Below, piece by piece: positions 1-64,000 of a stretch of 64,000 bases of DNA; position 1 is the first letter of the stretch; every line of letters begins with the position of its first letter. Under the pieces are notes generated by a model that saw only the letters and a program-made list of their open reading frames with translations, was not told the origin of the DNA and ran no database searches. This stretch comes from Pseudomonas sp. BN417 (GTDB taxonomy: Bacteria > Pseudomonadota > Gammaproteobacteria > Pseudomonadales > Pseudomonadaceae). The stretch covers positions 45,140 through 109,139 of the forward strand of contig NZ_SSOJ01000163.1 of assembly GCF_029871205.1 (NCBI RefSeq). The letters run 5' to 3'. The position numbers and the translations under genes were made by a program.

Positions 1-2
1 TC

Positions 3-272
3 AGCGTAAGCAATGCACTTTTGTGGGCAGAAATCTCGAAGGGAGTTTTTCAACAGAATCGGCTAGTTCCTGTCGGTTACGACCGGCAGAGATCGGCCAA
101 ATGCGGACTCGGGCTCTTTGGTTATGCGAAGGACCGCTGGCAGTTGGCTTACTGGTTTGCCTCAGTGAATAGCTTCCTGGGCGGCCAGCGACCTCAGGAT
201 CTGGTAGCCACCCAACCTGAGCGGATAAACGCTGCAGCCAGGGACGAGCTACTTGGTGTCTCCCATGGCTGA
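3..272 (+). CDS. C-terminal fragment of an antitoxin-like protein (Xre/MbcA/ParS type), cut by the window edge
   Basis: The frame is already open at the left edge, so only about the last 89 residues are visible. The segment WFASVNSFLGGQRPQDLV, followed by a helical tail ending LLGVSHG, resembles the C-terminal toxin-binding part of Xre/MbcA/ParS-type antitoxins, which usually carry a tryptophan, a Phe-Leu-Gly-Gly turn and an Arg-Pro-x-Asp-Leu motif. Family members normally sit just upstream of a RES- or Fic-type toxin. No toxin follows here; the next 380 bases have no convincing gene. Either the toxin has been lost, or this is a solitary or decayed copy. The first 40 visible residues match the family less well, so an upstream frameshift cannot be excluded. 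Confidence 0.42.
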   Translation, partial: SVSNALLWAEISKGVFQQNRLVPVGYDRQRSAKCGLGLFGYAKDRWQLAYWFASVNSFLGGQRPQDLVATQPERINAAARDELLGVSHG

Positions 273-654
273 TACCCAATGGTTCAGCAGTAGAGCCAAC
301 GCATCATTAACCCAGTCGCCGTGCCAAGTCAGGAGATGGGCTGCCCTTCCCGCCTATGAAGCTTTGCCGGTCCGCTTGTAAGTCACTGAACGTTTTCTGG
401 ACTCAGCCGCTGCCCGTCGCCCAGGTGGCGAAGCCGCGGCGGAAATGGCTGCTTGCAAGACGCTCCAAGAGACTTTCTGAAAACTGCAAACACATCAAAC
501 CGCTCTTTCCCGGTTATGGCGGGCAACGTAGCAGCTTTTATCGGTTTACATCGCAATGTTATTTTCAATGGCGGAGTGGCTTGACCTGCTAATGTTTTTT
601 CTAGGGTGACGTCCTGCCCCAGACGTCATCAAATTTGGTGCCCGGGAAAAATTA
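273..654. other. Intergenic stretch, no convincing gene
   Basis: Short open frames exist on both strands, but none has a good ribosome binding site or a recognisable product. The only structure seen is a 7-bp inverted repeat at 607-628, listed separately. Confidence 0.5.
607..628. promoter_or_regulatory. Inverted repeat TGACGTC-N8-GACGTCA upstream of the ion channel gene
   Basis: Perfect 7-bp arms are separated by 8 bases, ending 26 bases before the channel start codon. It could be an operator or a hairpin. There is no T-run, so a terminator is unlikely. The function is inference only. Confidence 0.3.
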
Positions 655-1080
655 ATGACCTCAACAATATTGGTTAACATTCTAGTAGTACTGATGGCAG
701 TGATTGTTCATTACGAATTCCTTCTTCGTTTGAATCTTCTCATGCCGAAGCTCAAAGTATGGCATAGGTCTAGGATAATTTTTGGAGTACTAGGAGCCCT
801 CGTCGCGCATGCCGTCGAAGTATGGATATTCGCAATTTCCTATTTTTTGATGATTCGGGCCGAGGGCTGGGGCACCTTGACAGGGCGTTTCGACGGAAGT
901 CTTTTGGATTGTGTTTATTTCTCGTTCACGACGTTCACAACCATAGGATTCGGGGACATCGAACCAATTGGGGATCTGAGGTACCTGACGGGCCTTGAGG
1001 CGCTAACTGGCCTTGTTCTTATTACTTGGACGGCATCTTTCTTGTTTATTGAAATGCAGAAATACTGGAAATCAAATTAA
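655..1080 (+). CDS. Small potassium channel family protein (Ion_trans_2)
   Basis: This 141-residue membrane protein carries a K+ selectivity filter, TIGFGD, at residues 96-101. It is preceded by a pore helix (about 86-95) and followed by a pore-lining helix (about 112-131). Hydrophobic segments lie at about 4-20 and 41-67. No RCK/TrkA-N regulatory domain follows, so it is a bare pore of the two-pore-helix family and would need to tetramerise in the inner membrane. The start is preceded by a weak GGGA. Codon use is visibly more AT-rich than in neighbouring genes (many ATT, TTT and TTG codons), which suggests horizontal acquisition. No operon partner is seen. A second, unrelated channel of the same family lies at 61904-62344. 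Confidence 0.82.
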   Translation: MTSTILVNILVVLMAVIVHYEFLLRLNLLMPKLKVWHRSRIIFGVLGALVAHAVEVWIFAISYFLMIRAEGWGTLTGRFDGSLLDCVYFSFTTFTTIGFGDIEPIGDLRYLTGLEALTGLVLITWTASFLFIEMQKYWKSN

Positions 1081-1599
1081 ACGATCTACAATTGCGCAGG
1101 GTTCTTGGCTGGAGATAGCCTGGATCCGCGTGCGCGTGTAGGCTGCTTGATTCCGATCAGATTTAATTACACGGATTGACCTTCGTTCTCTAGGAGCGAA
1201 TAGACCGAGGATAGGTGGTCCTAGACACTCGACTCCACGTGCTGCTCTAGGTTTTAAAAGCTCAGCCTGGTGAGTAAACCAGTCAGGTATCCACATGCGG
1301 CCGATATCCTGACGCCCTCCCCTTGTCAGAAAGACGCCGAAGAGACTGTGCTAACTCTGGATGCTTTCGAGTAAGCGGTGCGATGCCGCTTTGCACTCTA
1401 GGCATGGGCCTCCTCCGATTGCCGAAGGGCCCTGTAGCCAAGCACCTGAGGAATGTCTTGGCAATCCGCGGCTCAAGCTTCTGCATTCCTGCCCTTTGAC
1501 CGGACAGGCTGTGGGCCTCCTCCCGCCTTTGCGCTACTACATGTCTATACCGCGCAAGGCTCGTGTCGATGGCCACGCAGGTGGAGCAAGCCCCGGTCC
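1081..1599. other. Intergenic stretch, no supported gene
   Basis: About 520 bases separate the channel from the metallo-beta-lactamase gene. Several frames of 75-119 codons are open, but their compositions look random and none has a credible start site. It may hold decayed DNA. Confidence 0.45.
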
Positions 1600-2964
1600 T
1601 CACGCTTTCTTGAGCTCTACCTCGTCCCGATGTTCTGGCACCGAGACCGACCAGCCCAGCTCGACGCTGATCCGTCGCCGTAAAACGTCTGCCGCCATGG
1701 GTTCACCATGCACCACATAGGTGTGTTTAGGCGGAATTTTGAAACCGCGTAACCATTGCATGATTTCGTCCGCGTCAGCATGCGCGGACAGATTCTCCAT
1801 CTGCACGACTTCGGCCCGAATCGGCACTTCCTGACCGTGCATGCGCACGGTCCCGGCACCGTTGACGATCAGCGAACCCCGCGTACCGCCGGCCTGGAAG
1901 CCGGAGAACAGCAAGGTATTACGGGGATTCGGCGCCAAGGTCTTGAGGTGGTAGAGCACTCGCCCGCCGGTCGCCATGCCGCTCGCGGCGATGATCACCG
2001 CGGGTTTGCGCAGGTCATCAAGTTCCCTGGATTCTTCCACCGATCGCACGATATGGGCCACAGTGCAGGTCCCCTCGCACTCCGCCGCCGTCAGCCGATG
2101 CTCGCTCCGAAATCGGTGGTAAAGGGAGGTGGCATCGGTCGCCATAGGGCTGTTGAGGAAGATTGGCAGATCGGGGATAAGCTTTTGCGCCTTGAGACGG
2201 TACAGGTAGTACATCAGCAGCTGCGCACGCCCCACCGCAAAGGCCGGTACCAGGGTGATGCCCTGGCGCATGGCGGTTCGGTTGATGACATCCGCCAGTT
2301 GTGACTCGACGGACTCTGGCGGTTGCTTGCGGTCACCATAGGTCGACTCGACGAGCAGGTAATCGGCCTGGTCGATGGCTTCAGGTGCTGGCATGACCGG
2401 GTCCTGCAACCGCCCCAGATCACCGGAACACAGCAACTTGACGCCGCCGACCTCCAGCTCGACGGTCGCCGCTCCCAGGATATGTCCGGCAGAGCGCAGC
2501 AACATGCGCATGCCGGGAATGATGTCCTGCGGGTGGTGCAGTTCTATGGGATGAAACAGCTTGAGTGCACTCTCGGCATCGGCCTCGGTATAGAGCGGTT
2601 TCGCTGGATGGTGTTTGGAATAGCCCCGCCGGTTGGCGTAATCGGCCTCCTCCTCCTGCAGTCTGCCGCTGTCCAGCAGCAGGATACGAGCCAGCTCGCA
2701 AGTAGCTGGCGTGGCATAAACGGGCCCCCGATAACCTTCCCGTACCAGCACCGGCAGGTAGCCGCTGTGATCGAGGTGAGCGTGGGTCAGCACGATGGCG
2801 TCCAGGTCTTCGATCGGCACGGGAAACTGGTCCCAGTTGCGCAGGCGCAACTGCTTGTAGCCCTGGAACAACCCGCAATCGATCAGCACACGTCCATGTT
2901 CGTCTTCGACGAGGTATTTGCTGCCAGTCACGGTGCCGGCAGCCCCCAGGAATGTCAGTCGCAT
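1600..2964 (-). CDS. MBL-fold protein with beta-CASP and RMMBL domains (CPSF/RNase-like)
   Basis: This is a predicted 454-residue zinc-dependent hydrolase of the metallo-beta-lactamase/beta-CASP superfamily, whose members act mainly on RNA. The zinc motif HAHLDH is at residues 61-66, after a family-typical N-terminus (MRLTFLGAAGTVTGS). The beta-CASP region covers roughly 190-360, with ESTYGDR and NSPMA. The RMMBL tail carries FSGFQAGGTRG, LSAHAD and the final VVHGEP. The start at 2964 was chosen over an upstream in-frame codon because GGGAG lies 6 bases before it and the protein begins exactly at the family N-terminus. It is divergent from the GGDEF gene, with an ANR box between them. In Pseudomonas such proteins often sit with universal stress proteins. 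The substrate is unknown. Confidence 0.9.
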   Translation of the reverse strand: MRLTFLGAAGTVTGSKYLVEDEHGRVLIDCGLFQGYKQLRLRNWDQFPVPIEDLDAIVLTHAHLDHSGYLPVLVREGYRGPVYATPATCELARILLLDSGRLQEEEADYANRRGYSKHHPAKPLYTEADAESALKLFHPIELHHPQDIIPGMRMLLRSAGHILGAATVELEVGGVKLLCSGDLGRLQDPVMPAPEAIDQADYLLVESTYGDRKQPPESVESQLADVINRTAMRQGITLVPAFAVGRAQLLMYYLYRLKAQKLIPDLPIFLNSPMATDATSLYHRFRSEHRLTAAECEGTCTVAHIVRSVEESRELDDLRKPAVIIAASGMATGGRVLYHLKTLAPNPRNTLLFSGFQAGGTRGSLIVNGAGTVRMHGQEVPIRAEVVQMENLSAHADADEIMQWLRGFKIPPKHTYVVHGEPMAADVLRRRISVELGWSVSVPEHRDEVELKKA

Positions 2965-2998
2965 CGAAATCTCCCGTCGGGCGCGGCTCAAAAGTCGA

Positions 2999-3012
2999 TT
3001 GATCCTGATCAA
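2999..3012. promoter_or_regulatory. Perfect ANR/FNR box TTGATCCTGATCAA
   Basis: It matches TTGAT-N4-ATCAA exactly. Its centre is 78 bases before the GGDEF start codon. A class II arrangement (box centred at -41.5) predicts a transcription start near 3047 and a -10 near 3035-3040 (TAACGT), leaving a leader of about 37 bases. For the divergent MBL gene the same geometry would leave no leader, so the box more likely serves the GGDEF gene. Confidence 0.8.
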
Positions 3013-3083
3013 AGGGTTTAGCAGTCCTGCGGGCTAACGTGGTGATATCAAGCTAAGAACTCCGATCGAAGACGGAGGCTCCA

Positions 3084-3974
3084 ATGTACGAACATGACCA
3101 ACAGTTGTTGGTGAAGGCATTGGAAGCCGCAACGAACGCCATATTGATCACTGACCGCTCCGGCTGCATCGTCTGGGTCAATCCGGCGCTCTGCCACCAG
3201 AGTGGCTACATGCTCCACGAGCTCATAGGGCAGACACCCCACCTGCTCCATTCAGGCCATCAGAACCTGGCCTTTTACCAGGACCTCTGGCAAACCATCC
3301 TTGCTGGCCGGGCTTGGCAAGGTCAGTTGATCGAGAGGCGCAAGGACGGCGGCTGCTACACGGTCAACCAGGTCATCACGCCGCTGTTCGACGACACCGG
3401 GTGCATCACTCACTTTGTCGCTATTCAGCACAGCCAGACCATGGCAGATCAGGAGCGTGCCCAAATGCACCAGCTGGCCTACCACGATGGGCTGACCGGG
3501 CTGGCTAACCGCATGTTGTTCCTCGAACTAGTTCGCCACGCAATCAACCATGCAGCACAGCAAGGGCTGATGCTGGGCCTGATGTTTCTCGACCTCGACC
3601 AGTTCAAACAGGTCAACGACCGGTTCAGCCATGCGATTGGCGACCAGTTGCTGGTGGCCGTTGCCGAGCGCCTGGGGCGTTCCGTGCGCAAGACCGACGT
3701 TGTGGCGCGGCTCAGTGGAGACGAGTTCGCGATTCTCGTAACCAACCTTGACCGGGCCGAGGTTCTTGAATCCATGGCAAGCCTATTGGTAGCCAGCATC
3801 GACCAGCCATTCATGTTGGATGAACATCTCGTGCAATCCCATATCAGTATTGGCATTAGTCTCTATCCTACGGACGGGTCTACAGCCGAGTTACTGCTCG
3901 ACCGGGCGGATGCAGCCATGTACAAGGCCAAGGCGATTGGGGGCGGCGCGTACCGGTTCAGCACGCAGGAGTGA
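3084..3974 (+). CDS. PAS-GGDEF diguanylate cyclase
   Basis: This is a predicted cytoplasmic enzyme of 296 residues that would make cyclic di-GMP from two GTP. A PAS domain (residues 5-118) includes the WVNPALCHQSGY core and a flanking PAC-like strand. A GGDEF domain (about 130-290) has the active-site variant SGDEF at 211-215. An RxxD product-inhibition site (RKTD, 202-205) sits the canonical five residues upstream. There is no EAL domain and no membrane segment. GGAGG lies about 8 bases before the ATG. The perfect ANR box upstream suggests induction at low oxygen, which would link oxygen limitation to c-di-GMP. SGDEF cyclases are often active, but this cannot be proved from sequence. Confidence 0.9.
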   Translation: MYEHDQQLLVKALEAATNAILITDRSGCIVWVNPALCHQSGYMLHELIGQTPHLLHSGHQNLAFYQDLWQTILAGRAWQGQLIERRKDGGCYTVNQVITPLFDDTGCITHFVAIQHSQTMADQERAQMHQLAYHDGLTGLANRMLFLELVRHAINHAAQQGLMLGLMFLDLDQFKQVNDRFSHAIGDQLLVAVAERLGRSVRKTDVVARLSGDEFAILVTNLDRAEVLESMASLLVASIDQPFMLDEHLVQSHISIGISLYPTDGSTAELLLDRADAAMYKAKAIGGGAYRFSTQE

Positions 3975-4214
3975 TCGATACATCAGCAAGGGGGAGCGAG
4001 AGGGAGCCACGTCGCGCCCCAGTCCCCCCTGTGAAGCAACTACTTGTCGACCTGAACCGCCAGGATGCAGCTAGGTACCTGATGCAGCGTGTGGTCGGTA
4101 GCGCCAGTCAATTGTCTGCAGCAGGGCGCCAACGGCGATTCCGCCTATATTCCAGACAGCTCCGAGACAGATGGCACGGCCCCTGCCTCCACTGCCGCAG
4201 GACAGGAGATGCCC

Positions 4215-5198
4215 ATGCCGTCGGCCCCTCAAGAAGCCCGAGAGCGGATCAGTTTCGAAACCGCAGCACAACACGCCACGCTCCGCATTCCAGTATTCAC
4301 GCCCGAGCAGCAGGTCGGCGACGCCCATGTAACCCTGATGAGCCAGCATTACGAGTGCGCTAGCCACATCGTGGTCTGCCACGACCATCACTTTCTCGGT
4401 CTGGTCAGGATCGAGGACCTGCTTGGCGCACCACCGGACATCACCCTCGATGCGCTGATGGACCGCGACGCCCCCATCGTGGCACCGGGCATAGACCAGG
4501 AGATCGCTGCCTGGCATGCCGTTCGCCATCAGGAATCGGCGCTCACCGTGGTCGACGGCGAGGGGCGGTTAATTGGCGTGATCCCGCCCCATCGCCTGCT
4601 GGCGGTGTTGCTTAGCGAGCACGAGGAGGACCTGACACGCCTGGGCGGGTTCATCAAGGGCACTGAGGCTGCACGCATGTCCAGCGAGGAGCCCGTAAAG
4701 CGGCGCTTTCGTCATCGCATTCCGTGGTTGCTGGTGGGGCTCGCGGGGGCCCTGCTGGCGGCGAGTTTCGTTGGACGATTCGAGGCTCAGTTACAGGGTA
4801 AGGTCATGCTGGCGTTCTTCCTTCCGGGGATCATCTATCTGGCAGATGCCGTCGGCACCCAGACCGAAACCGTGGTTGTCCGCGGACTCTCGGTGGGCGT
4901 AGGTATGCGCAATATGTTGGGCCGTGAGCTGATGGTGGGCCTGGCCATAGGTCTCGCCTTGGCCCTGGTTGCCGGCCCGCTGGTATGGCTGCTCTGGGGC
5001 GAGACGGACATTGCTCTCTGCGTCGGCCTCGCGGTATTCGCAGCCTGCGGGACTGCCACCCTGGCGGCCATGGTGCTGCCCTGGCTGCTCAGCACCTTTT
5101 CAATGGACCCCGCATTCGGTAGCGGCCCTCTGGCGACCGTTGTCCAGGACCTGCTATCGATCCTGATCTACCTCGGCATCGCGACTGCTCTGATGTGA
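4215..5198 (+). CDS. Short MgtE-like divalent cation transporter (CBS pair plus membrane domain)
   Basis: This 327-residue protein has a cytoplasmic CBS-domain pair (about residues 25-150, with LIGVIPPHRLLAVL) followed by an MgtE-type membrane domain of five predicted helices. The membrane part has the motif LADAVGTQTETVVVRGL, matching the conserved MgtE segment that lines the Mg2+ pore. The usual N-terminal superhelical domain (about 130 residues) is missing, so it is shorter than the common length of about 450. The second of two close ATGs is preferred because AGGAG (4204-4208) lies 6 bases before it; the first ATG directly abuts the Shine-Dalgarno. It is probably an inner-membrane Mg2+ or Co2+ channel. 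There is no clear operon partner. Confidence 0.85.
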   Translation: MPSAPQEARERISFETAAQHATLRIPVFTPEQQVGDAHVTLMSQHYECASHIVVCHDHHFLGLVRIEDLLGAPPDITLDALMDRDAPIVAPGIDQEIAAWHAVRHQESALTVVDGEGRLIGVIPPHRLLAVLLSEHEEDLTRLGGFIKGTEAARMSSEEPVKRRFRHRIPWLLVGLAGALLAASFVGRFEAQLQGKVMLAFFLPGIIYLADAVGTQTETVVVRGLSVGVGMRNMLGRELMVGLAIGLALALVAGPLVWLLWGETDIALCVGLAVFAACGTATLAAMVLPWLLSTFSMDPAFGSGPLATVVQDLLSILIYLGIATALM

Positions 5199-5268
5199 AT
5201 TCGACACCGTTCATCGCGCTCTCGCAATCAAGGTTTTGCGCGCTCCCTCGAACAACGCCATGGCTATC

Positions 5269-5418
5269 GAAAAGGGCACCATAAATAGCCAGGCAGAGGC
5301 TGGCAGCGGCTGGCAGCGACGTGGCGCCGACCAGCCAATCGCCCAACGGCGTGCAATTGATATACAGGCTCAGCACGCTCTCGAACGTTAAAGCCGCCCA
5401 CATCAGCGCATTCGTCAG
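5269..5418 (-). pseudogene. Possible remnant of the C-terminus of a P-type cation ATPase
   Basis: Reading the minus strand gives a hydrophobic tract, TNALMWAALTFESVLSLYI, then CTPLGDWLVGATSLP and a final membrane-like segment. Its layout resembles the last two transmembrane helices of bacterial Ca2+/cation P-type ATPases, where an Asn and a loop with a small amphipathic turn separate the helices. No ATPase core remains nearby. The resemblance is weak and based on pattern memory only. Confidence 0.22.
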
Positions 5419-5421
5419 GAC

Positions 5422-6090
5422 CTAGGCGCCCCGTTGCATCGGTTCATGCAGGTGCGCCTCGAACCAGTTGCCGGCCAGTCGCGCAACTTCCTGCAAGGTG
5501 CCCGGTTCCTCGAACAGGTGCGTAGCGCCGGGGATCACTTCCAGTCGTTGCGCGCAGGCCAAAACCCGACTGGCCTTGCGGTTTCGCCCGAGCACGGACA
5601 GGTCACGGGCGCCAACGATCTGCAGGATCGGTGCTCGCAACTGGCACAGCGCATCGCCGGCCAGGTCGGTCCTTCCGCCGCGGCTGACGATTGCATGCAC
5701 CTGTGTTGGCCGCTGAATGGCAGCCAAAATCGCCGCGGCTGCGCCGGTGCTGGCACCAAACAGCCCAACCGGCAGATGGTTTAGCTCACGCTTGACGGCG
5801 AGCCAGTCAAGTACCCCGACAAGCCGATGCGTCAGCATTGGAATGTCGAACCTCAGCTCGCAGGTAATCCGGTCGATGCTCTGCTCTCGCTCGGTGAGCA
5901 GGTCGAACAGCAGAGTGGCGAGACCACGCTCGCTCAGGTAACGCGCTACGTGCTGATTGCGTGGGCTGGAGCGGCTGCTGCCACTGCCGTGCACGAACAC
6001 CACAAGATCCTTCGCTCGGGCCGGTAGCAGTAGGTCTCCAACTAGCTGCACACCCGGCAGCTCAATGCCTTGATGTTGAGGTTGGAGCAT
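5422..6090 (-). CDS. Alpha/beta hydrolase (dienelactone hydrolase-like)
   Basis: This 222-residue soluble hydrolase has the oxyanion-region motif VHGSGSS (about 33-39) and the nucleophile elbow GASTG (Ser about 114). A later Asp (VGARDLSVL) and His (GATHLF) complete the triad. It lacks a signal peptide. GGAGGTGA lies just before the ATG at 6090. Its start overlaps the end of the upstream phosphoribosyltransferase gene by 29 bases, so the two are translationally coupled. In actinobacteria the same two domains occur fused or adjacent in hypoxia/dormancy genes, which supports a shared role. The substrate is unknown. Confidence 0.85.
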   Translation of the reverse strand: MLQPQHQGIELPGVQLVGDLLLPARAKDLVVFVHGSGSSRSSPRNQHVARYLSERGLATLLFDLLTEREQSIDRITCELRFDIPMLTHRLVGVLDWLAVKRELNHLPVGLFGASTGAAAAILAAIQRPTQVHAIVSRGGRTDLAGDALCQLRAPILQIVGARDLSVLGRNRKASRVLACAQRLEVIPGATHLFEEPGTLQEVARLAGNWFEAHLHEPMQRGA

Positions 6091-6790
6091 CGGTCACCTC
6101 CCGGGACTCAGCTCGCCCATGCAGCTTACGTTGCCAGGCGCGTTGCAGCAGATCGATCACATCTCGATCCGTGATCTGTGAGAAATCCACATACCAGCGG
6201 CCAATCGCCGTGAACCATTCAGGCACGAAGGGGCAGACCACTTCGTCCACCTCCCTACGCAACTCGGTAATCGTGTCGTTTGGCGCCACGGGTACGGCAA
6301 TGACAATTCGCGCCGGCCCCTGGCTGTGCACCGCCCGCACGGCCGCCCGCATGGTGGCGCCAGTAGCCAGCCCGTCATCCACCAGAATCACCTGCTGGTT
6401 ACGCAGGTCCGGCAAGGGATGATCGCCGCGATAGACCCGCTCCCGACGTTGAAGCTCCTGTAGCTCCCGCTGCGCTACCGAATCCAGCGTGGCCTCATCG
6501 ACGCCATGCATCTTCACCACGTCACGATTGAGAACGCGTACACCGCCGCTGGCGATGGCTCCCATGGCCAGTTCGTCGTGGAAAGGAAGGCCCAGCTTGC
6601 GCACCGGCATCAGATCCAGGCGCAATTCCAGAGCTGCAGCGATCTCATAGGCAACAGGGACGCCACCTCGTGGCAGGGCGAGAACAATGGTGTCAGGTCG
6701 GCGCCTGTATGAGAGCAACATAGGCACAAGCGCCTGCCCAGCGGCCAGACGGTCGAGAATTGGGATATGGATCGAACCGGAGAATTTCAT
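6062..6790 (-). CDS. Phosphoribosyltransferase domain protein
   Basis: This is a 242-residue predicted type I phosphoribosyltransferase. The PRPP-binding loop reads VILVDDGLATGAT (about residues 135-147). An N-terminal segment, LALPRGGVPVAYEIA, is typical of the stress-associated PRTase family found next to alpha/beta hydrolases. The start at 6790 has only a weak GAGG 8 bases upstream. The gene ends inside the hydrolase gene (29-base overlap), giving a two-gene unit. Its acceptor base or metabolite is not known, so it should not be assumed to be a purine salvage enzyme. It lies in a cluster of universal stress proteins and ANR boxes, although no box was found immediately upstream of this pair. 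Confidence 0.88.
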   Translation of the reverse strand: MKFSGSIHIPILDRLAAGQALVPMLLSYRRRPDTIVLALPRGGVPVAYEIAAALELRLDLMPVRKLGLPFHDELAMGAIASGGVRVLNRDVVKMHGVDEATLDSVAQRELQELQRRERVYRGDHPLPDLRNQQVILVDDGLATGATMRAAVRAVHSQGPARIVIAVPVAPNDTITELRREVDEVVCPFVPEWFTAIGRWYVDFSQITDRDVIDLLQRAWQRKLHGRAESREVTDAPTSTSRH

Positions 6791-6824
6791 CTTGCTGCCC
6801 TCGAAACGCCCCTGGATGTTGGTT

Positions 6825-7031
6825 CTACATCGCTCTGCGCTTCTTCGTAGCTTTTCGGCCGGATTGGGTGTCCAGTGTCACAGAGCCCGACGTGTCAGGC
6901 GTACGTATCAGTTGGAAAAAGAACAGATTCAAGCGTTCGGCCAGAGCTTTGAACCAGCAGCCAATTGAAGAGCGCTTTATCTCATTTGGCTTGTCTTCAG
7001 GCGCGGAAGCATTTTTGTGTGAAGTTGCCAT
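6825..7031 (-). CDS. Small hypothetical protein, 68 residues
   Basis: No family was recognised. The start at 7031 has a strong GAGGAGG 8 bases upstream, the best reason to believe the gene is real. The protein begins MATSHKNASAPEDKP, has a short aromatic amphipathic stretch (GCWFKALAERLNLFFFQLI) and ends in a basic tail (GRKATKKRRAM). It could associate with membranes or nucleic acid. It lies 34 bases before the phosphoribosyltransferase gene on the same strand and could lead that operon. Confidence 0.5.
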   Translation of the reverse strand: MATSHKNASAPEDKPNEIKRSSIGCWFKALAERLNLFFFQLIRTPDTSGSVTLDTQSGRKATKKRRAM

Positions 7032-7155
7032 AACGCTGGCCTCCTCGTGGTTTCCATCTTCATGATCAGCTGGTGCGCACTCCGTTCGCGGGACGGGCCG
7101 CACTATGAACTTTCTTGTAATCATTACAGCCAAGGAAAGCCTCGGCATTCCCGAG

Positions 7156-8073
7156 TCAGGTTTCTGCGTCGCTGTCTTTGGGCTGGATGGCCAGGACACT
7201 CCCGGACAGCCGGTAGAGGACCGTTTCGGTCGTGCTGCCGATAAACTTGTCCAGGACCTTTCGGTGAACGCGCCCCATGACCACCACATCGGCTTGTTGT
7301 TCTTCTGCAAACTCGGTGATTCCCGTGACCGGATGGCCAACTATGAAGTGACGTCGCTCCTGTGGGACGCCATGTCGTTCGGCCAGGTCGACGAAGGATT
7401 GATGTAGCGCGCTGCGCAACTCCTCGACAACGTCCGCCCAGGCACCAACCGTTTCGCCGGAACTTGTCATGTAGGCCGGAATGTTGTTGTAGACATACAG
7501 CAGTTGGAACTCGGCGCTGCATTGCATGGCCAGGCCGGCGCCGGCCGTTATGATCTGATCGTTGAGGCCCGAGTACTGTGCCTCGGGATCGGTCGGGTCG
7601 ACCGCTGCCACGACCACCTGCGGCCTCGGATGGCGGGCGTCATTCACCAGATGAAGCGGCACAGGGCATTCGCGCAACAGGTGCCAGTCCAGAGGCGTGA
7701 CGAAGGCACGTTTGAGCACTGGCTCGCGCTGAATGTCCTTCACCAGCATATCCGGCTGGATCTCTTGCACGTGGCGAATGATTTCCTCATGCAGGCTCTC
7801 GGCCCAGACCACAGAGCAAGTGGCCTGGATGCCTTTATCTCTAAGGATTTCGACTTCCTTTTCCCAGCATCGACGCTGCTCGTTGAGCACGCTTTGGCGT
7901 ATCTGCTCCCTGAGCTCAATTGCCAATAATGGAAAGGTCATGAAGGGCTCGACCAGAACCGAAATATGGAGCGGAGCACCGCTAGCCATCGCGAGCGCTA
8001 CCGCTCTCTGAAACGCCGCGGACTGGCGTTGCTCCGCATGGCCGACCAGCAGAATTCTTCGCATTTGGCTCAT
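7156..8073 (-). CDS. Universal stress protein with two Usp domains
   Basis: This 305-residue cytoplasmic protein has two tandem UspA folds, residues about 1-150 and 155-300. The second domain ends with the nucleotide-binding pattern VVMGRVHRKVLDKFIGSTTETVLYR (G-2x-G-9x-G-S/T type, here slightly altered). The first ends in the degenerate form VKDIQREPVLKRAF, which is usual in tandem proteins. The start at 8073 was chosen for GGAGGTGGGTC just upstream; the frame is open 46 codons further but without a site. A near-perfect ANR box lies 112-125 bases before the start. The Pseudomonas homologues known from the literature are ANR-dependent and support survival during anaerobic energy stress; that role is inferred here. 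Confidence 0.92.
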   Translation of the reverse strand: MSQMRRILLVGHAEQRQSAAFQRAVALAMASGAPLHISVLVEPFMTFPLLAIELREQIRQSVLNEQRRCWEKEVEILRDKGIQATCSVVWAESLHEEIIRHVQEIQPDMLVKDIQREPVLKRAFVTPLDWHLLRECPVPLHLVNDARHPRPQVVVAAVDPTDPEAQYSGLNDQIITAGAGLAMQCSAEFQLLYVYNNIPAYMTSSGETVGAWADVVEELRSALHQSFVDLAERHGVPQERRHFIVGHPVTGITEFAEEQQADVVVMGRVHRKVLDKFIGSTTETVLYRLSGSVLAIQPKDSDAET

Positions 8074-8184
8074 GACCCACCTCCGCCTGACGGATACTTC
8101 ATCTAGTTTGGATTCCCTGCTTGGTCTACAGCCATCTCGAGACCCAGGGCTAAGTGCATCCTGCGACAGGGAAGAACGAGCGAA

Positions 8185-8198
8185 TTGATGTGCGTCAA
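8185..8198. promoter_or_regulatory. Near-perfect ANR/FNR box TTGATGTGCGTCAA
   Basis: There is one mismatch (GTCAA for ATCAA) to TTGAT-N4-ATCAA. It lies in the 333-base divergent region between the universal stress gene (start 8073) and the FNR-type gene (start 8407). Class II geometry predicts a minus-strand start near 8150, fitting the stress gene. Nothing else was recognised in this intergenic region. Confidence 0.7.
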
Positions 8199-8406
8199 TT
8201 TTGTTGGCCACGGCAGGCCCACATCGACAACCTGTGGCGCGAAGCTTTCGAGGTCGCCAATCATTCAGAAAACAACCAATGCTGACAGGGCATTACTGTG
8301 ACCAAATGCTCGCCTCGGCCCACATGTCACTATTCCGACGAGCCGCCGATTCCACAGGAAATCGCTCTCCTAGACTTAAATGTCTGGCACCAGAAAGGTA
8401 TACCCG

Positions 8407-9159
8407 ATGGCTGACAATCCGCTCAGCAGGCCTGTGTCATCGCCGCGGCCAACGCACGTCACCTGCCATGATTGCTCGCTAAGCCACTTGTGCCTTCCGG
8501 ACAGCCTTCTCGAGGCGGACATCAGCCGCCTTGAGGGAATTATCAAGCGCAGTCGACCGCTACGTAAGCACGAGTACTTGATTCGCGCAGGCGACCCGGT
8601 ACAGAACGTGTACGCCTTGCGCTCCGGCGCGATCAAGACTTACCTGCTAAATCCGGACGGCGTCGATCAGATCACCGGTTTCCATTTACCGGGCGAGCTG
8701 ATCGGCCTGGACGCCATCGGTGAGGACAGTTACCCCAGCTATTCCGTTGCCCTGGACACCTCGATGGTATGTGCCCTTCCGTTGCATCAGCTCGAAGAGC
8801 TGGCCGGCCTGATTCCAGGGCTGCGCAAACAGCTGCTCCACAGCATGAGCCGGGAGATCCAGGCCGAGCATGAACGCCAATGCCACACACGGGAAAGCGC
8901 AGAGCAGCGCCTTGCGGCCTTCCTGCTAAATCTCTCGGCCCGCTATAGTAAACGCGGGCTATCCGCATCGAACTTCGTCCTGCCCATGAGCCGCAGCGAC
9001 ATCGCCAACTACCTGGGCATGACCACAGAGACGGTCAGTCGCCTGTTTACCCGCTTTCGTGACCTGAACCTGATTGATACCTCCGGCCGCGAACTGCGCC
9101 TGCTTGATATCCAGGCCCTGTGCCAGCAGAACCACCCCACCAACGCAAGCCACCTCTAG
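8407..9159 (+). CDS. FNR/ANR-type oxygen-responsive transcription regulator
   Basis: This 250-residue Crp/Fnr-family activator has all residues expected for an oxygen-labile [4Fe-4S] cluster: Cys20, Cys23, Cys29 and Cys122. The effector-type beta-barrel covers about 40-130, the dimerisation helix about 135-165, and the HTH about 194-217. Its recognition helix carries E208-xx-S211-R212, the FNR residues that read TTGAT half-sites. The start at 8407 is preferred over ATG 8380 because AAAGGT precedes it. It resembles P. aeruginosa ANR from memory but differs at the N-terminus and at many positions, so it is more likely a second, island-borne paralogue than the core anr gene. No ANR box was found in front of it. 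It lies between two universal stress genes that do carry boxes. Confidence 0.88.
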   Translation: MADNPLSRPVSSPRPTHVTCHDCSLSHLCLPDSLLEADISRLEGIIKRSRPLRKHEYLIRAGDPVQNVYALRSGAIKTYLLNPDGVDQITGFHLPGELIGLDAIGEDSYPSYSVALDTSMVCALPLHQLEELAGLIPGLRKQLLHSMSREIQAEHERQCHTRESAEQRLAAFLLNLSARYSKRGLSASNFVLPMSRSDIANYLGMTTETVSRLFTRFRDLNLIDTSGRELRLLDIQALCQQNHPTNASHL

Positions 9160-9172
9160 AGTGACCGCAGGC

Positions 9173-10075
9173 TCAAGCCTCCGGCGGGCGTACTGCGATA
9201 ATCGAGGGTACCTTGTACAGGACTTGCTCGGCCGTGCTGCCAAGCACCTTGTCCAGTCCCTTGCGCGTCAGGGTTCCCACCACCACCACATCCATCTCCT
9301 CGCGTACCGCGAACTCAGTGATGATCTTTGCGGGAACGCCGGGCAGAAAATGACGACGATGTCCTGGTACTCCCCGACGCTCGGCGAACTGATTGAATGT
9401 GCTATGCAGGTTCCCGGTGAGTTGCTCCTGGAGCGCCTCGGTCCAGCCAACCGGACCCGCTGCATAGGCGAAAAAGGACTGTGACTGTTCGTACGCCATC
9501 ACCAGGTGAAGCTTTGCGCCACATTGCAGTGCAAAGTCTTCCGCGACTGAAACGATATGTTCGTTCAGGGCAGTGCTCTCTGCATCAGTTCGCGACAGAT
9601 CCACAGCTGCGGCGACTTTGCGTGGAAGCCGATGCTCTGCCGTGCTGACCAGGTGCAGCGGCATCGGGCAATTTCGCAGCAGCTGCCAATCCAGTGGCGT
9701 GATGAATGCTCGCTTGAGCAGGAACTCATGCCTGGTCGGCTTGATCACCAGATCTGCTGGCTTGGTCTTCAGGAAACGGAGCACTTCCAGTTCGGGCTTG
9801 TCCGCCCAAAAGGTCTCGGCAGTCGCCTGGATACCTCTGGCCCGTAGGTGCTCGCCCAGATTGTCAAGCCACGCATGTTGGCGCTCGAAAAAAGCCGCCC
9901 TTACCTGATCCCGGATATTTTCGTCCAACAGCCATAGCGTGCCTGAGGGTCCACCGCAGACCAATATGTCCAGCGTGGCCCCGGTAGCCTCCGCCAGGGC
10001 GGCAGCTCTATCGAATGCCGGAGACTGGGGTTGGTCCGGGTCGCTGATCAGTAACAGGCGTTGTTGTGCGCTCAT
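9173..10075 (-). CDS. Universal stress protein with two Usp domains (second copy)
   Basis: This 300-residue tandem Usp protein is related to the copy at 7156-8073. Shared segments are LLKRAFITPLDWQLLRNCPMPLHLV and a C-terminal VVGTLTRKGLDKVLGSTAEQVLYK nucleotide-binding loop. GGAGG lies 5 bases before the ATG at 10075. A perfect ANR box sits 107-120 bases upstream. It converges on the FNR-type gene, with only 13 bases between the two stops. It is cytoplasmic and probably binds ATP or AMP. The two copies have diverged clearly, so they are not a recent duplication. The regulation by low oxygen is inferred from the box. Confidence 0.92.
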   Translation of the reverse strand: MSAQQRLLLISDPDQPQSPAFDRAAALAEATGATLDILVCGGPSGTLWLLDENIRDQVRAAFFERQHAWLDNLGEHLRARGIQATAETFWADKPELEVLRFLKTKPADLVIKPTRHEFLLKRAFITPLDWQLLRNCPMPLHLVSTAEHRLPRKVAAAVDLSRTDAESTALNEHIVSVAEDFALQCGAKLHLVMAYEQSQSFFAYAAGPVGWTEALQEQLTGNLHSTFNQFAERRGVPGHRRHFLPGVPAKIITEFAVREEMDVVVVGTLTRKGLDKVLGSTAEQVLYKVPSIIAVRPPEA

Positions 10076-10181
10076 GTCGACCTCCAATAAGTTGGACAGC
10101 CCAAGCTCGGAAATCCGCTGTATGGGCGGGCTACTTAGGCGTCCGGTGGGGCCAGCGTGCGCCTGGTAGCCTCGGGCCGAA

Positions 10182-10195
10182 TTGATGTGCATCAA
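10182..10195. promoter_or_regulatory. Perfect ANR/FNR box TTGATGTGCATCAA
   Basis: It is an exact match to TTGAT-N4-ATCAA, centred 113 bases before the second universal stress gene start (minus strand, 10075). Class II geometry gives a start near 10147. It lies between that gene and the end of the electron-transfer gene at 10233. Confidence 0.8.
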
Positions 10196-10232
10196 GGCAA
10201 CAGTCCCGGATGCTCCAGCCACTGGATGCACT

Positions 10233-11075
10233 TCAGGAATACCAGTCACCACCTCTGGGTGCACGTGACTCGCAGATGTCAATCTGGTGTCGATAATGGT
10301 CGTAACGGTAGACCGGGCCATCCACGCAAACGTAGGACGTGCCGAAGTGGCAGTGTCCGCACAGGCCAATCCCGCATGGCATGCGACGCTCGATAAACAG
10401 CCAGATATTGTTTGGTTGGATTCCCTTGGTAGTGCACATTCGCGCCAGTATTCGAATGAGCGCTTCGGGGCCGGAGCAAAGCACCGCATCTGGCCGCTCG
10501 CTGTCGAGCACTTGCTCCATTTGCAGAAGCGGCGCCCCCTGGAGCCGCAATGCCGATGCGTCTTCGCCAGTGGTAGCCACTACCTGGAAGCACTCCTTCC
10601 AGCCTTCCTGCGCAGCACTCAGGGTCCGGGATTGGTGACCGCCGGTGACATGCAGCAGGTTCAGATTGACCGGAAGATGCCAGTCACGGGCCTCTTCGAT
10701 GAACGAGGTCAGGTGAATCAGCCCACAATCGGCGGCGACGGCCAACACTTTGTGCCGGCCGATGAGCAGTGGCCAGCCGATCCCATAGGGCCCGCGATAG
10801 CCCAGTATCGCCCCGGGCGCCTGGGCAAAAAGGGCCGACGTCAGGACTCCGCGACGACGAATCAGCGCTTGAAAGTTGCCTGCCACGTCCGGCAAATCGA
10901 GGTAACTGAACGGCGCCTCACCCATCCCGGGAACACTGAGCATGAAAAATTGCCCGGGAATGACATCCCGGTCGCAATCCATTGGCCGTTCGATGACAAA
11001 ATCGAATACCCGCGCGCCTTCGCCATCCGCCTGGGAGCCGGATAGCCGCAGCGTCCTGGGCGTCAGGCTTTTCAT
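10233..11075 (-). CDS. FAD/NAD-binding electron-transfer protein with C-terminal [2Fe-2S] site (hydrogenase gamma-subunit-like)
   Basis: This 280-residue protein resembles the ferredoxin-reductase-type gamma subunit of sulfhydrogenases and the PyrK family. An N-terminal flavin barrel (about 1-105) has PFSYLDLP in the position of the usual R-x-Y-S flavin motif. An NAD-binding domain (about 110-230) follows, with AVAADCGLIHL and LCSGPEALI. The C-terminal cluster motif is CGIGLCGHCHFG, then YVCVDGPVYRYD, so all four cysteines are present. The start codon overlaps the preceding reading frame by ATGA, suggesting coupling to an upstream partner. That partner (11072-11422) looks like a broken iron-sulfur subunit. 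It probably oxidises NAD(P)H or hands electrons to a partner. Without an intact partner its role is uncertain. Confidence 0.8.
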   Translation of the reverse strand: MKSLTPRTLRLSGSQADGEGARVFDFVIERPMDCDRDVIPGQFFMLSVPGMGEAPFSYLDLPDVAGNFQALIRRRGVLTSALFAQAPGAILGYRGPYGIGWPLLIGRHKVLAVAADCGLIHLTSFIEEARDWHLPVNLNLLHVTGGHQSRTLSAAQEGWKECFQVVATTGEDASALRLQGAPLLQMEQVLDSERPDAVLCSGPEALIRILARMCTTKGIQPNNIWLFIERRMPCGIGLCGHCHFGTSYVCVDGPVYRYDHYRHQIDICESRAPRGGDWYS

Positions 11076-11422
11076 AGCCTGGCGATCCGACGCAACAGCT
11101 GTCGCGCGCCTACGCCGTGCGTTTCGGACCCACTGCAGCGAGCGCGGCCGACGCAACCATAGCGACCAAATCGAGCCTTGAAGTCGTTGCCGGACTTGGG
11201 CAACCAGAAGTGCTGCTCTCGCCTACTTGCGCTGCTGGGACTCTGCCCGCCCGCTTCCAGCTGTAAGTCCCTGGGGACGCAGGAGTCGCTGACCCGCTCG
11301 CGGTTATCCTCCGCATCGACTTGTTGCCCGCCCTGCTCTTCCAGACTGGCCTCATATTGCCGTCGCCCATTTTCCAAATCGGATCGCAGTACTTCGAGGT
11401 GTTCCATCCTGAATGTACCCAT
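11072..11422 (-). pseudogene. Decayed 4Fe-4S electron-transfer subunit (3' remnant)
   Basis: The frame gives 116 residues, starts after GGGAGGGGAG at 11422, and ends with an ATGA overlap onto the gamma-subunit-like gene. Near its end it reads DFKARFGRYGCVGRARCSG. In hydrogenase beta-type ferredoxin proteins the equivalent is DF-x-x-RFG-x-YGCVGCGRC followed by more cysteines. Here one cluster Cys has become Arg and the remaining Cys-rich tail is gone. The N-terminal part does not resemble the family, and the normal length is above 300. I read it as an internally deleted remnant, still downstream of a perfect ANR box. It could alternatively be a short unrelated coupled protein. Confidence 0.4.
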
Positions 11423-11488
11423 CTCCCCTCCCCACGCTCCCGCCAGTGAGCGCCTGTCTCAAGCTATGCATACGGCGCTGCGGTCGGA

Positions 11489-11502
11489 TTGATGAGGATC
11501 AA
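11489..11502. promoter_or_regulatory. Perfect ANR/FNR box TTGATGAGGATCAA
   Basis: It is an exact consensus match 67 bases before the minus-strand frame starting at 11422, which leads the electron-transfer unit. The predicted minus-strand start is near 11454, with a -10-like TATGCATAG around 11461-11472. Confidence 0.8.
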
Positions 11503-11579
11503 GAAAGCGCTTCTGGGTCCGATCAGAACCGGGACGGGATTTGCGGACCGACGCGAGGCAGTCCGTGCCAGTCGCAGAA

Positions 11580-11593
11580 TTGATCCTCATCAA
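11580..11593. promoter_or_regulatory. Perfect ANR/FNR box TTGATCCTCATCAA
   Basis: It is an exact consensus match centred 68 bases before the acetyltransferase start at 11655. Class II geometry predicts a start near 11628. Together with the box at 11489 it forms a divergent two-box promoter region. Confidence 0.8.
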
Positions 11594-11654
11594 TCCGTCA
11601 CTTCGGGATGGGCGTAAAGCTGCAGGTGGCTTTCTCTTCAAGGGAGTACGCAGC

Positions 11655-12218
11655 ATGTCCACGCCCAACAACACTCACCTGGCCAACCAAGGGTTCGACG
11701 CAGAAGCCGAAGAACATTGGATCGAGCCTCTGAACGACGACAGTCACGTCCTGATCCGACCGCTCAGGCCCGAGGACCGGGAGCGTGAAGTGGAGTTCAT
11801 CCGCAACCTGTCTCCGGAAGCCCGCCACTTTCGCTTCCTTGGTGCCGTCAAGGAAGTCAGCCCTGCCCTCCTCGATCAGCTGATGCAGGTCGATTACAGG
11901 CGCAAGATGGCTTTCGTCGCGCTTGCCCACCAGGACGGCAAGCTGATCGAGGTCGGAGTGAGCCGCTATGCAGCCACCGAAGAAAACGGTCAGTGCGAAT
12001 GTGCCGTGACCGTAGCCGATGCCTGGCAACATCGCGGCCTCGGTACCGCGCTGATGCGCCACCTCATCGAAACCGCCCGGAAGAACGGCTTCAAGCAGAT
12101 GTATTCGGTGGACGCGGCCGCCAACACGCACGTGCAGGCCCTGGCCCGCGAACTGGGCTTCCTGAGTACACGCGATCCGCAGGATGCCGCACAGCTGATT
12201 CACAGCCTACACCTCTAG
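11655..12218 (+). CDS. GNAT-family acetyltransferase (Pat-type domain)
   Basis: This 187-residue protein resembles the stand-alone C-terminal GNAT domain of protein lysine acetyltransferases such as Pat/YfiQ. The N-terminal strand is DDSHVLIRPLRPEDRERE and the acetyl-CoA pyrophosphate loop is QHRGLGTALMRHLI (about residues 130-143), followed by the C-terminal AANTHVQALARELGF. It lacks the ADP-forming acyl-CoA synthetase part and any cyclic-nucleotide domain. AAGGGAG lies 8 bases before the ATG at 11655; the frame is open further upstream through the ANR box, so the shorter start is chosen. The upstream perfect ANR box suggests low-oxygen induction. The substrate could be protein lysines or a small amine. 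Confidence 0.85.
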   Translation: MSTPNNTHLANQGFDAEAEEHWIEPLNDDSHVLIRPLRPEDREREVEFIRNLSPEARHFRFLGAVKEVSPALLDQLMQVDYRRKMAFVALAHQDGKLIEVGVSRYAATEENGQCECAVTVADAWQHRGLGTALMRHLIETARKNGFKQMYSVDAAANTHVQALARELGFLSTRDPQDAAQLIHSLHL

Positions 12219-12244
12219 TGAGCGGCTAGCTGGCAAGCGCTTTC

Positions 12245-12258
12245 TTGATGAAGATCAA
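12245..12258. promoter_or_regulatory. Perfect ANR/FNR box TTGATGAAGATCAA
   Basis: It is an exact consensus match, centred 78 bases before the Hsp20 start. The predicted start is near 12293, with CAGAAT at 12280-12285 at the right place for a -10 element. Confidence 0.82.
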
Positions 12259-12329
12259 GAATCTCCCCGGCGGGCGTTACAGAATCACGACGGTCAAGTT
12301 CAGAACACCCTGAACTGGAGGGAATAAAA

Positions 12330-12872
12330 ATGGCTGATTCCGCGAAGAAACCACCTGAAGAGCCCAAATCCCAACTAAGCAGAAGTCCCGCCCCGAGCGA
12401 CCCGTGGCGACCACTGGAAACCCTGCGCCAGCAAGTGGACCGTCTATTCGAGGACTTCGGCCGGCCCCCTCTGCATTTTCCGTTCGGCCGCAGCGCGTTC
12501 GATGTCGAGCCGTTCTGGAAGCGCACCATGACCGGTCACGGCCTGCCTGCGGTGGACATCGCGGAGAAGGACAAGTCGTTCGAAATCACTGTCGAACTGC
12601 CAGGCATGGAAGAAAAGGACATTCAGATCAGACTCGCTAACGGCAACCTTGTCATCAGCGGTGAGAAAAGGGACGAAAAGGATGAAAAGCGTAAGGACTA
12701 CTACCTCTCAGAACGGCACTATGGCTCCTTCGAGCGCATTTTCAGCCTGCCAAAAGGCATCGATGCGGAACAGATCGAAGCGGGCTTCTGCAAAGGGGTC
12801 CTGACGATCTCGTTGCCCAAGTGCCCTGAGGCGATCAAGCCGGAGAAGGTCATCCCGGTCAAGTCGAGTTGA
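12330..12872 (+). CDS. Hsp20/alpha-crystallin small heat-shock protein
   Basis: This 180-residue ATP-independent chaperone holds unfolded cytoplasmic proteins. The alpha-crystallin domain spans about 73-165, with LPAVDIAEKDKSFEITVELPG and the diagnostic GVLTISLPK near the end. A long Pro-rich N-terminal arm (about 70 residues) starts MADSAKKPPEEPKSQ, and the C-terminal extension carries VIPV, an I-x-I/V-type oligomerisation motif. GGAGGGAA precedes the start. It is driven by an ANR box rather than by a visible ROSE element or heat-shock promoter, and is followed by a strong terminator. The pairing with universal stress proteins resembles the role of Acr/HspX in mycobacterial dormancy. Confidence 0.93.
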   Translation: MADSAKKPPEEPKSQLSRSPAPSDPWRPLETLRQQVDRLFEDFGRPPLHFPFGRSAFDVEPFWKRTMTGHGLPAVDIAEKDKSFEITVELPGMEEKDIQIRLANGNLVISGEKRDEKDEKRKDYYLSERHYGSFERIFSLPKGIDAEQIEAGFCKGVLTISLPKCPEAIKPEKVIPVKSS

Positions 12873-12882
12873 TCGCCATTGC

Positions 12883-12914
12883 GCAGGCCCTGCGGGCGGC
12901 AGGGCCTGCTTTCT
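12883..12914 (+). terminator. Rho-independent terminator of the hsp20 gene
   Basis: A perfect 11-bp GC-rich stem (GCAGGCCCTGC / GCAGGGCCTGC) with a 5-base loop begins 10 bases after the Hsp20 stop and is followed by TTTCT. Confidence 0.8.
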
Positions 12915-12956
12915 CCAGCGCCCCAAAGGCGCCCTGCCTCTCGAGGAGAAAGCGCT

Positions 12957-13545
12957 ATGGTCAACGACGCCCCACTGATCTTCGCTCTTCGTGAGAGCCA
13001 GCCCTTCGCTACCCGCGTCGCCCGGCACCTTGCCATCCCCCTCAGCACAGTCGGGGAGCGCAGGTATGAAGACGGCGAGTACAAATGCCATCCGCTGGAA
13101 CCTGTGACAGGTAGAAATGTCGTCGTATTTGCAGGGCTCTATCCAGAACCTGACCTGAGCGTGCACGACAAGCTATGCCGCCTGCTGTTCTTCTGCTCCG
13201 CGATCAAGGACGCAGGCGCCAGGCACCTTCAGGTCGTTTCCCCTTACCTCTGCTATACGCGCAAGGAACGGCGCATCCAGGCCCAGGACCCGGTCATCAC
13301 CCGTTACCTCGCGACGCTGATGGAAGCGAGCAGCATCGACGGCCTGACGGCCGGCCATGGACGTGCACGACCCAGCAGCCTTCGACAACGTTTCGCGTTC
13401 CGACCCGGCACCTGTAGAGCGCCCAGCTCTTCGCCGAGCACTTCATCCGCTGGTACGACGGCGAACCTCTCGTGGTCGCGTCTCCAGACTTGGGCGGAAT
13501 CAAGCGAGCCGAGCGCTTCCGACAGGTCCTGGCCATCGGTGGGGG
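12957..13545 (+). pseudogene. Ribose-phosphate pyrophosphokinase (PRPP synthetase), frameshifted and truncated
   Basis: The 5' end is well preserved: GAGGAGA precedes the ATG, and the protein matches PRPP synthetase through VVSPYLCYTRKERR and DPVITRYLATLMEASSIDGL (to about residue 130). The frame is then lost. The signature MDVHDPAAFDN continues in a second frame from 13357, and AEHFIRWYDGEPL with SPDLGGIKRAERFRQVLA returns in the first and third frames (about 13430-13530). At least two frameshifts are needed. The homology stops near 13540, so the C-terminal third with the PRPP-binding loop is absent. The intact family is about 310 residues. It follows the Hsp20 terminator and would have supplied PRPP, the donor for the phosphoribosyltransferase at 6062-6790. 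Confidence 0.85.
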
Positions 13546-13627
13546 CCTGCCTAACTCACGCGTAGGTGAGTTGGGCAGACGCTTAACAGTGGGAATAGGG
13601 CGATTCCCGTGGAACAAGCGTGAGGGC

Positions 13628-14134
13628 TTAGCGAGGCGGTGTGCCCATGTGCTGCTGATGCTGCATCATCTGATCCATCATCATCTGCTGCATGCCCATG
13701 TACCTGTCCATCATGTATTGATGTTGCTTCATCTGTTCAGGCGTCATCTGGGAATAGTGGCTGCCCATTTGACCCCAGCCCATCATGTGGCCGCCTCCCG
13801 TCATATGCCCGCCCATCTTGCCGCCTCCGCAGCAACCCATCACTCCGCCGGCCCACATCCCGTTCATCATTTGCATTCCATGCTGCATCATGGCTTGGTG
13901 CTGCTGCATCAATTTCCGGCGTTGCGCAGGATCGGTCGTCTTCTGGATTAGGCTCATCTGCTCCTGCATGTTCTTCAGGTTTTCCTGCGCCTTCGCCATC
14001 TCCTGGTCAAATTGCTCGATGCTCATCGGCTGCTGAGTCGGCTTGGCGGCGTCAGCATCCTGCTGCGCAAAAGCTAGGACGGGGAAAAGCACAGCCGCCA
14101 AAGCGAGGGCGGCGAGTTTGGATGCTTTCATCAT
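13628..14134 (-). CDS. Exported Met/His-rich protein, possible copper-binding
   Basis: This 168-residue protein has a clear signal peptide (MMKASKLAALALAAVLFPVLAFA, cleavage about residue 23). A coiled-coil-like middle (SIEQFDQEMAKAQENLKNMQEQMSL) leads to a C-terminal half extremely rich in Met, His, Gly and Gln, with CC, many HMM/QMM clusters and repeated MMxQMM. Such composition is common in periplasmic copper-handling proteins. AAGGA lies before the start. It is divergent from the multicopper oxidase, with a weak ANR-like box at 14210-14223 on its side. Copper binding is inferred from composition and neighbour. No known copper chaperone domain (CopC, CopZ or CusF) was recognised. Confidence 0.72.
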   Translation of the reverse strand: MMKASKLAALALAAVLFPVLAFAQQDADAAKPTQQPMSIEQFDQEMAKAQENLKNMQEQMSLIQKTTDPAQRRKLMQQHQAMMQHGMQMMNGMWAGGVMGCCGGGKMGGHMTGGGHMMGWGQMGSHYSQMTPEQMKQHQYMMDRYMGMQQMMMDQMMQHQQHMGTPPR

Positions 14135-14209
14135 TCAGATCCTTGCAGGGGATGGTGGGCAGGGAATGGATTGCCACTATCCAATATAGGCCTCGGTTAA
14201 GGGCGCAAA

Positions 14210-14223
14210 CTGATGTGAGTCAA
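14210..14223. promoter_or_regulatory. Weak ANR/FNR-like box CTGATGTGAGTCAA
   Basis: There are two mismatches to TTGAT-N4-ATCAA. Its centre is about 82 bases before the Met/His-rich gene start at 14134, the same spacing range as the perfect boxes, which is the main reason to list it. Confidence 0.4.
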
Positions 14224-14592
14224 AGGCTGACCCTGAAGCCTCAACACACGCAATGAAGAGGGGCGTGCATGACCGCATTTGCCCGGTTTCTGCCGGCCCC
14301 ACCGGCAGCTTTGGGTCGCAAGTCGCGTTGGCCGAAGGATTCGCCTCGGGAAGGTGACGTGGCCGGACAGTCACAGCATTCAGGCCGCTTCCTAGACTTG
14401 CCGATTAGGTGTTGGCTTTCTCGACACGAAGCGAATCCAAATGGGCAGGCCTAACCGCGCTGTAAGCAGCATTCCGGTGACAGGGTGGGTCAGTGAACGG
14501 CCCCCTGCCTCTGCACATGCTTGTCTCCCGATACCGGTCGCTCCCCTGGCAGCACCGTTCGTGCGCACAACTGCATCGCGCAACTTCAACGA

Positions 14593-14606
14593 TTGATCTA
14601 GATCAA
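14593..14606. promoter_or_regulatory. Perfect ANR/FNR box TTGATCTAGATCAA
   Basis: It is an exact consensus match and a fully symmetrical palindrome. It is centred 110 bases before the multicopper oxidase start at 14710; class II geometry predicts a start near 14641. Confidence 0.8.
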
Positions 14607-14709
14607 TTCGAACCATCCGCGCAGGGCGCACAAGAAATCAACCCTTCCTCCAGCTGATTGCAGATAAGGGCCCTACCAGTCTCTCGTCCCTTGCATGGGA
14701 GAATTCGAC

Positions 14710-16761
14710 ATGATCACGAGACGTCAGCTCCTGCAGTACAGCGCGTTCGCAGCGGGCGCCTATCTGCTTCCCAGCCACCCCTTTCTACGTCAGGCCCAGG
14801 CGGTCGCGTTCCTATCCAATGTCGGTTTACTGAGCGATCCGGCACTGCAGCCGAAGTTCGTCGAGCTTGCACCCAATGCGCTGGATCCGGCCTTCCTGTT
14901 CAAGGACCTAAACAGTGACGGCCATCCAAGCAAACTGCCGAATTTCAACATTCGCCTGAGTGAAACCGACCAACAGACAGGGCTTATCAACCCGAAGAAC
15001 CAAAGGAAGCTGTGGACCCGAGTCTGGGGCTACGGCAATAAGACCGTGAGCTGGCCGGGCCAGACCATCCAGGTTGTCAGCAGTTCGGCCGGCGGCGCCG
15101 ACGAAACCATCGTGCGCTGGAGGAACGAACTGCAGAGCAGGCAGCACCTGCTTCCCCTCGACACTAACTTGCACTGGTGCTATGCGCTGCACGGCGAGCA
15201 TTCGGCCAATGGCGTCGACTACCGGAAGTTCAGCATCAGAGAGAATGGCGTACCGATCAGCACCCACCTCCATGGCGGGAACAGCGATTTCCAGTTCGAC
15301 GGCAATCCCGAGTTCTTCTACAGCCCCTATGCCAAGGTCAGGGGGCCTCAGTGGGACTTCGTTGACGGCGGTTTCACCGACCGCTTCCGTTACAACAATG
15401 GCGTGCCAGCCAACCACCTCTGGTATCACGATCACGCCCTGGGCATTACCCGGCTCAACGTCTATGCCGGCCTCGCGGGCCAGTACTTCGTCCGCGACGA
15501 GTTTGATACCGGGCAGGCGAACAACCCGCTGAACCTGCCCGCCTACCCTTACGAGCTGGCCTATCTCATCCAGGATCGGATGTTCACCGAGAAGGGCGCG
15601 TTGTTCTATCCGGCCTTTCCGGGCGATCCCTCCTACGCCGACTTCATCACCGGCGAAGGCGCGATCCTGCCACCTGAACTCTTCCCCAACGGTGGCCCGA
15701 CCGCGCTGGCCGAGTTCTTCGGCGATCACATCGTCGTCAACGGCAAGATCTGGCCCAAGGCCAATGTCGAGCCGCGTCACTATCGCGTGCGCCTGGTGAA
15801 CGGCTGCGATTCGCGGTTCATGGTGCTCCAGTTTGTGGCTGTCGCCCCTGGCGTCGCGGATCCCAAGCACTCTAGCGCCGGCGCACCACTGCCCTTCTGG
15901 GTCATTGGTAGCGACCAGGGACTTGGCACTCCGCGCCAGACTGACACCCTGGTGTTCGAGCCAGGCGGACGCTACGACGTCGTCATCGACTTCTCGCAGG
16001 TCCCCGCCGGTAACCGCGTCATCATGAAAAACCTCGGGGGCGATACGCCGTTTGGCGGCGCCTTCGGTGATGACCTTGCCCCGGAAGACCTGTTCGACGA
16101 TCGCCAAACCGACCGGGTCATGGCCTTCGATGTGGTCAAGCCGAAATCCGGCGTGCCGGACAACTTCAACCCCGGAAGCCTCCCCAGCTATGCGGGCGTA
16201 TCCGGCGGTGCCTCGACCCGCAGGGTCGCGCTCTTCGAAGGCATGGATCAATTCGGGCGGCTCCAGCCTCTGCTGGGCACCGTCAAGGATGGCAACCTCA
16301 ACACCACGAACGTCGCCACCGCTTACGCGTGGTTCCAACCGACAACCGAGACTCCGGGCGTGGACACAACGGAGATATGGGAGATCTACAACTTCACCGC
16401 CGACGCCCACCCGGTCCACCTGCATCTGGTCAACTTCGAGATCCTCGACCGGCAGGTATTCGAGTACCAGGTCACCGGTTCGCAGATGACCCATCAGCAC
16501 GACGGCATGACCGGCGAGGCGCCGGAGATTTCCTTCGTCGGGAATTTCGCCCCCGCTCCCGTCGGACCGGAGTACTTCGAGGCGGCTCCCAGGGACATGG
16601 TCATGGCGTTGCCGGGAAACCCCGAGCCCGAGTCCGGCAATCCCACGGGCCAGATGGTTCGGGTAAAAGCCCACTTCAACAAGTCGGGCCAATATGTATG
16701 GCACTGCCACATCCTCTCGCATGAGGACCACGAGATGATGCGGATACTCCAGGTGGGTTGA
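14710..16761 (+). CDS. Exported multicopper oxidase (CotA/laccase-like)
   Basis: This 683-residue oxidase has all four copper-binding motifs: THLHGG (about 183-188), WYHDHALG (about 237-244), HPVHLHLVNF (567-576) and WHCHILSHEDHEMM (664-677). The last includes the type-1 copper Cys and its axial Met. The N-terminus ITRRQLLQY followed by a hydrophobic stretch and QAQA is a twin-arginine signal, so it should be exported folded to the periplasm. ATG 14710 is chosen over 14695 because GGGA lies before it and the Tat motif then sits at residues 2-8. An ANR box upstream predicts low-oxygen expression, which is unusual for an O2-consuming enzyme. It may oxidise metals or phenols or protect against copper. 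Confidence 0.92.
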   Translation: MITRRQLLQYSAFAAGAYLLPSHPFLRQAQAVAFLSNVGLLSDPALQPKFVELAPNALDPAFLFKDLNSDGHPSKLPNFNIRLSETDQQTGLINPKNQRKLWTRVWGYGNKTVSWPGQTIQVVSSSAGGADETIVRWRNELQSRQHLLPLDTNLHWCYALHGEHSANGVDYRKFSIRENGVPISTHLHGGNSDFQFDGNPEFFYSPYAKVRGPQWDFVDGGFTDRFRYNNGVPANHLWYHDHALGITRLNVYAGLAGQYFVRDEFDTGQANNPLNLPAYPYELAYLIQDRMFTEKGALFYPAFPGDPSYADFITGEGAILPPELFPNGGPTALAEFFGDHIVVNGKIWPKANVEPRHYRVRLVNGCDSRFMVLQFVAVAPGVADPKHSSAGAPLPFWVIGSDQGLGTPRQTDTLVFEPGGRYDVVIDFSQVPAGNRVIMKNLGGDTPFGGAFGDDLAPEDLFDDRQTDRVMAFDVVKPKSGVPDNFNPGSLPSYAGVSGGASTRRVALFEGMDQFGRLQPLLGTVKDGNLNTTNVATAYAWFQPTTETPGVDTTEIWEIYNFTADAHPVHLHLVNFEILDRQVFEYQVTGSQMTHQHDGMTGEAPEISFVGNFAPAPVGPEYFEAAPRDMVMALPGNPEPESGNPTGQMVRVKAHFNKSGQYVWHCHILSHEDHEMMRILQVG

Positions 16762-16992
16762 ACGGGGCGGTATCTGGACGATCCCGCAGACCCCAGCCAT
16801 CCCTGCGACTGTCGATGGACCTTCGGACGCAGGGATCCTGAAAGAATTGGAGCAAGCGGTCTCGCTCGGGTCGAACCGACCAGGCCCGCCGGGGCCGATC
16901 CCCCTGCCCGCACCAGCCAGACCACGCACCGTTCCAGCTCGCGTAGTTGGAGGGGTTCCACCTGCTTCTCCGGTGTCGAATGGAGCGCACGT

Positions 16993-18291
16993 ATGTTTAA
17001 TACACCCAGAACGGCGGTTGCTTGGTGGCTGCCAATGAAGAACCATAATTCGATACGCAGCCGAATGGTCGCTGCCTTTTTGCTGTTAGCGGCGATCATC
17101 GGTGGAGTATTCGCCGGCTCGGCTTTCTTCGTGATCGAGGAGATCGAGAACCAACTGATCGATAAGCGCCTGGTTCGAGTAACCGAACTCTGGACTTCAG
17201 GCTTAATCAGTACAACGCAGCTGCAAGCGAGCGACCTGAGTTTCTTTGTCGGCCAGCAATTGCCACAGTCTTTGCAGCGCCTGGACTCAGGGCCCCATGA
17301 ATTGCGTCTGAATGGTCGGACATTGCACGTGTTGATTGGCGAGGCGGACGGCCAGCGCTATGCCGTGGTGGATGACCAAAGCGACTTCGAAGCGATTGAA
17401 GACCGTACCTATATTGCCTTGAGCCTGGCGTTTCTGGGCGGCCTCGCATTGGCGTTACTAATTGGGCGGGCCAGCGCAAGCCGGGTGATTCTGCCCCTGA
17501 CTGAACTGGCCTCTGCAGTGCAGGATGAGCAGCGAGAGGAAACGCTTCCCGGGCTAGATGCAGCCGACGAGATCGGCGTATTGGCCCGTGCGATCGAAGA
17601 TCGCACCAACGAACTTAGGCGGGCTCTCCAGCGCGAGCGTTGGTTCACGGCTGACGTCAGTCATGAATTGCGTAATCCGCTGACTATCCTGCTCAGCGCG
17701 GCAGAAGTACTGGAGCGGCGCTTGAAGGATCATCCCAAATTGCTGACGATGACCGAGCGGATTCGGCATAACGCTGCGGACATCGCGCAACAAATGAGCG
17801 CCTTGTTGGAACTGGCGCAGGTACCCGAGAGTACTCACCTTTTCCGTGTAGCCTTGCGTCCGCTGATTGAGCAGGAACTGCAACGCTGCCAACTGCTGCT
17901 GCAGGGAAAACCCTTGGCGATCGAGTTTATCTCGACTGAAGACGTGCTGGTCCCCGCCATTCCGGAGCTGGTTGCCATCGCGGTAAGCCACCTCTTACGT
18001 AATGCCAGCTTGCATACTGAACGGGGCGTAATAACGGTCCGACTGAACTCCAGCGGCATCGTGATTGAGGGCCGTGGAACGGGGGCCGCTGATGCCGTCG
18101 AGAAACCTCCGGCCGATCGACTTACCCATGACCACGACGCCACTGGCTTGAGCTTGTCTATCGTCAAGCGCGTGGCCGACCACTTGGGGTGGTCGGTGCA
18201 CTACACATCCGCGTCGGCGGAAGTTAGCCGATACTTCCTGGCGTTTGACCTTAAGCGCAGCCAAGTGTTGCCGATGGCGTGCGCGGGTTGA
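16993..18291 (+). CDS. Orphan membrane sensor histidine kinase
   Basis: This 432-residue sensor has a first membrane helix (about 25-47), a short periplasmic domain (about 48-140), a second helix (about 141-160) and a HAMP-like linker. The phosphoacceptor is His224 in FTADVSHELRNPLT. The ATPase part has VSHLLRNASLHT as N-box and GLSLSIVKRVADHLGW near the end. The usual G1 box (DxGxG) is replaced by IEGRGTGAA, so ATP binding may be weakened. GGAG lies 8 bases before ATG 16993; an alternative start at 17035 lacks a site. No response regulator gene is adjacent on either side. The signal is unknown. Confidence 0.85.
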   Translation: MFNTPRTAVAWWLPMKNHNSIRSRMVAAFLLLAAIIGGVFAGSAFFVIEEIENQLIDKRLVRVTELWTSGLISTTQLQASDLSFFVGQQLPQSLQRLDSGPHELRLNGRTLHVLIGEADGQRYAVVDDQSDFEAIEDRTYIALSLAFLGGLALALLIGRASASRVILPLTELASAVQDEQREETLPGLDAADEIGVLARAIEDRTNELRRALQRERWFTADVSHELRNPLTILLSAAEVLERRLKDHPKLLTMTERIRHNAADIAQQMSALLELAQVPESTHLFRVALRPLIEQELQRCQLLLQGKPLAIEFISTEDVLVPAIPELVAIAVSHLLRNASLHTERGVITVRLNSSGIVIEGRGTGAADAVEKPPADRLTHDHDATGLSLSIVKRVADHLGWSVHYTSASAEVSRYFLAFDLKRSQVLPMACAG

Positions 18292-18299
18292 CAGCGCGT

Positions 18300-18664
18300 G
18301 TACACGCCCGGCGACTCTGATCCATCACAAGGGGCCGCTGTCGACCATGACGTCCCAGTCCTGGGAAGAGCTGGACGCCTCCAGCACTGCGATAGACACC
18401 GCATGGTTTGCGCGCCTCCAGGATGTCGATCCGTCCGGTAGCGTCCGAAATGTCACCGCCGGACACCTGCGCGAGGTGGATGAACGACAAAGTTGGATCG
18501 GTGCCCCGGTGCTTCCCTGCACGACTGCTCGGCCGGTGCCGATAGGAGAGATGGTGAAATTCCATACTCCACTGGTAGTAAATGCCCGACGCTTCAGAGC
18601 GGGGCACCGCATTCGATTGGTCCTCGCGAACGATGACCAGGACCTGGACCAGGCTATCCCCTAG
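18300..18664 (+). pseudogene. 3' fragment of a CocE/NonD-family hydrolase
   Basis: The frame around 18300-18664 encodes only the C-terminal jelly-roll region of X-Pro dipeptidyl-peptidase/cocaine-esterase proteins. Visible parts are AIDTAWFARLQDVDPSGSVRNVT and FRAGHRIRLVLAND, both standard for that domain. The catalytic alpha/beta hydrolase domain (about 400 residues) is missing, and the frame starts inside the end of the kinase gene. It is a remnant without a plausible start. It marks an old deletion junction between the kinase and the block that follows. Confidence 0.65.
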
Positions 18665-18801
18665 CTTCTGGAGTTCCGACACACGATTGTGGGTAGCAGC
18701 AGCTTAAATTCGATACGTTCCTCCTCTCGGCTGCTCCTTCCTATTCAGAGGCTGAAGTAATACCGCCATGGGAATGGCGAAAAGAAGGTAAAACAACTAC
18801 A

Positions 18802-18825
18802 GGCCACCTTCGGGTGGCCTTTTTG
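18802..18825 (+). terminator. Rho-independent terminator with UUCG loop, no gene upstream
   Basis: A perfect stem AGGCCACC / GGTGGCCT with a TTCG tetraloop is followed by four T. No intact plus-strand gene lies in the preceding 500 bases, so it probably belonged to the lost hydrolase or another deleted gene, or ends an unrecognised RNA. Confidence 0.78.
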
Positions 18826-18895
18826 CATTAGCGGGTAATACTTCTCTGCAAAGGCGGGCGTGTTGCTGGTGGCGCGCGCCGCCGGGAGGTGTGAG

Positions 18896-19825
18896 GTGAA
18901 AAAGCTATCAATTGTGGGTGTCGGTATGGTGGGTGAGGCGGCGGCTCAGATCATCGCCCGGGAAGAGTTCTGTCGTGAGTTGGTGTTGATTGATGTGCAG
19001 GGTGAGTTGGCAAAGGGCAAGGCGCTGGACGTCTGGCAAGCGGCAGTTGAGTCAGGTTCTGATACCCGGGTTTACGGTGGGTCCAATGCCGAATTGCTGC
19101 AGGATTCCGACCTGGTGGTGATTACGGCGGGTGTGCCCCGCAAGCCTGGTCAGTCGCGCCAGGATGTATTGAGTATCAATCTGCCAATTCTCGATAGCAT
19201 CATGCTGGATATTAATCGTCATGCTCCGGCGGCGACGGTGTTGGTGGTGTCGAACCCGGTCGACGTGCTGACCTATCGGGCTTGGAGTCTCAGTGGGCTG
19301 GGACGCGACAGGGTGTTCGGGCAGGCGGGGGTGCTGGATACAGCGCGCATGAAGTGTTTCATTGCCGAGGAGACAGGGTTTTCTGCTCGGGATATCACGG
19401 CACTGGTGCTGGGAGGGCATGGCGATAGCATGGTGCCGTTGATGCGGTACTGTGCGGTCGGTTCGGTGCCGCTGTCCCACTTCCTGTCCAGTGAGCAGAT
19501 AGAGCGGATTGTGCAGCGCACACGTCAGGGTGGCGGCGAGATTCTGGGTTTGAAGAAGCTGGGGAGCGCCTGCGATGCACCGGGCGTGGCAATTGCACAG
19601 ATGGTGGATGCTATCGCCAATGGGCGAAACCGCATTTTGCCGGCGGTCGTGATTCTCGAGGGCGAGTACGGGCGAACAGATATTGCCATGGGTGTCCCCT
19701 GTGTGCTGGCAGAGGAGGGGGTTGTCCGGGTGATCGAGTTGCCTCTGGATGCGCAGGAGCAGGCGATGTTCGACCACTCTGCAGATCAGGTGGTGCGTGA
19801 TATTGCTGAAATGAATGCTTTGTGA
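18896..19825 (+). CDS. Malate dehydrogenase, LDH-like NAD-dependent type
   Basis: This 309-residue cytosolic enzyme would interconvert malate and oxaloacetate with NAD(H). The nucleotide motif is GVGMVGEAAA (about 7-16). The substrate loop GVPRKPGQSRQD has the Arg pair of malate dehydrogenases where lactate enzymes have Gln. VVSNPVDVLTY and GGHGDSMVPLM carry the substrate-binding and catalytic His regions. The GTG at 18896 is preferred: GGGAGG lies 6 bases before it and the sequence KKLSIVGVG then starts as in the family. It is the first gene of the next block and converges on RidA. The substrate may differ from malate in vivo. Confidence 0.85.
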   Translation: MKKLSIVGVGMVGEAAAQIIAREEFCRELVLIDVQGELAKGKALDVWQAAVESGSDTRVYGGSNAELLQDSDLVVITAGVPRKPGQSRQDVLSINLPILDSIMLDINRHAPAATVLVVSNPVDVLTYRAWSLSGLGRDRVFGQAGVLDTARMKCFIAEETGFSARDITALVLGGHGDSMVPLMRYCAVGSVPLSHFLSSEQIERIVQRTRQGGGEILGLKKLGSACDAPGVAIAQMVDAIANGRNRILPAVVILEGEYGRTDIAMGVPCVLAEEGVVRVIELPLDAQEQAMFDHSADQVVRDIAEMNAL

Positions 19826-19931
19826 GCGGGGGTATATGAGGGGGTTTTGGGCGCAAGGGGGAGTGGAGCGCCGGCCCCTGGCGCTCGGGGTCATGGTGTT
19901 GCCTGGTGTCAGGCAGTGGCACCATGATCTT

Positions 19932-20085
19932 TTATGGGTCTGAACAGGCCGGATAGTCGCGTTTATTGGTGAACACCAGATAGCTGCTGGCGTTCACCGC
20001 GTCACGAAAGTGATTGCCGAGCCCTCCCCTACTTTGCCTTACCTGCACGCTGGGCACGTAGGCGGTGCGATCGCTGCCGCCGACT
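19932..20085 (-). pseudogene. Fragment of an unidentified gene (3' end) under the RidA gene end
   Basis: Reading the minus strand, a frame ending at the TAA at 19932-19934 gives GGLGNHFRDAVNASSYLVF, then TNKRDYPACSDP. It looks protein-like rather than random, but its family was not recognised. It overlaps the last codons of RidA in another frame. A deletion may have joined the end of this gene to the end of ridA. Confidence 0.28.
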
Positions 20086-20454
20086 GGCTAAGAGATTTCC
20101 TCTAGTCGTCGATTTCAGGCAAAAGCCAAATACTTGGATCTCGATCAGGTATCCACCCAGGTCACCTTGGACGCAAGCACGTACCGGCTTGCAGAAACCG
20201 TCGACCCAGGCGTCGTACACCGTATTGACCTGGTCGAACAACGCGTAATCGGCAATCCAGATCTGGACTCGGGTCAGATCGTTGCGCGTGATTCCAGCGC
20301 GGGCCATCAGCTCTTCGATCGCTGCCAGAGCCTGGCGTGTCTGCCCGGTGACATCTAGCGTGGGATCATCGGCAACTATCCCGGCAGTTTCGAAAAAAGG
20401 ACCGTAGGCCACTGCCAGGGACATGCGCTGTCCTTCGTCAAAGCGCGCGATCAT
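20029..20454 (-). CDS. RidA/YjgF-family enamine/imine deaminase, with an odd C-terminus
   Basis: This 141-residue protein has a RidA core: MIARFDEGQRMSLAV at the start, FETAGIVADDPTLDVTGQTRQ in the middle, and VRACVQGDLGGYLIEIQV near residue 110. RidA proteins hydrolyse reactive enamine/imine intermediates such as 2-aminoacrylate made by PLP lyases and dehydratases. The usual length is about 115-130. Here a basic tail (LLASRRQRSHRLRAQRAGKAK) extends past the fold and is probably read-through into foreign sequence. The conserved Arg is in PVRACVQ. It lies 103 bases after the aldehyde dehydrogenase on the same strand, fitting an amino-acid catabolic operon. Confidence 0.82.
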   Translation of the reverse strand: MIARFDEGQRMSLAVAYGPFFETAGIVADDPTLDVTGQTRQALAAIEELMARAGITRNDLTRVQIWIADYALFDQVNTVYDAWVDGFCKPVRACVQGDLGGYLIEIQVFGFCLKSTTRGNLLASRRQRSHRLRAQRAGKAK

Positions 20455-20557
20455 TGCGTATCCATCTCCTTGCAGACTGAAAAAAACGCACCGGACGGCG
20501 CGGCGAGCAGACCCGCCCGATGCAAAGGACGACCGTGAACGGACGTCGCCCGACGGT

Positions 20558-21976
20558 TCAGCTCAAATCGTTGATGCACACCACCTTCGGTTGCGTCATG
20601 TCCTCGTAGGCGAAGCGCACACCTTCGCGGCCCAGGCTGCCGTATTTGAAGCCGCCGAAGGGCATGGCGTCGAAGCGGTAGTCGGAGGAGTCGTTGATCA
20701 TCACCCCGCCTGCCTCGATGCGCTTCGCGGCGCCCAGTGCGCGCTTGAGGTCCGCGGTGAAGATGCCCGCGTGCAGGCTGTACTCTGGCTCGTTGGCCAG
20801 GGCCACGGCCTCGTCCAGGCTGTCGAACGGCTCCAGCACCACCACCGGAGCGAACACTTCGTGGCACCACAGGCGGCTCTCATGGCTCACCCGCTCCAGT
20901 ACGGTCGGTGCATACAGGGTGCCCTGGCGACGGTGGCCACAGAGCAGGCGTGCTCCCTCGGCCAGGGCCTCCGTCACCACCTGCTCGGCGTTGCGTGCGG
21001 CCTGTTCGGTGATCATCGGACCAACGTCAGTCTTGCGGCAGCTTGGATCACCCACCACCAGCGCCTGGCTCAATGCCACGAAGCGTTCACGGAAGGCCTC
21101 GTAGATCGACGCCTGCACGAGGATGCGCTGCGTGCCAATGCAGTTCTGCCCCGCTGCCCAGAAGGCGCCGGACACGCAGGATTCGACCGTGGCCTCCAGC
21201 TCGCAATCCTCAAGTACCAGCACCGGTGCGTTGCCGCCCAGGTCCATCGCCAGCTTCTTCAGGCCGGCGTTGCGGGCGATGTTCTCGCCGGTGACGAAGC
21301 CGCCGGTGAAGGAGATCATCCGCACCTCACGGGCGGCAGTGAGCGCCTTGCCCAGCTCCGCACCGCCGGTGGCGATGGTCACGACGGACTCCGGCAGGCC
21401 GGCTTCGCGCAGGCAGTCCACCAGCTTGCACGCCGACAGGGGCGCCAACTCCGAGGGCTTGAGCAACACCGCGTTGCCACCGGCGATGGCTGGGCCGAGC
21501 TTGTGCGCCACCAGGTTCAGCGGGTCGTTGTAAGGGGTGATCGCCACGATCAGCCCCAGCGGCTCGCGGGTGAACCAGCCCTGGCGGGATTCGGAGCCCT
21601 CGTAGGAGTCGAACGGCACCACCTCGCCGGCATTACGCCTGGCCTCTTCGGCCGACAGCTTGAGGGTGTTGATACAGCGCTTCACCTCTTTCTCCGCCTG
21701 GCGTAGGGTCTTGCCCGCCTCGGCGACGATCAGTCCGGCGAAGGCAACGGCGTCCCGCTCGACCAGGCGCGCGGCGTCTTCGAGGATGCGTGCACGGCGA
21801 TGGCGCGGCAGCGCGGCACAGGTCCGCACGCCCGCCCGGGCCTGCTCCAGCAGGCCGGGAACGTCGGCGACACCGAGGCGGGGCACGCTGCCCACCTGGC
21901 TACCGTCGAAGGGGTTGAACACGTCGATCAAGGGGCTTTCCATGGCCTTGGCGAGGGCCAGACGGGATGCGGTCAT
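20558..21976 (-). CDS. NAD(P)-dependent aldehyde dehydrogenase, probable semialdehyde substrate
   Basis: This 472-residue ALDH-fold enzyme has the catalytic Cys279 in [12 protein letters not shown] and cofactor-binding segments [11 protein letters not shown] and [12 protein letters not shown]. The general-base Glu that normally precedes LGG is Asp245 here (AMDLGGNAP), a conservative but unusual change. GGGAG lies 7 bases before ATG 21976. It starts only 16 bases after the homoserine dehydrogenase stop, so the two are probably co-transcribed. Homoserine dehydrogenase run in reverse would make aspartate semialdehyde, which this enzyme could oxidise to aspartate. That assignment is inference from context; the sequence alone only shows a GapN/SSADH-like aldehyde dehydrogenase. 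Confidence 0.85.
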
Positions 21977-21992
21977 GAGTGTTCTCCCAGGC

Positions 21993-23036
21993 TCAGCGCT
22001 TCGTACGCGCGGTGTGGATGGCGACGATGTCGGACAGCAGCGCGAAGGCAGTCTCGATACGCCCGGCCCCCGGACCGGAGACCGTCACCGCCCGCAGCAG
22101 TTCGGTGTTGAAGGACACCGCGTTGGTGGCGCCGGAGATGCCGGCCAGCGGGTGGCCGTTGTCCAGGCGGCGGGCCTCGACGCTGGCGCTCACCGAGCCG
22201 TCGGCCTGACGCTGGGCGGAGCCGATCAGCTTCCAGCGGGCGCCGGCCTGGCGAGCCTGTTCGAGGTCGGCGGCGCTCAGGCCGCTGATGCCGCTGCAAT
22301 GCACGTCATTCACCTGCAGGCGGGCGTCGAGCAGTTCGTTGGCGAGTATCACCACCTTCAGGCGTACATCGAATCCTTCGACGTCAGCGGTCGGGTCGGC
22401 CTCGGCGTAGCCCAGCTCCTGCGCCTGGCGCACCGCATCGGCGAAGCTCAGGCCTTCCTCCATGCGGGTCAGCACGTAGTTGGAGGTCCCGTTGAGGATG
22501 CCTTCGAAGCCGGTGATCACCGCGCCCGGCAGGGTCTGGCGCGCCGTGCGGATGACCGGGGTGCCGCTCATCACCGAGCCTTCGTACTCGAAGGCCACGC
22601 CATTGCGCTCGGCCAGGGCCTTGAGTTCGGCGCCGTGTAACGCGATCGGGCCCTTGTTGGTGGTGACCACATGCTTGCCACTCTCCAGTGCCCAGCGGCA
22701 GAAAGTGGCCGCCGGCTCACCGTCCACCGGATTGGTGAAGGTGGCCTCGGCAATGATGTCGGCGCCGGACTGCTTGATGATCGTCTCGTTGAACGCTTCG
22801 GCGGTGCCTCCCGGCAGTTCTGCGAATGCCCCTTTGGCGGCCGGCAGTGCGGCCAGTTGCGCAGCGTCCAGGCCGTCGCGGTTCATGATGGAGCCCAGGA
22901 AAAGGTCGGTCACGCCGACGATCTTCAGGCTGAAGCCCAGTTCGGCCTGCCAGGCCGCATTGCGCTCGGCGATCAGTTGGGCCAGGCCGCGGTTCACGCC
23001 GCCGAAACCAACCAGGGCAATCTTGTATTCGGACAT
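21993..23036 (-). CDS. Homoserine dehydrogenase (short form without ACT domain)
   Basis: This 347-residue enzyme has an NAD(P) domain (GFGGVNRG at 10-17, TTNKGP at 125-130) and the homoserine dehydrogenase catalytic domain ([40 protein letters not shown]). It lacks the C-terminal ACT domain that gives threonine feedback control in the biosynthetic Pseudomonas enzyme (about 430 residues). The start at 23036 has GGAGG 8 bases upstream. Its neighbours are an aldehyde dehydrogenase, RidA, an Lrp regulator and a threonine-synthase-like gene, not the usual thrB or lysC. This favours a catabolic or specialised role, oxidising homoserine to aspartate semialdehyde. It is preceded by a 250-base region that should hold its promoter. 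Confidence 0.9.
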
Positions 23037-23290
23037 CGGGTTGCCTCCCATACAGGCAGTTGCTTGATGGGTTCCAGCCTAAGAGCCGGGCGCTGGCAGT
23101 TGAATATGGCAATCCGCTGTATTTATTGGCCATTTTGACCAGAGCCGGCGCCTGCTGCGCAGATGCGGGGCGCAGCGGATAGCCCGGAGCGATCCGGCAA
23201 CATGGGCGAGAGGGAATTTCACGGATTTCATCCGGCTACGAGTGACGACAGTGGCCTCGCTCGAACCGGGCAGCCCATGCGAGCGCGCAT

Positions 23291-23323
23291 AAAAAACGCC
23301 GCCCGGACCAGGTCCGGGCGGCG
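23291..23323 (-). terminator. Strong minus-strand terminator after the Lrp-type gene
   Basis: An 11-bp stem (CGCCGCCCGGA / TCCGGGCGGCG) with a CCAGG-type loop is followed, on the minus strand, by six T. It ends the transcript of the threonine-synthase-like and Lrp genes and separates it from the homoserine dehydrogenase unit. Confidence 0.85.
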
Positions 23324-23345
23324 CTGAGGGCGCATGCTCCCCAGT

Positions 23346-23783
23346 TCAGATCACAGAGGAGAGCACGAAGGAGGTAACCGTGTTGGAAACGCCGGGCATG
23401 GCGGAAATCTCCTTCCACACCAGATGCACGCGCTCCGGCGTCGCCGCGTCGACCCGCAGCATGAGATCGAACTCACCACTCATGACTTCGCACTGGACGA
23501 TTTCCGGAATGCCTCGCAGGGCCTCCAGCACCTCCTCGCCGCGCATGCGGTCGTAGCGGTAGACGAAGATCACCGCGCTGATCAGCGACGCCGGACGACG
23601 GCCGTCGCCGGTCTTCACTGTGTAGCCCTGGATGGCGCCGTCGCGTTCCAGGCGTTCGATGCGCTGGCGAACGGCGTTGCGCGACAGGTTGACCTTGTCG
23701 CCAAGTTCCGCGTGGGCGATGCGCGCGTTGGCGGTGAGTTCGGCCAGGATGCGTTCGTCCAGCGGATCGAGGATGCGCTTCAT
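23346..23783 (-). CDS. Lrp/AsnC-family transcription regulator
   Basis: This 145-residue regulator has an N-terminal winged HTH (LDPLDERILAELTANARI then LGDKVNLSRNAVRQRIERLE, to about residue 48). The C-terminal RAM effector domain (about 65-145) has MSGEFDLMLRVDAATPERVH. GGGAGGG lies just before ATG 23783; the long upstream extension of the frame overlaps the threonine-synthase-like gene and is discarded. It lies 13 bases after that gene, in the same transcript. Lrp family members sense amino acids, so it probably reports the substrate of this cluster. Regulation of the neighbouring operons is inferred. Confidence 0.9.
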   Translation of the reverse strand: MKRILDPLDERILAELTANARIAHAELGDKVNLSRNAVRQRIERLERDGAIQGYTVKTGDGRRPASLISAVIFVYRYDRMRGEEVLEALRGIPEIVQCEVMSGEFDLMLRVDAATPERVHLVWKEISAMPGVSNTVTSFVLSSVI

Positions 23784-23796
23784 CGCCGCCCTCCCC

Positions 23797-25170
23797 CTAC
23801 CATTCACCGAGCATCCGGCACAGGCCGTCGAGGTCGCCACGCGCCAGCTGTCGCGGATGTTCTGCGGGCGGTTGCAGCTGCGGCAGCGGCGCGTTCCAGG
23901 CGCCCAGCTCGGCCAGCAGCTCGGCCGACTTCTCCGGGGCAATCTGCCCCAGGGTCACCATCGGCGTCACCATGCTGCGCCGGTACAGGCGCGCCGCGAG
24001 CACGCCGGTAGCGGTGTGCGGATCGATGGAGAGGCTGGTGTCGCGGAACAGCCCGAGTATCTCCTCCGCCGTCTGCTCGTCGCCCACCGCGTAGGAGTCG
24101 ATCAGCAGGCGCGCCTGCAGCCACTGGCGGTTGGCGATGCTGAGTTCGCCACTGCTCTCGAAGTGCTCCATCAGCGCGTTCACCGCCTGGTCGTCGTGGT
24201 CGTAGAGCTCCCAGACAAAGCGCTCCAGGTTGGAGAAGATGGAGAAGTCCATGGCCGGTGACAGGGTGCGGTTGGCCTCGCGGGTGGAATAGCGGTTCTT
24301 GTGGATGAACTGGTGCAGCGCGTCGTTGCGGTTGGTGGCAATGATGATCTGGTTGATCGGCAGCCCCATCTTCTGCGCGATATAGCCGGCATAGACCTCG
24401 GCGAAACTCGCCGCCGGGATGCTGAAGCCGATGGGCCGCTGGCCGCCGCCGAGCTGCAGGGCTGCGTGGAAATAGAAGACGATCTGCGCCAGCACGCCGA
24501 CCCAGTTGGAGGAGTTGAAGCCGATGGGCACCACCTCCTCCAGCGGCCAGTGACGGAACAGCTGCGAGACCAGGGTCTGGCAGTCGTCGAAACCACCGGC
24601 CACGGCGCAGGCCAGCACCCGCTCAGGGTTGGCAGTTTGCAGCGCATGCAGGCGGTCGCGCGGTACGCCGGCCTCCGGGTACAGCGTCACCACACGACAG
24701 CCCGCCCAAGCGCCGAAGGCCGCAATGGCTGCGAGCCCGGTGTCGCCGTTGGTGGCGCCAACGACCAGTGCCCGTCCGCCTTCGCGATCGAGGAAGTAGC
24801 GCGCCAGGCGCGCGTGCAGTTGGGCGGCGAAATCCTTGGACGCTCGGGTCGGACCGTGGAACAACTCCAGTACCCACTCGTTGCGGTCGATTTGGCGCAG
24901 CGGCGCGATGGCGCGATGGGTGAATTGGCGATAGGTGTCCTTGAGCAACGCCTTGAGGTCATCCTCCGCAATGGTCTGGCCGACGAAGGGGCTGATCACC
25001 CGCCAGGCCAGTTCCTCGAAAGGCAGCCAAGACCAGTTGGCGATTTCCTGGGCACCGAACACCGGCAGGCTGGCAGGCACGAAGAGCCCGCCATCGGCGG
25101 CAAGCCCGGACAACACCGCAGTGCGGAAATCCGCCCGCAGGGCGGCACTGCGTGTACTCACGTAATGCAT
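23797..25170 (-). CDS. Threonine synthase-like PLP enzyme with altered lysine motif
   Basis: This 457-residue fold-type II PLP protein is of the ThrC family. The N-terminus MHYVSTRS, GLAADGGLFVPASLP and ELFHGPTRASKDF (PLP Lys112) are recognisable. In ordinary ThrC the last motif is ELFHGPTLAFKDF, so two residues next to the lysine differ (Leu to Arg, Phe to Ser). GATNGDTGLAAIAA replaces the phosphate-loop GATSGDTGSAAI. NSSNWVGVLAQIVFYF matches the family NSINWARILAQ-type segment with changes. These shifts suggest a substrate other than O-phosphohomoserine. GGAGTGA precedes ATG 25170. It is followed by the Lrp gene and preceded by LysR. Confidence 0.85.
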   Translation of the reverse strand: MHYVSTRSAALRADFRTAVLSGLAADGGLFVPASLPVFGAQEIANWSWLPFEELAWRVISPFVGQTIAEDDLKALLKDTYRQFTHRAIAPLRQIDRNEWVLELFHGPTRASKDFAAQLHARLARYFLDREGGRALVVGATNGDTGLAAIAAFGAWAGCRVVTLYPEAGVPRDRLHALQTANPERVLACAVAGGFDDCQTLVSQLFRHWPLEEVVPIGFNSSNWVGVLAQIVFYFHAALQLGGGQRPIGFSIPAASFAEVYAGYIAQKMGLPINQIIIATNRNDALHQFIHKNRYSTREANRTLSPAMDFSIFSNLERFVWELYDHDDQAVNALMEHFESSGELSIANRQWLQARLLIDSYAVGDEQTAEEILGLFRDTSLSIDPHTATGVLAARLYRRSMVTPMVTLGQIAPEKSAELLAELGAWNAPLPQLQPPAEHPRQLARGDLDGLCRMLGEW

Positions 25171-25185
25171 ATTCACTCCCGACAC

Positions 25186-26076
25186 TTACTTGTAGAGATG
25201 GGCCTGGGCCACCAGCCAGGTGGCGAAGGCCAGGGCATCCGGATGCAGTTTCGTCCCCGTGCCGTGGACCAGGTAGAAGGACTCGCTGGCCTCGATGCGA
25301 CGGTCGAAAGGCTCCACCAGGCGGCCTTCGCGCAGCAGGTCTTCGACCATGGACGAACGCGCCAGGGCGATACCCTGCCCCAGTTCGGCGAGGCGCAGGG
25401 TGGAGACCAGAGTGTCAAACTGCGGGCCGATGGAGAAATCGACGTCGTCGGCACCCACCCGCTTCAGCCAATAGCCCCAACCCTCTTCGTAGCCAAGCAC
25501 ATGCAGCAGCGGGTGGCGCGCGACGTCACGCGGCTCGCGCAGCGGCGAGTCCGCCATCAGTTGCGGCGAGCAGACCGGGAACAGCGTGTCCCAGGTCAGC
25601 CGCTGCGACACCAGCCCCGGCCAGTGCCCGTGGCCCCAGCGGATCTCCACATCGTCCTCGCCATCCAGCTCCTTGACCCAAAGATTGCTGATGTAACGGA
25701 TATCGAGATGGGGATGAGTGCGACGGAAATCGGCCAGCTTGGGTGCCAGCCAGAAGTGCAGGAACGACAGGCTGCCACGCACCTTGATCGGCCGCCGCTT
25801 GTGCTGGCCGAAGATCTCGCTGGTGCCCACCGCCAGGCGGGTGATGGCGTCCTGTACCACCGGCAGGTAGGACTGTCCTTCCTCCGTGAGGCCCAGGCCA
25901 CGTGGCAGACGCTTGAACAGTGCCACCCCGAAGTGGCTTTCCAGCTGGCGGATCTGCTGACTCACCGCCCCCTGGGTCAGGTGCAGCTCCTCCGCCGCGT
26001 GGGTGAAATTAAGGTACCGCGCCGATACCTCGAAAGCTCGCAACCAGTTCAACGGGGGCAAGGTTTTCTGGTTCAT
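25186..26076 (-). CDS. LysR-family regulator (GcvA-like)
   Basis: This 296-residue LysR regulator has an N-terminal winged HTH (PPLNWLRAFEVSARYLNFTHAAEELHLTQGAVSQQIRQLE) ending about residue 65. An effector-binding domain follows, with the family's FWLAPKLADFRRTHPHLDIR. The Leu-Asn-Trp-Leu-Arg-Ala-Phe start is typical of the GcvA group. ATG 26076 is chosen because GAGGT precedes it. It lies 15 bases before the threonine-synthase-like gene and on the same strand, so it may be co-transcribed with that gene. Its ligand is not known. Confidence 0.9.
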   Translation of the reverse strand: MNQKTLPPLNWLRAFEVSARYLNFTHAAEELHLTQGAVSQQIRQLESHFGVALFKRLPRGLGLTEEGQSYLPVVQDAITRLAVGTSEIFGQHKRRPIKVRGSLSFLHFWLAPKLADFRRTHPHLDIRYISNLWVKELDGEDDVEIRWGHGHWPGLVSQRLTWDTLFPVCSPQLMADSPLREPRDVARHPLLHVLGYEEGWGYWLKRVGADDVDFSIGPQFDTLVSTLRLAELGQGIALARSSMVEDLLREGRLVEPFDRRIEASESFYLVHGTGTKLHPDALAFATWLVAQAHLYK

Positions 26077-26141
26077 GCGCGGTACCTCATAGGTCATATT
26101 GGGGCGATCCTGGCGGGGCAGGCAGAGGGTGCCTGCTTCGC

Positions 26142-27581
26142 TCAGGCCGTCTCGGGCGTGCGGACCGGCGCGGCATGGGAAGCTAGGCGCCGCTCACGAC
26201 TCTTGCGGGTGATCCAGAAGACGAAGTAGCACCAGGCAATGAACGGCACCCCGAAGTAGAGCGCAACTCGCTGGGCCGGATCAAAGGCAATCCCGATGCA
26301 GGCCAGCGTACAGCTCGCCAGCGCGCCCAGCGGCACCCAGGGATAGCCGCGGACCCGGAACTTGAGATCCTCGACCTTGCCGCCATTGGCCACGTAATGG
26401 CGACGGAAGGCGATCTGGCTCGCCGCAATGCTCATCCACACCACCACCACGGCCAGGCCCGAAATCGACACCAGTGCGAGGTAGACGGTATCCGGGGCAA
26501 AAACGCCACTCAGCAACGAGGCGATGCTGCCGGCCATGCTCACCACAATCGCGTTGAACGGTGTGCCCATGCGGCTCAGCTCGCCGAAGCGCTTGGGCAT
26601 GTGGCCCTGGTCGCTCAGGGTCCAGAGCATCCGCGAAGCGGCGTATAGGCCCGAGTTGGCGGCCGACAACAACGCACTGATGATCACGAAGTTCATGATG
26701 TCGGCTGCATAGGGGATACCGATGAACTCGAACACCGTGACGAAGGGACTTTCCACCAGGCCGGCCTGCTCGCGCGGCAGCAGGGTCGCGAGGACGAAGA
26801 TGGTGCCGACGAAGAACAACGCCAAGCGTACTACGGTGGTGCGGATGGCCCTGGGCACGTTGCGTTGAGGGTCACGGGTTTCCCCGGCGGCGATACCGAT
26901 CAGCTCGGTGCCGGAAAAGGCGAACGACACCGCCAGCAGGGTCATGGCGATCGACCAGAAGCCGGTCGGGAACAATCCCTCACGGGTGAAGTTGCCGAGG
27001 CCGATGCTGTGGGCCTGCTGCACCTCGAACAAGCCGATGATGGCGCCGGTGCCCACCACCAGGAAGGCGATCACGGCCACTACCTTCACCAGCGACAGCC
27101 AGAACTCGGTTTCGGCGAACAGCCGCACCGACACCACGTTGCTGACGAACACCGTGATGGCGAACAACGCGCTCCAGATCCACACCGGGGTATCAGGGAA
27201 CCAGCGCACCATGAGAATGCCGGCTGCAGTGAATTCCGAGCCGATGGCCACCGCCCAGGTCAGCCAGTAGAGCCAGGCCACCGTATAACCGGTACCGGGG
27301 CCCAGGTAGCGTGAGGCGTAGCTGCTGAAGGAACCGGTTTCCGGCATCTGCACGGCCAGTTCGCCCAGGCACATCATCACCATGTAAACCATGACCGCGC
27401 CGATGATGTAGGCGATGACCGCCCCCAGCGGGCCGGCCTGGTTGACGGTATAGCCCGAAGTCAGGAACAGGCCGGTACCGATCACCCCTCCCAGCGCCAG
27501 CATCACGATGTGGCGCGTCTGCATATCCTGTTTGAAACCAGGACCCGAAGTCTTCTTATCTGTTGTTGTATGCGTGGACAT
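26142..27581 (-). CDS. Amino-acid permease of the AAT/APC family
   Basis: This 479-residue inner-membrane transporter has 12 predicted helices. The first carries the APC signature [21 protein letters not shown], and helix 3 to loop carries [23 protein letters not shown], both hallmarks of bacterial amino-acid:proton symporters. The start at 27581 has GAGAG upstream; a 23-codon upstream extension lacks a site. Specificity cannot be read from sequence. Relatives include lysine, proline, GABA and S-methylmethionine permeases. Its position between the LysR regulator and a Cys/Met PLP enzyme suggests import of the amino acid degraded by this cluster. Confidence 0.9.
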
Positions 27582-27757
27582 AAGTGGACTCTCATGAAAG
27601 TTTGCGGGCAAAGAAGTTTCTGCAACCAACTTCAAGGCAGAACTGATCAAGTTGCCATCGGGTATTGTTATTGTTCCTTTTCATGATCAACTCACTGGCT
27701 CTCCGGCCAGGAGTCAGGGGGCGAACGTCAGGTTTCCACCTCGGTGTGACGTTCGGA

Positions 27758-29005
27758 TCAGGCCAAGAGCGGCGTTCGAAGTTGACTCATCGCTAGTTCA
27801 CGGTGCACCAGCGCGAACGCTTGCTGGAGATCGGCTAGCAGGTCGGCGGTTTCCTCGATCCCCACGGAGATTCGCACCAGGCCCTCGGAAATCCCCAGCG
27901 CCAGGCGCTCTTCCAGGGTGTTCTCGACGTGGCTGGTGGTGCGCGCCGGGCCGTAGATGGTTTCCACCGCGCCCAGGTTGCCGGCGCGATGGGCATAGCG
28001 CAGGCGCGGCAGGAGGCGCTTCACGGTGTCCATGCCACCGGCCAGGACGAAGCTGACGATGGCGCCGAAACCGCGCATCTGCGAGCGCGCGATGGCATGA
28101 CCGGAATGACCGGGAAGCCCGGGGTAATTCACCGCCTCCACCAGGGGTTCGGTGAGCAGGTATTCAGCCAGCGCCTGGGCGCTCTGCTGCTGTTGACGCA
28201 GGCGCAGTGCCAGGGTCTTGATGCCACGGATAATCAGGTAGGCGGAGAACGGGTCCAGCGCCGCGCCGTTGATCTCGCGGTAATGGCGTACCTGGGCCAT
28301 AAGGCTTTCCGCGCCGCACACCACGCCGCCGAGTACATCGCCGTGACCGGAGAGGAACTTGGTCGCGCTATGCACCACCACGTCGACACCAAGGGCCAGG
28401 GGGTTCTGGTTGAGCGGCGTAGCGAAAGTGTTGTCCGCCACCACCAGAGCGCCAGCGCGCTTGGCCGCAGCCACCAGACGACGGATATCAAGCACTTTCA
28501 GGGTCGGATTGGTGGGGGTTTCCAGGTACAGCAGGTCGCAGCCCTGGGCGATCTCGCGCTCGATGGCCTCGGTATCCAGGGTGTCGCAGAGGGTCACCTC
28601 CACGCCCATGCGCGGCAGAAACTCCTCGAAGATCTTGTTGGTGCCGCCGTAGCTGTCGCGGGTGGACACCACACGCTTGCCGCTGCAGAGGAAGGTGTGC
28701 AGCACCCCGCTGATCGCGGCCATGCCACTGCTGAAGGCCACCGCCGACTCCGACTGTTCCAGCTCGCAGAGCTTGGCTTCGAGGACGGAGACCGTCGGGT
28801 TGCTCATGCGGCTGTAGATAAAGCCCGGATTCTTGCCCAGGGCAACGTCGTACCAGACATCGATATCGTCATAGCCATAGGCCGCGCTAACAACTATGGG
28901 AGTTTGCGTGGCGTTATAAGGATGCTGAATCCGCTCGCCGGCCCAGACAACCTGAGTGCCGATACCCGGATACTCGCCGGGAGCAGTTTCCACTTTCTTG
29001 TTCAT
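27758..29005 (-). CDS. Cys/Met metabolism PLP-dependent enzyme (gamma-lyase/gamma-synthase family)
   Basis: This 415-residue fold-type I PLP enzyme of the MetB/MetC family has the PLP lysine Lys216 in SATKFLSGHGD, FSSGMAAISG (cofactor-binding Ser-Gly-Met) and PTNPTLKVLDI. At the position where P. putida methionine gamma-lyase has its activity-determining Cys (YGCT), this protein has Gly121 (SYGGT), as in cystathionine gamma-synthases and lyases. True methionine gamma-lyase is therefore less likely; cystathionine gamma-lyase or a homoserine/O-acylhomoserine-acting enzyme fits better. Its likely products, 2-oxobutanoate or enamine intermediates, would need RidA, which is encoded nearby. A weak GGGAAA precedes the ATG at 29005. 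Confidence 0.88.
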   Translation of the reverse strand: MNKKVETAPGEYPGIGTQVVWAGERIQHPYNATQTPIVVSAAYGYDDIDVWYDVALGKNPGFIYSRMSNPTVSVLEAKLCELEQSESAVAFSSGMAAISGVLHTFLCSGKRVVSTRDSYGGTNKIFEEFLPRMGVEVTLCDTLDTEAIEREIAQGCDLLYLETPTNPTLKVLDIRRLVAAAKRAGALVVADNTFATPLNQNPLALGVDVVVHSATKFLSGHGDVLGGVVCGAESLMAQVRHYREINGAALDPFSAYLIIRGIKTLALRLRQQQQSAQALAEYLLTEPLVEAVNYPGLPGHSGHAIARSQMRGFGAIVSFVLAGGMDTVKRLLPRLRYAHRAGNLGAVETIYGPARTTSHVENTLEERLALGISEGLVRISVGIEETADLLADLQQAFALVHRELAMSQLRTPLLA

Positions 29006-29100
29006 ATGAATTTCCCGAAGACGGTGAGACAACTTCGCCAATCAGAATTGGTTGCCGGGAAATATAGGGAATGACAAAAGCACTGAAAAACGATGTTATC

Positions 29101-29122
29101 CGGCCCTAAGGGCCGTTTTTTT
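29101..29122 (+). terminator. Hairpin with T-run on the plus strand, no plus-strand gene before it
   Basis: CGGCCC-TAA-GGGCCG is followed by seven T. It lies between the minus-strand PLP enzyme gene and the OprD remnant, so it cannot end either on its own strand. It may stop antisense transcription or be a relic. Confidence 0.55.
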
Positions 29123-29188
29123 AATGGCTGAACACCCACCAATCCAGCCAATCCCGCAGACGCCTTTCCTGCCGTTCGTTTGACTTGG

Positions 29189-29542
29189 CTACGGCACGAG
29201 CAACTGAGTGCCCTTGGTGCCCTTGCCGCCATCCAACTTCACCGACAGCAGTCCGAGAGCGTCGACGCCAAAGCCCACCGAGCCCTGAGTGAAGCCGGGC
29301 TTGGCATCGAGGATGAAGCTCTGGGTCCACTCCTCGGCCCTGCCCTGGCGGGTGGTGTCCACGAAATTGCGGTTGAGATAGAAGATTCGCAGGGTCAGGG
29401 TCCCCGTCGCGTCTTCGATGAATCCGCTTTCTTGCTGTGCAGCCGCGACAGAAGAGGCTCCAATTGCGCATGCAATGGCTAGCGCGATAGCCGGCGAAAC
29501 TGCTGATACCGGCATGCGTTCAGAATGACTTGAGAGTTTCAT
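29189..29542 (-). pseudogene. Truncated OprD-family porin (N-terminal quarter only)
   Basis: The protein is 117 residues against about 420 for OprD porins. It has a signal peptide (about 1-36, cleaved after VAAA). The canonical N-terminus follows: QESGFIEDATGTLTLRIFYLNRNFVD, then EEWTQSFILDAKPGFTQG and VGFGVDALGLLSVKLDGG. It stops at GTQLLVP, just after the first strands. The remaining barrel is not present in any frame downstream, where the sequence runs into the PLP enzyme promoter. It cannot form a porin. The 5' end and signal are intact, so the truncation is probably a deletion. Confidence 0.82.
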
Positions 29543-29794
29543 TGTTGTTATCCCTCGAGCAATTCAAGACGTGAAGAGTCCCCCTCCAGAGATCTGGCTG
29601 GAGGCGGGTGAATCGCCAAAGCAGACAATAGTCCAGCTTGGCTGCATCCCGGCGCCGGTTGAGGACGGCAGGAACTCGCCAAATACGGACTTCCGGAGGA
29701 CTTAGATATCTGAATGCCTCAAACCCAGGTTCATGGGCTCAAGGCAACCGCAAGATGACTGCCCTACATACGTAGGGGCAGCCAGTAGTCGCCG

Positions 29795-31438
29795 TCAGAT
29801 AGCCAGACTGCGCTCGCGTAGTTCGGTATTCAGGATGCGATCATTCTCCGAGTAATCCACCGGACAATCGATGACATGCACGCCCGGGGCGCTGAGGCAT
29901 TCCTGCAGCAAAGGAAGGAAGCCGTCGGCGCTCTCCACGCGATGCCCCAGGGCGCCGTAGGACTGGGCGTACTGCACAAAATCCGGATTGCCGTAGTCCA
30001 GGCCGAAGTCCGTAAAGCCCATGTTGGACTGCTTCCAGCGAATCATCCCGTAGCCGTTGTCGCGCAGGATGATGACGGTGAGGTTCATCTTCAGGCGAAC
30101 CGCCGTTTCCAGCTCCTGACTGTTCATCATGAAACCGCCGTCGCCGCACACTGCAACGATCGGGCGCTCCGGGTAGACCAGGTGCGCTGCCATGGCCGAA
30201 GGCAGGCCTGCGCCCATGGTCGCCAAAGCATTATCCAGCAGCACGGTATTGGGCATGTGCGCCTTGTAGTTGCGGGCGAACCAGATCTTGTAGATGCCAT
30301 TGTCCAGGGCAACGATGCCCTCCGACGGCAGCGCGCGGCGAACATCGGCCACCAGGCGCTGCGGGTAGATGGGGAATCGGTCGTCGTCGGCGCCTTCGGC
30401 GACTTGCGCCTCGTTGGCCTCGCGGATCGCCAGTAGGCGGGTGAAGTCCCAATGCGAGGTGTCAGTCAGCGCCTCGCCGATCTGCCAGACGGCGTTGGCA
30501 ATATCGCCGATGACCTCGACCTGCGGGAAATACACGGGATCGACTTCGGCGGAGCGGAAGTTCACGTGAATCACCTCGGTACCGCCGCGGACCATGAAGA
30601 ACGGCGGCTTCTCGATGACGTCATGGCCGATGTTGACGATGAGGTCCGCGGCCTCTACCGCGCGGTGCACGAAGTCGCCAGATGAAAGCGCGGCGTTGCC
30701 GAGGAAGCGTGGGTGACGTTCATCCACCACACCCTTGCCCATTTGAGTGGTGACGAAGGGAATGCCGGTCTTGTCGATCAGTTGCTTGAGGACCTTGGCA
30801 GTCATCTTGCGGTTGGCACCCGCGCCGATCACCAGGATCGGGCTACGTGCGGCCTGCAGCTTCTCCACTGCGGCAAGGATGGCCTTGTGCTCGGCCAGGG
30901 GACGACGGTGCAGGCTTGGCGGAATCGGCAGGCTGTCGGTCTGCTCCGCAGCAATATCTTCTGGCAGTTCCAGATGCACAGCGCCGGGCTTTTCTTCTTC
31001 AGCCAGGCGGAAGGCTTCGCGCACCCGCGACGGGATGTTGTCGGCGGAAGCCAACTGGTGGGTGTACTTGGTCAGCGGCTGCATCATGCCGACGACGTCG
31101 AGGATCTGGAAGCGGCCCTGTTTGGACTTCTTGATGGGCTTCTGCCCGGTAATCATCAGCATCGGCATGCCACCGAGGAAGGCATAGGCGCCGGCAGTCA
31201 CCAGGTTGGTGGCGCCTGGGCCGAGAGTCGACAGGCTCACCCCGGTTTTGCCAGTCAGACGACCGTAAGTAGCTGCCATGAAGCCGGCCGACTGCTCGTG
31301 ACGGGTCAGCACCAACTTGATCTGAGATTTGCGAAGAGACTCGAGCAAATCGAGGTTTTCTTCACCGGGAATGCCGAAGACATATTCCACGCCTTCGTTC
31401 TCCAGACACTGCACAACTACATCGGCGGCCTTGGCCAT
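29795..31438 (-). CDS. Acetolactate synthase-like ThDP enzyme (large subunit type)
   Basis: This 547-residue thiamine-diphosphate enzyme has the catalytic Glu in TRHEQSAGFMA (about residue 47). The central FAD/DHS-fold domain contains VIGAGANRK, and the ThDP motif GDGGFMMNSQELETAVRLKMNLTVIILRDN runs over about 430-460. It would condense two pyruvates to 2-acetolactate (catabolic type) or act on a related 2-oxoacid. No small regulatory subunit (IlvH) gene is adjacent, so it is not the biosynthetic IlvBH pair. ATG 31438 is chosen because the family N-terminus (MAKAADVVVQCLENEGV) begins there; the open frame upstream overlaps the solute-binding remnant. Confidence 0.9.
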   Translation of the reverse strand: MAKAADVVVQCLENEGVEYVFGIPGEENLDLLESLRKSQIKLVLTRHEQSAGFMAATYGRLTGKTGVSLSTLGPGATNLVTAGAYAFLGGMPMLMITGQKPIKKSKQGRFQILDVVGMMQPLTKYTHQLASADNIPSRVREAFRLAEEEKPGAVHLELPEDIAAEQTDSLPIPPSLHRRPLAEHKAILAAVEKLQAARSPILVIGAGANRKMTAKVLKQLIDKTGIPFVTTQMGKGVVDERHPRFLGNAALSSGDFVHRAVEAADLIVNIGHDVIEKPPFFMVRGGTEVIHVNFRSAEVDPVYFPQVEVIGDIANAVWQIGEALTDTSHWDFTRLLAIREANEAQVAEGADDDRFPIYPQRLVADVRRALPSEGIVALDNGIYKIWFARNYKAHMPNTVLLDNALATMGAGLPSAMAAHLVYPERPIVAVCGDGGFMMNSQELETAVRLKMNLTVIILRDNGYGMIRWKQSNMGFTDFGLDYGNPDFVQYAQSYGALGHRVESADGFLPLLQECLSAPGVHVIDCPVDYSENDRILNTELRERSLAI

Positions 31439-31502
31439 CTTTCTCACTACCTCATGGGTGACACACGGAAAGGACCAGCTCGCTGGCAAGTCCCTGTTGG
31501 GT

Positions 31503-31991
31503 TCAGCGCGGTGCGCTGACGTCGGTCTGGCCGCTTGCCAGCAACGCGCCACGGACAAAGCCTTCGGCCAGGCAGCGCTCGACGAAGTCACGCACGTAGG
31601 CGGCGCCGGCATCATGCCCTTTTGGCACAGCCATGGCCTGGCGGATTGCAGTGAAGGCGCCGTCCAACACTCGGAAACTGCTGTCACCGGCAGCCACCTG
31701 CTCCAGTGGCTGGCGTACGCCGGCGGCAGCATCCAGGTCGCGGTCAATGAACAAGTCCACCGCCGCCGCCGAAGTGGCGGCACGTTCAAGTGCCGCGTGT
31801 TGTAGGGTACGACTTAGGAACAGGTCATAGGCAGCGCCCTGACCTACGGCGATGCGTACACCCTCTCGGTCGAGTTCATCCACTGCCTGGAACGGCGCCT
31901 CGGCGCGTACCAAGTAGGTGCCCTCGATACTCCCAGGTTCTTGAGCGGTCCGCTCTGGAACACGTACTGCAGGTCGGTATTGCGTTCCCAT
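31503..31991 (-). pseudogene. Remnant of an amino-acid-type ABC transporter solute-binding protein
   Basis: The minus-strand frame preserves the C-terminal half of a family 3 solute-binding protein: SIEGTYLVRAEAPFQAVDEL, GVRIAVGQGAAYDLFLSRTL, LIEQ-like region VRQPLEQVAAG, and FTAIRQAMAVPKGHDAGAAY. The signal peptide and first lobe (about 100 residues) are absent, and the first 20 codons look frameshifted. No start with a ribosome binding site is present. No permease or ATPase genes are near. It is a 5'-deleted pseudogene. Confidence 0.68.
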
Positions 31992-32150
31992 TCATGGCCC
32001 TCCTCCACTGTCGTGGCGGCGTCGGCGTGCTGCCAGCTTCACAATCCGCTCATGCGTTTCCGGCTTGCTTGCCTGGGAATGGCCCATGTTGCTTCCTCAT
32101 CGGTCCCGGGTACCCAACGCGCGAAATCTCACTGAGTACCCGGCAACCCA

Positions 32151-32855
32151 TTACCAGTTCTCCCGGTACGGACGCACTTCAGCGCTGAATGTCCAGGCAC
32201 CTTTTGGTTGCCGCACCAGGTGCAGAACCTCGCTGGCTATGTCGTCAGGCTGGATGAAGAAATCCTCGGGAGCTTCCGGATATCGCTTTCTTGCCCAGTC
32301 AACGTTGATTACGGCATCAATCGTGAGATAGGCGACATGGATGCCTTGTGGCCCCAGTTCGCGCGCAATCGATTCGGCGAGAATCCTCTGCGCCGCCTTG
32401 GTCGGGGCAAAGCCAGCAAACTTCTTCTTGCCTCGCCACGCAGAGGTATTTCCGGTCGCGATGATCACCCCGCGGCCGGCCTTGATCATGGCAGGAGCAA
32501 AACGCCGCGACAGGTGGAGAAAAGCCATCACATTGGTCTGGAAGTTCAGGTCCAAGACCTTGGGATCAATCTCCAGAAAGTTCCCGAAGGCACCACCTAC
32601 GGCGTTGTGGACCAGCACTTCTGGAGCCCCCAGGTCAGTCTCGATCCGATCCAGCACGTCGTGGAGCTTATGGAAGTCGGTGACATCGACCGGATAGGCA
32701 AAGCAATTGGGGAGTTCATTAGCTAACGCTGTGAGGCGTTCTTCGCTGCGCGCGAGCATGGCGACGCTGTAACCCTCGCCTACCAGTCGCCGGACGATAG
32801 CCACTCCTGTGCCCGGCCCTACACCGGTCACTACAGCCACTTTTCCACTATTCAT
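32151..32855 (-). CDS. Short-chain dehydrogenase/reductase with Phe in place of the catalytic Tyr
   Basis: This 234-residue Rossmann-fold protein has the cofactor motif TGVGPGTG (10-17) and HNAVGGAFG in place of the usual NNAG. The active-site region reads GFAPTK: Lys153 is present, but position 149, normally the catalytic Tyr of YxxxK, is Phe. TGNTSAWRG provides the Ser region. Loss of the Tyr hydroxyl usually abolishes normal SDR oxidoreduction, so it may be a regulator, a binding protein or an enzyme with altered chemistry. GAGGT precedes ATG 32855, and it starts 8 bases after the isomerase-like gene, clearly in one operon. The Tyr loss appears real because the surrounding frame is intact. 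Confidence 0.82.
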   Translation of the reverse strand: MNSGKVAVVTGVGPGTGVAIVRRLVGEGYSVAMLARSEERLTALANELPNCFAYPVDVTDFHKLHDVLDRIETDLGAPEVLVHNAVGGAFGNFLEIDPKVLDLNFQTNVMAFLHLSRRFAPAMIKAGRGVIIATGNTSAWRGKKKFAGFAPTKAAQRILAESIARELGPQGIHVAYLTIDAVINVDWARKRYPEAPEDFFIQPDDIASEVLHLVRQPKGAWTFSAEVRPYRENW

Positions 32856-32863
32856 GCTGCACC

Positions 32864-33460
32864 TCACGCGGATAGTTTTTTCAAGGCGGCCCGAACGAAC
32901 TCGATCCGGTCGTTTCCGAAGAACAGCTCATCGCCCACAAAGAAGGACGGCACTCCGAATACACCACGCGAAGCCGCGGTTTCGTCATTCGAGGCCAGGC
33001 GTTCCTTGATGTAGGCAGAGCTCGAGTACTCCCATATGTCGATGTCGCAACCCTGCTTCTTGAGAAACGTGCTCTTGCCTTCCGATGTCAGCAGATCGTC
33101 GCTGCCCGCCCAGACCGCGGCGAACAACGCTGAATTGACAATCTCGAACACGCCCAGCTCTTGAGCCGCCAAGCCGGCGCGATTGATAAAACTGCCATCG
33201 AATTCGCGATCTCTCATCGCTCCCAGCAATACCAGATTGGGTGCCCAGGCAACTTCGTAGAGCTTGGCCCAGCGGGCCGAGTCGATGGCCGAGTAACGCG
33301 CTTTGGCCGGGCACTCAGGTGAGGGTTGGTTGTGCACCTTCCTCATGACGTTAACGATATCGACAACCTGATAAACCGTATGTGAGCTCAAATCCGCTAC
33401 CTGAGTGTTCGCCAGGTAGGTATAGGGGCTCCTGTAATCCAGCACGAACTCCAGCGACAT
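32864..33460 (-). CDS. DsbA-fold 2-hydroxychromene-2-carboxylate isomerase-like protein
   Basis: This 198-residue protein of the DSBA/HCCA isomerase family has no signal peptide. The N-terminal thioredoxin strand is followed by FVLDYRSPYTYLAN, where SPY replaces the CxxC of thiol oxidoreductases and matches the glutathione-binding start of HCCA isomerases. The C-terminal GVFGVPSFFVGDELFFGNDR is the family cis-Pro segment. GGAGAAATGGC precedes ATG 33460. It pairs with the SDR gene downstream and the acyl-CoA ligase upstream. Family members isomerise aromatic-ring degradation intermediates with glutathione; the specific substrate is not known. Confidence 0.88.
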   Translation of the reverse strand: MSLEFVLDYRSPYTYLANTQVADLSSHTVYQVVDIVNVMRKVHNQPSPECPAKARYSAIDSARWAKLYEVAWAPNLVLLGAMRDREFDGSFINRAGLAAQELGVFEIVNSALFAAVWAGSDDLLTSEGKSTFLKKQGCDIDIWEYSSSAYIKERLASNDETAASRGVFGVPSFFVGDELFFGNDRIEFVRAALKKLSA

Positions 33461-33662
33461 GCCATTTCTCCTGTGGTGCCTGGGCTTCTGGATGTCCAAT
33501 GGAATCCAGAAGCCCAAAAAAATCAGCTAGCCAACGTCTGGAAATATGCGGCGCTGGACCAGGGCTAAGCCCTGGTCTCAGTCCAAACGTAGGGTCAATC
33601 GACGAGTGCCCTCTGCAGCTGTCAGGTGCGGATCGCTCTAACCCGATCGCTGCGCAGCCAAG

Positions 33663-35294
33663 CTAGCGCCGCAGGTCCTTGCGCAAGATCTTCCCAACTG
33701 GCGACTTGGGCAATGCGCTGGTAAACGTGATGTGTCGCGGAATCTTGTAGGCCGTCAGCTGCTCTCGGCAATGCTGTCTGATCTGCTCCGGCGTAACATC
33801 TGGGCTCCGGGGGACGACAAATAGATGAGGCACCTCACCCGATCGGGCGTCCGGCACACCTATGCAGGCACACTCCACCACCTCCGGGTGCGCGGCCGCC
33901 ACTGCCTCGATCTCATTCGGATACACGTTGAACCCCGAGACCAGGATCATGTCTTTCTTGCGATCGACAATCTGCATGAATCCGTCATCACCCATGGTGA
34001 CTATGTCGCCGGTCTTGAACCAGCCATCCGGGGTAAAGGCCTTGCTCGTCTCTTCGGGATTGTTCCAGTAGCCGGCAAACAGCTGTGGTCCTTTGATCAG
34101 CAGCTCTCCGGGAGCATTCAGCGGAACAGGGACCCCGTCATCATCCACGACACGAACGTCGGTCGAGGGCATCGGCACGCCGATGCTGCCATTTCTCCCC
34201 GGAGGGTTGAACATGGCGCAGGGGGATGTTTCCGTCAGCCCGTAGGCTTCAGTAATCGGCATGCCTCCCGCTGCGATCCAGCGTTTCACCACGGCCTGCT
34301 GAACAGAGGCACCTGCACCTATCACATAGCTCGTCCGGGAAAAGTCGACGCGTTGCAGATCCGGACTGTCCACCAGACTGTTGAACAGCGTATTGACCCC
34401 CATGAACATGTCGAAGGGCTCTCGTCGAAGTTCGTCGAGTACAGAAACCGGATCTCGCGGATTGGGGATGAGACGAAGACTCGAACCTGTCGCAATCGAC
34501 AACAGAGCAACAGCCAACGGGTACACGTGATAGAGCGGCAAGGGCAGTACGATGGAAATCGGGGCGTCATGTGCCGGTGGCGCTAGCCACAGAAGAATCA
34601 ACTCCAGGCTGACGCCCACGCTTTTGTGGGTCAGCATCGCCCCTTTCGAAACGCCCGTAGTACCGCCGGTGTATTGCAGAAATGCAATGTCGTCCAGCGT
34701 CACCCGCAGATCGCCAGGATGAGCATTCCCACCGCGCGCAATCACGGAAGCGAGAGGCCGGGTGGAGCCAGTCGATGAGTCTGGCTGAACTGCTGCTTGC
34801 CCTGATTCGTGTGCACGAATCCTTTCCATCAATGCAGCCAAGGGAGCGGTCAGCACATGCTCTACCGCTGTGTGGTCTGCGATCTGCTCGAAGGCCTGGG
34901 TGAGCCCTTCAGCGATGATTAGACACCTGGTCCCCGAGTCACGAAGCTGGTGCTCCAGCTCCCTGGGCGTATACAGAGGATTGACGTTGACGATGGTCAA
35001 GCCGGCCTGGAGAACTCCCGCCATTGCTACGAGGTACGCCAGGCAATTGGGCATCATCAAGGCGACCCGATCACCCTTTTCGAGTTCCAGCTGTCGGAGG
35101 TGGCTGGCGAGATTCGTCGATAGCACCTCCAGCCGGCCGTAGCTCAATGCCTCGCCAAGGCAGAAAGCCGCAATGCGATCAGGATAGAGCCTGAACGAGC
35201 GCTCGAGAGTGGCGACAAGCGTACTGATGCCAGCCGTATCAATTTCCTTTGGAAAATCAGATGGATAACTCTGATGCCAGATCTGTTGCTGCAT
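33663..35294 (-). CDS. Acyl-CoA synthetase (AMP-forming, long-chain/aromatic acid-CoA ligase type)
   Basis: This 543-residue adenylate-forming enzyme activates a carboxylic acid to its CoA thioester. The ATP-binding P-loop-like motif is YTGGTTGVSKGAMLTH (about 210-225). Others are EAYGLTETSPCAMFNP (A5), GWFKTGDIVTMGDDGFMQIVDRKKDMI (A7-A8) and the final catalytic Lys in SPVGKILRKDL. The overall length and NVNPLYTPRELEHQL resemble FadD-type ligases. GGGAG lies 6 bases before ATG 35294. Its promoter faces that of the thioesterase, and both lie over a TetR-type palindrome. It is probably repressed by the TetR regulator at 36218. Confidence 0.9.
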   Translation of the reverse strand: MQQQIWHQSYPSDFPKEIDTAGISTLVATLERSFRLYPDRIAAFCLGEALSYGRLEVLSTNLASHLRQLELEKGDRVALMMPNCLAYLVAMAGVLQAGLTIVNVNPLYTPRELEHQLRDSGTRCLIIAEGLTQAFEQIADHTAVEHVLTAPLAALMERIRAHESGQAAVQPDSSTGSTRPLASVIARGGNAHPGDLRVTLDDIAFLQYTGGTTGVSKGAMLTHKSVGVSLELILLWLAPPAHDAPISIVLPLPLYHVYPLAVALLSIATGSSLRLIPNPRDPVSVLDELRREPFDMFMGVNTLFNSLVDSPDLQRVDFSRTSYVIGAGASVQQAVVKRWIAAGGMPITEAYGLTETSPCAMFNPPGRNGSIGVPMPSTDVRVVDDDGVPVPLNAPGELLIKGPQLFAGYWNNPEETSKAFTPDGWFKTGDIVTMGDDGFMQIVDRKKDMILVSGFNVYPNEIEAVAAAHPEVVECACIGVPDARSGEVPHLFVVPRSPDVTPEQIRQHCREQLTAYKIPRHITFTSALPKSPVGKILRKDLRR

Positions 35295-35377
35295 TGACGA
35301 CTCCCGCATTCGTGCTGTTGTTCTGTTGTTGAGGAGACCTGCTTTCCTTGCCAGGCGACTTGCGCGCCATATAAAAA

Positions 35378-35401
35378 ACGATCGTTTACTGAACGAACGT
35401 T
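35378..35401. promoter_or_regulatory. Putative TetR operator between the ligase and thioesterase genes
   Basis: It contains ACGATCGTTTACTGAACG followed by AACGTT. It shares ACGATCGTTTA and AACGA with the site before the TetR gene (36151-36168). The core CGTTTACTGAACG (35383-35395) is an imperfect palindrome. It lies in the divergent promoter region, so it could control both genes. Confidence 0.62.
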
Positions 35402-35535
35402 ATGCTATGCTCCCCAGCGTGTCAAACGTGATTCGAATTGAAGTGCAATGCCGCCCTTGTGGCTTCAGAACGTCGCCGGAGTGCCCTTTCCAGGCGCTGC
35501 CCATTCGCGTGAAAGCTATGCAGGAGTCAATCAGA

Positions 35536-35973
35536 ATGAATTGGGATAGACCGAACCCTTTTCTGATCGAAGTCGTGGTGGGTAACGCAGATATTGATGG
35601 CCTGGGTCACGTCAATCATTCGATATACGTGAAGTGGCTCGAGCAGTGCTCGTGGACTCAATCTTTGAGCCTGGGCATGTCATTGTCGGACTACCAACGA
35701 ATGGATCGTGGGATGGCGGTGGTTCGCAACGAGCTCGACTATCTGGCCAGCGCCTACGAAGGTGATCGCTTGCTGGTGGGCACCTGGATCGTCGCTCTGG
35801 AAAAGCGCGTCAAGCTGGTCCGCCAATTCCAGATTATCCGGCCGGCAGATCGGCAGTTGCTGCTGAGAGCGCAAACCTCATTCGTTTGCGTCGAGATCTC
35901 CAGCGGCAAGCCCAGGCGAATGCCGGAGGAATTCCTGGAGGCTTACGAGCGGGCCTGTGCGCGGGACGCTTAA
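35536..35973 (+). CDS. Acyl-CoA thioesterase (hot-dog fold, YbgC/4HBT-like)
   Basis: This 145-residue hot-dog-fold protein has the 4-hydroxybenzoyl-CoA thioesterase-type active-site helix start DIDGLGHVNHSIYVKWLEQ (about residues 15-33), where Asp and the His/Asn pair act in thioester hydrolysis. The second half has ALEKRVKLVRQFQII, as in YbgC relatives. ATG 35536 is selected because AGGAG lies 9 bases upstream; longer in-frame starts lack one. It is divergent from the acyl-CoA ligase across a TetR-like palindrome, so the pair would activate and release acyl groups under common control. Confidence 0.88.
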   Translation: MNWDRPNPFLIEVVVGNADIDGLGHVNHSIYVKWLEQCSWTQSLSLGMSLSDYQRMDRGMAVVRNELDYLASAYEGDRLLVGTWIVALEKRVKLVRQFQIIRPADRQLLLRAQTSFVCVEISSGKPRRMPEEFLEAYERACARDA

Positions 35974-36150
35974 TCACCAATTGGCGTCCTTGAGAAAACG
36001 GTGGAATCGGGCCAACGAACGGAGCGACGCCTCTGTCCTCAGGGCTGATTACTGCCGCACCTTGGTACTGCACGTCGCCCCGAAAACCTACTCCTCGGAA
36101 TGACGGCCGGATTATCTGGATCTAACTCCAGGGATTTCACCCATTCCGAG

Positions 36151-36168
36151 ACGATCGTTTAGTAAACG
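36151..36168. promoter_or_regulatory. Putative TetR operator upstream of the TetR gene
   Basis: ACGATCGTTTAGTAAACG includes the perfect 13-bp palindrome CGTTTAGTAAACG (36156-36168). It lies about 50 bases before the TetR start codon and matches the site at 35378-35401, suggesting autoregulation and shared control. Confidence 0.68.
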
Positions 36169-36217
36169 AGTTATTTGCTACGCTTTATCTACTTCATACG
36201 GCTCCAAAGGAACCCAG

Positions 36218-36781
36218 ATGCGCTACTCCAAGACACACAAGATTGAGACACGCGCAAAGCTGATAGAGACCGCCAGGGCGATCACGAAGAAAGGTGGCTT
36301 CAGCTCAACGGGAGTGGATGCTCTGATGTCAGCCGTTGGCATGACGGGGGGCGCTTTCTACAGTCACTTCCCGTCCAAACAGGCACTCTTCCAAGCTGTG
36401 ATCGAGGATGAGATCAGAAATAGCGCCGAAATGTTGGCTGGCGGGGAAAACGCTTCCGGCGAGCAGTTGGAACGATGCTTGCGCGACTACCTGAGTACAT
36501 TTCATGTCCTGCATCCCGAGGAAGGCTGTGTGCTGCCTGCTCTCGGCGGGGAGATCGCACGCGCAGAGCCCGAGGTGCGGGGGGCTGTTGAGAAGGGACT
36601 GAAGCAAATCCAAAAGGCCTGGGCCAGTCGTGTTGGCGATTCGGATGCTGCTTGGGCCATCATCGCCCAGTGTGTAGGGGCGTTGATATTGTCCCGAGCG
36701 GTCGAAAAGGAAAAGACTCGAAAGGAGATCATTGCCTCGACCCGCAGGGCCATTGAAAAAAACCACTTCCGCCAAGAGTAG
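36218..36781 (+). CDS. TetR-family repressor
   Basis: This 187-residue regulator has an N-terminal TetR HTH: TRAKLIETARAITKKGGF, then GVDALMSAVGMTGGAFYSHF and PSKQALFQAVIE (about residues 11-60). The ligand domain (about 75-185) is helical, with EEGCVLPALGGEIAR typical of a TetR subgroup near fatty-acid and phenol genes. AAGGA lies 7 bases before the ATG. Its promoter holds the perfect palindrome at 36156-36168, repeated in the ligase/thioesterase promoter. The ligand is likely an acyl-CoA or aromatic acid-CoA, by context only. Confidence 0.92.
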   Translation: MRYSKTHKIETRAKLIETARAITKKGGFSSTGVDALMSAVGMTGGAFYSHFPSKQALFQAVIEDEIRNSAEMLAGGENASGEQLERCLRDYLSTFHVLHPEEGCVLPALGGEIARAEPEVRGAVEKGLKQIQKAWASRVGDSDAAWAIIAQCVGALILSRAVEKEKTRKEIIASTRRAIEKNHFRQE

Positions 36782-36938
36782 TGAGCAGCTTTAGCCGGCA
36801 TCCTCACTTCCCCCGGAACTCCGCGATAACCCTTACGAAAGCAGCCAAGTGCAGTCCAGGAAAGCTGTCGGCTTCCTCTGCCTCGAAAACCATACAGCGC
36901 TGCGCCGAGTCATTCGGAAAGTTGAAAGCAGGTGTCAG

Positions 36939-37556
36939 TCAGCGCTGGAAAACCCGGTCGAGCCGCTCCCTGGCCTCCCTGGCTTTGCGCGCCAGCACGG
37001 GACGCAGATCCTCGACCCGAATCCTCGAATCAGCCAGTTCACCACCCACGACGAAGCTGGTGGATCGGGCCAGCGCCGCTCCGCTCATCGCATCCTTGAC
37101 GTCGGCTTCGAAGAACAGGGAAAACCTGTCGCCTACCTGGGGCTCGGCAGTGTCGGCCTGCGGCGCTCGCTTCAAACCGGTCACGGATAGCTGGATGCGC
37201 AGTGCCTGGGGCTCAGGCTGGCCGACCATCTCATAGCCGTTCGAGAGCAGTTCCCGACGCAATTGCCGCTGGAAAAAAAACAGCAGCGTGTCGATTTCCC
37301 TGGCAGTGAAGTCCAGCCCCGAGCCATCCGAAAGCACTAGCCGCGGCGGTTCCAGAAGAACCCTCTTGCGATACTGCTCAGCCAGGGCGACACCCGAAGC
37401 CTGCCAATAGCGGACATCCCCTTGCTCAGCCCGGGGAGCGAGAGCCGCATGGTCGTCCGGGAACCCCGGATTTTCGGAGCCTGTCTGCGGTGCTGCGCTG
37501 CAGCCGGCCAACAGCCCCGCCAGGAGCGGAGCGATGATGCTCAGTTTCAGGATCAT
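36939..37556 (-). CDS. DUF3313-like outer-membrane lipoprotein (copy 1)
   Basis: This 205-residue lipoprotein has a signal peptide with lipobox LLAGC (Cys about residue 19). The rest has RKRVLLEPPRLVLSDGSGLDFTARE, FQRQLRRELLSNGYEMV and a C-terminal ARKAREARERLDRVFQR helix, the layout of DUF3313 proteins. It is related to the lipoprotein at 41807-42502, which shares F-R/Q-xQL-x-x-ELLS-x-GYE-x-V and the terminal RERLDR-FQ. The function is unknown; residue +2 after Cys is Ser, so outer-membrane sorting is expected. Confidence 0.8.
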   Translation of the reverse strand: MILKLSIIAPLLAGLLAGCSAAPQTGSENPGFPDDHAALAPRAEQGDVRYWQASGVALAEQYRKRVLLEPPRLVLSDGSGLDFTAREIDTLLFFFQRQLRRELLSNGYEMVGQPEPQALRIQLSVTGLKRAPQADTAEPQVGDRFSLFFEADVKDAMSGAALARSTSFVVGGELADSRIRVEDLRPVLARKAREARERLDRVFQR

Positions 37557-37624
37557 TTCCAGTACTCGATGGATCCATCACGGCTGGTGCGGGCCCGAAG
37601 CCCACCCAGGACCTGCCCTAGGGA

Positions 37625-38092
37625 TCAGAAATAACGCGTGCCCTTGATGCTGCATTCGTCGATGCCCGCAGGTGGAGTCTCTTCGCTGGGGACTGTGAAG
37701 CCTTGGCTGTCCAGGCCAACGACGGACTCGACTTCCAGGCAGTCGATACCCTCCTCTACCGGCAGCGAAAAGAGCTCTACGGTTTCGGCAAGCTCGATCC
37801 GATGCACCTCAGTACCTAGCGAAACCCCATTGCTGAATACCTCCAGGCGCAGGTCGACGTAGCGAATGTCTTCGTATTCGGCGCGGCTCAGGACGCCGAC
37901 GAAGGTGGCTTCCTCTTCGATGTCCTGGACCCAGTGCGCGCGCAGATGGGCCTGGGCGACTGCTGCGCTGGAAGCGAAGCAGCACGTGATCGCCAGGATC
38001 AGCAGGCTTGCGACCTTCCTGTATTGACCGCCCACGGGCAGGAGCAGCCTGCCCAGGCTTCGTGGGGTAAGGTCGGCATGATCAATCATCAT
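37625..38092 (-). CDS. Hypothetical exported protein
   Basis: This 155-residue protein has an internal hydrophobic segment (RKVASLLILAITCCFASSAAVAQA, about 25-48) that looks like a signal peptide with a long N-region, so the true start may be downstream of 38092. No ribosome binding site is obvious for the first ATG. The mature part is acidic and beta-rich (YVDLRLEVFSNGVSLG, ECSIKGTRYF), with three cysteines in its second half. No family was recognised. It is 24 bases from the membrane protein gene at 38117-39208 and on the same strand. Confidence 0.6.
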   Translation of the reverse strand: MMIDHADLTPRSLGRLLLPVGGQYRKVASLLILAITCCFASSAAVAQAHLRAHWVQDIEEEATFVGVLSRAEYEDIRYVDLRLEVFSNGVSLGTEVHRIELAETVELFSLPVEEGIDCLEVESVVGLDSQGFTVPSEETPPAGIDECSIKGTRYF

Positions 38093-38116
38093 CGGACTGG
38101 ACCATTTCAGGGTGGA

Positions 38117-39208
38117 TCAACGGCTGGATACATGGCTGGCCAGGGGCCGCAGGGCCAGCCACGTGCGCCAGCGATCGAGATCGCCCCTGGCCATCTCGAA
38201 CAGGCTTCGCGTGTTCAACGCTTCCAGGGAACTGATGCACGCCTCGAGCGCAGTCGCTTCGACACGGCACGGGTTCTCCGCCGGTAGCCTGGTGCCCGTC
38301 AGGTAGGTCGCCAGGAAGTAGGAGGCCGCGAAGTCGGAGGGAAACTCATGTACGCCGCCGGCATGCAGCCAGGCACTCATCTTCTCGGCAAGGTGGCTCG
38401 CGTAATCCTTGGCGTCACGGCTGAAGTCGACCGACTCGCAGTCCTCCAGATAGATAAGACTGGCAGTGTCGTTGAGAACCCGCCCGCGAACTCTGCAGTA
38501 CAACCCGACATATTCACCCTCCATCAAGAGCCCGGTATATCGCCCCACGTCCCCGTGAAGTTCGGCCTGGACATTGGAAAAGTCATCGTTACCGGGAAGT
38601 TCAACGATAACGTCGTCGGCAAAATTAACGCGTACACCGACGATTTCACCGCTGACGATTATCTTCTTGCCCTTGTAGAGTTCTTCCGCTGCCAACTCGT
38701 CATCCTTATAGATGCTCGCCAGTCTGGAACTTGGCAGGCGCTCGACCGGGCTGACCATGGCCAATTCGACAAGGGCCGACTTACCTCCCGCGAGCCCTAC
38801 CAGGTAATCCTGCTCCATGACATTGCGAAAGAAACTCAAGGCCCCCTGGTCAACTTCCGGCCCGGAGGATTTATCGGCCTTTCCTTCCCCATCGCCGTCG
38901 AATAGCGACTGGAAATATCCGGAGACCTTTGCCAGATCCTTCGATAGTGCATCCGGAATCTCCGAACTTATCGAGACATAGGCGCCAATCAGAAATAACG
39001 GAAAGGCCAGCGTCGCGAAGACGATGCCATCGATCGACTTGCCAATAAGGCGATTAACGATATGCCAGAGGTCCGGGCAGAGCAGGACTGCCGCGACAAA
39101 AATGGCCGTTCCTCCTGCGAACGAACTGTTGATCGCTCCCACGGACAAGACTGCCAGCAGGCAGCAGGACACCCAGCAGAAAAAGCGGAAAACACTCTCG
39201 ACTCTCAA
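38117..39208 (-). CDS. Inner-membrane protein with an OB-fold (tRNA_anti-like) domain
   Basis: This 363-residue protein has three N-terminal hydrophobic segments (about 7-25, 29-46, 61-80). A soluble region follows, with an OB-fold-like stretch over about 175-260: YKGKKIIVSGEIVGVRVNF, VQAELHGD and GLYCRVRGRVLNDTASLIYLEDC. The pattern matches the tRNA_anti-like domain of membrane-associated proteins of unknown function. The C-terminal 100 residues are helical. It forms a probable unit with the exported protein downstream. No enzyme motif is visible. Confidence 0.72.
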   Translation of the reverse strand: MRVESVFRFFCWVSCCLLAVLSVGAINSSFAGGTAIFVAAVLLCPDLWHIVNRLIGKSIDGIVFATLAFPLFLIGAYVSISSEIPDALSKDLAKVSGYFQSLFDGDGEGKADKSSGPEVDQGALSFFRNVMEQDYLVGLAGGKSALVELAMVSPVERLPSSRLASIYKDDELAAEELYKGKKIIVSGEIVGVRVNFADDVIVELPGNDDFSNVQAELHGDVGRYTGLLMEGEYVGLYCRVRGRVLNDTASLIYLEDCESVDFSRDAKDYASHLAEKMSAWLHAGGVHEFPSDFAASYFLATYLTGTRLPAENPCRVEATALEACISSLEALNTRSLFEMARGDLDRWRTWLALRPLASHVSSR

Positions 39209-39454
39209 CTGACTTCACTCGCCGAACATTAGTAAATTAAGCCACGCAAGATCCGATAACCGACTCTCGCCATGGCACGTCACGGAATTATCCGTGGGAG
39301 CGAAGCCAATCAAAGTCATCAATATTCATTTTCTATCAAATCACCCCATCCGACCCTGAAAGGCGTATCAATCCAGGCTATCGGCTCAGTACTATTCCGT
39401 TTTCTCGCCAGAGTCTGGCTTCGCAACTTTCAAGTTCATCATCACGGAATTCAG

Positions 39455-40084
39455 ATGCGCTACTCCAACAGGCGAACCATCGCCTCCATTGCGATTCTTT
39501 TCACACTGCTGCTGTCTGGTTGTGCAGTAACGCCACCCGTCGACCAAAGTAATATCTGCTCGATATTCAGGGAAAAGTCAGGCTGGCACGAAAGTGCACT
39601 GGATATGCAGGAGCGCTGGAATGTCCCCCTGTATGTGCCAATGGCCTTCATGCAGCAGGAGTCGAGTTTCCGTAGCGACGCCCTGCCGCCCAGGCGTTAT
39701 GCATTGGGTTTCATTCCTTGGGGACGGGTAAGTTCCGCCTATGGATACAGCCAGGCCAAGACAGAGACCTGGAGTGACTACCTCAAGGAAACCGGCAATT
39801 GGGGAGCGGAACGGGACGACTTTGCCGATGCCATGGATTTCATGGGCTGGTACATCAGCAAGACGCAGAAAGTAAACGGGATATCCGTCTCCAACGCCTC
39901 GGCCCAGTATCTGAACTATCACGAAGGCTGGGGCGGATATCGCAAGCGCAGTTACGAGCGCAAACCCTGGTTGAAAACTGTCGCGGCGCGGGTCGGGGAT
40001 CGGTCCGAGACGTACAGCCGGCAATACCAGGGCTGCAAGCAAAGCTTGCCGGATGGATTCTTCGAGCGGCTTTTCAGCTCCTGA
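39455..40084 (+). CDS. Lytic transglycosylase-like lipoprotein (SLT fold)
   Basis: This 209-residue predicted lipoprotein has lipobox LLLSGC (Cys about 23). The SLT-type catalytic Glu is in AFMQQESSFRSDALPP (about residue 67), and FIPWGRVSSAYGYSQAKTETW and YLNYHEGWGGY follow, as in small Pseudomonas muramidase-like lipoproteins. It would cleave peptidoglycan between MurNAc and GlcNAc, forming the 1,6-anhydro product. ATG 39455 is chosen because the lipoprotein signal starts there; GGA is the only upstream site. The longer frame (from 39272) is rejected. Confidence 0.82.
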   Translation: MRYSNRRTIASIAILFTLLLSGCAVTPPVDQSNICSIFREKSGWHESALDMQERWNVPLYVPMAFMQQESSFRSDALPPRRYALGFIPWGRVSSAYGYSQAKTETWSDYLKETGNWGAERDDFADAMDFMGWYISKTQKVNGISVSNASAQYLNYHEGWGGYRKRSYERKPWLKTVAARVGDRSETYSRQYQGCKQSLPDGFFERLFSS

Positions 40085-40144
40085 ACCGCGGCGCCGCCAA
40101 CCTGGCTCGAATCCCCCGTTGGCGGAGGATTCACCGCTATCACC

Positions 40145-40618
40145 TTATCGGTAAAGGCATCGGACGTAGTCCAGTTCCTGGGTGTAGTAGCAGATGGTGT
40201 TTTCCACCTGGGTCGGCAAGAACTCAAGGTGCAGGGCCGCCCCGGTCGCCAGGCCGTACTGTCGGCCGAAGAACACGTCCGGAACTTCGCTCAGCCCGGA
40301 AAGCGGGTTGCTGCGGCTGCTCTGCGCCTGCTGGATCTCGAGCTCCAGGCTGCTCCTGCCGAAACTCACCGCCTTCGCAGACAGGGAGGCGTAATTCAGG
40401 TTCGCCTCCGACTTTTCAATCACGGCGAGGCTCAGGGTGTCGCCGATGATCAGCCGCTCTTCCGAGTGGATCATCTCGCCGCTGTTCAGGACGATGTTGT
40501 TCGTGCCGTGGTAGGAAACCCCCTTGGTATAGGCGGGCCGGTCGAAGACGACTCCGGCCAGGGCCAGCAACGCCATGCCGGAAAGAATGAACAGGTGCTT
40601 GAAACGGACGAAGTTCAT
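40145..40618 (-). CDS. Small membrane protein coupled to the ToxR-like regulator (ToxS-like partner)
   Basis: This 157-residue protein has one N-terminal hydrophobic helix (about 7-25), and the rest is predicted periplasmic. Two cysteines sit at the end (143 and 154). GGAGG precedes ATG 40618, and its start overlaps the stop of the upstream ToxR-like gene by ATGA, so translation is coupled. No sequence family was recognised, but the arrangement (winged-helix membrane regulator followed by a single-span periplasmic protein) matches ToxR-ToxS. The function as a partner is inference. Confidence 0.62.
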   Translation of the reverse strand: MNFVRFKHLFILSGMALLALAGVVFDRPAYTKGVSYHGTNNIVLNSGEMIHSEERLIIGDTLSLAVIEKSEANLNYASLSAKAVSFGRSSLELEIQQAQSSRSNPLSGLSEVPDVFFGRQYGLATGAALHLEFLPTQVENTICYYTQELDYVRCLYR

Positions 40619-41460
40619 TGGCTGTCCTCCAGGCACTTCCTGACCATTGCGAGTTTCAGGTTTTCCATCTTGTTGTCTTCGGAAAACATCAGGTTGCCGG
40701 TTCTTCCATCCGCCCTCACACAACTCAGGTCAAAGAGCCGGTTCGCCTTGTTGACCCAAACCTCTCCTGCCGGGTGAACATCCCGGGATTCCAGCACGGG
40801 TTTGAAGTCTGCCATCAGCCTTTCGGTTTCCGCTTCGTTCACGCCGACGAACCGGTAGGTCACCGGCCCCTTGACCACAGTTGCAATGGCCAGTTCGGAG
40901 CCCATCCCATCGAACAGCCCGCCCCTATAGCAGAAAACCGCAACAAGCAGGCCTGACATCAATACGTAAGCTGGCAACAGCAACCGTCCCCAGTCGAACT
41001 TCGTCCCGGCGCGGTGCAACACTTCCGTCTGCACCGGTTCGGGAGCATTTTCATTCGACAGGCTGATTTCTTCAGCCGCGGCCTCTTCGGTTTCCTCGGC
41101 GGAAACCGCGCCAGCTTCGTCGACTACATAACTGGCATTGAATCGATAGCCACGCCTTGGAACTGTCTGCAACAAGTCGTGGTCACGACCGTCGTTGATC
41201 AGGTTGCGCAAGGTGAAGATCGCCTGGTTCAAACTTCCCGCAGCGACTACACGATTATCCCAGGCGAACTCCATGATCTCGCTGCGACTCTTTATTTCTC
41301 CGGGCTCCAGCAACAGCAGTTGCAGGAGTCGAGATTCCGCATAGGCCAAAGTGACGGAGTTCACTTCGCCCCCCTGCGGCGCGAAACTCAATTGATTGGT
41401 TGCAGCGTCGAGAGTCGCCGTATCGCCATTCTTCAATAAAAACTGAAACTTGCTTCTCAT
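40615..41460 (-). CDS. ToxR/CadC-like membrane-anchored winged-helix regulator
   Basis: This 281-residue protein has an OmpR-type winged helix (about 30-110), including SLNQAIFTLRNLINDG and TVPRRGYRFNA. An acidic linker (about 118-150) and one transmembrane helix (159-178) follow. The periplasmic domain of about 100 residues has two cysteines, Cys247 and Cys276, like the disulfide pair of ToxR. It should bind DNA from the membrane and sense a periplasmic signal. ATG 41460 has GGAAAG upstream; the longer frame has no site. It overlaps the next gene by 4 bases. No CadC lysine-sensing features were recognised. Possible targets are the outer-membrane genes around it. Confidence 0.85.
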   Translation of the reverse strand: MRSKFQFLLKNGDTATLDAATNQLSFAPQGGEVNSVTLAYAESRLLQLLLLEPGEIKSRSEIMEFAWDNRVVAAGSLNQAIFTLRNLINDGRDHDLLQTVPRRGYRFNASYVVDEAGAVSAEETEEAAAEEISLSNENAPEPVQTEVLHRAGTKFDWGRLLLPAYVLMSGLLVAVFCYRGGLFDGMGSELAIATVVKGPVTYRFVGVNEAETERLMADFKPVLESRDVHPAGEVWVNKANRLFDLSCVRADGRTGNLMFSEDNKMENLKLAMVRKCLEDSQ

Positions 41461-41806
41461 GCTTTCCGGTGAATCTTGCACTGATAATGGATGACCGCCA
41501 GGCGGCTGCCTTATTTTCCCGCACAACTGATCTTCAAAGTCGATCAAAAACCGAAAATAACGATTTTTGATTCGGTGTATCGACCTTCTCCAGTGAAAAT
41601 TGCCCACACCACAATCATGAGTGTGAGGCCCGACCATTCCATCCGTTGTCGCTCCCCGCCAGCCTAACCAGCCACGGCGACCGATCCCCGAAGCTTAGCC
41701 AGCATCGCCCCACTATCCAGCGATCGCGGCAAGCGCAGTGTTCTTTCTGCAATGCCTCGAAAACACGGCTGACGAAGCCTTTGAACATCCGCTTCTGGAA
41801 CTTTCC

Positions 41807-42502
41807 ATGAACCTGAAATTACTTTCGATCATTCCATTCACACTCTCGCTGGTCGGCTGCTCGATGGCCCCGAAGATTGATTCCAGCCATTCAGAGCAAC
41901 TTGACAATCCGCGTGGGCATACCCAGGTCGAGAAGAACGAAGACATGATTTACTGGAAACGGAATGACGTCCTTTTTGCTGCAAGTTATGACAAGAAGAT
42001 CTTCCTGAGCCCGACTGGTTTGGTTTCGGCCGCGGATGGTACCAGCCAGGACCTCGACTCGGCGGAAGAACGGAAAATTCTCAACCGTTTCCGCTCTCAA
42101 CTGCAACACGAACTTTTATCCGCAGGTTACGAACTCGTCGACACCCCCACTCCGCGCTCCCTCGCACTCAAGGTGTCGATAGCCGATATCAAGCGCACGC
42201 CGCGGGATATGACCGTCATGGAATACGTCCCGATCGGATTCCTCGTCGGTCTGGGCATGCACACGGCCGGCTTGCGGGATGAAACGCTCTATCTGTTCTT
42301 CAAGACCGAAGTCACCGACGGCATGAACGGGGAAACCTTCGGCCAGGCCGTGAACCGGGTGCGCAGCGCGGATATAGACCCGTCCGACTCCCCCGTTGCC
42401 GAGGATCTCTACCCCGCAATCGACGCCAAGGCGCGACAACTTCGCGAGCGACTGGATCGCGAGTTCCAGGGCGAGAGCGCCCTGCATGCCACTTCCAATT
42501 AA
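41807..42502 (+). CDS. DUF3313-like lipoprotein (copy 2)
   Basis: This 231-residue lipoprotein has lipobox LSLVGC (Cys about 18). It is related to copy 1 at 36939: KKIFLSPTGLVSAADGTSQDLDSAEERK, FRSQLQHELLSAGYELV and the terminal RQLRERLDREFQG align by eye. It also has an inserted hydrophobic Gly-rich turn (VPIGFLVGLGMHTAG). The divergent orientation from the ToxR-like gene puts its promoter next to that regulator. The function is unknown. ATG 41807 was chosen at the start of the lipoprotein signal. Confidence 0.78.
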   Translation: MNLKLLSIIPFTLSLVGCSMAPKIDSSHSEQLDNPRGHTQVEKNEDMIYWKRNDVLFAASYDKKIFLSPTGLVSAADGTSQDLDSAEERKILNRFRSQLQHELLSAGYELVDTPTPRSLALKVSIADIKRTPRDMTVMEYVPIGFLVGLGMHTAGLRDETLYLFFKTEVTDGMNGETFGQAVNRVRSADIDPSDSPVAEDLYPAIDAKARQLRERLDREFQGESALHATSN

Positions 42503-42538
42503 CCCGGAAACCCCTCACAGGAACCATCAGGTAGAAAG

Positions 42539-43039
42539 ATGAAATTCGGAAAACACCTTGCTGCAACCCTGCTCACCCTTGCTTCCTTTGGCGCCGTTGC
42601 GGATGACAGAGGGCTTTATGTGGGTGCCGGTGTGACCCACGTGGAAACGGATGAACACAGCCTCGGCGACAGCGATAACAGCTACAAGGCCTACGCGGGT
42701 TACCGCTTCAATCCATACCTGGCAATCGAAGGCGCAGTGGTCGACCTGGGCGAGTTCGAAGGCGATGGGCAACGCTTCGACGGCAAATCCGTCCAGGCCG
42801 CGGTGCACCTCGGTGTCCCGATCGGCGACCGGATCCGCCTGTTCGCCAGTGGCGGCGTCCATGCCTGGGATGCCGAAGGAGATTCCGCCGGGGATGACAA
42901 TGACATGGACCTCACCTACGGTGCCGGCGTCGAACTCGACCTGTTCAGGAACATCGGCGTACGTGTGGAGCAGGAGGTCCTGAAGGTGGGTGATATCGAC
43001 CTGGACCAGACCAGCGCCTCCGTCTACTTCATTTTCTGA
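42539..43039 (+). CDS. Small outer-membrane beta-barrel protein (OmpA/OmpW-like)
   Basis: This 166-residue exported protein has a signal peptide (MKFGKHLAATLLTLASFGAVA, cut about 21). A pattern of alternating strands follows: GLYVGAGVTHVETD, SYKAYAGYRFNPYLAIEGA, VQAAVHLGVPIGDRIRLFASGG, LTYGAGVELDLFRNIGVRVEQE. It ends with a C-terminal aromatic residue (VYFIF), the signal for BAM assembly. It is the size of an 8-stranded barrel without a periplasmic OmpA domain. It follows the DUF3313 lipoprotein by 36 bases on the same strand, so they may be co-transcribed. Confidence 0.85.
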   Translation: MKFGKHLAATLLTLASFGAVADDRGLYVGAGVTHVETDEHSLGDSDNSYKAYAGYRFNPYLAIEGAVVDLGEFEGDGQRFDGKSVQAAVHLGVPIGDRIRLFASGGVHAWDAEGDSAGDDNDMDLTYGAGVELDLFRNIGVRVEQEVLKVGDIDLDQTSASVYFIF

Positions 43040-43403
43040 TTCGATCCACGGCGGCTCCTGCACTCGCAGCGAGCCGCTTCCCTCCGCCACCGGCCGCCCA
43101 GCGCCGGGTCGGCCCCTCCCCCGCCAGCCTCCGCCTGGGCCATCCTGTCGGCCGGCAAGCCTTTCCTGCTGCCGCTCCTCGGCCAGTGCGCAGGATGCGC
43201 CGCTCCGCGATCCGGTCGAAATCGTCGGTCTGTGCAACCGGTACATCCAGCGCCAAGGATTGCAGGTAATCAGCGGGCGCCCTGTCGGGCCTTGCATCGG
43301 CGCAAGCGGGAATCATGGCCAGGGCGAAAAGGGAAAGCGCGGCAACCCGGACGGGAGCGCGCAGGGACGGGCGAAGCGGAAAACGTACCACGGGTATCTC
43401 CAT
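43029..43403 (-). CDS. Small exported protein, uncertain
   Basis: This 124-residue frame starts MEIPVVRFPLRPSLR and has a signal-like hydrophobic segment ending ACADA (about 36). A plausible mature stretch follows: DYLQSLALDVPVAQTDDFDRIAERRI. The last third is a low-complexity Gly/Arg/Ala run that overlaps the barrel gene end by 11 bases and may be out of frame. No family was recognised, and the ribosome binding site is weak. Confidence 0.38.
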   Translation of the reverse strand: MEIPVVRFPLRPSLRAPVRVAALSLFALAMIPACADARPDRAPADYLQSLALDVPVAQTDDFDRIAERRILRTGRGAAAGKACRPTGWPRRRLAGEGPTRRWAAGGGGKRLAASAGAAVDRIRK

Positions 43404-43453
43404 CGGCAACTTGAACTCATCGTCAATTCGGGGCGCCACGCCATGAAGCCCCG

Positions 43454-43488
43454 AGTAGGTTGGTGTTGAGCGAAGCGAAGCCCAACAA
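43454..43488. repeat. REP-like intergenic repeat (TAGGTTGG...CCCAAC type)
   Basis: It resembles the common gammaproteobacterial palindromic repeat with arms around GTTGGG and a GAGCGAAGCGAA centre. This copy is imperfect (GTTGGTGTT on one arm, CCCAAC on the other). It lies between two minus-strand secreted-protein genes. Confidence 0.5.
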
Positions 43489-43553
43489 GGCGGCGCGTGC
43501 GTGGCCCAAACCGCCCGCCTCTCCCATACGGGTTCCGACAGCGGTGGTATTGG

Positions 43554-43874
43554 CTAACGGCTGCAGGATCCCCGTTCGACTAGGGCAGAGGTGATATCGG
43601 AGCCATCGTGTTGAATCGCGGACCAGATGATCACCCCGCTCTGCCCCTCGGCAACACTTCCGCTGGCATTGACGGTAGAGCTCAGGCCCTGCGCATTGGT
43701 CACCGACAGTACGTAGTCGCATTGGTAATACTCGTCCCCGTCGCCATCGGCCGCGCAAACCAGACTCCAGGTATTGCCAAGCTTGTTCGGCCCCACGCAT
43801 TCAGCTGCCGCAAATGCGCCAGTTCCCCACAAGCTGACCGCAGCCACCGCGATAACAGAATTCAGGTAGTGCAT
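43554..43874 (-). CDS. Small secreted cysteine-containing protein
   Basis: This 106-residue protein has a signal peptide (MHYLNSVIAVAAVSLWGTGAFA, cut about 22). The mature domain of about 84 residues has four Cys (ECVGPN, LVCAAD, YQCDY, GSCSR), able to form two disulfides. It contains the beta-rich segment YVLSVTNAQGLSSTVNASG. GAGGT lies before the ATG. No family was recognised. Its position suggests part of the envelope cluster. Confidence 0.7.
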   Translation of the reverse strand: MHYLNSVIAVAAVSLWGTGAFAAAECVGPNKLGNTWSLVCAADGDGDEYYQCDYVLSVTNAQGLSSTVNASGSVAEGQSGVIIWSAIQHDGSDITSALVERGSCSR

Positions 43875-44061
43875 AGCGGAACCTCATTCCCAACCCAGTG
43901 CGGCCCTGGACATTCGCGACCCACCAGAAGTTACGAGCGCGACGATCATCGACCTTCGACTTGCGCAGGGTCCACCGACGCCTCGCCCAGCGCGAACGCT
44001 GTCGCGACGCCAACAGATTGCAACAGCCCCGTCCTTCTTGCTGATCGCCAAGTTCGGCCAA

Positions 44062-44517
44062 TCAGTTCTGCGGTACGACCCGGGCCTCGTTGCCGGAGCC
44101 CTCGACATACACCGCCATGCCCTGCTTGAGCGCCGGGTTGATGGGCTGGGTCACCGAGACCAATACACCGTTCTTCACGCGCACAATGACCTGCTGGGCT
44201 TCCTGCGGTTGGTCATAGTGCTTCTTCTCGGCATAGTTGCCACCGGCCGCTCCGGCGAGGGCACCGGCGACCATGGCGACATCCCGGCCCGTGCCCTGGC
44301 CGATCAGGCTACCCAGGCCGACACCAGCCAACCCACCGAGGATGGCGCCGACTCCGCTGTCATGGTTGGTCTGCATCTGCGTCGGCACGATCTGCTCGAT
44401 CCGCCCGCTGCGAATCTCCATTTCACCGGGCCCACCACTCCCGGCATCGACCGCTGCGCAGGCGGAAAGCAGCAGGCTGAACAGCAAGGTTGCAATCCTG
44501 GAAACCATTACGTTCAT
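44062..44517 (-). CDS. SlyB-like outer-membrane lipoprotein with glycine zipper
   Basis: This 151-residue lipoprotein has lipobox LLLSAC (Cys about 17). A glycine-zipper 2TM segment covers about 55-100 (GVGAILGGLAGVGLGSLIGQGTGRD, VAGALAGAAGGNYAEKK). The C-terminal beta domain has VIVRVKNGVLVSVTQ and VYVEGSGNEARVV. This is the architecture of SlyB/PcpY lipoproteins, which stabilise the outer membrane. GAGG precedes ATG 44517. It lies downstream of the HAD gene on the same strand (36 bases), so it may be co-transcribed. There is no PhoP-type box that I can identify. Confidence 0.88.
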   Translation of the reverse strand: MNVMVSRIATLLFSLLLSACAAVDAGSGGPGEMEIRSGRIEQIVPTQMQTNHDSGVGAILGGLAGVGLGSLIGQGTGRDVAMVAGALAGAAGGNYAEKKHYDQPQEAQQVIVRVKNGVLVSVTQPINPALKQGMAVYVEGSGNEARVVPQN

Positions 44518-44553
44518 CGTGATCACCTCATTAGTCAGAACGGTCGCGCCTGG

Positions 44554-45567
44554 TCACTGCTTCGCCACCTCGGCGTCGAAGGGGTAGACCTTGCGCCAGT
44601 CCTTCGCCATGTCCACCACTGTCCAGCCCTTGGCCTTGGCCTCATCCAGCGCCTTGTCCAGCTTGCCGATCCTGGACTGCCGGTCGTAGGCCCACTCGCG
44701 CAACGGGTCGGTGTGGTGCACCAGTCCCATGAAGCGCTTGCCGCTGCCGGCGGCGGTCCACTGCAGCATCTGCTGGTCGCCATCGGAATTGCCGAAGGCC
44801 AGGATCGGGCGGCGGCCGATGACGGCGTCGATGCTTTCCGGCTTGCCCGGACCGTCGTCGTTGTGGGCCAGCTTGGGAGTGCGCATGATCAGCGGCTTGC
44901 CGTCGTTGTACTGGTATTGGCCGGTGAAGGTGGTGCCTATCACCTGCTCCGGCGGGATGCCGTAAACCTCGTCGGTCCAGGCGCGCATGAATGCCACCTC
45001 GCCGCCGGAGACTATGTAGGTCTTGAAGCCGTTGGCGCGCAGGTAGTCGAGCAGTTCCAGCATCGGCTGGTAGACCATCTCGGTGTAGGGCTTCTGGCTT
45101 TTCGGGTGCTTCGCTTTGGCCAGCCAGGCGCGGACATTGGCGGTGAAGGCCTCGGTGCTGACACCGGTATGGGTGGCGCCGATGATCTTCATCAGCCCTT
45201 CCATGCCACTTTCGGCCAGGGTTTTCTGGTCGCCCTCCAGCACCGCCTTGAACGGCTGCTGGGTCTTCCATTCAGGGTGCTGCGGGGCCAGGCGCTCGAC
45301 CTCGGCAAGGGCGAACAGCACCTGGAAGTACATGGGCTGTTCACTCCACAGCGTGCCGTCGTTATCGAACACCGCAATGCGTTCGGCTGGCGCGACGAAG
45401 TCCTTGGATCCCTCGGCGGTGACCGCCTCGACGAACTCGATTATGGCCTTCCTGGGAGGGCTGTCCTGCCAGGATGGCAAGGGTTCGGCGGCCTGCAGCA
45501 GTAGCGGCCAGAGCAGGAGGAGGAAGATCCAGCGGGCAGTCAGGTGGGGCAAGGAGACGCGGTTCAT
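44554..45567 (-). CDS. Exported HAD-family phosphatase
   Basis: This 337-residue protein has a signal peptide (about 1-27, cut after LLLQA). The HAD motifs are all visible: DNDGT with nucleophile Asp68, VSGGEVAF (motif II), a Lys before NDDGPGKP, and FGNSDGD (motif IV). HAD motif I here is D-N-D-G-T, as in the phosphoserine-phosphatase-like subgroup. It would hydrolyse a phosphate ester in the periplasm. It is followed by the SlyB-like gene and preceded by a FadL-type porin, suggesting a scavenging role for a hydrophobic substrate. The specific substrate is unknown. Confidence 0.88.
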   Translation of the reverse strand: MNRVSLPHLTARWIFLLLLWPLLLQAAEPLPSWQDSPPRKAIIEFVEAVTAEGSKDFVAPAERIAVFDNDGTLWSEQPMYFQVLFALAEVERLAPQHPEWKTQQPFKAVLEGDQKTLAESGMEGLMKIIGATHTGVSTEAFTANVRAWLAKAKHPKSQKPYTEMVYQPMLELLDYLRANGFKTYIVSGGEVAFMRAWTDEVYGIPPEQVIGTTFTGQYQYNDGKPLIMRTPKLAHNDDGPGKPESIDAVIGRRPILAFGNSDGDQQMLQWTAAGSGKRFMGLVHHTDPLREWAYDRQSRIGKLDKALDEAKAKGWTVVDMAKDWRKVYPFDAEVAKQ

Positions 45568-45586
45568 GTGCTTCCCTCCGCCGCTG

Positions 45587-46864
45587 TCAGAAGCGCCAGG
45601 TCATGTTGCCGGTGAAGGCCTGGAGCCAGGCATTGTCGAACTCTCCCGACGTGCGCTCGCCAGACAGGGTCTTGGTCTGGTCGATCGGCATGTCGCCGAG
45701 CCAGATGAAGACCCAGCTGAAATTGACGTCGGTGTCCTTGTCCAGTGCCCAGGTCGCACCGGTCGCCAGGCGCCAGGACTCGCCCATCGGCACGGTAAAG
45801 GTCCGGTCGGAATCGGAAACCGCCGCGCTGTCATAGGCGACACCGACATTCCACAGCAGCGCCGGCGTTGCCTGGTACTGCGCGCCCAGGGACAGGTGGT
45901 AAGTGTCCTTGTAGTTGGCGTCGACAGCGCGTGCTGTAGCGCGGTCCCGCGCCGTCTCCACCTCCACGGCGATGTCACCGAACTCCGACCAGTCCTGCCA
46001 ATTGACCGAAGCCAGCAGTGCCCATTGCGCGTCCAGCTGCTGGTACAGGCTGAGGGTGAGGGTTTGTGGGATCTGTGTGTCGAGTTCGAGGTTCGTGCCA
46101 TCCAGGGGATCCAGGAGCGGCCCCGTCCCGTCGACGTCCAGGCGGTCTTCGAAATCCAGGTCGATTTCGCTTGTATAGGCCAGGCCGATCCGCGTGCCGG
46201 GCCGCGGCGCGTAGATCACCCCCAGGTTGGCGCCGTAGCCCCAGGTGTTGTCCGCGTACTTGAACTGGCCGTCGCTGCGGTCCAGCAGGCCGAAAGGCGC
46301 GCGGTTGATCGCTGCCTCGGTCTCCAGCATGCCGAACATGGCCTTGAGGCCGAGGCCGACCGACCACTGGTCGTTGAAGCGATAGGCCACGCTGGGCACC
46401 AGCGACAGGCCGGCGATGCTGGCGTCCTGGACGAAATAGCGCCCGGACCAGTCGTCATCGTAGTTTTCCGCCAGGCCGAAATCGCCGTAGGAACCGAAAC
46501 CGACGCTCCATTGCTCATCCAGCCGGTGGCTGATGAAGAAACTGGCGCCCGGCGTCGGGTCGAGGATGTTGCCACTGCCGGTGCCCGGAGTGTTGGTTGC
46601 CACATCGCGATGGAAGGTCAGGTCGCCGAACAGCACTTGCGCGCCGGCGGTGATCTGGGTGCCGTCCAGATAGCTCAAGCCGGCAGGGTTGCTGGCGATG
46701 GTCGAGGGTCCTTGCGCCCGGGCGGCAGCGCCGGCATTGGCCAGGCCGGCGTTGTCCGTGGCGATTTCGTAGAGCATCAGGCCGCCCGCCAGACTTTCCT
46801 GGCTGCAGAAGAGCGCCAATAGGGTCAACTTGGCCATCGACAGCGTACGCATATTCGGCTGCAT
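45587..46864 (-). CDS. FadL/OmpP1-family outer-membrane transporter
   Basis: This 425-residue protein has a signal peptide (about 1-26, ending SLAGG). The FadL hatch start is GLANAGAAARAQGPSTIASNPAGLSYL, the NPA motif being diagnostic. Fourteen-strand barrel segments follow, ending with NMTWRF, whose final Phe is the BAM signal. These channels pass long-chain fatty acids and other hydrophobic molecules across the outer membrane by lateral diffusion. The gene is 19 bases upstream of the HAD gene on the same strand, so the two are a probable operon. It lies next to an arylsulfatase, suggesting uptake of sulfated or desulfated hydrophobic compounds. Confidence 0.92.
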   Translation of the reverse strand: MQPNMRTLSMAKLTLLALFCSQESLAGGLMLYEIATDNAGLANAGAAARAQGPSTIASNPAGLSYLDGTQITAGAQVLFGDLTFHRDVATNTPGTGSGNILDPTPGASFFISHRLDEQWSVGFGSYGDFGLAENYDDDWSGRYFVQDASIAGLSLVPSVAYRFNDQWSVGLGLKAMFGMLETEAAINRAPFGLLDRSDGQFKYADNTWGYGANLGVIYAPRPGTRIGLAYTSEIDLDFEDRLDVDGTGPLLDPLDGTNLELDTQIPQTLTLSLYQQLDAQWALLASVNWQDWSEFGDIAVEVETARDRATARAVDANYKDTYHLSLGAQYQATPALLWNVGVAYDSAAVSDSDRTFTVPMGESWRLATGATWALDKDTDVNFSWVFIWLGDMPIDQTKTLSGERTSGEFDNAWLQAFTGNMTWRF

Positions 46865-46966
46865 CTTTGCCCCCTGCTAGGGATGAACCATCCTCTGAAG
46901 CCGGTAATTAGAGGCACCAGCTCGCGATCCCATCTTTTCCATGTGGTGCCTGGCGCAATGCTTCCA

Positions 46967-46989
46967 TGGCAGCCCCGGCGGGGCTGCCA
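46967..46989. terminator. GC-rich hairpin after the arylsulfatase gene, weak terminator
   Basis: A 10-bp stem (TGGCAGCCCC / GGGGCTGCCA) has a 3-base loop, just past the sulfatase stop on the minus strand. No T-run follows on either strand, so it may be only an attenuating or mRNA-stabilising hairpin. Confidence 0.4.
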
Positions 46990-46999
46990 CAGAGCAACG

Positions 47000-48655
47000 C
47001 TAATTACCGGTCGGCAATTGCAGGTGGATACCTTCTTTCTTCAGGTCCTCCCGTATCCACTGGAACTTCTGATACTTGGACAGTTCGAGGGGGCCGTCGT
47101 AGGTCATGCTCTGCATTTTGCGCGGCGGGTATTCGATGTAGGTTTTCATCAGCTTGTTGATCGCCGCACTGATAGGCACTACCGACCAGGTGTGCTCGGT
47201 GAAGTTGTTCATGAAGATGTCGTAGCGCTCCTGCGGGTCCTGCAGCAGGTCGAAGACCTGGGGGATGGTCGCTACGTACTTGGCCTCACCCTTCCAACCA
47301 AGGTTGCTGTCCACGGCCAGGCCACCGGTCTGGGCACCATTGTCGCCACGCAGGTTGAATACTGCCTTGAAATGGCCAACTCGGGCGGCACCGGGCGACA
47401 GCTCGTTCTCGGTAAAGTAGAACCACTCCTTGCGCGGGGACTCGCCAGTCCCGAGCAGCACCGGGGTCATGTTGTAACTGTCGAAAATGATCGGCTGACC
47501 ATCGCGGTCCTTTTCCGGTAGCTTCACACCAGCCACTGCGGCGAAGGTCGCCATCAGGTCCAGGCCACCGATGATTTCGTGGTTTTTCGTGCCAGGCTTG
47601 ATCTGGCCAGGCCAGCTCATGATTGCCGGTACACGGTTTCCGCCCTCTCGCACCGTGCCCTTGGTGCCCCGAAATGGCGTGTAGCCAGCATCCGGATAGA
47701 CATCCTGCCAGGCGCCGTTATCGGTGGTGTAGACGACCAGGGTGTTCTTATCCAGGCCAAGGGCCCTGAGCTTGTCCATGATGCGGCCGATGCGCGTGTC
47801 GAGTTCGACAATGGAGTCCGCGTACTTGGACTTGGAAATCGACTTGTGCTTGAACTCGGGCGCCGGCATGTTCGGCTGGTGCACTTTCATGAAGTTGACG
47901 TTGATGAAAAACGGCTTATCCGACTTGGCCGCCGTATCGAGGAATTCCAGCGCGGCTTTCTCGACATAGCTGTCGAAGAATGGAATACCGATAACTCCCG
48001 GTTTGCCATCGACGACCGGCGTATCGACGTACTGGCCGTTGACCTTGAATTCTTCGACCGCCTTTTCACCCGCCTTGCCGGATAGTGCACCCCTGGTCAC
48101 CTTGACGAACATCTCGCGGGTCTCCGCGTCCATGTCCGGGAACCAATCGGGGTCGGCATAGGTGTACGCATTCAAGTGATAAAGGCCGACGTATTTCATC
48201 ACGTCATACCCTTGGGCATTGGGCAGTGCGTAGTCCGCCTCGCCCAAGTGCCACTTGCCGGTGAAGTAGGTCTCGTAGCCACCGGTCTTGAGTACTGACG
48301 CCAAAGTCCATTCGGCGGCTGGCAGACCACCGCCCTGTCCTTGGAAGGCCACTGTCGTCATCCCGCTGCGGTTTGGGATGCGGCCGGTCTGCATGGCAGC
48401 GCGGCCAGGGGTGCAACTGGGTTGCGCGTAGAACGAATAGAAAGTTTTACCTTCAGCGGCCAACCGGTCGATGCTCGGAGTCGGCATCCCTCGGCCTTCC
48501 CCTCCCCCATAGGGCCCCAGGTCGCCGTAGCCGGTATCGTCGGAGACGATAAAAAGAATATTGGGTTTTTCCGTCTGGGCTTGGGCAAGACCGGACAAGG
48601 TCATGATCACGGCTAGCGCGATTGGAAATTTCAAGCGAACTGATGGGGTTTTCAT
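47000..48655 (-). CDS. Periplasmic arylsulfatase (type I formylglycine sulfatase)
   Basis: This 551-residue sulfatase has a signal peptide (about 1-26). The calcium-binding start is ILFIVSDDTGYGDLG (33-47). The formylglycine motif CTPGRAAMQTG has Cys81, to be converted by a formylglycine-generating enzyme or anaerobic sulfatase maturase, neither of which is seen in this window. FTGKWHLGE and TTDNGAW are the other family signatures. It would release sulfate from aryl or alkyl sulfate esters. AAGGA lies 8 bases before ATG 48655. It transcribes towards the FadL/HAD/SlyB genes. Confidence 0.93.
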   Translation of the reverse strand: MKTPSVRLKFPIALAVIMTLSGLAQAQTEKPNILFIVSDDTGYGDLGPYGGGEGRGMPTPSIDRLAAEGKTFYSFYAQPSCTPGRAAMQTGRIPNRSGMTTVAFQGQGGGLPAAEWTLASVLKTGGYETYFTGKWHLGEADYALPNAQGYDVMKYVGLYHLNAYTYADPDWFPDMDAETREMFVKVTRGALSGKAGEKAVEEFKVNGQYVDTPVVDGKPGVIGIPFFDSYVEKAALEFLDTAAKSDKPFFINVNFMKVHQPNMPAPEFKHKSISKSKYADSIVELDTRIGRIMDKLRALGLDKNTLVVYTTDNGAWQDVYPDAGYTPFRGTKGTVREGGNRVPAIMSWPGQIKPGTKNHEIIGGLDLMATFAAVAGVKLPEKDRDGQPIIFDSYNMTPVLLGTGESPRKEWFYFTENELSPGAARVGHFKAVFNLRGDNGAQTGGLAVDSNLGWKGEAKYVATIPQVFDLLQDPQERYDIFMNNFTEHTWSVVPISAAINKLMKTYIEYPPRKMQSMTYDGPLELSKYQKFQWIREDLKKEGIHLQLPTGN

Positions 48656-48925
48656 GCCAGGTATCCTTTCGCAGGTGTTGCTCGATGCTGTTTGCAGCCC
48701 AGGTGATGAGCGCACACCAACTACGAACTTCAGTGCTTTACCACCGAGCGGATAGCCTAGGTACTGCGTACTGAATCACTTCCCCCAAATAAGATGACCA
48801 TGCACTGGTTAAGGCCAGGAGGGAGTCTAGTGCGACTTTTTCTATCGCGCGTGCAATAGGTGGTTTTTTCACCAAAGAATTTGCGAGCTGGGAACTGTTC
48901 GTTCCCAGGGGAGCCCCAGAATGGA

Positions 48926-50827
48926 TCAGATCTCGACCTGGGTGCCCAGTTCGATCACGCGGTTCACCGGCAACTGGAAGTAACGTAGGCTGCTGTTGGC
49001 GTTCTTGTGCAGGAAGGCGAACAACCCTTCGCGCCAGAGCGACATGCCGAGGCCTTTGGTGGGTATCACCGTTTCGCGGCTGAGGAAGTAGGTGGTGCGC
49101 ATTGGCGCGAAGTCCAGGCCCTCGACGCGGCACTGCTGGAGCGCGCCCGGCACGTTGGGTTCTTCCATGAAACCGAAGTGGAGCAGCACTCGGTAGAAGC
49201 CGTCACCGTACGGCAGGACTTCGAAACGCTGCTCATCCTCTATGCGCGGGGTGTCCCGGGTCACCACCGTCAGCAGCACGACCTGCTCATGCAGCACCTG
49301 GTTGTGCAGCATGTTGTGCAGCAGCGCATGGGGGACGGCGTCGGGGCTGGCGCTGAGGAATATCGCCGTGCCCCCGACGCGATGCGGCGGCTGGATCCGG
49401 ATACTGTCGAGAAATCCCCGAAGCGGCAGCGCCGTCTCGTCCAGGCGCTCGATCAGGATTTGCTTGCCGCTCTTCCAGGTCGTCATCAGCAGGAAGAGGA
49501 TCACCCCCGCGACCACCGGGAAGGCGCCACCCTGGAAAATCTTGGGCACGTTGGCGCCGAAGAACAGCCCATCCACGACCAGGAACCCCAGTAGCAGCGG
49601 CACCGCCAGCCAGCGTGGCGCGCGCCACAACAGCAGCATCACGGCCGAGACCAGCAGCGTGTCGATCAGCATGGTCGTGGTGACGGCCACGCCATAGGCC
49701 GCGGCCAGCGCGCCGGACGAACCGAAGCCGATCACCAGCAGCACGACGCAGGTCATCAACGCCCAGTTCACCACGCCGATGTAGATCTGGCCCTGTGCGG
49801 CGCTGGATGTGTGCTGCACCTGCATCCGCGGGATGTAGCCCAGCTGAATGGCTTGCTGGCTCAAGGAGAATGCGCCGGAGATCACCGCCTGGGAGGCGAT
49901 GATCGTGGCCAGCGTCGCCAGCCCGATCATCGGCAGCAGCGCCCATTCCGGGGCCAACAGGTAGAAGGGGTTGCGGGCGGCGGCCGGATTCGACAGCAAC
50001 AAGGCGCCCTGACCGAAATAGTTCAGCACCAGCCCGGGGAGGACCAGGCTGAACCAGGCCCTGGCAATGGGCTTGCGGCCAAAATGTCCCATGTCGGCAT
50101 ACAGGGCTTCCGCCCCGGTCAGGGCCAGCACCACGGCGCCGAGGATGGTCACCCCGATGCCCGGGTGGGCAACGAAGAAGTTGAAGGCCCACCACGGATT
50201 GACGGCCTGCAGCACCTCGGGCCGCTGCGAGATGCCATGGATGCCGAGCACGCCCAGCACCACGAACCACAGCACCATCACCGGTCCGAAGAGGATGCCG
50301 ATCCGCGCCGTTCCGTGCTTCTGGATCAGGAACAGGCCGATCAGCAGCACCACGGTGATCGGCACGACCCAATGGCCCACACCAGGCAGGGCGACGTCCA
50401 GACCTTCGACTGCCGACAGCACGGAGATTGCCGGGGTGATCATGCTGTCGCCGTAGAACAGCGCCGTACCGAACAACCCCAGCAGGACCAGCAGCGCGCT
50501 GAGCCTGGGATAAGCGGCGGTGGCGCGGCGTGCCAACGCGGTCAGCGCCATGACGCCGCCCTCGCCGCCGTTGTCGGCACGCAGCATGAACAACACATAT
50601 TTCAGCGACACGACCCAGAGCAGGGACCAGAGGACCAGCGACAGGACCCCGAGCACGCCCGGCGCGTTGACTTCCACGCCATAGTGACCGGCGAAGACTT
50701 CCTTGAGGGTGTAAAGCGGGCTGGTGCCGATATCGCCATAGACCACGCCGGTGGCGGCGACGAGCAAGCCAATGGATGACGAGTGGGCAGGAGAATGGGC
50801 CATCGGCTCCAGGACCTTCGAGCTCAT
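48926..50827 (-). CDS. kup: Kup potassium uptake transporter
   Basis: This 633-residue K+:H+ symporter of the KUP/HAK/KT family has 12 predicted helices over about 20-430 and a C-terminal cytoplasmic domain of about 150 residues. The family motif [17 protein letters not shown] (28-44) is intact, as are [15 protein letters not shown] and [24 protein letters not shown] lies 7 bases before ATG 50827. It is a single-gene unit. The length and full motif set match E. coli Kup, so the name is secure. Confidence 0.95.
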
Positions 50828-51134
50828 CGATCAACTCCGGGGGAAATATTGGCGGCAAAGCGGGTGGAAGGTTGATGGCATCGAGGTCGGTCGCCGAGCT
50901 GAAGCGGAGGTGCGGGAAACTCGGATAGGCAGCCCGACCTGCCATGAGAGGGCGTCAAGTATCCTGTGCAATTGGCGTTCCCGGCGTAAAAAAAGCGTAA
51001 AAAATTCGCTTGCAGCTGGCCCTTCAACGGCTCTCGATCAACGGTCGTTAGTTGCAGATGGAAGCAACTTGTCAGCCGAAAACCTCCTTGTTAGGTTTTT
51101 TCTGTAGTCGGTCGAAAGATGTGGGAGGCGTGCC
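50828..51134. other. Promoter-sized intergenic region upstream of kup
   Basis: About 300 bases contain no supported gene. AT-rich stretches (GCGTAAAAAAAG, GTAAAAAATTC) lie at 50987-51008 and could hold the kup promoter on the minus strand. No known riboswitch was recognised. Confidence 0.45.
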
Positions 51135-51266
51135 ATGAGCGTGAATACCTTAGGCCTGATCATAGTCGGTTGCGCTTTCATCGGCTGCATCGGAATGGCC
51201 CTGTGGGTCAACCGGCCAGCCATCAAACTATGGTGCGACAGGCATCACCTGCACTTCAGGCACTAG
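51135..51266 (+). CDS. 43-residue single-span membrane protein
   Basis: This small gene reads MSVNTLGLIIVGCAFIGCI then GMALWVNRPAIKLWCDRHHLHFRH. GGGAGG lies 6 bases before the ATG, a strong site. One hydrophobic helix (5-24) is followed by a basic, His-rich tail, giving a type with the N-terminus outside or a small regulator of a membrane complex. No family was recognised. A REP element begins 22 bases downstream. It was found by reading, as it is shorter than usual ORF cut-offs. Confidence 0.55.
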   Translation: MSVNTLGLIIVGCAFIGCIGMALWVNRPAIKLWCDRHHLHFRH

Positions 51267-51287
51267 TGCCCGGCTTGAGGGGCTTAT

Positions 51288-51350
51288 GTAGGAGCGAGCT
51301 TGCTCGCGAAAGGTCGCGCTCGGGCTGTTCGCGAGCAAGCTCGCTCCTAC
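51288..51350. repeat. Pseudomonas REP pair (perfect 23-bp inverted repeat)
   Basis: The arms at 51288-51310 and 51328-51350 are exact reverse complements, starting GTAGGAGCGAGCTTGCTCGC, with a 17-base spacer. This is the classic repetitive extragenic palindrome of the P. fluorescens/putida and related groups. It may also end transcription of the small gene upstream. Confidence 0.9.
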
Positions 51351-51398
51351 GGTCTAGAGTTGAGCCCTGCACGGGCGTCATGTTTCGAACGCGGATCC

Positions 51399-52108
51399 TT
51401 ACCCAGGCGAATTCATCCGTTGCGCCAGCAACTGGCGCCGCCGGGCTCCGGGCGTCATCGCGAACCAGCGTCGGCAGGCGCGGTTGAACACGCTCTGCTC
51501 GCTGTAGCCGAGCATGCCGGCGATCTGCGCCATGGGGATGTCGCGCTCGGCCAGGTAGAAATCGGCACGATCGCGGCGAATGCCTTCCACCAGGTCGTCG
51601 AACCGCCAGCCCAGTTCGGCGAGCCGGCGCTGCAGCGCCCGTTCGTGCAGACCTATCTGCTCGGCGATCAGTGGCAGGCGGCATTGCTGGGTCGGCAGCA
51701 TGCGCAACACCAGGCGCTGGACCTGGTCCACCAGGTCGGACGAGCTCTGTAGATTGAAATGGCTGAGGTACTGCACCAGGGCTCGCTGCAGTCCAGATCG
51801 AGCTGGACCCCGGAGCTGTGGTAGCTGATGAAGCGGACGATCTCCGCCAGCGCGTGCCCGGCGGTCACCGCATTGCGGGCGATCACGGCGATCGGGCCGA
51901 GCACATTCAGGTTCTGCTACTCGGCCATGCGCAGGCCGAAGTCGGCGCAGTCCAGCTCCTGGGCCGCGTATTCCAGCAGCCCGACCAGGGAGCGCAGCGG
52001 CACCCTGGCGTCCTCGTCGTCGAGCAGTTCCGGGCGGACGCGAAAGCGCTCCAGGAACGGGACAGGGTCGCGCCCGAGCTTGCCGACCAGCTCGCGGAAG
52101 CCGGCGAT
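51399..52108 (-). pseudogene. AraC-family regulator, decayed (deletion, stop codon and frameshift)
   Basis: The N-terminal ligand-binding region continues in frame from the DUF1302 remnant (AGFRELVGKLGRDPVPFL to CADFGLRMAE), then meets a TAG at 51917-51919. The reading resumes in the same frame (QNLNVLGPIAVIARNAVTAG, LAEIVRFISYHSSGVQLDL). A frameshift near 51790 leads into the intact C-terminal AraC DNA-binding part (LVQYLSHFNLQSSSDL, ADFYLAERDIPMAQIAGMLG, YSEQSVFNRACRRWF). The N-terminal start of the regulator is missing. It is clearly a dead gene. Confidence 0.85.
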
Positions 52109-52846
52109 CACGTCCGGCTGGGCGAAGAAGGTGCCGCAGTTGTCGACAACGGTCTGGTCCCACTCCAGCTGGTAGAAGGCTTCGGCGGAGAGGTTGTCGG
52201 TCAGGCTCTGCGACACATAGAACATGTTGACCGGGATCAGGCCTTCCTTGAGCTCGGCGCCCGGACGGCGGAAGGCGGACACGTCGATCGGGTTGATCGA
52301 GTTGATGCTGTTGCCGATGAAGGTGCTTTCACCCCAGCTCACGACCTGCTTGCCCAGGCGCACGCTGCCCGGCAGGTCGGCTATTTGATAGTTGTGGTAG
52401 ACGAAGGCGTCGAGCAGCTCGGCGCCGGAGGACTTGGCGCCTTCCTTGCGGCCGCTGTCGTCGATGTCCTTGAACAGGCGGCTCTCGTCCTTCAGCTCGA
52501 AGTCGTACCAGTACTTGCCACGGACGAAGACACCGGTGTCGCCGTACTTGAGCTCGAGGTCGTGGATGCCCTTGAAGATCTTCGAGAAGGTCTCGCCCTT
52601 CTTGAAGTTCAGACGCGAGTCGTCGGAGGTCTGCGACAGGCCATCGCCACCGTTGTTCACCCCGATCAGGTCCTTGTCGGCCCCGCGCATGGACCAGTTG
52701 GCCCCCACGGACAGCGAGGAGTCGAACTGCCCCTCGATTTCACCGACGTTGAAGTTCACCGCTTCGGCCGGAGCCGCGATACAGAACGCGATGGCCATGG
52801 CCAGCGCATGAGGACGGAAAGCGTTGAGGGCTATTTTTGTTGTCAT
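52109..52846 (-). pseudogene. DUF1302-family protein, 3' part deleted and fused to an AraC gene
   Basis: About 246 residues of a DUF1302 exported protein are intact: a signal peptide (MTTKIALNAFRPHALAMAIA...AEAVNF), then FDSSLSVGANWSMRGADKDLIG, KYGDTGVFVRGKYWYDFEL and FYVSQSLTDNLSAEAFYQLEW. It breaks at CGTFFAQPDV, where the normal family continues with a cysteine-containing loop, and reads directly into the AraC regulator. The full family is about 550-650 residues. These proteins usually sit beside DUF1329 and an AraC regulator; the deletion removed the material between. Confidence 0.85.
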
Positions 52847-53156
52847 TTGGCCTTTCCCAGGTGGACTACTGCTCGGTGGCCAAAGCTAATCAATCCCCTC
52901 CGCGGCGGTAACGGACGAAGTAGTGATTTTAAGAGTCATCCCCAAGAGTGACGTCGAGGGCCCCGGAGAGGGACCACGGCCAGTTCCACGATCGCCTGGC
53001 GACGGCCGGCAGGCGGCAAGCGTTCCCGGGCGCCGAATACCCGGCAGCTGTTTCCACCGGTAGCAGTCGGCCATACCAGGGAGAGTCGGATTCCGTGCGG
53101 TGCCCCTTGCAGAATGATCTATACCCAATAGGCAACGATCCGGGATGGAGTCGTCG
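52847..53156. other. Intergenic region upstream of the PotE-like gene
   Basis: The region is 310 bases with no supported gene. It should hold the promoter of the antiporter/solute-binding pair. No operator or terminator was recognised with confidence. Confidence 0.4.
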
Positions 53157-54515
53157 ATGGCTGAGTCAGACAAGAAGATGACCCTCACCGGGCTGACCAC
53201 CCTGGTGGCGGTGAACATGATGGGCTCAGGCATCATCATGCTGCCCACCAACATGGCCCAGCTCGGTGCCGTATCACTGCTGTCCTGGATCTTCACCGCT
53301 ATCGGCTCCATGGCCATCGCCTACTGCTTCGCCCAGTGCGGCATCTTCTGCACACGATCCGGCGGCTTGTCCGCCTATACCGAAGAGGCGCACGCGAAGT
53401 CCGGGTTCTTCCTCTGCTCCTACCTGTACTTCATCTCGCTGGCCATCGCCAATGTCGCCGTCGCCATTTCCGCGGTGGGTTACATGACCGCGTTCATTCC
53501 CTGGCTCGGCAGCGGCGCGATTCCGCTGTGCGTCGGCACCATCGGCCTGATCTGGCTGACCATCCTGGCCAACTTCGGCGGCCCGAGCGCTACCGGCAGG
53601 ATCGGCGCGATAACCGTATGGGGCGTGATCATTCCGGTGGCGGGCCTGAGCCTGATCGGCTGGTTCTGGTTCGACCCGGCCATCCTTATCGCGGCCTGGA
53701 ACCCGAACGAGCTGCCGGTTTCGGAGGCCATCGCCAAGACCATTCCCCTGACCCTCTGGGCGTTCCTCGGCATGGAATCCGCGGCGCAAGCCACCGATGC
53801 GGTGGAAAATCCCAAGCGCAACGTGCCGCTGGCCTGCCTCTTCGGGACCCTGGGCGCCGCAGTGGTGTACGTGCTGTCGACCACGGTGATCCAGGGCATA
53901 GTCCCCAATGCCGAGCTGGCCAACTCCTCGGCGCCGTTCGCCTATGTCTACGCGCAGATGTTCAACCCCACCATCGGCAACATCATCATGGCCCTGGCGG
54001 TAATGGCCTGCATCGGCTCCCTGCTGGGCTGGCAGTTCACCCTGGCGCAAACGGCCAAGATGACTGCCGACCAGGACATGTTCCCAGACCTGTTCAGCAA
54101 GGCCAGTCGCCTGGGCGCACCGATCTTCGGCATGATCGTCTGCGGCATATTGCAGACACTGATGGCCTTGTCGACCATCTCGCCGAACGCCAGCGAACAG
54201 TTCGGCAAACTGGTCAGCCTGGCCGCGGTGACCAACCTGATCCCCTACGTCACGGCGCTGACCGGGCTCCTGGTGATCATGTACAAGGCCGGGGTCGGCC
54301 CGGTGATCTACACCCGCAATACCCTGGTACTGGTGGTGGCTCTGTGCTACTCGTTCTACGCCCTCTACGCCTGCGGCATGGAAGCCGTGTTCGGCGGCAC
54401 CCTGGTGCTGGCGGTCGGCTACCTGTTCTATGGCGTCATCGCCAAGCGCTTTGCCAGTGAAACACGAGCTGGTCCGGGAAGCGATGGCACGTCCTCGCCT
54501 GAAAAGACAGCCTGA
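53157..54515 (+). CDS. potE: PotE-like putrescine/ornithine (or cadaverine) APC antiporter
   Basis: This 452-residue inner-membrane protein has 12 predicted helices. The PotE/CadB signatures are present: LVAVNMMGSGIIMLPTNMAQLG (about 15-36), SGGLSAYTEEA, ISAVGYMTAF, and FLGMESAAQATDAVENPKRNVP. These closely follow E. coli PotE by memory. ATG 53157 has GGAG 6 bases upstream. PotE normally works with an inducible ornithine decarboxylase (SpeF), which is absent here. Instead the next gene, 15 bases downstream, is a solute-binding protein, so it may act in amine or amino-acid exchange. Confidence 0.85.
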   Translation: MAESDKKMTLTGLTTLVAVNMMGSGIIMLPTNMAQLGAVSLLSWIFTAIGSMAIAYCFAQCGIFCTRSGGLSAYTEEAHAKSGFFLCSYLYFISLAIANVAVAISAVGYMTAFIPWLGSGAIPLCVGTIGLIWLTILANFGGPSATGRIGAITVWGVIIPVAGLSLIGWFWFDPAILIAAWNPNELPVSEAIAKTIPLTLWAFLGMESAAQATDAVENPKRNVPLACLFGTLGAAVVYVLSTTVIQGIVPNAELANSSAPFAYVYAQMFNPTIGNIIMALAVMACIGSLLGWQFTLAQTAKMTADQDMFPDLFSKASRLGAPIFGMIVCGILQTLMALSTISPNASEQFGKLVSLAAVTNLIPYVTALTGLLVIMYKAGVGPVIYTRNTLVLVVALCYSFYALYACGMEAVFGGTLVLAVGYLFYGVIAKRFASETRAGPGSDGTSSPEKTA

Positions 54516-54530
54516 TGCAGGGAACAGGAC

Positions 54531-55436
54531 ATGAACGCACGCTCGCCATCCGCCATTCGCATGTTGCTCACCGGCGCGCTCGCCCTTCTGCCATGGCTGG
54601 CGGGCGCCGACACCTTGGAGCGGGTACGCAGCACCAATGCGCTCACCCTCGGTTATGTGCAGGATTTCGCGCCCTTCAGCAGCCTGGAAGGCGACAAACC
54701 CGTTGGCTATGCCATGGCGCTGTGCCTGAAGATCGCCGACCGCCTGAAGGAGGACCTGGACCTGCCCAACCTGCAGGTGCGCTATCGGGCCGTGACGCTC
54801 GACAGTGAGGTGAGTGCCGTCAGCTCGGGAGAAGTCGACATTGTCTGCACGCCGACGCCAGCGACGCTGGAAAACCGCAAGCGCGTGAGCTATTCCATCC
54901 CTGTCTACACTGCGGGCCTCTCGGCCGTGGTGCGCCGCGACGCCCCTGAATCCCTGTTACGAGCGCTCAATGGCGAGGAAGTGCATAGCGGGCCGACCTG
55001 GCGCGCGACCGTCAACCGCGGGCTGGCCAACCAGACCATCGCCGTCCTCGCAGGCGGCGTCAGCGAGGACTGGGTACGCAACAAGATGAAGATGCTCGGC
55101 GTGCTGACCACGCTGGTTACGGTCGACAGTATCGCCGCCGGCGTGGATGCGGTCGCCGGGGGGAAGGCCGGTACCTTTATTTCCGAACGCATGCTCCTGC
55201 AACACCAGGTGGACAAGAGCAAGGACGCCGCCGACCTGATGGTGGTGCCCCGCCTCTTCGAGTTCGCCCCGGCGTCAATGATCGTCACACGTGGCGACGA
55301 AGACTTCCGTCTGCTGGTGGACACCGTCCTGAGCGAAATGTACCGCTCCGGCGAGATCGAAAAAGCCTATGCCACCTACCTGGGAGGCGCTCGCGGCACG
55401 TCCAGGCTGCTGTTCAAGGTCTATGGATTGCCCTGA
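54531..55436 (+). CDS. Periplasmic solute-binding protein (family 3-like, amino-acid type)
   Basis: This 301-residue protein has a signal peptide (about 1-26, cut after LAGA). The SBP_bac_3 fold shows as LTLGYVQDFAPFSSLEGDKPVGYAMALCLKIADRL, SGEVDIVCTPTPATLENRK and VSYSIPVYTAGLSAVV. AGGGAACAGGA lies just before the ATG. No permease or ATPase subunits follow, so it is an orphan binding protein paired with the PotE-like antiporter. It may sense or deliver a ligand, or serve another transporter elsewhere. The pairing is unusual. Confidence 0.85.
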   Translation: MNARSPSAIRMLLTGALALLPWLAGADTLERVRSTNALTLGYVQDFAPFSSLEGDKPVGYAMALCLKIADRLKEDLDLPNLQVRYRAVTLDSEVSAVSSGEVDIVCTPTPATLENRKRVSYSIPVYTAGLSAVVRRDAPESLLRALNGEEVHSGPTWRATVNRGLANQTIAVLAGGVSEDWVRNKMKMLGVLTTLVTVDSIAAGVDAVAGGKAGTFISERMLLQHQVDKSKDAADLMVVPRLFEFAPASMIVTRGDEDFRLLVDTVLSEMYRSGEIEKAYATYLGGARGTSRLLFKVYGLP

Positions 55437-55607
55437 GACCTCGCCGCGGCCATGGCTCGAACGATACCGCTGCTAGACTTCAGCGCACGGGCCGGAGCAC
55501 CGCAGATCAAGGCGGTAATGACGATTTTTAATTTCCATCATTGGACCTGAGGCCATCAGCATTCCGCTTTTTCCATATCCATGGATCACCGTTGAGGGAA
55601 GGATTTC

Positions 55608-55976
55608 ATGCTCGATTACTTCGCCCTGGGCTTGCTGTTTTTCGTCGGGATAGTGTTGTTCTACGGGATCATCGTGCTGCACGACATCCCCTACGAGATC
55701 GCCGTGCACCGCAACCACCCGCACCAGGATGCGATCCATGCCACCGGCTGGGTCAGCCTGTTCACCCTGCACGCGCTCTGGCCCTTCCTGTGGATCTGGG
55801 CCATGGCCTATCGCGAGGACCGGGGTTGGGGCTTCAGTGACGGCAAGCCTGCGCAGGTCCATGTAGCCCACCTCGAACAACAGATGGCGGAAGTCCTCCA
55901 GCGCCTGGAGCGGCTCGAAGGCCAGCGGGGCACCCCGCAACCGCCGGCGCCTCCGGCCCGGGAAGAGGACGTCTGA
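55608..55976 (+). CDS. DUF3302 (YiaW-like) inner-membrane protein
   Basis: This 122-residue protein has two predicted helices (about 4-24 and 47-68). The motif HDIPYEIAVHRNHPHQDAIHATGWVSLFTLHALWP is characteristic of YiaW. The C-terminal tail has a coiled-coil (HVAHLEQQMAEVLQRLERLE) and a Pro-rich end. It begins the block with the HlyD-type gene 2 bases downstream, the same order as E. coli yiaW-yiaV. The role is unknown; it is usually the partner of an adaptor protein. Confidence 0.87.
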   Translation: MLDYFALGLLFFVGIVLFYGIIVLHDIPYEIAVHRNHPHQDAIHATGWVSLFTLHALWPFLWIWAMAYREDRGWGFSDGKPAQVHVAHLEQQMAEVLQRLERLEGQRGTPQPPAPPAREEDV

Positions 55977-55978
55977 CC

Positions 55979-56938
55979 ATGGATCTCCTGCTTATCCTTA
56001 CCTACACGGCCCTCTGCGTCGCCATCTTCAAGATCTTCCGCATCCCGCTGAACAAATGGTCGGTGCCCACCGCCGTGCTCGGCGGGGTGGTGCTGATCGG
56101 CGCGCTGATCTTCACCATGAACTACAACCACCCCTACTCGGAGGTAGCCCGCAGCTACTTCGTCTCGGTTCCGGTGATTCCGGTGGTGACCGGCCAGGTG
56201 ATAGATGTGCCGGTACAGGGCAACCAACCGCTGGAAAAGGGCGACGTCCTGTTCCGCATCGACCCGACGCCCTTCGAGAACCGGGTCAATTCCCTCAAGG
56301 CCCAGCTGGTGTCGGCCAAGGCCGACCAGTTCCGCGCCCGCGAGCTGGCCGCGCGTAACGTCGGCAATCGAAGGGATGTGGACATCACCACGGCACGGGT
56401 GGATGACCTGCAGGCGCAACAGAACATCGCCCAGTTCGAACTGGACCACACCGTGGTGCGGGCGCCAAGCAAGGGCTTCGTCACCCATGTCTCGCTGCGC
56501 CCCGGGATGATGGCGACCAGGTTGCCATTACGCCCCTCGATGGTTTTCATTCCGGACGAAGGCCACTACTTCACCGCCTGGATGCGGCAGAACAGCCAAC
56601 TGCGCCTGACTCCCGGTGACGAGGCCGAGGTGGCCTTCGACGGCATTCCCGGCAAGGTCTTCAGCGGCAAGGTGAAACAAGTGATCGGGGTGATCGGCGA
56701 AGGCCAGGTACAGCCTTCCGGCACCCTGCTCAGCTACACGGGCTCGCCACCGCCAGGCCGGGTGCCGGTGATCATCGAGATCACCGACCCCGCCTTCGAG
56801 CCCTACAGCAAGCTGATGCCGGGCGGCGCCTACGGCCAGGCGGCGCTCTACAGCAAGCATTTCCACCATGTCGCGGTGATGCGCAAGATCCTCCTGCGCA
56901 TGGCGGCCTGGATGAACTACATCTTCCCGTTCCACTGA
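55979..56938 (+). CDS. HlyD-family membrane fusion protein (YiaV-like)
   Basis: This 319-residue adaptor has an N-terminal membrane helix pair (about 4-55). A biotinyl-lipoyl-like and hairpin region follows: VTGQVIDVPVQGNQPLEKGDVLFRID, then ARELAARNVGNRRDVDITTARVDDLQAQQNIAQFELDHTVVRAP. The beta-barrel part ends in RMAAWMNYIFPFH. It follows the YiaW-like gene by 2 bases. It would link an inner-membrane pump to an outer-membrane channel; no pump is directly adjacent. Confidence 0.9.
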   Translation: MDLLLILTYTALCVAIFKIFRIPLNKWSVPTAVLGGVVLIGALIFTMNYNHPYSEVARSYFVSVPVIPVVTGQVIDVPVQGNQPLEKGDVLFRIDPTPFENRVNSLKAQLVSAKADQFRARELAARNVGNRRDVDITTARVDDLQAQQNIAQFELDHTVVRAPSKGFVTHVSLRPGMMATRLPLRPSMVFIPDEGHYFTAWMRQNSQLRLTPGDEAEVAFDGIPGKVFSGKVKQVIGVIGEGQVQPSGTLLSYTGSPPPGRVPVIIEITDPAFEPYSKLMPGGAYGQAALYSKHFHHVAVMRKILLRMAAWMNYIFPFH

Positions 56939-57088
56939 CTGTCGCGGTCGAACACGGGCGGCCTGGCCGAAACCTTCCAGGCCGTCCCCGCGGGCGGACA
57001 CCGCCGTGATCCCTACGGCGGTTCCAGGCCCGCCATACAACAATCGCGTTCCCTCTGCCTGCCTGGTCGCATCACAAGGAGAAGCCAG

Positions 57089-58192
57089 ATGTCACCCACC
57101 CCCCTCACGGAACGAATGCTGTCCCGTGGCCTGCTCGATGTCCTGATCCGTGCCGGACTTATCGCAGTGCTGGTCATCTTCTGCTTCCAGATCTTCAACC
57201 CTTTCCTCAACCTGATGCTCTGGTCGGTGATCCTGGCCATCACCCTCTATCCCCTGCACCGCCTGCTGAAGGCCAGGCTGGGCGACAGCGACGGCCGCGC
57301 GGCGACCCTGATCGTGGTGGTCGCGCTGATCATCCTGATGGTGCCGGCCTACCTGCTGGTCGATTCGATGGCCGAGTCCGTGGAGCATGCCCTGACCGTC
57401 GTCAAGGAAGGCAGTCTCCACATCCCGCCGCCGACCGAGAAGGTGGCCACCTTGCCGCTGGTGGGGCCGACCCTGCACGATTTCTGGCTGCAGGCTTCCA
57501 CCGACCTGACCAGCCTGCTGCGCAAGGTCCTGCCCCATCTGAAAGACGTCAGCCTGAACCTGCTGGGCAAGCTTGCGGGTGTCGGCGTCGGCTTCCTGAT
57601 GTTCGTCGCCGCCCTGATTATCGCCGGCGTCATCATGGCCTACGGCGACAATGGCAGCCGCAGTGCAGTACAGATCGCCACGCGCATCTCCGGCCCGGAC
57701 AGGGGACCGAAGATCGCCGTGCTCTGCACGGCCACCATCCGCGCCGTGGCCCAGGGCGTGGTCGGCATCGCCTTCATCCAGATGCTGCTGGTCGGCGTCG
57801 GCTTCGTCGCCATGGGGATTCCGGGCGCCGGCCTGTTGGCCCTGGCCGCCCTGCTGCTGGGCATCATGCAGCTGCCGGTCGTGCTGATTTCGCTGCCGGT
57901 GATCGGCTACGTCTTTGCCACCGAAGGCACGACCGCAGCGAGCATCATCTTCGCCATCTACAGCCTCGTCGCCGGCATGTCCGACAACGTGCTGAAACCG
58001 CTGCTGCTCGGCCGCGGGGTGGACGTACCCATGCCGGTGATCCTCATCGGCGCCCTGGGCGGCATGGTCACCAGCGGCTTCATCGGCCTGTTCATCGGCC
58101 CGGTGGTGCTGGCGGTCGGCTATCAGCTGTTCTGGCAGTGGGTGGAAAACCCGCAGGAGGACGTGCAGCCCGACCAACCGCCGCAGACCTGA
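57089..58192 (+). CDS. AI-2E family (YdiK/PerM-type) transporter
   Basis: This 367-residue membrane protein has about eight helices. An N-terminal pair (about 15-55, with FNPFLNLMLWSVILAITLYPLH) is followed by a periplasmic-like region (100-170). The C-terminal block has GIPGAGLLALAALLLGIMQLPV and DNVLKPLLLGRGVDVPMPVILIGALGGM, the family's characteristic segment. Substrates known for the family include autoinducer-2 and sodium. The gene starts 150 bases after YiaV-like and ends 16 bases before the outer-membrane factor gene, so it may belong to that operon. Confidence 0.87.
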   Translation: MSPTPLTERMLSRGLLDVLIRAGLIAVLVIFCFQIFNPFLNLMLWSVILAITLYPLHRLLKARLGDSDGRAATLIVVVALIILMVPAYLLVDSMAESVEHALTVVKEGSLHIPPPTEKVATLPLVGPTLHDFWLQASTDLTSLLRKVLPHLKDVSLNLLGKLAGVGVGFLMFVAALIIAGVIMAYGDNGSRSAVQIATRISGPDRGPKIAVLCTATIRAVAQGVVGIAFIQMLLVGVGFVAMGIPGAGLLALAALLLGIMQLPVVLISLPVIGYVFATEGTTAASIIFAIYSLVAGMSDNVLKPLLLGRGVDVPMPVILIGALGGMVTSGFIGLFIGPVVLAVGYQLFWQWVENPQEDVQPDQPPQT

Positions 58193-58208
58193 TGCAGCTG
58201 CGCAGCCC

Positions 58209-59759
58209 ATGATGTGGCGTTGCCTCGACCCTGGCCGGCTGCTCCTGCTCGGCGTGCTCGGCCTCGGCGGCTGCGTGCGCCTCGGGCCGGACTTCCAGTC
58301 ACCGGGAGAACCCTGGATAGAGCACTGGAACAGCCCCGCCCTGGAGCAGGCCGGCCTCCTCCGTCCGCAGCCGGACGATCAGCAGTGGTGGCAGGTGTTC
58401 GAGGACCCGGCGCTGGAGCGGCTGATCCTCGAGGCGGACCGCAACAACCCCGACCTGAAGATCGCCGGCCTGCGGGTGCTGGAGGCCCGCGCCCAGCTGG
58501 GCATCGCCGAGAGCGGCCGCTACCCGCAGTTCCAGCAGGCCAGCGCCGACAGCGTTTACCTCAAGCGCGACCAGTCAGGCGGGCGCAACCCGCAGGACAC
58601 CCACTTCTGGCAGCACAGCGCCGGCTTCGACATCGCCTGGGAACTGGATTTCTGGGGGCGCTTCAGCCGCGCCATCGAGTCGGCCGACGCCGCCTACTTC
58701 GCCTCCCTGGCCAATCGTGAAGACCTGCTGGTGCTGCTGCGCGCGCAAGTGGCGGATACCTACTATGCACTGCGGACCACCGAAGCTCGCCTGCGCATCG
58801 CACGGGAGAACGCACAGCTGCAGAATCGCAGCCTCGAGATCACCGAACGGCTGTTCGAGGGCGGCGAGGAAACCGAACTCGACGTGCAGCAGGCCAGGAC
58901 CCAGTACCTGGGCACCCTGAGCACCATCCCCGAGCTGGAGCGCCAGATCCTTGTCAGCCGCAACGCGCTGTCCACGCTGATCGGCCGGCCGCCAGGGCCG
59001 CTGCCTGAGCTGGGCGAGAACGAGGGGCTGATCCCGCTGGTCGACCACGCAGTGCTGCAGGACGTGCCGGCCAACCTGCTCTTGCGCCGGCCGGACGTTC
59101 GCGCCGCGGAACTCCAGGTGGCCGCCCAGTCGGCGTTGATAGGCGTGGCCGAAGCCGACCTCTACCCGTCCCTGAGCCTTCTGGGCAGCATCGTCTGGTC
59201 CACCAGCTCGCTGGACGGCGCACCGGACACCCTGGACCTGGTCGGTGGCCCCAGCCTGCGCTGGAACCTGTTCGACCATGGCCGGATCACGAACAACGTA
59301 CGGGTGCAGGACGCCCGGCTGCAGCAGTTGATAGTCGCCTACCAGGACGGTGTACGGCAGGCCGCGCGCGAGGCGGACGACGCCGCCATCGGCCTGGTCA
59401 AGTCCCTGGAACGCGACGGCATCCTCGGCGAGGCGGCGCAAGCGGCCGAGCGCTCGCTGAACCTGGCCAACTCCCAGTACCGCGAAGGCTACGCGGATTT
59501 CCAGCGCGTACTGGACGCCCAGCGCGCGCTGATCGCCCAGCAGGACGCCTACCTGGCCAACCGCGGCGCTGCGGTCAGCAACCTGATCAATCTGTACAAG
59601 GCCCTCGGCGGCGGCTGGTACAGCACCGAGCCGCTGGTCGACCCGGCCACCCGCCAGCAGATGCAGGAACGCACCGACTGGGGCGACCTGCTCGACGAAC
59701 AAAGCCCTCCGGCCCCGGGCAGCGGTCCGGACCCGCACAAGGTGAGCAACGATGAGTGA
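58209..59759 (+). CDS. Outer-membrane efflux channel lipoprotein (NodT/OprM-like)
   Basis: This 516-residue protein has a lipobox signal (LGLGGC, Cys about 21). Two OEP domains show EHWNSPALEQ, WWQVFEDPALERLILEADRNNPDLKIA, then QARTQYLGTLSTIPELERQI, VPANLLLRRPDVRAAELQVAAQ, and the second-copy VSNLINLYKALGGGW. The family forms trimeric TolC-like tunnels. The start has no strong ribosome binding site (ATGATG at 58209). It overlaps the adaptor gene by 8 bases (ATGAGTGA), indicating tight coupling. Confidence 0.92.
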   Translation: MMWRCLDPGRLLLLGVLGLGGCVRLGPDFQSPGEPWIEHWNSPALEQAGLLRPQPDDQQWWQVFEDPALERLILEADRNNPDLKIAGLRVLEARAQLGIAESGRYPQFQQASADSVYLKRDQSGGRNPQDTHFWQHSAGFDIAWELDFWGRFSRAIESADAAYFASLANREDLLVLLRAQVADTYYALRTTEARLRIARENAQLQNRSLEITERLFEGGEETELDVQQARTQYLGTLSTIPELERQILVSRNALSTLIGRPPGPLPELGENEGLIPLVDHAVLQDVPANLLLRRPDVRAAELQVAAQSALIGVAEADLYPSLSLLGSIVWSTSSLDGAPDTLDLVGGPSLRWNLFDHGRITNNVRVQDARLQQLIVAYQDGVRQAAREADDAAIGLVKSLERDGILGEAAQAAERSLNLANSQYREGYADFQRVLDAQRALIAQQDAYLANRGAAVSNLINLYKALGGGWYSTEPLVDPATRQQMQERTDWGDLLDEQSPPAPGSGPDPHKVSNDE

Positions 59760-60879
59760 TGCCTCGAAGGACCCCGCAGAAGCGCCAGCCAAGCCGCCGG
59801 CGCCCGACTCCGACCCGGTGAAGCGCGGGGCCGGCTGGGTCGCCTGGGTAATAGTCCTGACCCTGGTCTGGTACCTGCTGGCCGACCGCTTCACGCCCTA
59901 TACCCAGCAAGCGCGGGTGCAGGCCTTCGTCGTTCCGGTGGCGGCCGAGGTGGCGGGCCGGGTAACCCGGGTGCTGGTACGCAACAACCAGGATGTGAAG
60001 GCCGGCGAGGTGCTGTTCGAGGTGGATCGCCAGCAGTACCAGATCGCCGTCGACCGCGCCCGCGCCGACCTCGATTCCACACGCCGGCAGATCGGCGCGA
60101 GCACCGCCGGCATCGACTCGGCGCTGGCATCCTTGCAGGCCGCACAGGCCAACGAGCTGAAAGAGAAGCAGAACAGCGCGCGCCTGGAGCGTCTCTACCG
60201 GGAAGATCCGGGCACCATCTCGCTGCGCCGCCTGGAAGGCGCCCGTGCCTCTCGCGAGCAGGCCATCAGCCAGGTCGCCGCGGCCCGTGCCGAAGTGCAG
60301 CGTGCGCGCGAGCAGCAAGGCGGCGGCGAGGAAGACAACGCCCAGCTGCGCAGCGCCACCTCGGCCCTGCACAAGGCCGAGCTGGACCTGGCCAACACCC
60401 AGGTGCGCGCGCGTTCGGCAGGCCTGATCACCGACCTGCGTACCGAAGCCGGACAATTCGCCGCAGCCGGCAACCCGGTCATGACCCTGATCGCGATCCA
60501 TGACGTCTGGGTCAGCGCGGACATGACCGAGAACAACCTAGGCCTGGTCGAGGTCGGCAGCCCGGTCGGTATCGTGCTCGACACCCTGCCCGGGCGGATA
60601 TTCGAGGGGCGCGTGCGCAGCATCGGCTATGGCGTCAGCGTCGGCCAGGCCACCGCGCCCGGCAGCCTGCCGACGGTGCAGAACAGCCGCGACTGGCTGC
60701 GTCCGGCGCAGCGCTTCCCGGTGATAGTCGAATTCGCCCCGGGCGAGCTGGCCAAGCTGCGCGGCATCCGCGTCGGCGGGCAGGCCGAGGTGATGGCCTT
60801 CCCGCGCGAAGGCAACGTGCTGAACCCGCTTGGCCGGGTGGTCCTGCGCCTGATGAGCTGGCTGTCCTATGCCTACTGA
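59752..60879 (+). CDS. HlyD-family adaptor of the tripartite exporter
   Basis: This 375-residue membrane fusion protein has one N-terminal helix (about 25-43). A lipoyl half (RVTRVLVRNNQDVKAGEVLFEVDRQQYQIAVDRA) and an alpha-hairpin with a long coiled stretch (about 80-190) follow. After that come NTQVRARSAGLITDLRTEAGQFAAAG and VSADMTENNLGLVEVGSPV. It overlaps the outer-membrane gene upstream and the DUF2955 gene downstream (11 bases). With them it forms a candidate exporter in which DUF2955 replaces the usual RND or MFS pump. Confidence 0.92.
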   Translation: MSDASKDPAEAPAKPPAPDSDPVKRGAGWVAWVIVLTLVWYLLADRFTPYTQQARVQAFVVPVAAEVAGRVTRVLVRNNQDVKAGEVLFEVDRQQYQIAVDRARADLDSTRRQIGASTAGIDSALASLQAAQANELKEKQNSARLERLYREDPGTISLRRLEGARASREQAISQVAAARAEVQRAREQQGGGEEDNAQLRSATSALHKAELDLANTQVRARSAGLITDLRTEAGQFAAAGNPVMTLIAIHDVWVSADMTENNLGLVEVGSPVGIVLDTLPGRIFEGRVRSIGYGVSVGQATAPGSLPTVQNSRDWLRPAQRFPVIVEFAPGELAKLRGIRVGGQAEVMAFPREGNVLNPLGRVVLRLMSWLSYAY

Positions 60880-61891
60880 GCGCGATCCGCGCGGCCAGCG
60901 CGCGCTGCGCCTGGCCAGCGCCACTGCGCTGTGCCTCGCCGCGAGCTTCGGCCTGGCCCTGCCGATCCCTTTCCTGGCACCGATGTTGACCCTGTTCATG
61001 GGCGCCGCGATGAATCGGCCGCTGGGCCTCAAGGCCGGACTGGGCCTGGCGCTCATGGTGGCGCTGACCACCGGCAGCGGCCTGCTGCTGATTCCGCTGC
61101 TGATCCATGCCCCATTGAGCGGCGTGCTGCTGGTCGGACTCCTGCTCTTCATTTGCTTCCGCTACGGCCTGAGCGGGGGCAACTCGCTGGTTTCCACCTT
61201 CCTGGTCATCGGCCTGACCCTGATCTCCGCCGCCGGAGCCAGCGACTTCGAACTGTCGCTGATGGTCATCGAGGCGCTGTTGAAAGGCGTACTGTTGGCA
61301 GTTCTCAGCCTCACCCTCGGCCACTGGCTGTTCCCCGAATCAGCAGCCGCCTCGCCCGCACCCGCCAAAGCCGGGCTGACACCCACCGATACCAGCTGGA
61401 TCGCGCTGCGTGCCATGCTGGTGGTAATGCCGGCCTACCTGCTGGCGCTGATCGACCCGGCCAGCTATATGCCGGTGATCATGAAGGCCGTGAGCCTGGG
61501 CCAGCAGGCATGCGACACCAGGGCGCGCGACGCGGGCCGGGAACTGCTCGGCTCGACCCTGCTCGGCGGCCTGCTGGCCATCCTGTTCTGGGGGGCGCTG
61601 GGAATCCTGCCGAACCTCTGGATGTTCTTCCTGTGGATGCTGCTGTTCGGCCTGCTGCTGGCGCGCAAGCTCTATGCCCTGAGCCCGACCCGGCTGAGCC
61701 CGGGCTTCTGGCTGAACAGCATGGCCACCCTGATCATCCTGCTCGGCCAGTCGGTGCAGGACAGCGCGGCCGGCAAGGATGTCTACACGGCATTCGCCGT
61801 GCGCATGGGCCTGTTCATCGCCGTGACCCTGTACGCCTGCCTGGCGGTGTACCTGATCGACATCAGGCGCCAGCGCCCCATCAACCCCTGA
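60869..61891 (+). CDS. DUF2955 inner-membrane protein, candidate pump of the exporter
   Basis: This 340-residue protein has about 9-10 hydrophobic helices and no ATPase or RND-type periplasmic loops. It begins RALRLASATALCLAASFGLALPIPFLAPMLT, like the family, and is related in layout to FUSC/aromatic-acid exporter pumps. It overlaps the HlyD gene by 11 bases. DUF2955 proteins are regularly encoded with OMF/HlyD partners. The energy source and substrate are unknown. Confidence 0.87.
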   Translation: MPTERDPRGQRALRLASATALCLAASFGLALPIPFLAPMLTLFMGAAMNRPLGLKAGLGLALMVALTTGSGLLLIPLLIHAPLSGVLLVGLLLFICFRYGLSGGNSLVSTFLVIGLTLISAAGASDFELSLMVIEALLKGVLLAVLSLTLGHWLFPESAAASPAPAKAGLTPTDTSWIALRAMLVVMPAYLLALIDPASYMPVIMKAVSLGQQACDTRARDAGRELLGSTLLGGLLAILFWGALGILPNLWMFFLWMLLFGLLLARKLYALSPTRLSPGFWLNSMATLIILLGQSVQDSAAGKDVYTAFAVRMGLFIAVTLYACLAVYLIDIRRQRPINP

Positions 61892-61903
61892 CGAGACCAG
61901 CAC

Positions 61904-62344
61904 ATGTTCCTCAGCCTTCTGATCGGCTTCCCCATCATGCTGCTCTGCCTGTTCCTGCAGGCAATCTTCCTGGCCCTGTGCCTACGCCAGTACGTGCGTT
62001 TCAGGCATGCCGAGCAGAGCCATGATTCACTGGGACGCAATGCCTTGCTGCTGGGGCTGGTGATGCTGGTGATGCTGCTGGGCAACTTCGTGCAGACGGC
62101 CATCTGGGCCGCGCTGTTCCTGTACCTCGGCGAGTTCGACAAGTTCGAGACGGCGCTTTACTTCTCCGGTGTGAACTTCGCCACCCTGGGCTACGGCGAC
62201 ATCGTCATGACCGAAAAGTGGCGGCTGCTGGGGCCCATGGAGGCCGCCCACGGCATCCTCATGTTCGGCGTTTCCACCGCTGTGCTGACCGGGGCAGTGA
62301 TGGATGTCATCAAGCAGGCCAAAGGCCGGCGTCATGGCCACTAG
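61904..62344 (+). CDS. Small potassium channel family protein (second copy)
   Basis: This 146-residue Ion_trans_2 protein has the K+ filter TLGYGD at residues 94-99 (ATLGYGDIVMTEKW). Helices lie at about 5-27, 50-75 and 105-130. No cytoplasmic RCK domain is present. It follows the DUF2955 gene by 12 bases and so may be part of the exporter operon; a channel here is unusual and could balance charge. It overlaps the stop of the converging LysR gene by 4 bases. Its base composition is like its neighbours, unlike the channel at 655. Confidence 0.87.
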   Translation: MFLSLLIGFPIMLLCLFLQAIFLALCLRQYVRFRHAEQSHDSLGRNALLLGLVMLVMLLGNFVQTAIWAALFLYLGEFDKFETALYFSGVNFATLGYGDIVMTEKWRLLGPMEAAHGILMFGVSTAVLTGAVMDVIKQAKGRRHGH

Positions 62345-63222
62345 GTAGTAGCCATCACCCCGGCGAAAACCTCCACCACCTGGTCGATCACGGCGCGGAT
62401 CCGCGCCGTGTGGCGCAGGTCTGCATGGGTCACCATCCAGACCTCGTAGGGTTTGCCGCGCTCGCGCTCCGGCCAGAGGTGCACCAGGCCGTCCTGCTGC
62501 CCCATGTACAGGGGAATCTCACCGATACCCAGGCCGGCACCAATAGCCCTGCGCACCATCATGCTGGAGTTGACCGCCGCCACGATCCGGCCGCCGCCGA
62601 TGGGCTCGCCGACCAGCGTCGGCTCGCGGCTTTCCGTGAGATAAGGCTCGTACATCACGATGTCATGGCCGCTAAAGGCACTGCCGGGTTCGGGGGCTCC
62701 ATGGCTGTCCAGATAGCCTTGGGCCGCGAACAGGCCCATGGGCCAGCGTGCCAGCCGCTTGAGGGTCAGGTCGGGGTTTTCCGGCTTCTGCGTGCGGATG
62801 GCGATGTCCGCCTCGCGCCTGGACAGGTTGAGCAGCTGTGAAGAGCTGTTGAGCACCACGCTGACATCCGGGTGCTCGGCATGCAGCCGCGCGATGGCGG
62901 GAATGATGAAGTCGACGGCCAGCGAATCGGTGGTGGTGAGTCGCACTTCGCCCGAGAGCGCCCTGTCCAGCCCCTGGGTACGGCGCATCAGTTCGATGGC
63001 CGAGGCCTCCATCCGCTCGGCCGCTTCGAACGCCGCCTCGCCCGCCGGCGTCAGCAGGTAGCCGCCGGACGTCCGCAGGAACAGCGTGGAGCCCAGGCCA
63101 CGCTCCATCGCCGCGATACGACGGCCGACCGTGGCCTGGTCCACATGCAGGGTGCGCGCGGCTCCACGCAGGGTCTGCTCCCGCCCCAGGGCGAGGAAGA
63201 CCCGGGCATCGTCCCAATTCAT
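62341..63222 (-). CDS. LysR-family transcription regulator
   Basis: This 293-residue regulator has the HTH MNWDDARVFLALGREQTLRGAARTLHVDQATVGRRIAAME (1-40). A type 2 periplasmic-binding-like effector domain follows (about 88-290). AGGAG lies 8 bases before ATG 63222; the longer frame upstream is discarded. It is divergent from the quinone oxidoreductase, 114 bases away, so that gene is its most likely target. Confidence 0.92.
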   Translation of the reverse strand: MNWDDARVFLALGREQTLRGAARTLHVDQATVGRRIAAMERGLGSTLFLRTSGGYLLTPAGEAAFEAAERMEASAIELMRRTQGLDRALSGEVRLTTTDSLAVDFIIPAIARLHAEHPDVSVVLNSSSQLLNLSRREADIAIRTQKPENPDLTLKRLARWPMGLFAAQGYLDSHGAPEPGSAFSGHDIVMYEPYLTESREPTLVGEPIGGGRIVAAVNSSMMVRRAIGAGLGIGEIPLYMGQQDGLVHLWPERERGKPYEVWMVTHADLRHTARIRAVIDQVVEVFAGVMATT

Positions 63223-63336
63223 CGCATGCTCTCCTGATGCATTTCTGCATCCAAACCCTGAAATAACACTGCACGACTGCATCATAGGGCAGCCCTACCA
63301 TGGCAGGCATCCCGACCATCCGAAGAGGACGCGACC

Positions 63337-64000
63337 ATGAGCAGCACCAACATCCCCCAGCAGATGACCGCCATCGAAATCACCCGGCCGGGCGGTCCCG
63401 AAGTGCTGGTTCCGGCCCGCCGGCCGACGCCGAGCCCCGCCCCGCGCGAAGTGCTGATCCGGGTCCTGGCGGCCGGGGTCAATGGCCCTGACGTGCTGCA
63501 GCGCAAGGGTCTGTACGATCCGCCGGCCGGCGCTTCGGATATCCCGGGCCTGGAAATCGCCGGCGAGGTAGTGGCCCTGGGCAGCGCGACCAGCCGCTTC
63601 GCCATCGGCGACAAGGTCAGCGCTCTGGTGCCGGGTGGCGGCTATGCCGAGTACGCCGTGGCCGACGAACGCACCACCCTCCACCTTCCCCGGGGGCTGG
63701 ACCTGGTGGAAGCGGCGGCACTACCGGAAACCTTCATGACCGTCTGGGTCAACCTGTTCCAGCGCGGACAGTTCAAGCAGGGCGAGACCCTGCTGATCCA
63801 CGGTGGCGCCTCCGGCATCGGCACCACCGCGACCATGCTGGCCAAGGCATTCGGCGCCGCGAAGATCATCACCACGGTCGGCAACGAGGAACAGCGCCAG
63901 GCCAGCCTGGCCCTGGGCGCAGACCTGGCGGTCAACTACCAGGAGGCGGATTTCGCCCTGGAAGTGATGAAGGCCACCGAAGGCAAGGGCGTGGACGTCA
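63337..64000 (+). CDS. NAD(P)H:quinone oxidoreductase (zinc-less MDR, PIG3-like), cut at the right edge
   Basis: The first 221 residues of a medium-chain reductase are visible: MTAIEITRPGGPEVL, then GVNGPDVLQRKGLYDPPAG (PIG3-type loop), VSALVPGGGYAEYAVADE, EAAALPETFMTVWVNLFQRG and the Rossmann loop HGGASGIGTTATMLAKAFGA. There is no zinc-ligand set, so it is a quinone-oxidoreductase-type enzyme, probably acting on electrophilic quinones with NADPH. GAGGA lies about 7 bases before the ATG. The frame is open to the window end. Confidence 0.88.
   Translation, partial: MSSTNIPQQMTAIEITRPGGPEVLVPARRPTPSPAPREVLIRVLAAGVNGPDVLQRKGLYDPPAGASDIPGLEIAGEVVALGSATSRFAIGDKVSALVPGGGYAEYAVADERTTLHLPRGLDLVEAAALPETFMTVWVNLFQRGQFKQGETLLIHGGASGIGTTATMLAKAFGAAKIITTVGNEEQRQASLALGADLAVNYQEADFALEVMKATEGKGVDV

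What the first reader, a model, noticed from the sequence alone, without database searches (positions are those of the whole stretch)
40145..41460. ToxR/ToxS-like overlapping gene pair in a Pseudomonas-like genome
A winged-helix membrane regulator with two periplasmic cysteines overlaps by ATGA with a single-span periplasmic protein that also ends in two cysteines. ToxRS pairs are best known in Vibrio. Surrounding genes encode lipoproteins, a transglycosylase and a barrel, so it may control envelope composition by a redox or bile-like signal.
Basis: partly seen in the sequence, partly recalled or inferred. Interest (0 to 1): 0.62.

Follow-up and report, generated by a model that had tools for sequence, protein, structure and literature searches.

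The report
ToxRS-like pair with its own operator
A Pseudomonas carries a two-protein membrane switch built like the cholera bile sensor ToxR/ToxS, and it travels with a lipoprotein gene, an outer-membrane barrel gene and one almost unchanging 19-base DNA sequence in front of them, so its target can be guessed and tested directly.

Summary
Gene A (40615-41460, minus) encodes a winged helix, one membrane span and a periplasmic domain with two cysteines. It overlaps by ATGA with gene B (40145-40618, minus), a single-span protein with two C-terminal cysteines. Pair, overlap and cysteines are conserved in 10 of 17 other genomes held for the genus; diverged pairs occur elsewhere in the family. B has no named family, but the first six PDB rows for its low-confidence model are VtrC or ToxS. 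I place the pair in the published VtrA/VtrC-ToxR/ToxS 'co-component' superfamily, as a Pseudomonas branch, not as Vibrio ToxRS; its cysteine positions differ from ToxR's and YqeJ's. New here: linkage to a DUF3313 lipoprotein gene and an OmpA-like barrel gene, and a 19-bp sequence before them. It occurs once in each of the 11 genus genomes with this pair, in none of the 7 without it (3 of those have another type of pair), and in four deeply diverged loci of different layout. I infer that A binds this site and controls the lipoprotein-barrel operon, with B as periplasmic sensor. Binding, ligand and sign of regulation are untested.

The parts
40615..41460 (-). Gene A: ToxR-like membrane-tethered transcription factor, 281 aa
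   Evidence: Trans_reg_C E 7e-13; best PDB sequence matches ToxR, then CadC and TcpP
41140..41358 (-). Winged-helix DNA-binding domain of A (residues 35-107)
   Evidence: Pfam match range; first Foldseek rows are ToxR bound to promoter DNA
40927..40983 (-). Transmembrane span of A (residues 160-178)
   Evidence: Hydropathy maximum and model helix 157-179
40720..40722 (-). A Cys247
   Evidence: Invariant in 11 of 11 genus sequences
40633..40635 (-). A Cys276
   Evidence: Invariant in 11 of 11 genus sequences
40615..40618 (-). ATGA overlap of A stop and B start
   Evidence: Same -4 overlap in 10 of 10 other genus loci of this type
40145..40618 (-). Gene B: single-span periplasmic partner, 157 aa, predicted lipocalin-like
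   Evidence: No Pfam/NCBIfam match; low-confidence model whose first structural rows are VtrC and ToxS
40541..40597 (-). N-terminal transmembrane span of B (residues 8-26)
   Evidence: Hydropathy maximum
40157..40192 (-). B Cys143 to Cys154, C-x10-C in the last predicted hairpin
   Evidence: C-x10-C in 37 of 38 B sequences examined; predicted strands 141-146 and 151-156
41555..41573 (+). 19-bp conserved site AAATAACGATTTTTGATTC, proposed operator
   Evidence: Only match in the window within 3 mismatches, none in 100 shuffles; one per genome in 11 of 11 genus genomes with this pair, none in the 7 without it at up to 2 mismatches
41807..42502 (+). DUF3313 lipoprotein gene, proposed target
   Evidence: PF11769 E 5e-26; start 233 bp after the site; adjacent in 10 of 10 other genus loci
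42539..43039 (+). OmpA-like small outer-membrane barrel gene, proposed target
   Evidence: PF13505 E 2e-16; in 11 of 11 genus genomes with this pair and 0 of 7 without it

Best explanation
A and B form a co-component signalling system of the VtrA/VtrC-ToxR/ToxS kind. They are encoded in overlapping frames, and their periplasmic domains are expected to form a heterodimer in which B's lipocalin-like barrel is the sensor and stabiliser (inferred from the superfamily). A reaches DNA with its winged helix while tethered to the inner membrane. Its target is most likely the neighbouring DUF3313 lipoprotein plus OmpA-like barrel operon, through the single 19-bp site in front of it (shown: conservation, orientation and co-occurrence; inferred: binding by A). 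Activation from a weak promoter is my guess rather than repression, because a second short element (CAGAGTG) follows the site at fixed distance in most loci. The signal is unknown: an amphipathic or lipid-like molecule, or loss of disulfides in A or B, are the candidates.
For: Domain order, overlap and cysteines. An A homologue lies directly upstream of B in 34 of the 35 loci that I extracted by B matches outside the window; the other, L082, is a fused remnant. First six Foldseek rows for B's model, in a library of 350,542 chains, are from VtrA/VtrC entries (5, the VtrC chains by my reading) and ToxS (1), probability 0.97 or more, then 0.13. VIA Z 8.0, 7.1, 6.4 for VtrC. A's model finds ToxR wHTH first and VtrA-complex chains at ranks 11, 12 and 16; Foldseek does not print the range, so that these match the periplasmic part is inferred. 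Lipoprotein and barrel beside the pair in 10 of 10 other genus loci and in L054-L057. Barrel in 11 of 11 genus genomes with this pair and 0 of 7 without, Fisher p 3e-5 ignoring relatedness. All 14 genomes with the site at 0-1 mismatch among 398 carry pair, lipoprotein and barrel at the site. In L054-L057 A and B read with the lipoprotein gene and the site lies in the B-lipoprotein gap, in unchanged orientation to the lipoprotein, though B there is only 23-28% identical to the window's.
Against: B's model has mean pLDDT 48 and no Foldseek row under E 0.014; the VIA Z for ToxS (5.4) is tied with other lipocalin-like proteins (5.3, 5.1), and the tool warns that Z under 8 may mean only a common arrangement. 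No DNA-binding, complex or expression data exist. In the five type II loci L049-L053 the pair and a barrel are present but not the site. The barrel family also occurs without this pair in 17 genomes of another genus of the family. CAGAGTG is missing in the window and its near-identical relative (2 of 15 loci).
Confidence: 0.7

Rival explanations
1. The pair is a genuine co-component system, but the 19-bp site is not its operator: it is a promoter or RNA element, or a site for another regulator, that belongs to the lipoprotein-barrel operon, and A/B control something else.
For: No binding data; pairs next to a barrel but without the site exist in L049-L053. Part of the site resembles an A-rich RNA-binding motif (recalled, not tested).
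Against: The site is absent from the 7 genus genomes without this pair and occurs once per genome that has it; in the family survey every 0-1 mismatch match is at a pair locus. A general regulator would be expected to have more sites.
Confidence: 0.2
2. A is a one-component CadC-like regulator; B is an unrelated membrane protein that only shares the operon.
For: NCBIfam's best match for A is CadC (E 4e-11, 43 bits against a cut-off of 400). In G007 an A-like fragment has no recognisable B (L166).
Against: ToxR beats CadC in sequence and the two are tied in structure; B stays beside A in 34 of 35 loci found by B; B's first structural rows are the partners VtrC and ToxS.
Confidence: 0.06
3. The pair senses the redox state of the periplasm: reduction of the A and B disulfides switches activity or triggers A's degradation, and no lipid is bound.
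For: All four cysteines are invariant in the genus; titles in a reference list tie ToxR and TcpP stability to their cysteines.
Against: The same cysteines may be purely structural; the lipocalin-like hints point to a ligand.
Confidence: 0.2

Closest known systems
VtrA/VtrC of Vibrio parahaemolyticus (bile receptor, PDB 5KEV/5KEW)
   Same: wHTH-TM-periplasmic factor plus overlapping single-span partner; B's best structural rows are VtrC, A's list includes VtrA-complex chains
   Different: VtrA lacks the conserved disulfide (PMC9214523, passage) whereas A keeps two cysteines; only 8-10% identity over the aligned part of B
ToxR/ToxS of Vibrio cholerae
   Same: A's DNA-binding domain is most similar to ToxR; predicted order hairpin-helix-three strands-helix equals the published ToxRp description; ToxR too acts on an outer-membrane protein gene, ompU (passages)
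   Different: ToxR/ToxS is listed as an exception without gene overlap; ToxR's disulfide joins the first helix to the C terminus, A's first cysteine lies in predicted strand 242-249; B has no family match
MarT/FidL, GrvA/FidL, YqeI/YqeJ
   Same: Same two-gene cassette; the paper describes a Pseudomonas cluster that diverges from the FidL cluster
   Different: FidL-type disulfide joins first and last strands and YqeJ has one N-terminal and one C-terminal cysteine; B has both in the last hairpin
PsaE/PsaF of Yersinia and TcpP/TcpH of V. cholerae
   Same: psaE and psaF overlap by 4 bp and PsaF raises PsaE levels (PMC6657601, passages)
   Different: PsaE/PsaF control fimbriae; here the linked genes are a lipoprotein and a barrel
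CadC
   Same: wHTH-TM-periplasmic layout and related DNA-binding domain
   Different: One-component; set apart from co-components on gene neighbourhood (PMC9214523 section 6)

Membership tests
VtrAC/ToxRS co-component superfamily | Factor with N-terminal wHTH, single TM, C-terminal periplasmic domain | tested here: met
VtrAC/ToxRS co-component superfamily | Downstream same-strand partner with one TM and periplasmic domain, often overlapping | tested here: met
   ATGA overlap in 11 of 11 genus loci of this type, window included; adjacency in 34 of 35 loci found by B
VtrAC/ToxRS co-component superfamily | Partner has an eight-stranded lipocalin-like fold | tested here: inconclusive
   First six rows VtrC/ToxS, VIA Z up to 8.0, but model pLDDT is 48 and only six strands were assigned
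VtrAC/ToxRS co-component superfamily | Obligate periplasmic heterodimer | not testable with these tools
   Only single-chain prediction offered; needs complex prediction or co-purification
VtrAC/ToxRS co-component superfamily | Conserved disulfide with a Cys near the factor's C terminus (all but VtrA) | tested here: met
   Two cysteines near the C terminus in 37 of 39 A rows; the exceptions are half of a split frame (L085) and a remnant (L082). The bond itself was not tested
ToxR/ToxS proper | Partner matches a ToxS family model | tested here: inconclusive
   B matches no Pfam model at E 10 and no NCBIfam model at E 1; that these libraries hold a ToxS model is recalled, not checked
ToxR/ToxS proper | Disulfide from first periplasmic helix to C terminus (Cys236-Cys293) | tested here: not met
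   A Cys247 lies in predicted strand 242-249, the helix is 209-223
FidL/YqeJ branch | Cysteines in first and last strands of the partner barrel | tested here: not met
   B's only cysteines are 143 and 154, both in the last two predicted strands
CadC | No periplasmic partner gene | tested here: not met
   B conserved beside A

The most novel reading that the evidence does not exclude
Pseudomonads own a large, hardly described set of co-component systems, each hard-wired to one neighbouring surface structure. This type guards an outer-membrane barrel and lipoprotein through one private operator conserved across lineages whose sensors have diverged to about 25% identity; others sit by motA/motB or by chaperone-usher fimbriae. 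The sensor would read an envelope lipid or barrel-assembly state and close a local feedback loop, far from any host bile.
Probability: 0.35. Interest if true: 0.66.

Novelty: new variant of a known kind. Interest (0 to 1): 0.52.

Why it matters
The best-studied co-component systems are sensors of gut pathogens, two of them for bile. A branch in Pseudomonas that is tied to an outer-membrane operon by a single near-invariant DNA site offers a laboratory system in which sensor, factor, candidate operator and target are all in hand. It would allow a test of what these lipocalin-like sensors detect outside the gut and whether envelope control is an older role. It also suggests a context for a DUF3313 lipoprotein of unknown function.

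Tried and rejected
ToxS/FidL by sequence: B has no Pfam match at E 10. The FidL family search rang in 0 of 369 class genomes and in none of the 14 control genomes, so it shows nothing. PDB by sequence for B: best E 0.55, nothing meaningful. Plasmids: one distant pair, on a Pseudomonas frederiksbergensis plasmid.

The genome-contig scan with B found 5 loci, all Pseudomonas; it relies on two short conserved peptides, so distant members are missed.

Site in the other types: no match within 4 mismatches in L022, L058, L081-L094 or four of the five type II loci; L050 has one 4-mismatch match, taken as noise. The type II loci share no 13-mer in the 9.5 kb compared. Two-mismatch matches away from pairs: 15 places in 13 of 398 genomes, with no relative of 13 window genes in the 2.4-3.0 kb held around each. 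The reversed pattern gave 7 matches in 6 genomes, so these 15 are about twice that control; three of them share one variant (G020, G424, G451) and were not explained.

A sigma-70 reading of the site (TTGATT inside it) was considered and dropped: CAGAGTG lies 21 bp downstream in 12 of 15 loci and 22 in one, too far for a -10 of that -35.

VIA rows for A cover residues 1-111 only, with the NsrR domain (Z 12.7) tied with ToxR (12.4) and CadC (12.1). So A's periplasmic fold rests on Foldseek ranks 11, 12 and 16 (range not printed) and on strand order.

I fetched them: G002, G006, G001 and G017 have a B-like frame over A's end (E 0.65 in two pieces with C-x10-C; 5e-7; 0.002; 0.002), and G007 has an A-like fragment without one. 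So 3 of the 7 genomes without this pair carry another type.

Not done: complex prediction, coevolution, trees. Rows not followed: G719 and G023 (weak), G424 and G485.

Full report
Check. A is 41460-40615 and B 40618-40145 on the minus strand, sharing ATGA. A has a Trans_reg_C winged helix, one span and two periplasmic cysteines; B has one N-terminal span and cysteines 143 and 154. A further cysteine of A inside the span is seen only in the window and L012 among the 11 genus sequences.

Conservation. Searching B in 57 related genomes found it in 11, all in the window's genus; of the 18 held genomes of that genus 11 have it, the window's included. The 10 others have A directly upstream with the same 4-base overlap. 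The four cysteines are invariant in all 11. Named relatives are Pseudomonas sp. BN102 (97% in B), P. resinovorans DSM 21078, P. taiwanensis xwS3, sp. BN411 and sp. JM0905a. In 398 genomes of the family a first profile matched in 23 (limit 0.1) and a wider one in 35 (limit 0.01). I extracted 10 and then 14 of these loci, plus a plasmid locus. With the 10 genus loci that makes 35; an A homologue lies next to B in 34, the other (L082) being a fused remnant, and in L085 A's frame is split. B ends in C-x10-C in 37 of 38 sequences, the exception being L082. Searching with A instead gave five more places in the genus. Four have a B-like frame over A's end, two of them weak (E 0.002) and one recognised mainly by its C-x10-C; one, in G007, is an A-like fragment without B.

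What it is. A's closest solved relatives by sequence are ToxR (E 1e-9), then CadC and TcpP. Its model (pLDDT 69; 76-86 per block in the periplasmic part) has the order strand-strand-helix-three strands-helix, with the first helix in two pieces, the order that the ToxRS crystal paper gives for ToxRp (PMC10624426, passages). Foldseek ranks ToxR wHTH first and lists VtrA-complex chains at 11, 12 and 16. B's model is poor (pLDDT 48, six sequences). Yet the first six rows of a 350,542-chain library are VtrC-complex chains five times and ToxS once, with probability 0.97 or more; row seven has 0.13. VIA-align gives VtrC Z 8.0, 7.1 and 6.4 and ToxS 5.4, the last tied with unrelated lipocalin-like rows. 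I read B as a true lipocalin-like relative, but the model alone cannot prove it. The predicted strands 141-146 and 151-156 place Cys143 and Cys154 opposite each other in the last hairpin. FidL-type partners instead join first and last strands (PMC9214523 section 7), in line with YqeJ's cysteines. The class is in print as 'co-component systems' (PMC9214523; abstract, sections 6-8 and passages seen). That paper already mentions a Pseudomonas cluster and an overlapping pair in P. fluorescens C1, and says that P. aeruginosa PAO1 lacks one. So the kind is known.

The target. A search of 13 window genes over the loci showed the DUF3313 lipoprotein (41807-42502) and the OmpA-like barrel (42539-43039) next to the pair in all 10 other genus loci. 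In L054-L057, from two other genera, the order is A-B-lipoprotein-barrel on one strand. Within the genus the barrel is found in 11 of 11 genomes with this pair and 0 of 7 without. Lipoprotein matches at 43% identity or more are likewise confined to the 11, while remote DUF3313 proteins occur in three of the others. Against a strict tie, 17 genomes of another genus, of 283 family genomes, carry a barrel at 52-60% identity without this type of pair; one of them, G541, has another type. Of these 17 I held 15 loci with 1.5 kb on each side, and none shows the lipoprotein, the pair or the site.

The site. Aligning the divergent A-lipoprotein gap shows one block, AAATAACGATTTTTGATTC (window 41555-41573), with 18 of 19 columns invariant in 10 sequences (L012 dropped as near-identical). 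The longest invariant run outside it is 3, and 0 of 20,000 column shuffles reach the 11-column run inside it; some rows of that alignment run into the lipoprotein gene. In the genus the site occurs once in each of the 11 genomes with this pair (10 exact, one with a mismatch) and in none of the 7 others at up to 2 mismatches, although 3 of those 7 have another type of pair. Among 398 family genomes all 14 with 0-1 mismatch have it at this type of locus: the 11, plus G683, G525 and G716; G687 has 2 mismatches at its own. In these four loci A and B point the same way as the lipoprotein gene and the site sits between B and it, in the same orientation to the lipoprotein as in the window. The site therefore follows the lipoprotein-barrel operon and not A's promoter, while occurring only where this pair is present. 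A second element, CAGAGTG with at most one change, follows at 21 bp in 12 of 15 loci and at 22 in one, but not in the window or L012.

How it most likely works. Shown: anatomy, linkage, co-occurrence, site. Inferred: A-B heterodimer, sensing by B, binding of A to the site, activation of the operon. The stretch that should hold the recognition helix (by recall of the fold) reads SLNQAIFTLRNLI in the window and SLNQSIFMLRNIL in L054, in line with a shared site; but type II loci, which lack the site, read much the same. The signal is open.

Rivals. The strongest is that the site belongs to another factor or is a promoter or RNA element. One site per genome and its absence from genomes without this pair speak against a general factor. 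A CadC-like one-component reading fails on B's conservation and structural matches.

Novelty. Searches for 'co-component' with VtrA and Pseudomonas, DUF3313, ToxS/lipocalin/Pseudomonas and resinovorans/ToxR listed no paper on this locus as far as their titles and abstract starts show; PMC9214523 came nearest. Passages of a survey of transmembrane regulators (PMC10269533) name WmpR of 'Pseudomonas tunicata' but no such pair. The library lacks most subscription journals. I rate this a new variant of a known kind. The protein called ToxR in P. aeruginosa (PMC9388670, abstract start in listing) should not be confused with this one; that it is unrelated is recalled.

Noticed in passing
L086 4952-6750 beside the pair at 6772-8117; similar in L087, L089, L092, L093: A further type of A/B pair lies beside motA/motB (Pfam in L086). 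In the others the same start sequences and hook-, cap- and flagellin-like genes are seen by eye: a co-component system in a flagellar cluster.
   Followed up: partly
L081 6762-15591: Two tandem A/B pairs flank an EAL-domain gene and lie beside fimbrial adhesin, usher and chaperone genes.
   Followed up: partly
L022 2241-5175 (P. frederiksbergensis plasmid NZ_CP017887.1): An A/B pair on a mobilizable plasmid directly follows an EAL-domain gene and lies near a ZirU-family gene. L050 also has an EAL gene near its pair.
   Followed up: no
window 37625-39208: A protein with a tRNA_anti-like domain (38117-39208) and a small protein (37625-38092) stay beside the pair in all 10 other genus loci; roles unknown.
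   Followed up: no
L058 6466-9892 and L082 6411-6899: Genome G652 carries two tandem pairs and elsewhere a fused remnant whose frame joins part of an A to the end of a B that has lost one cysteine.
   Followed up: no
window 36939-37556; L013-L020: A second DUF3313 lipoprotein lies 3 kb from the pair in the window and L012. Eight of the other nine genus loci instead have a remote DUF3313 relative (26-29%) several kb away on the other side.
   Followed up: no
L166 2686-3354 (G007): An A-like fragment that keeps the DNA-binding half but has no recognisable periplasmic domain or B partner, possibly a decayed pair.
   Followed up: partly
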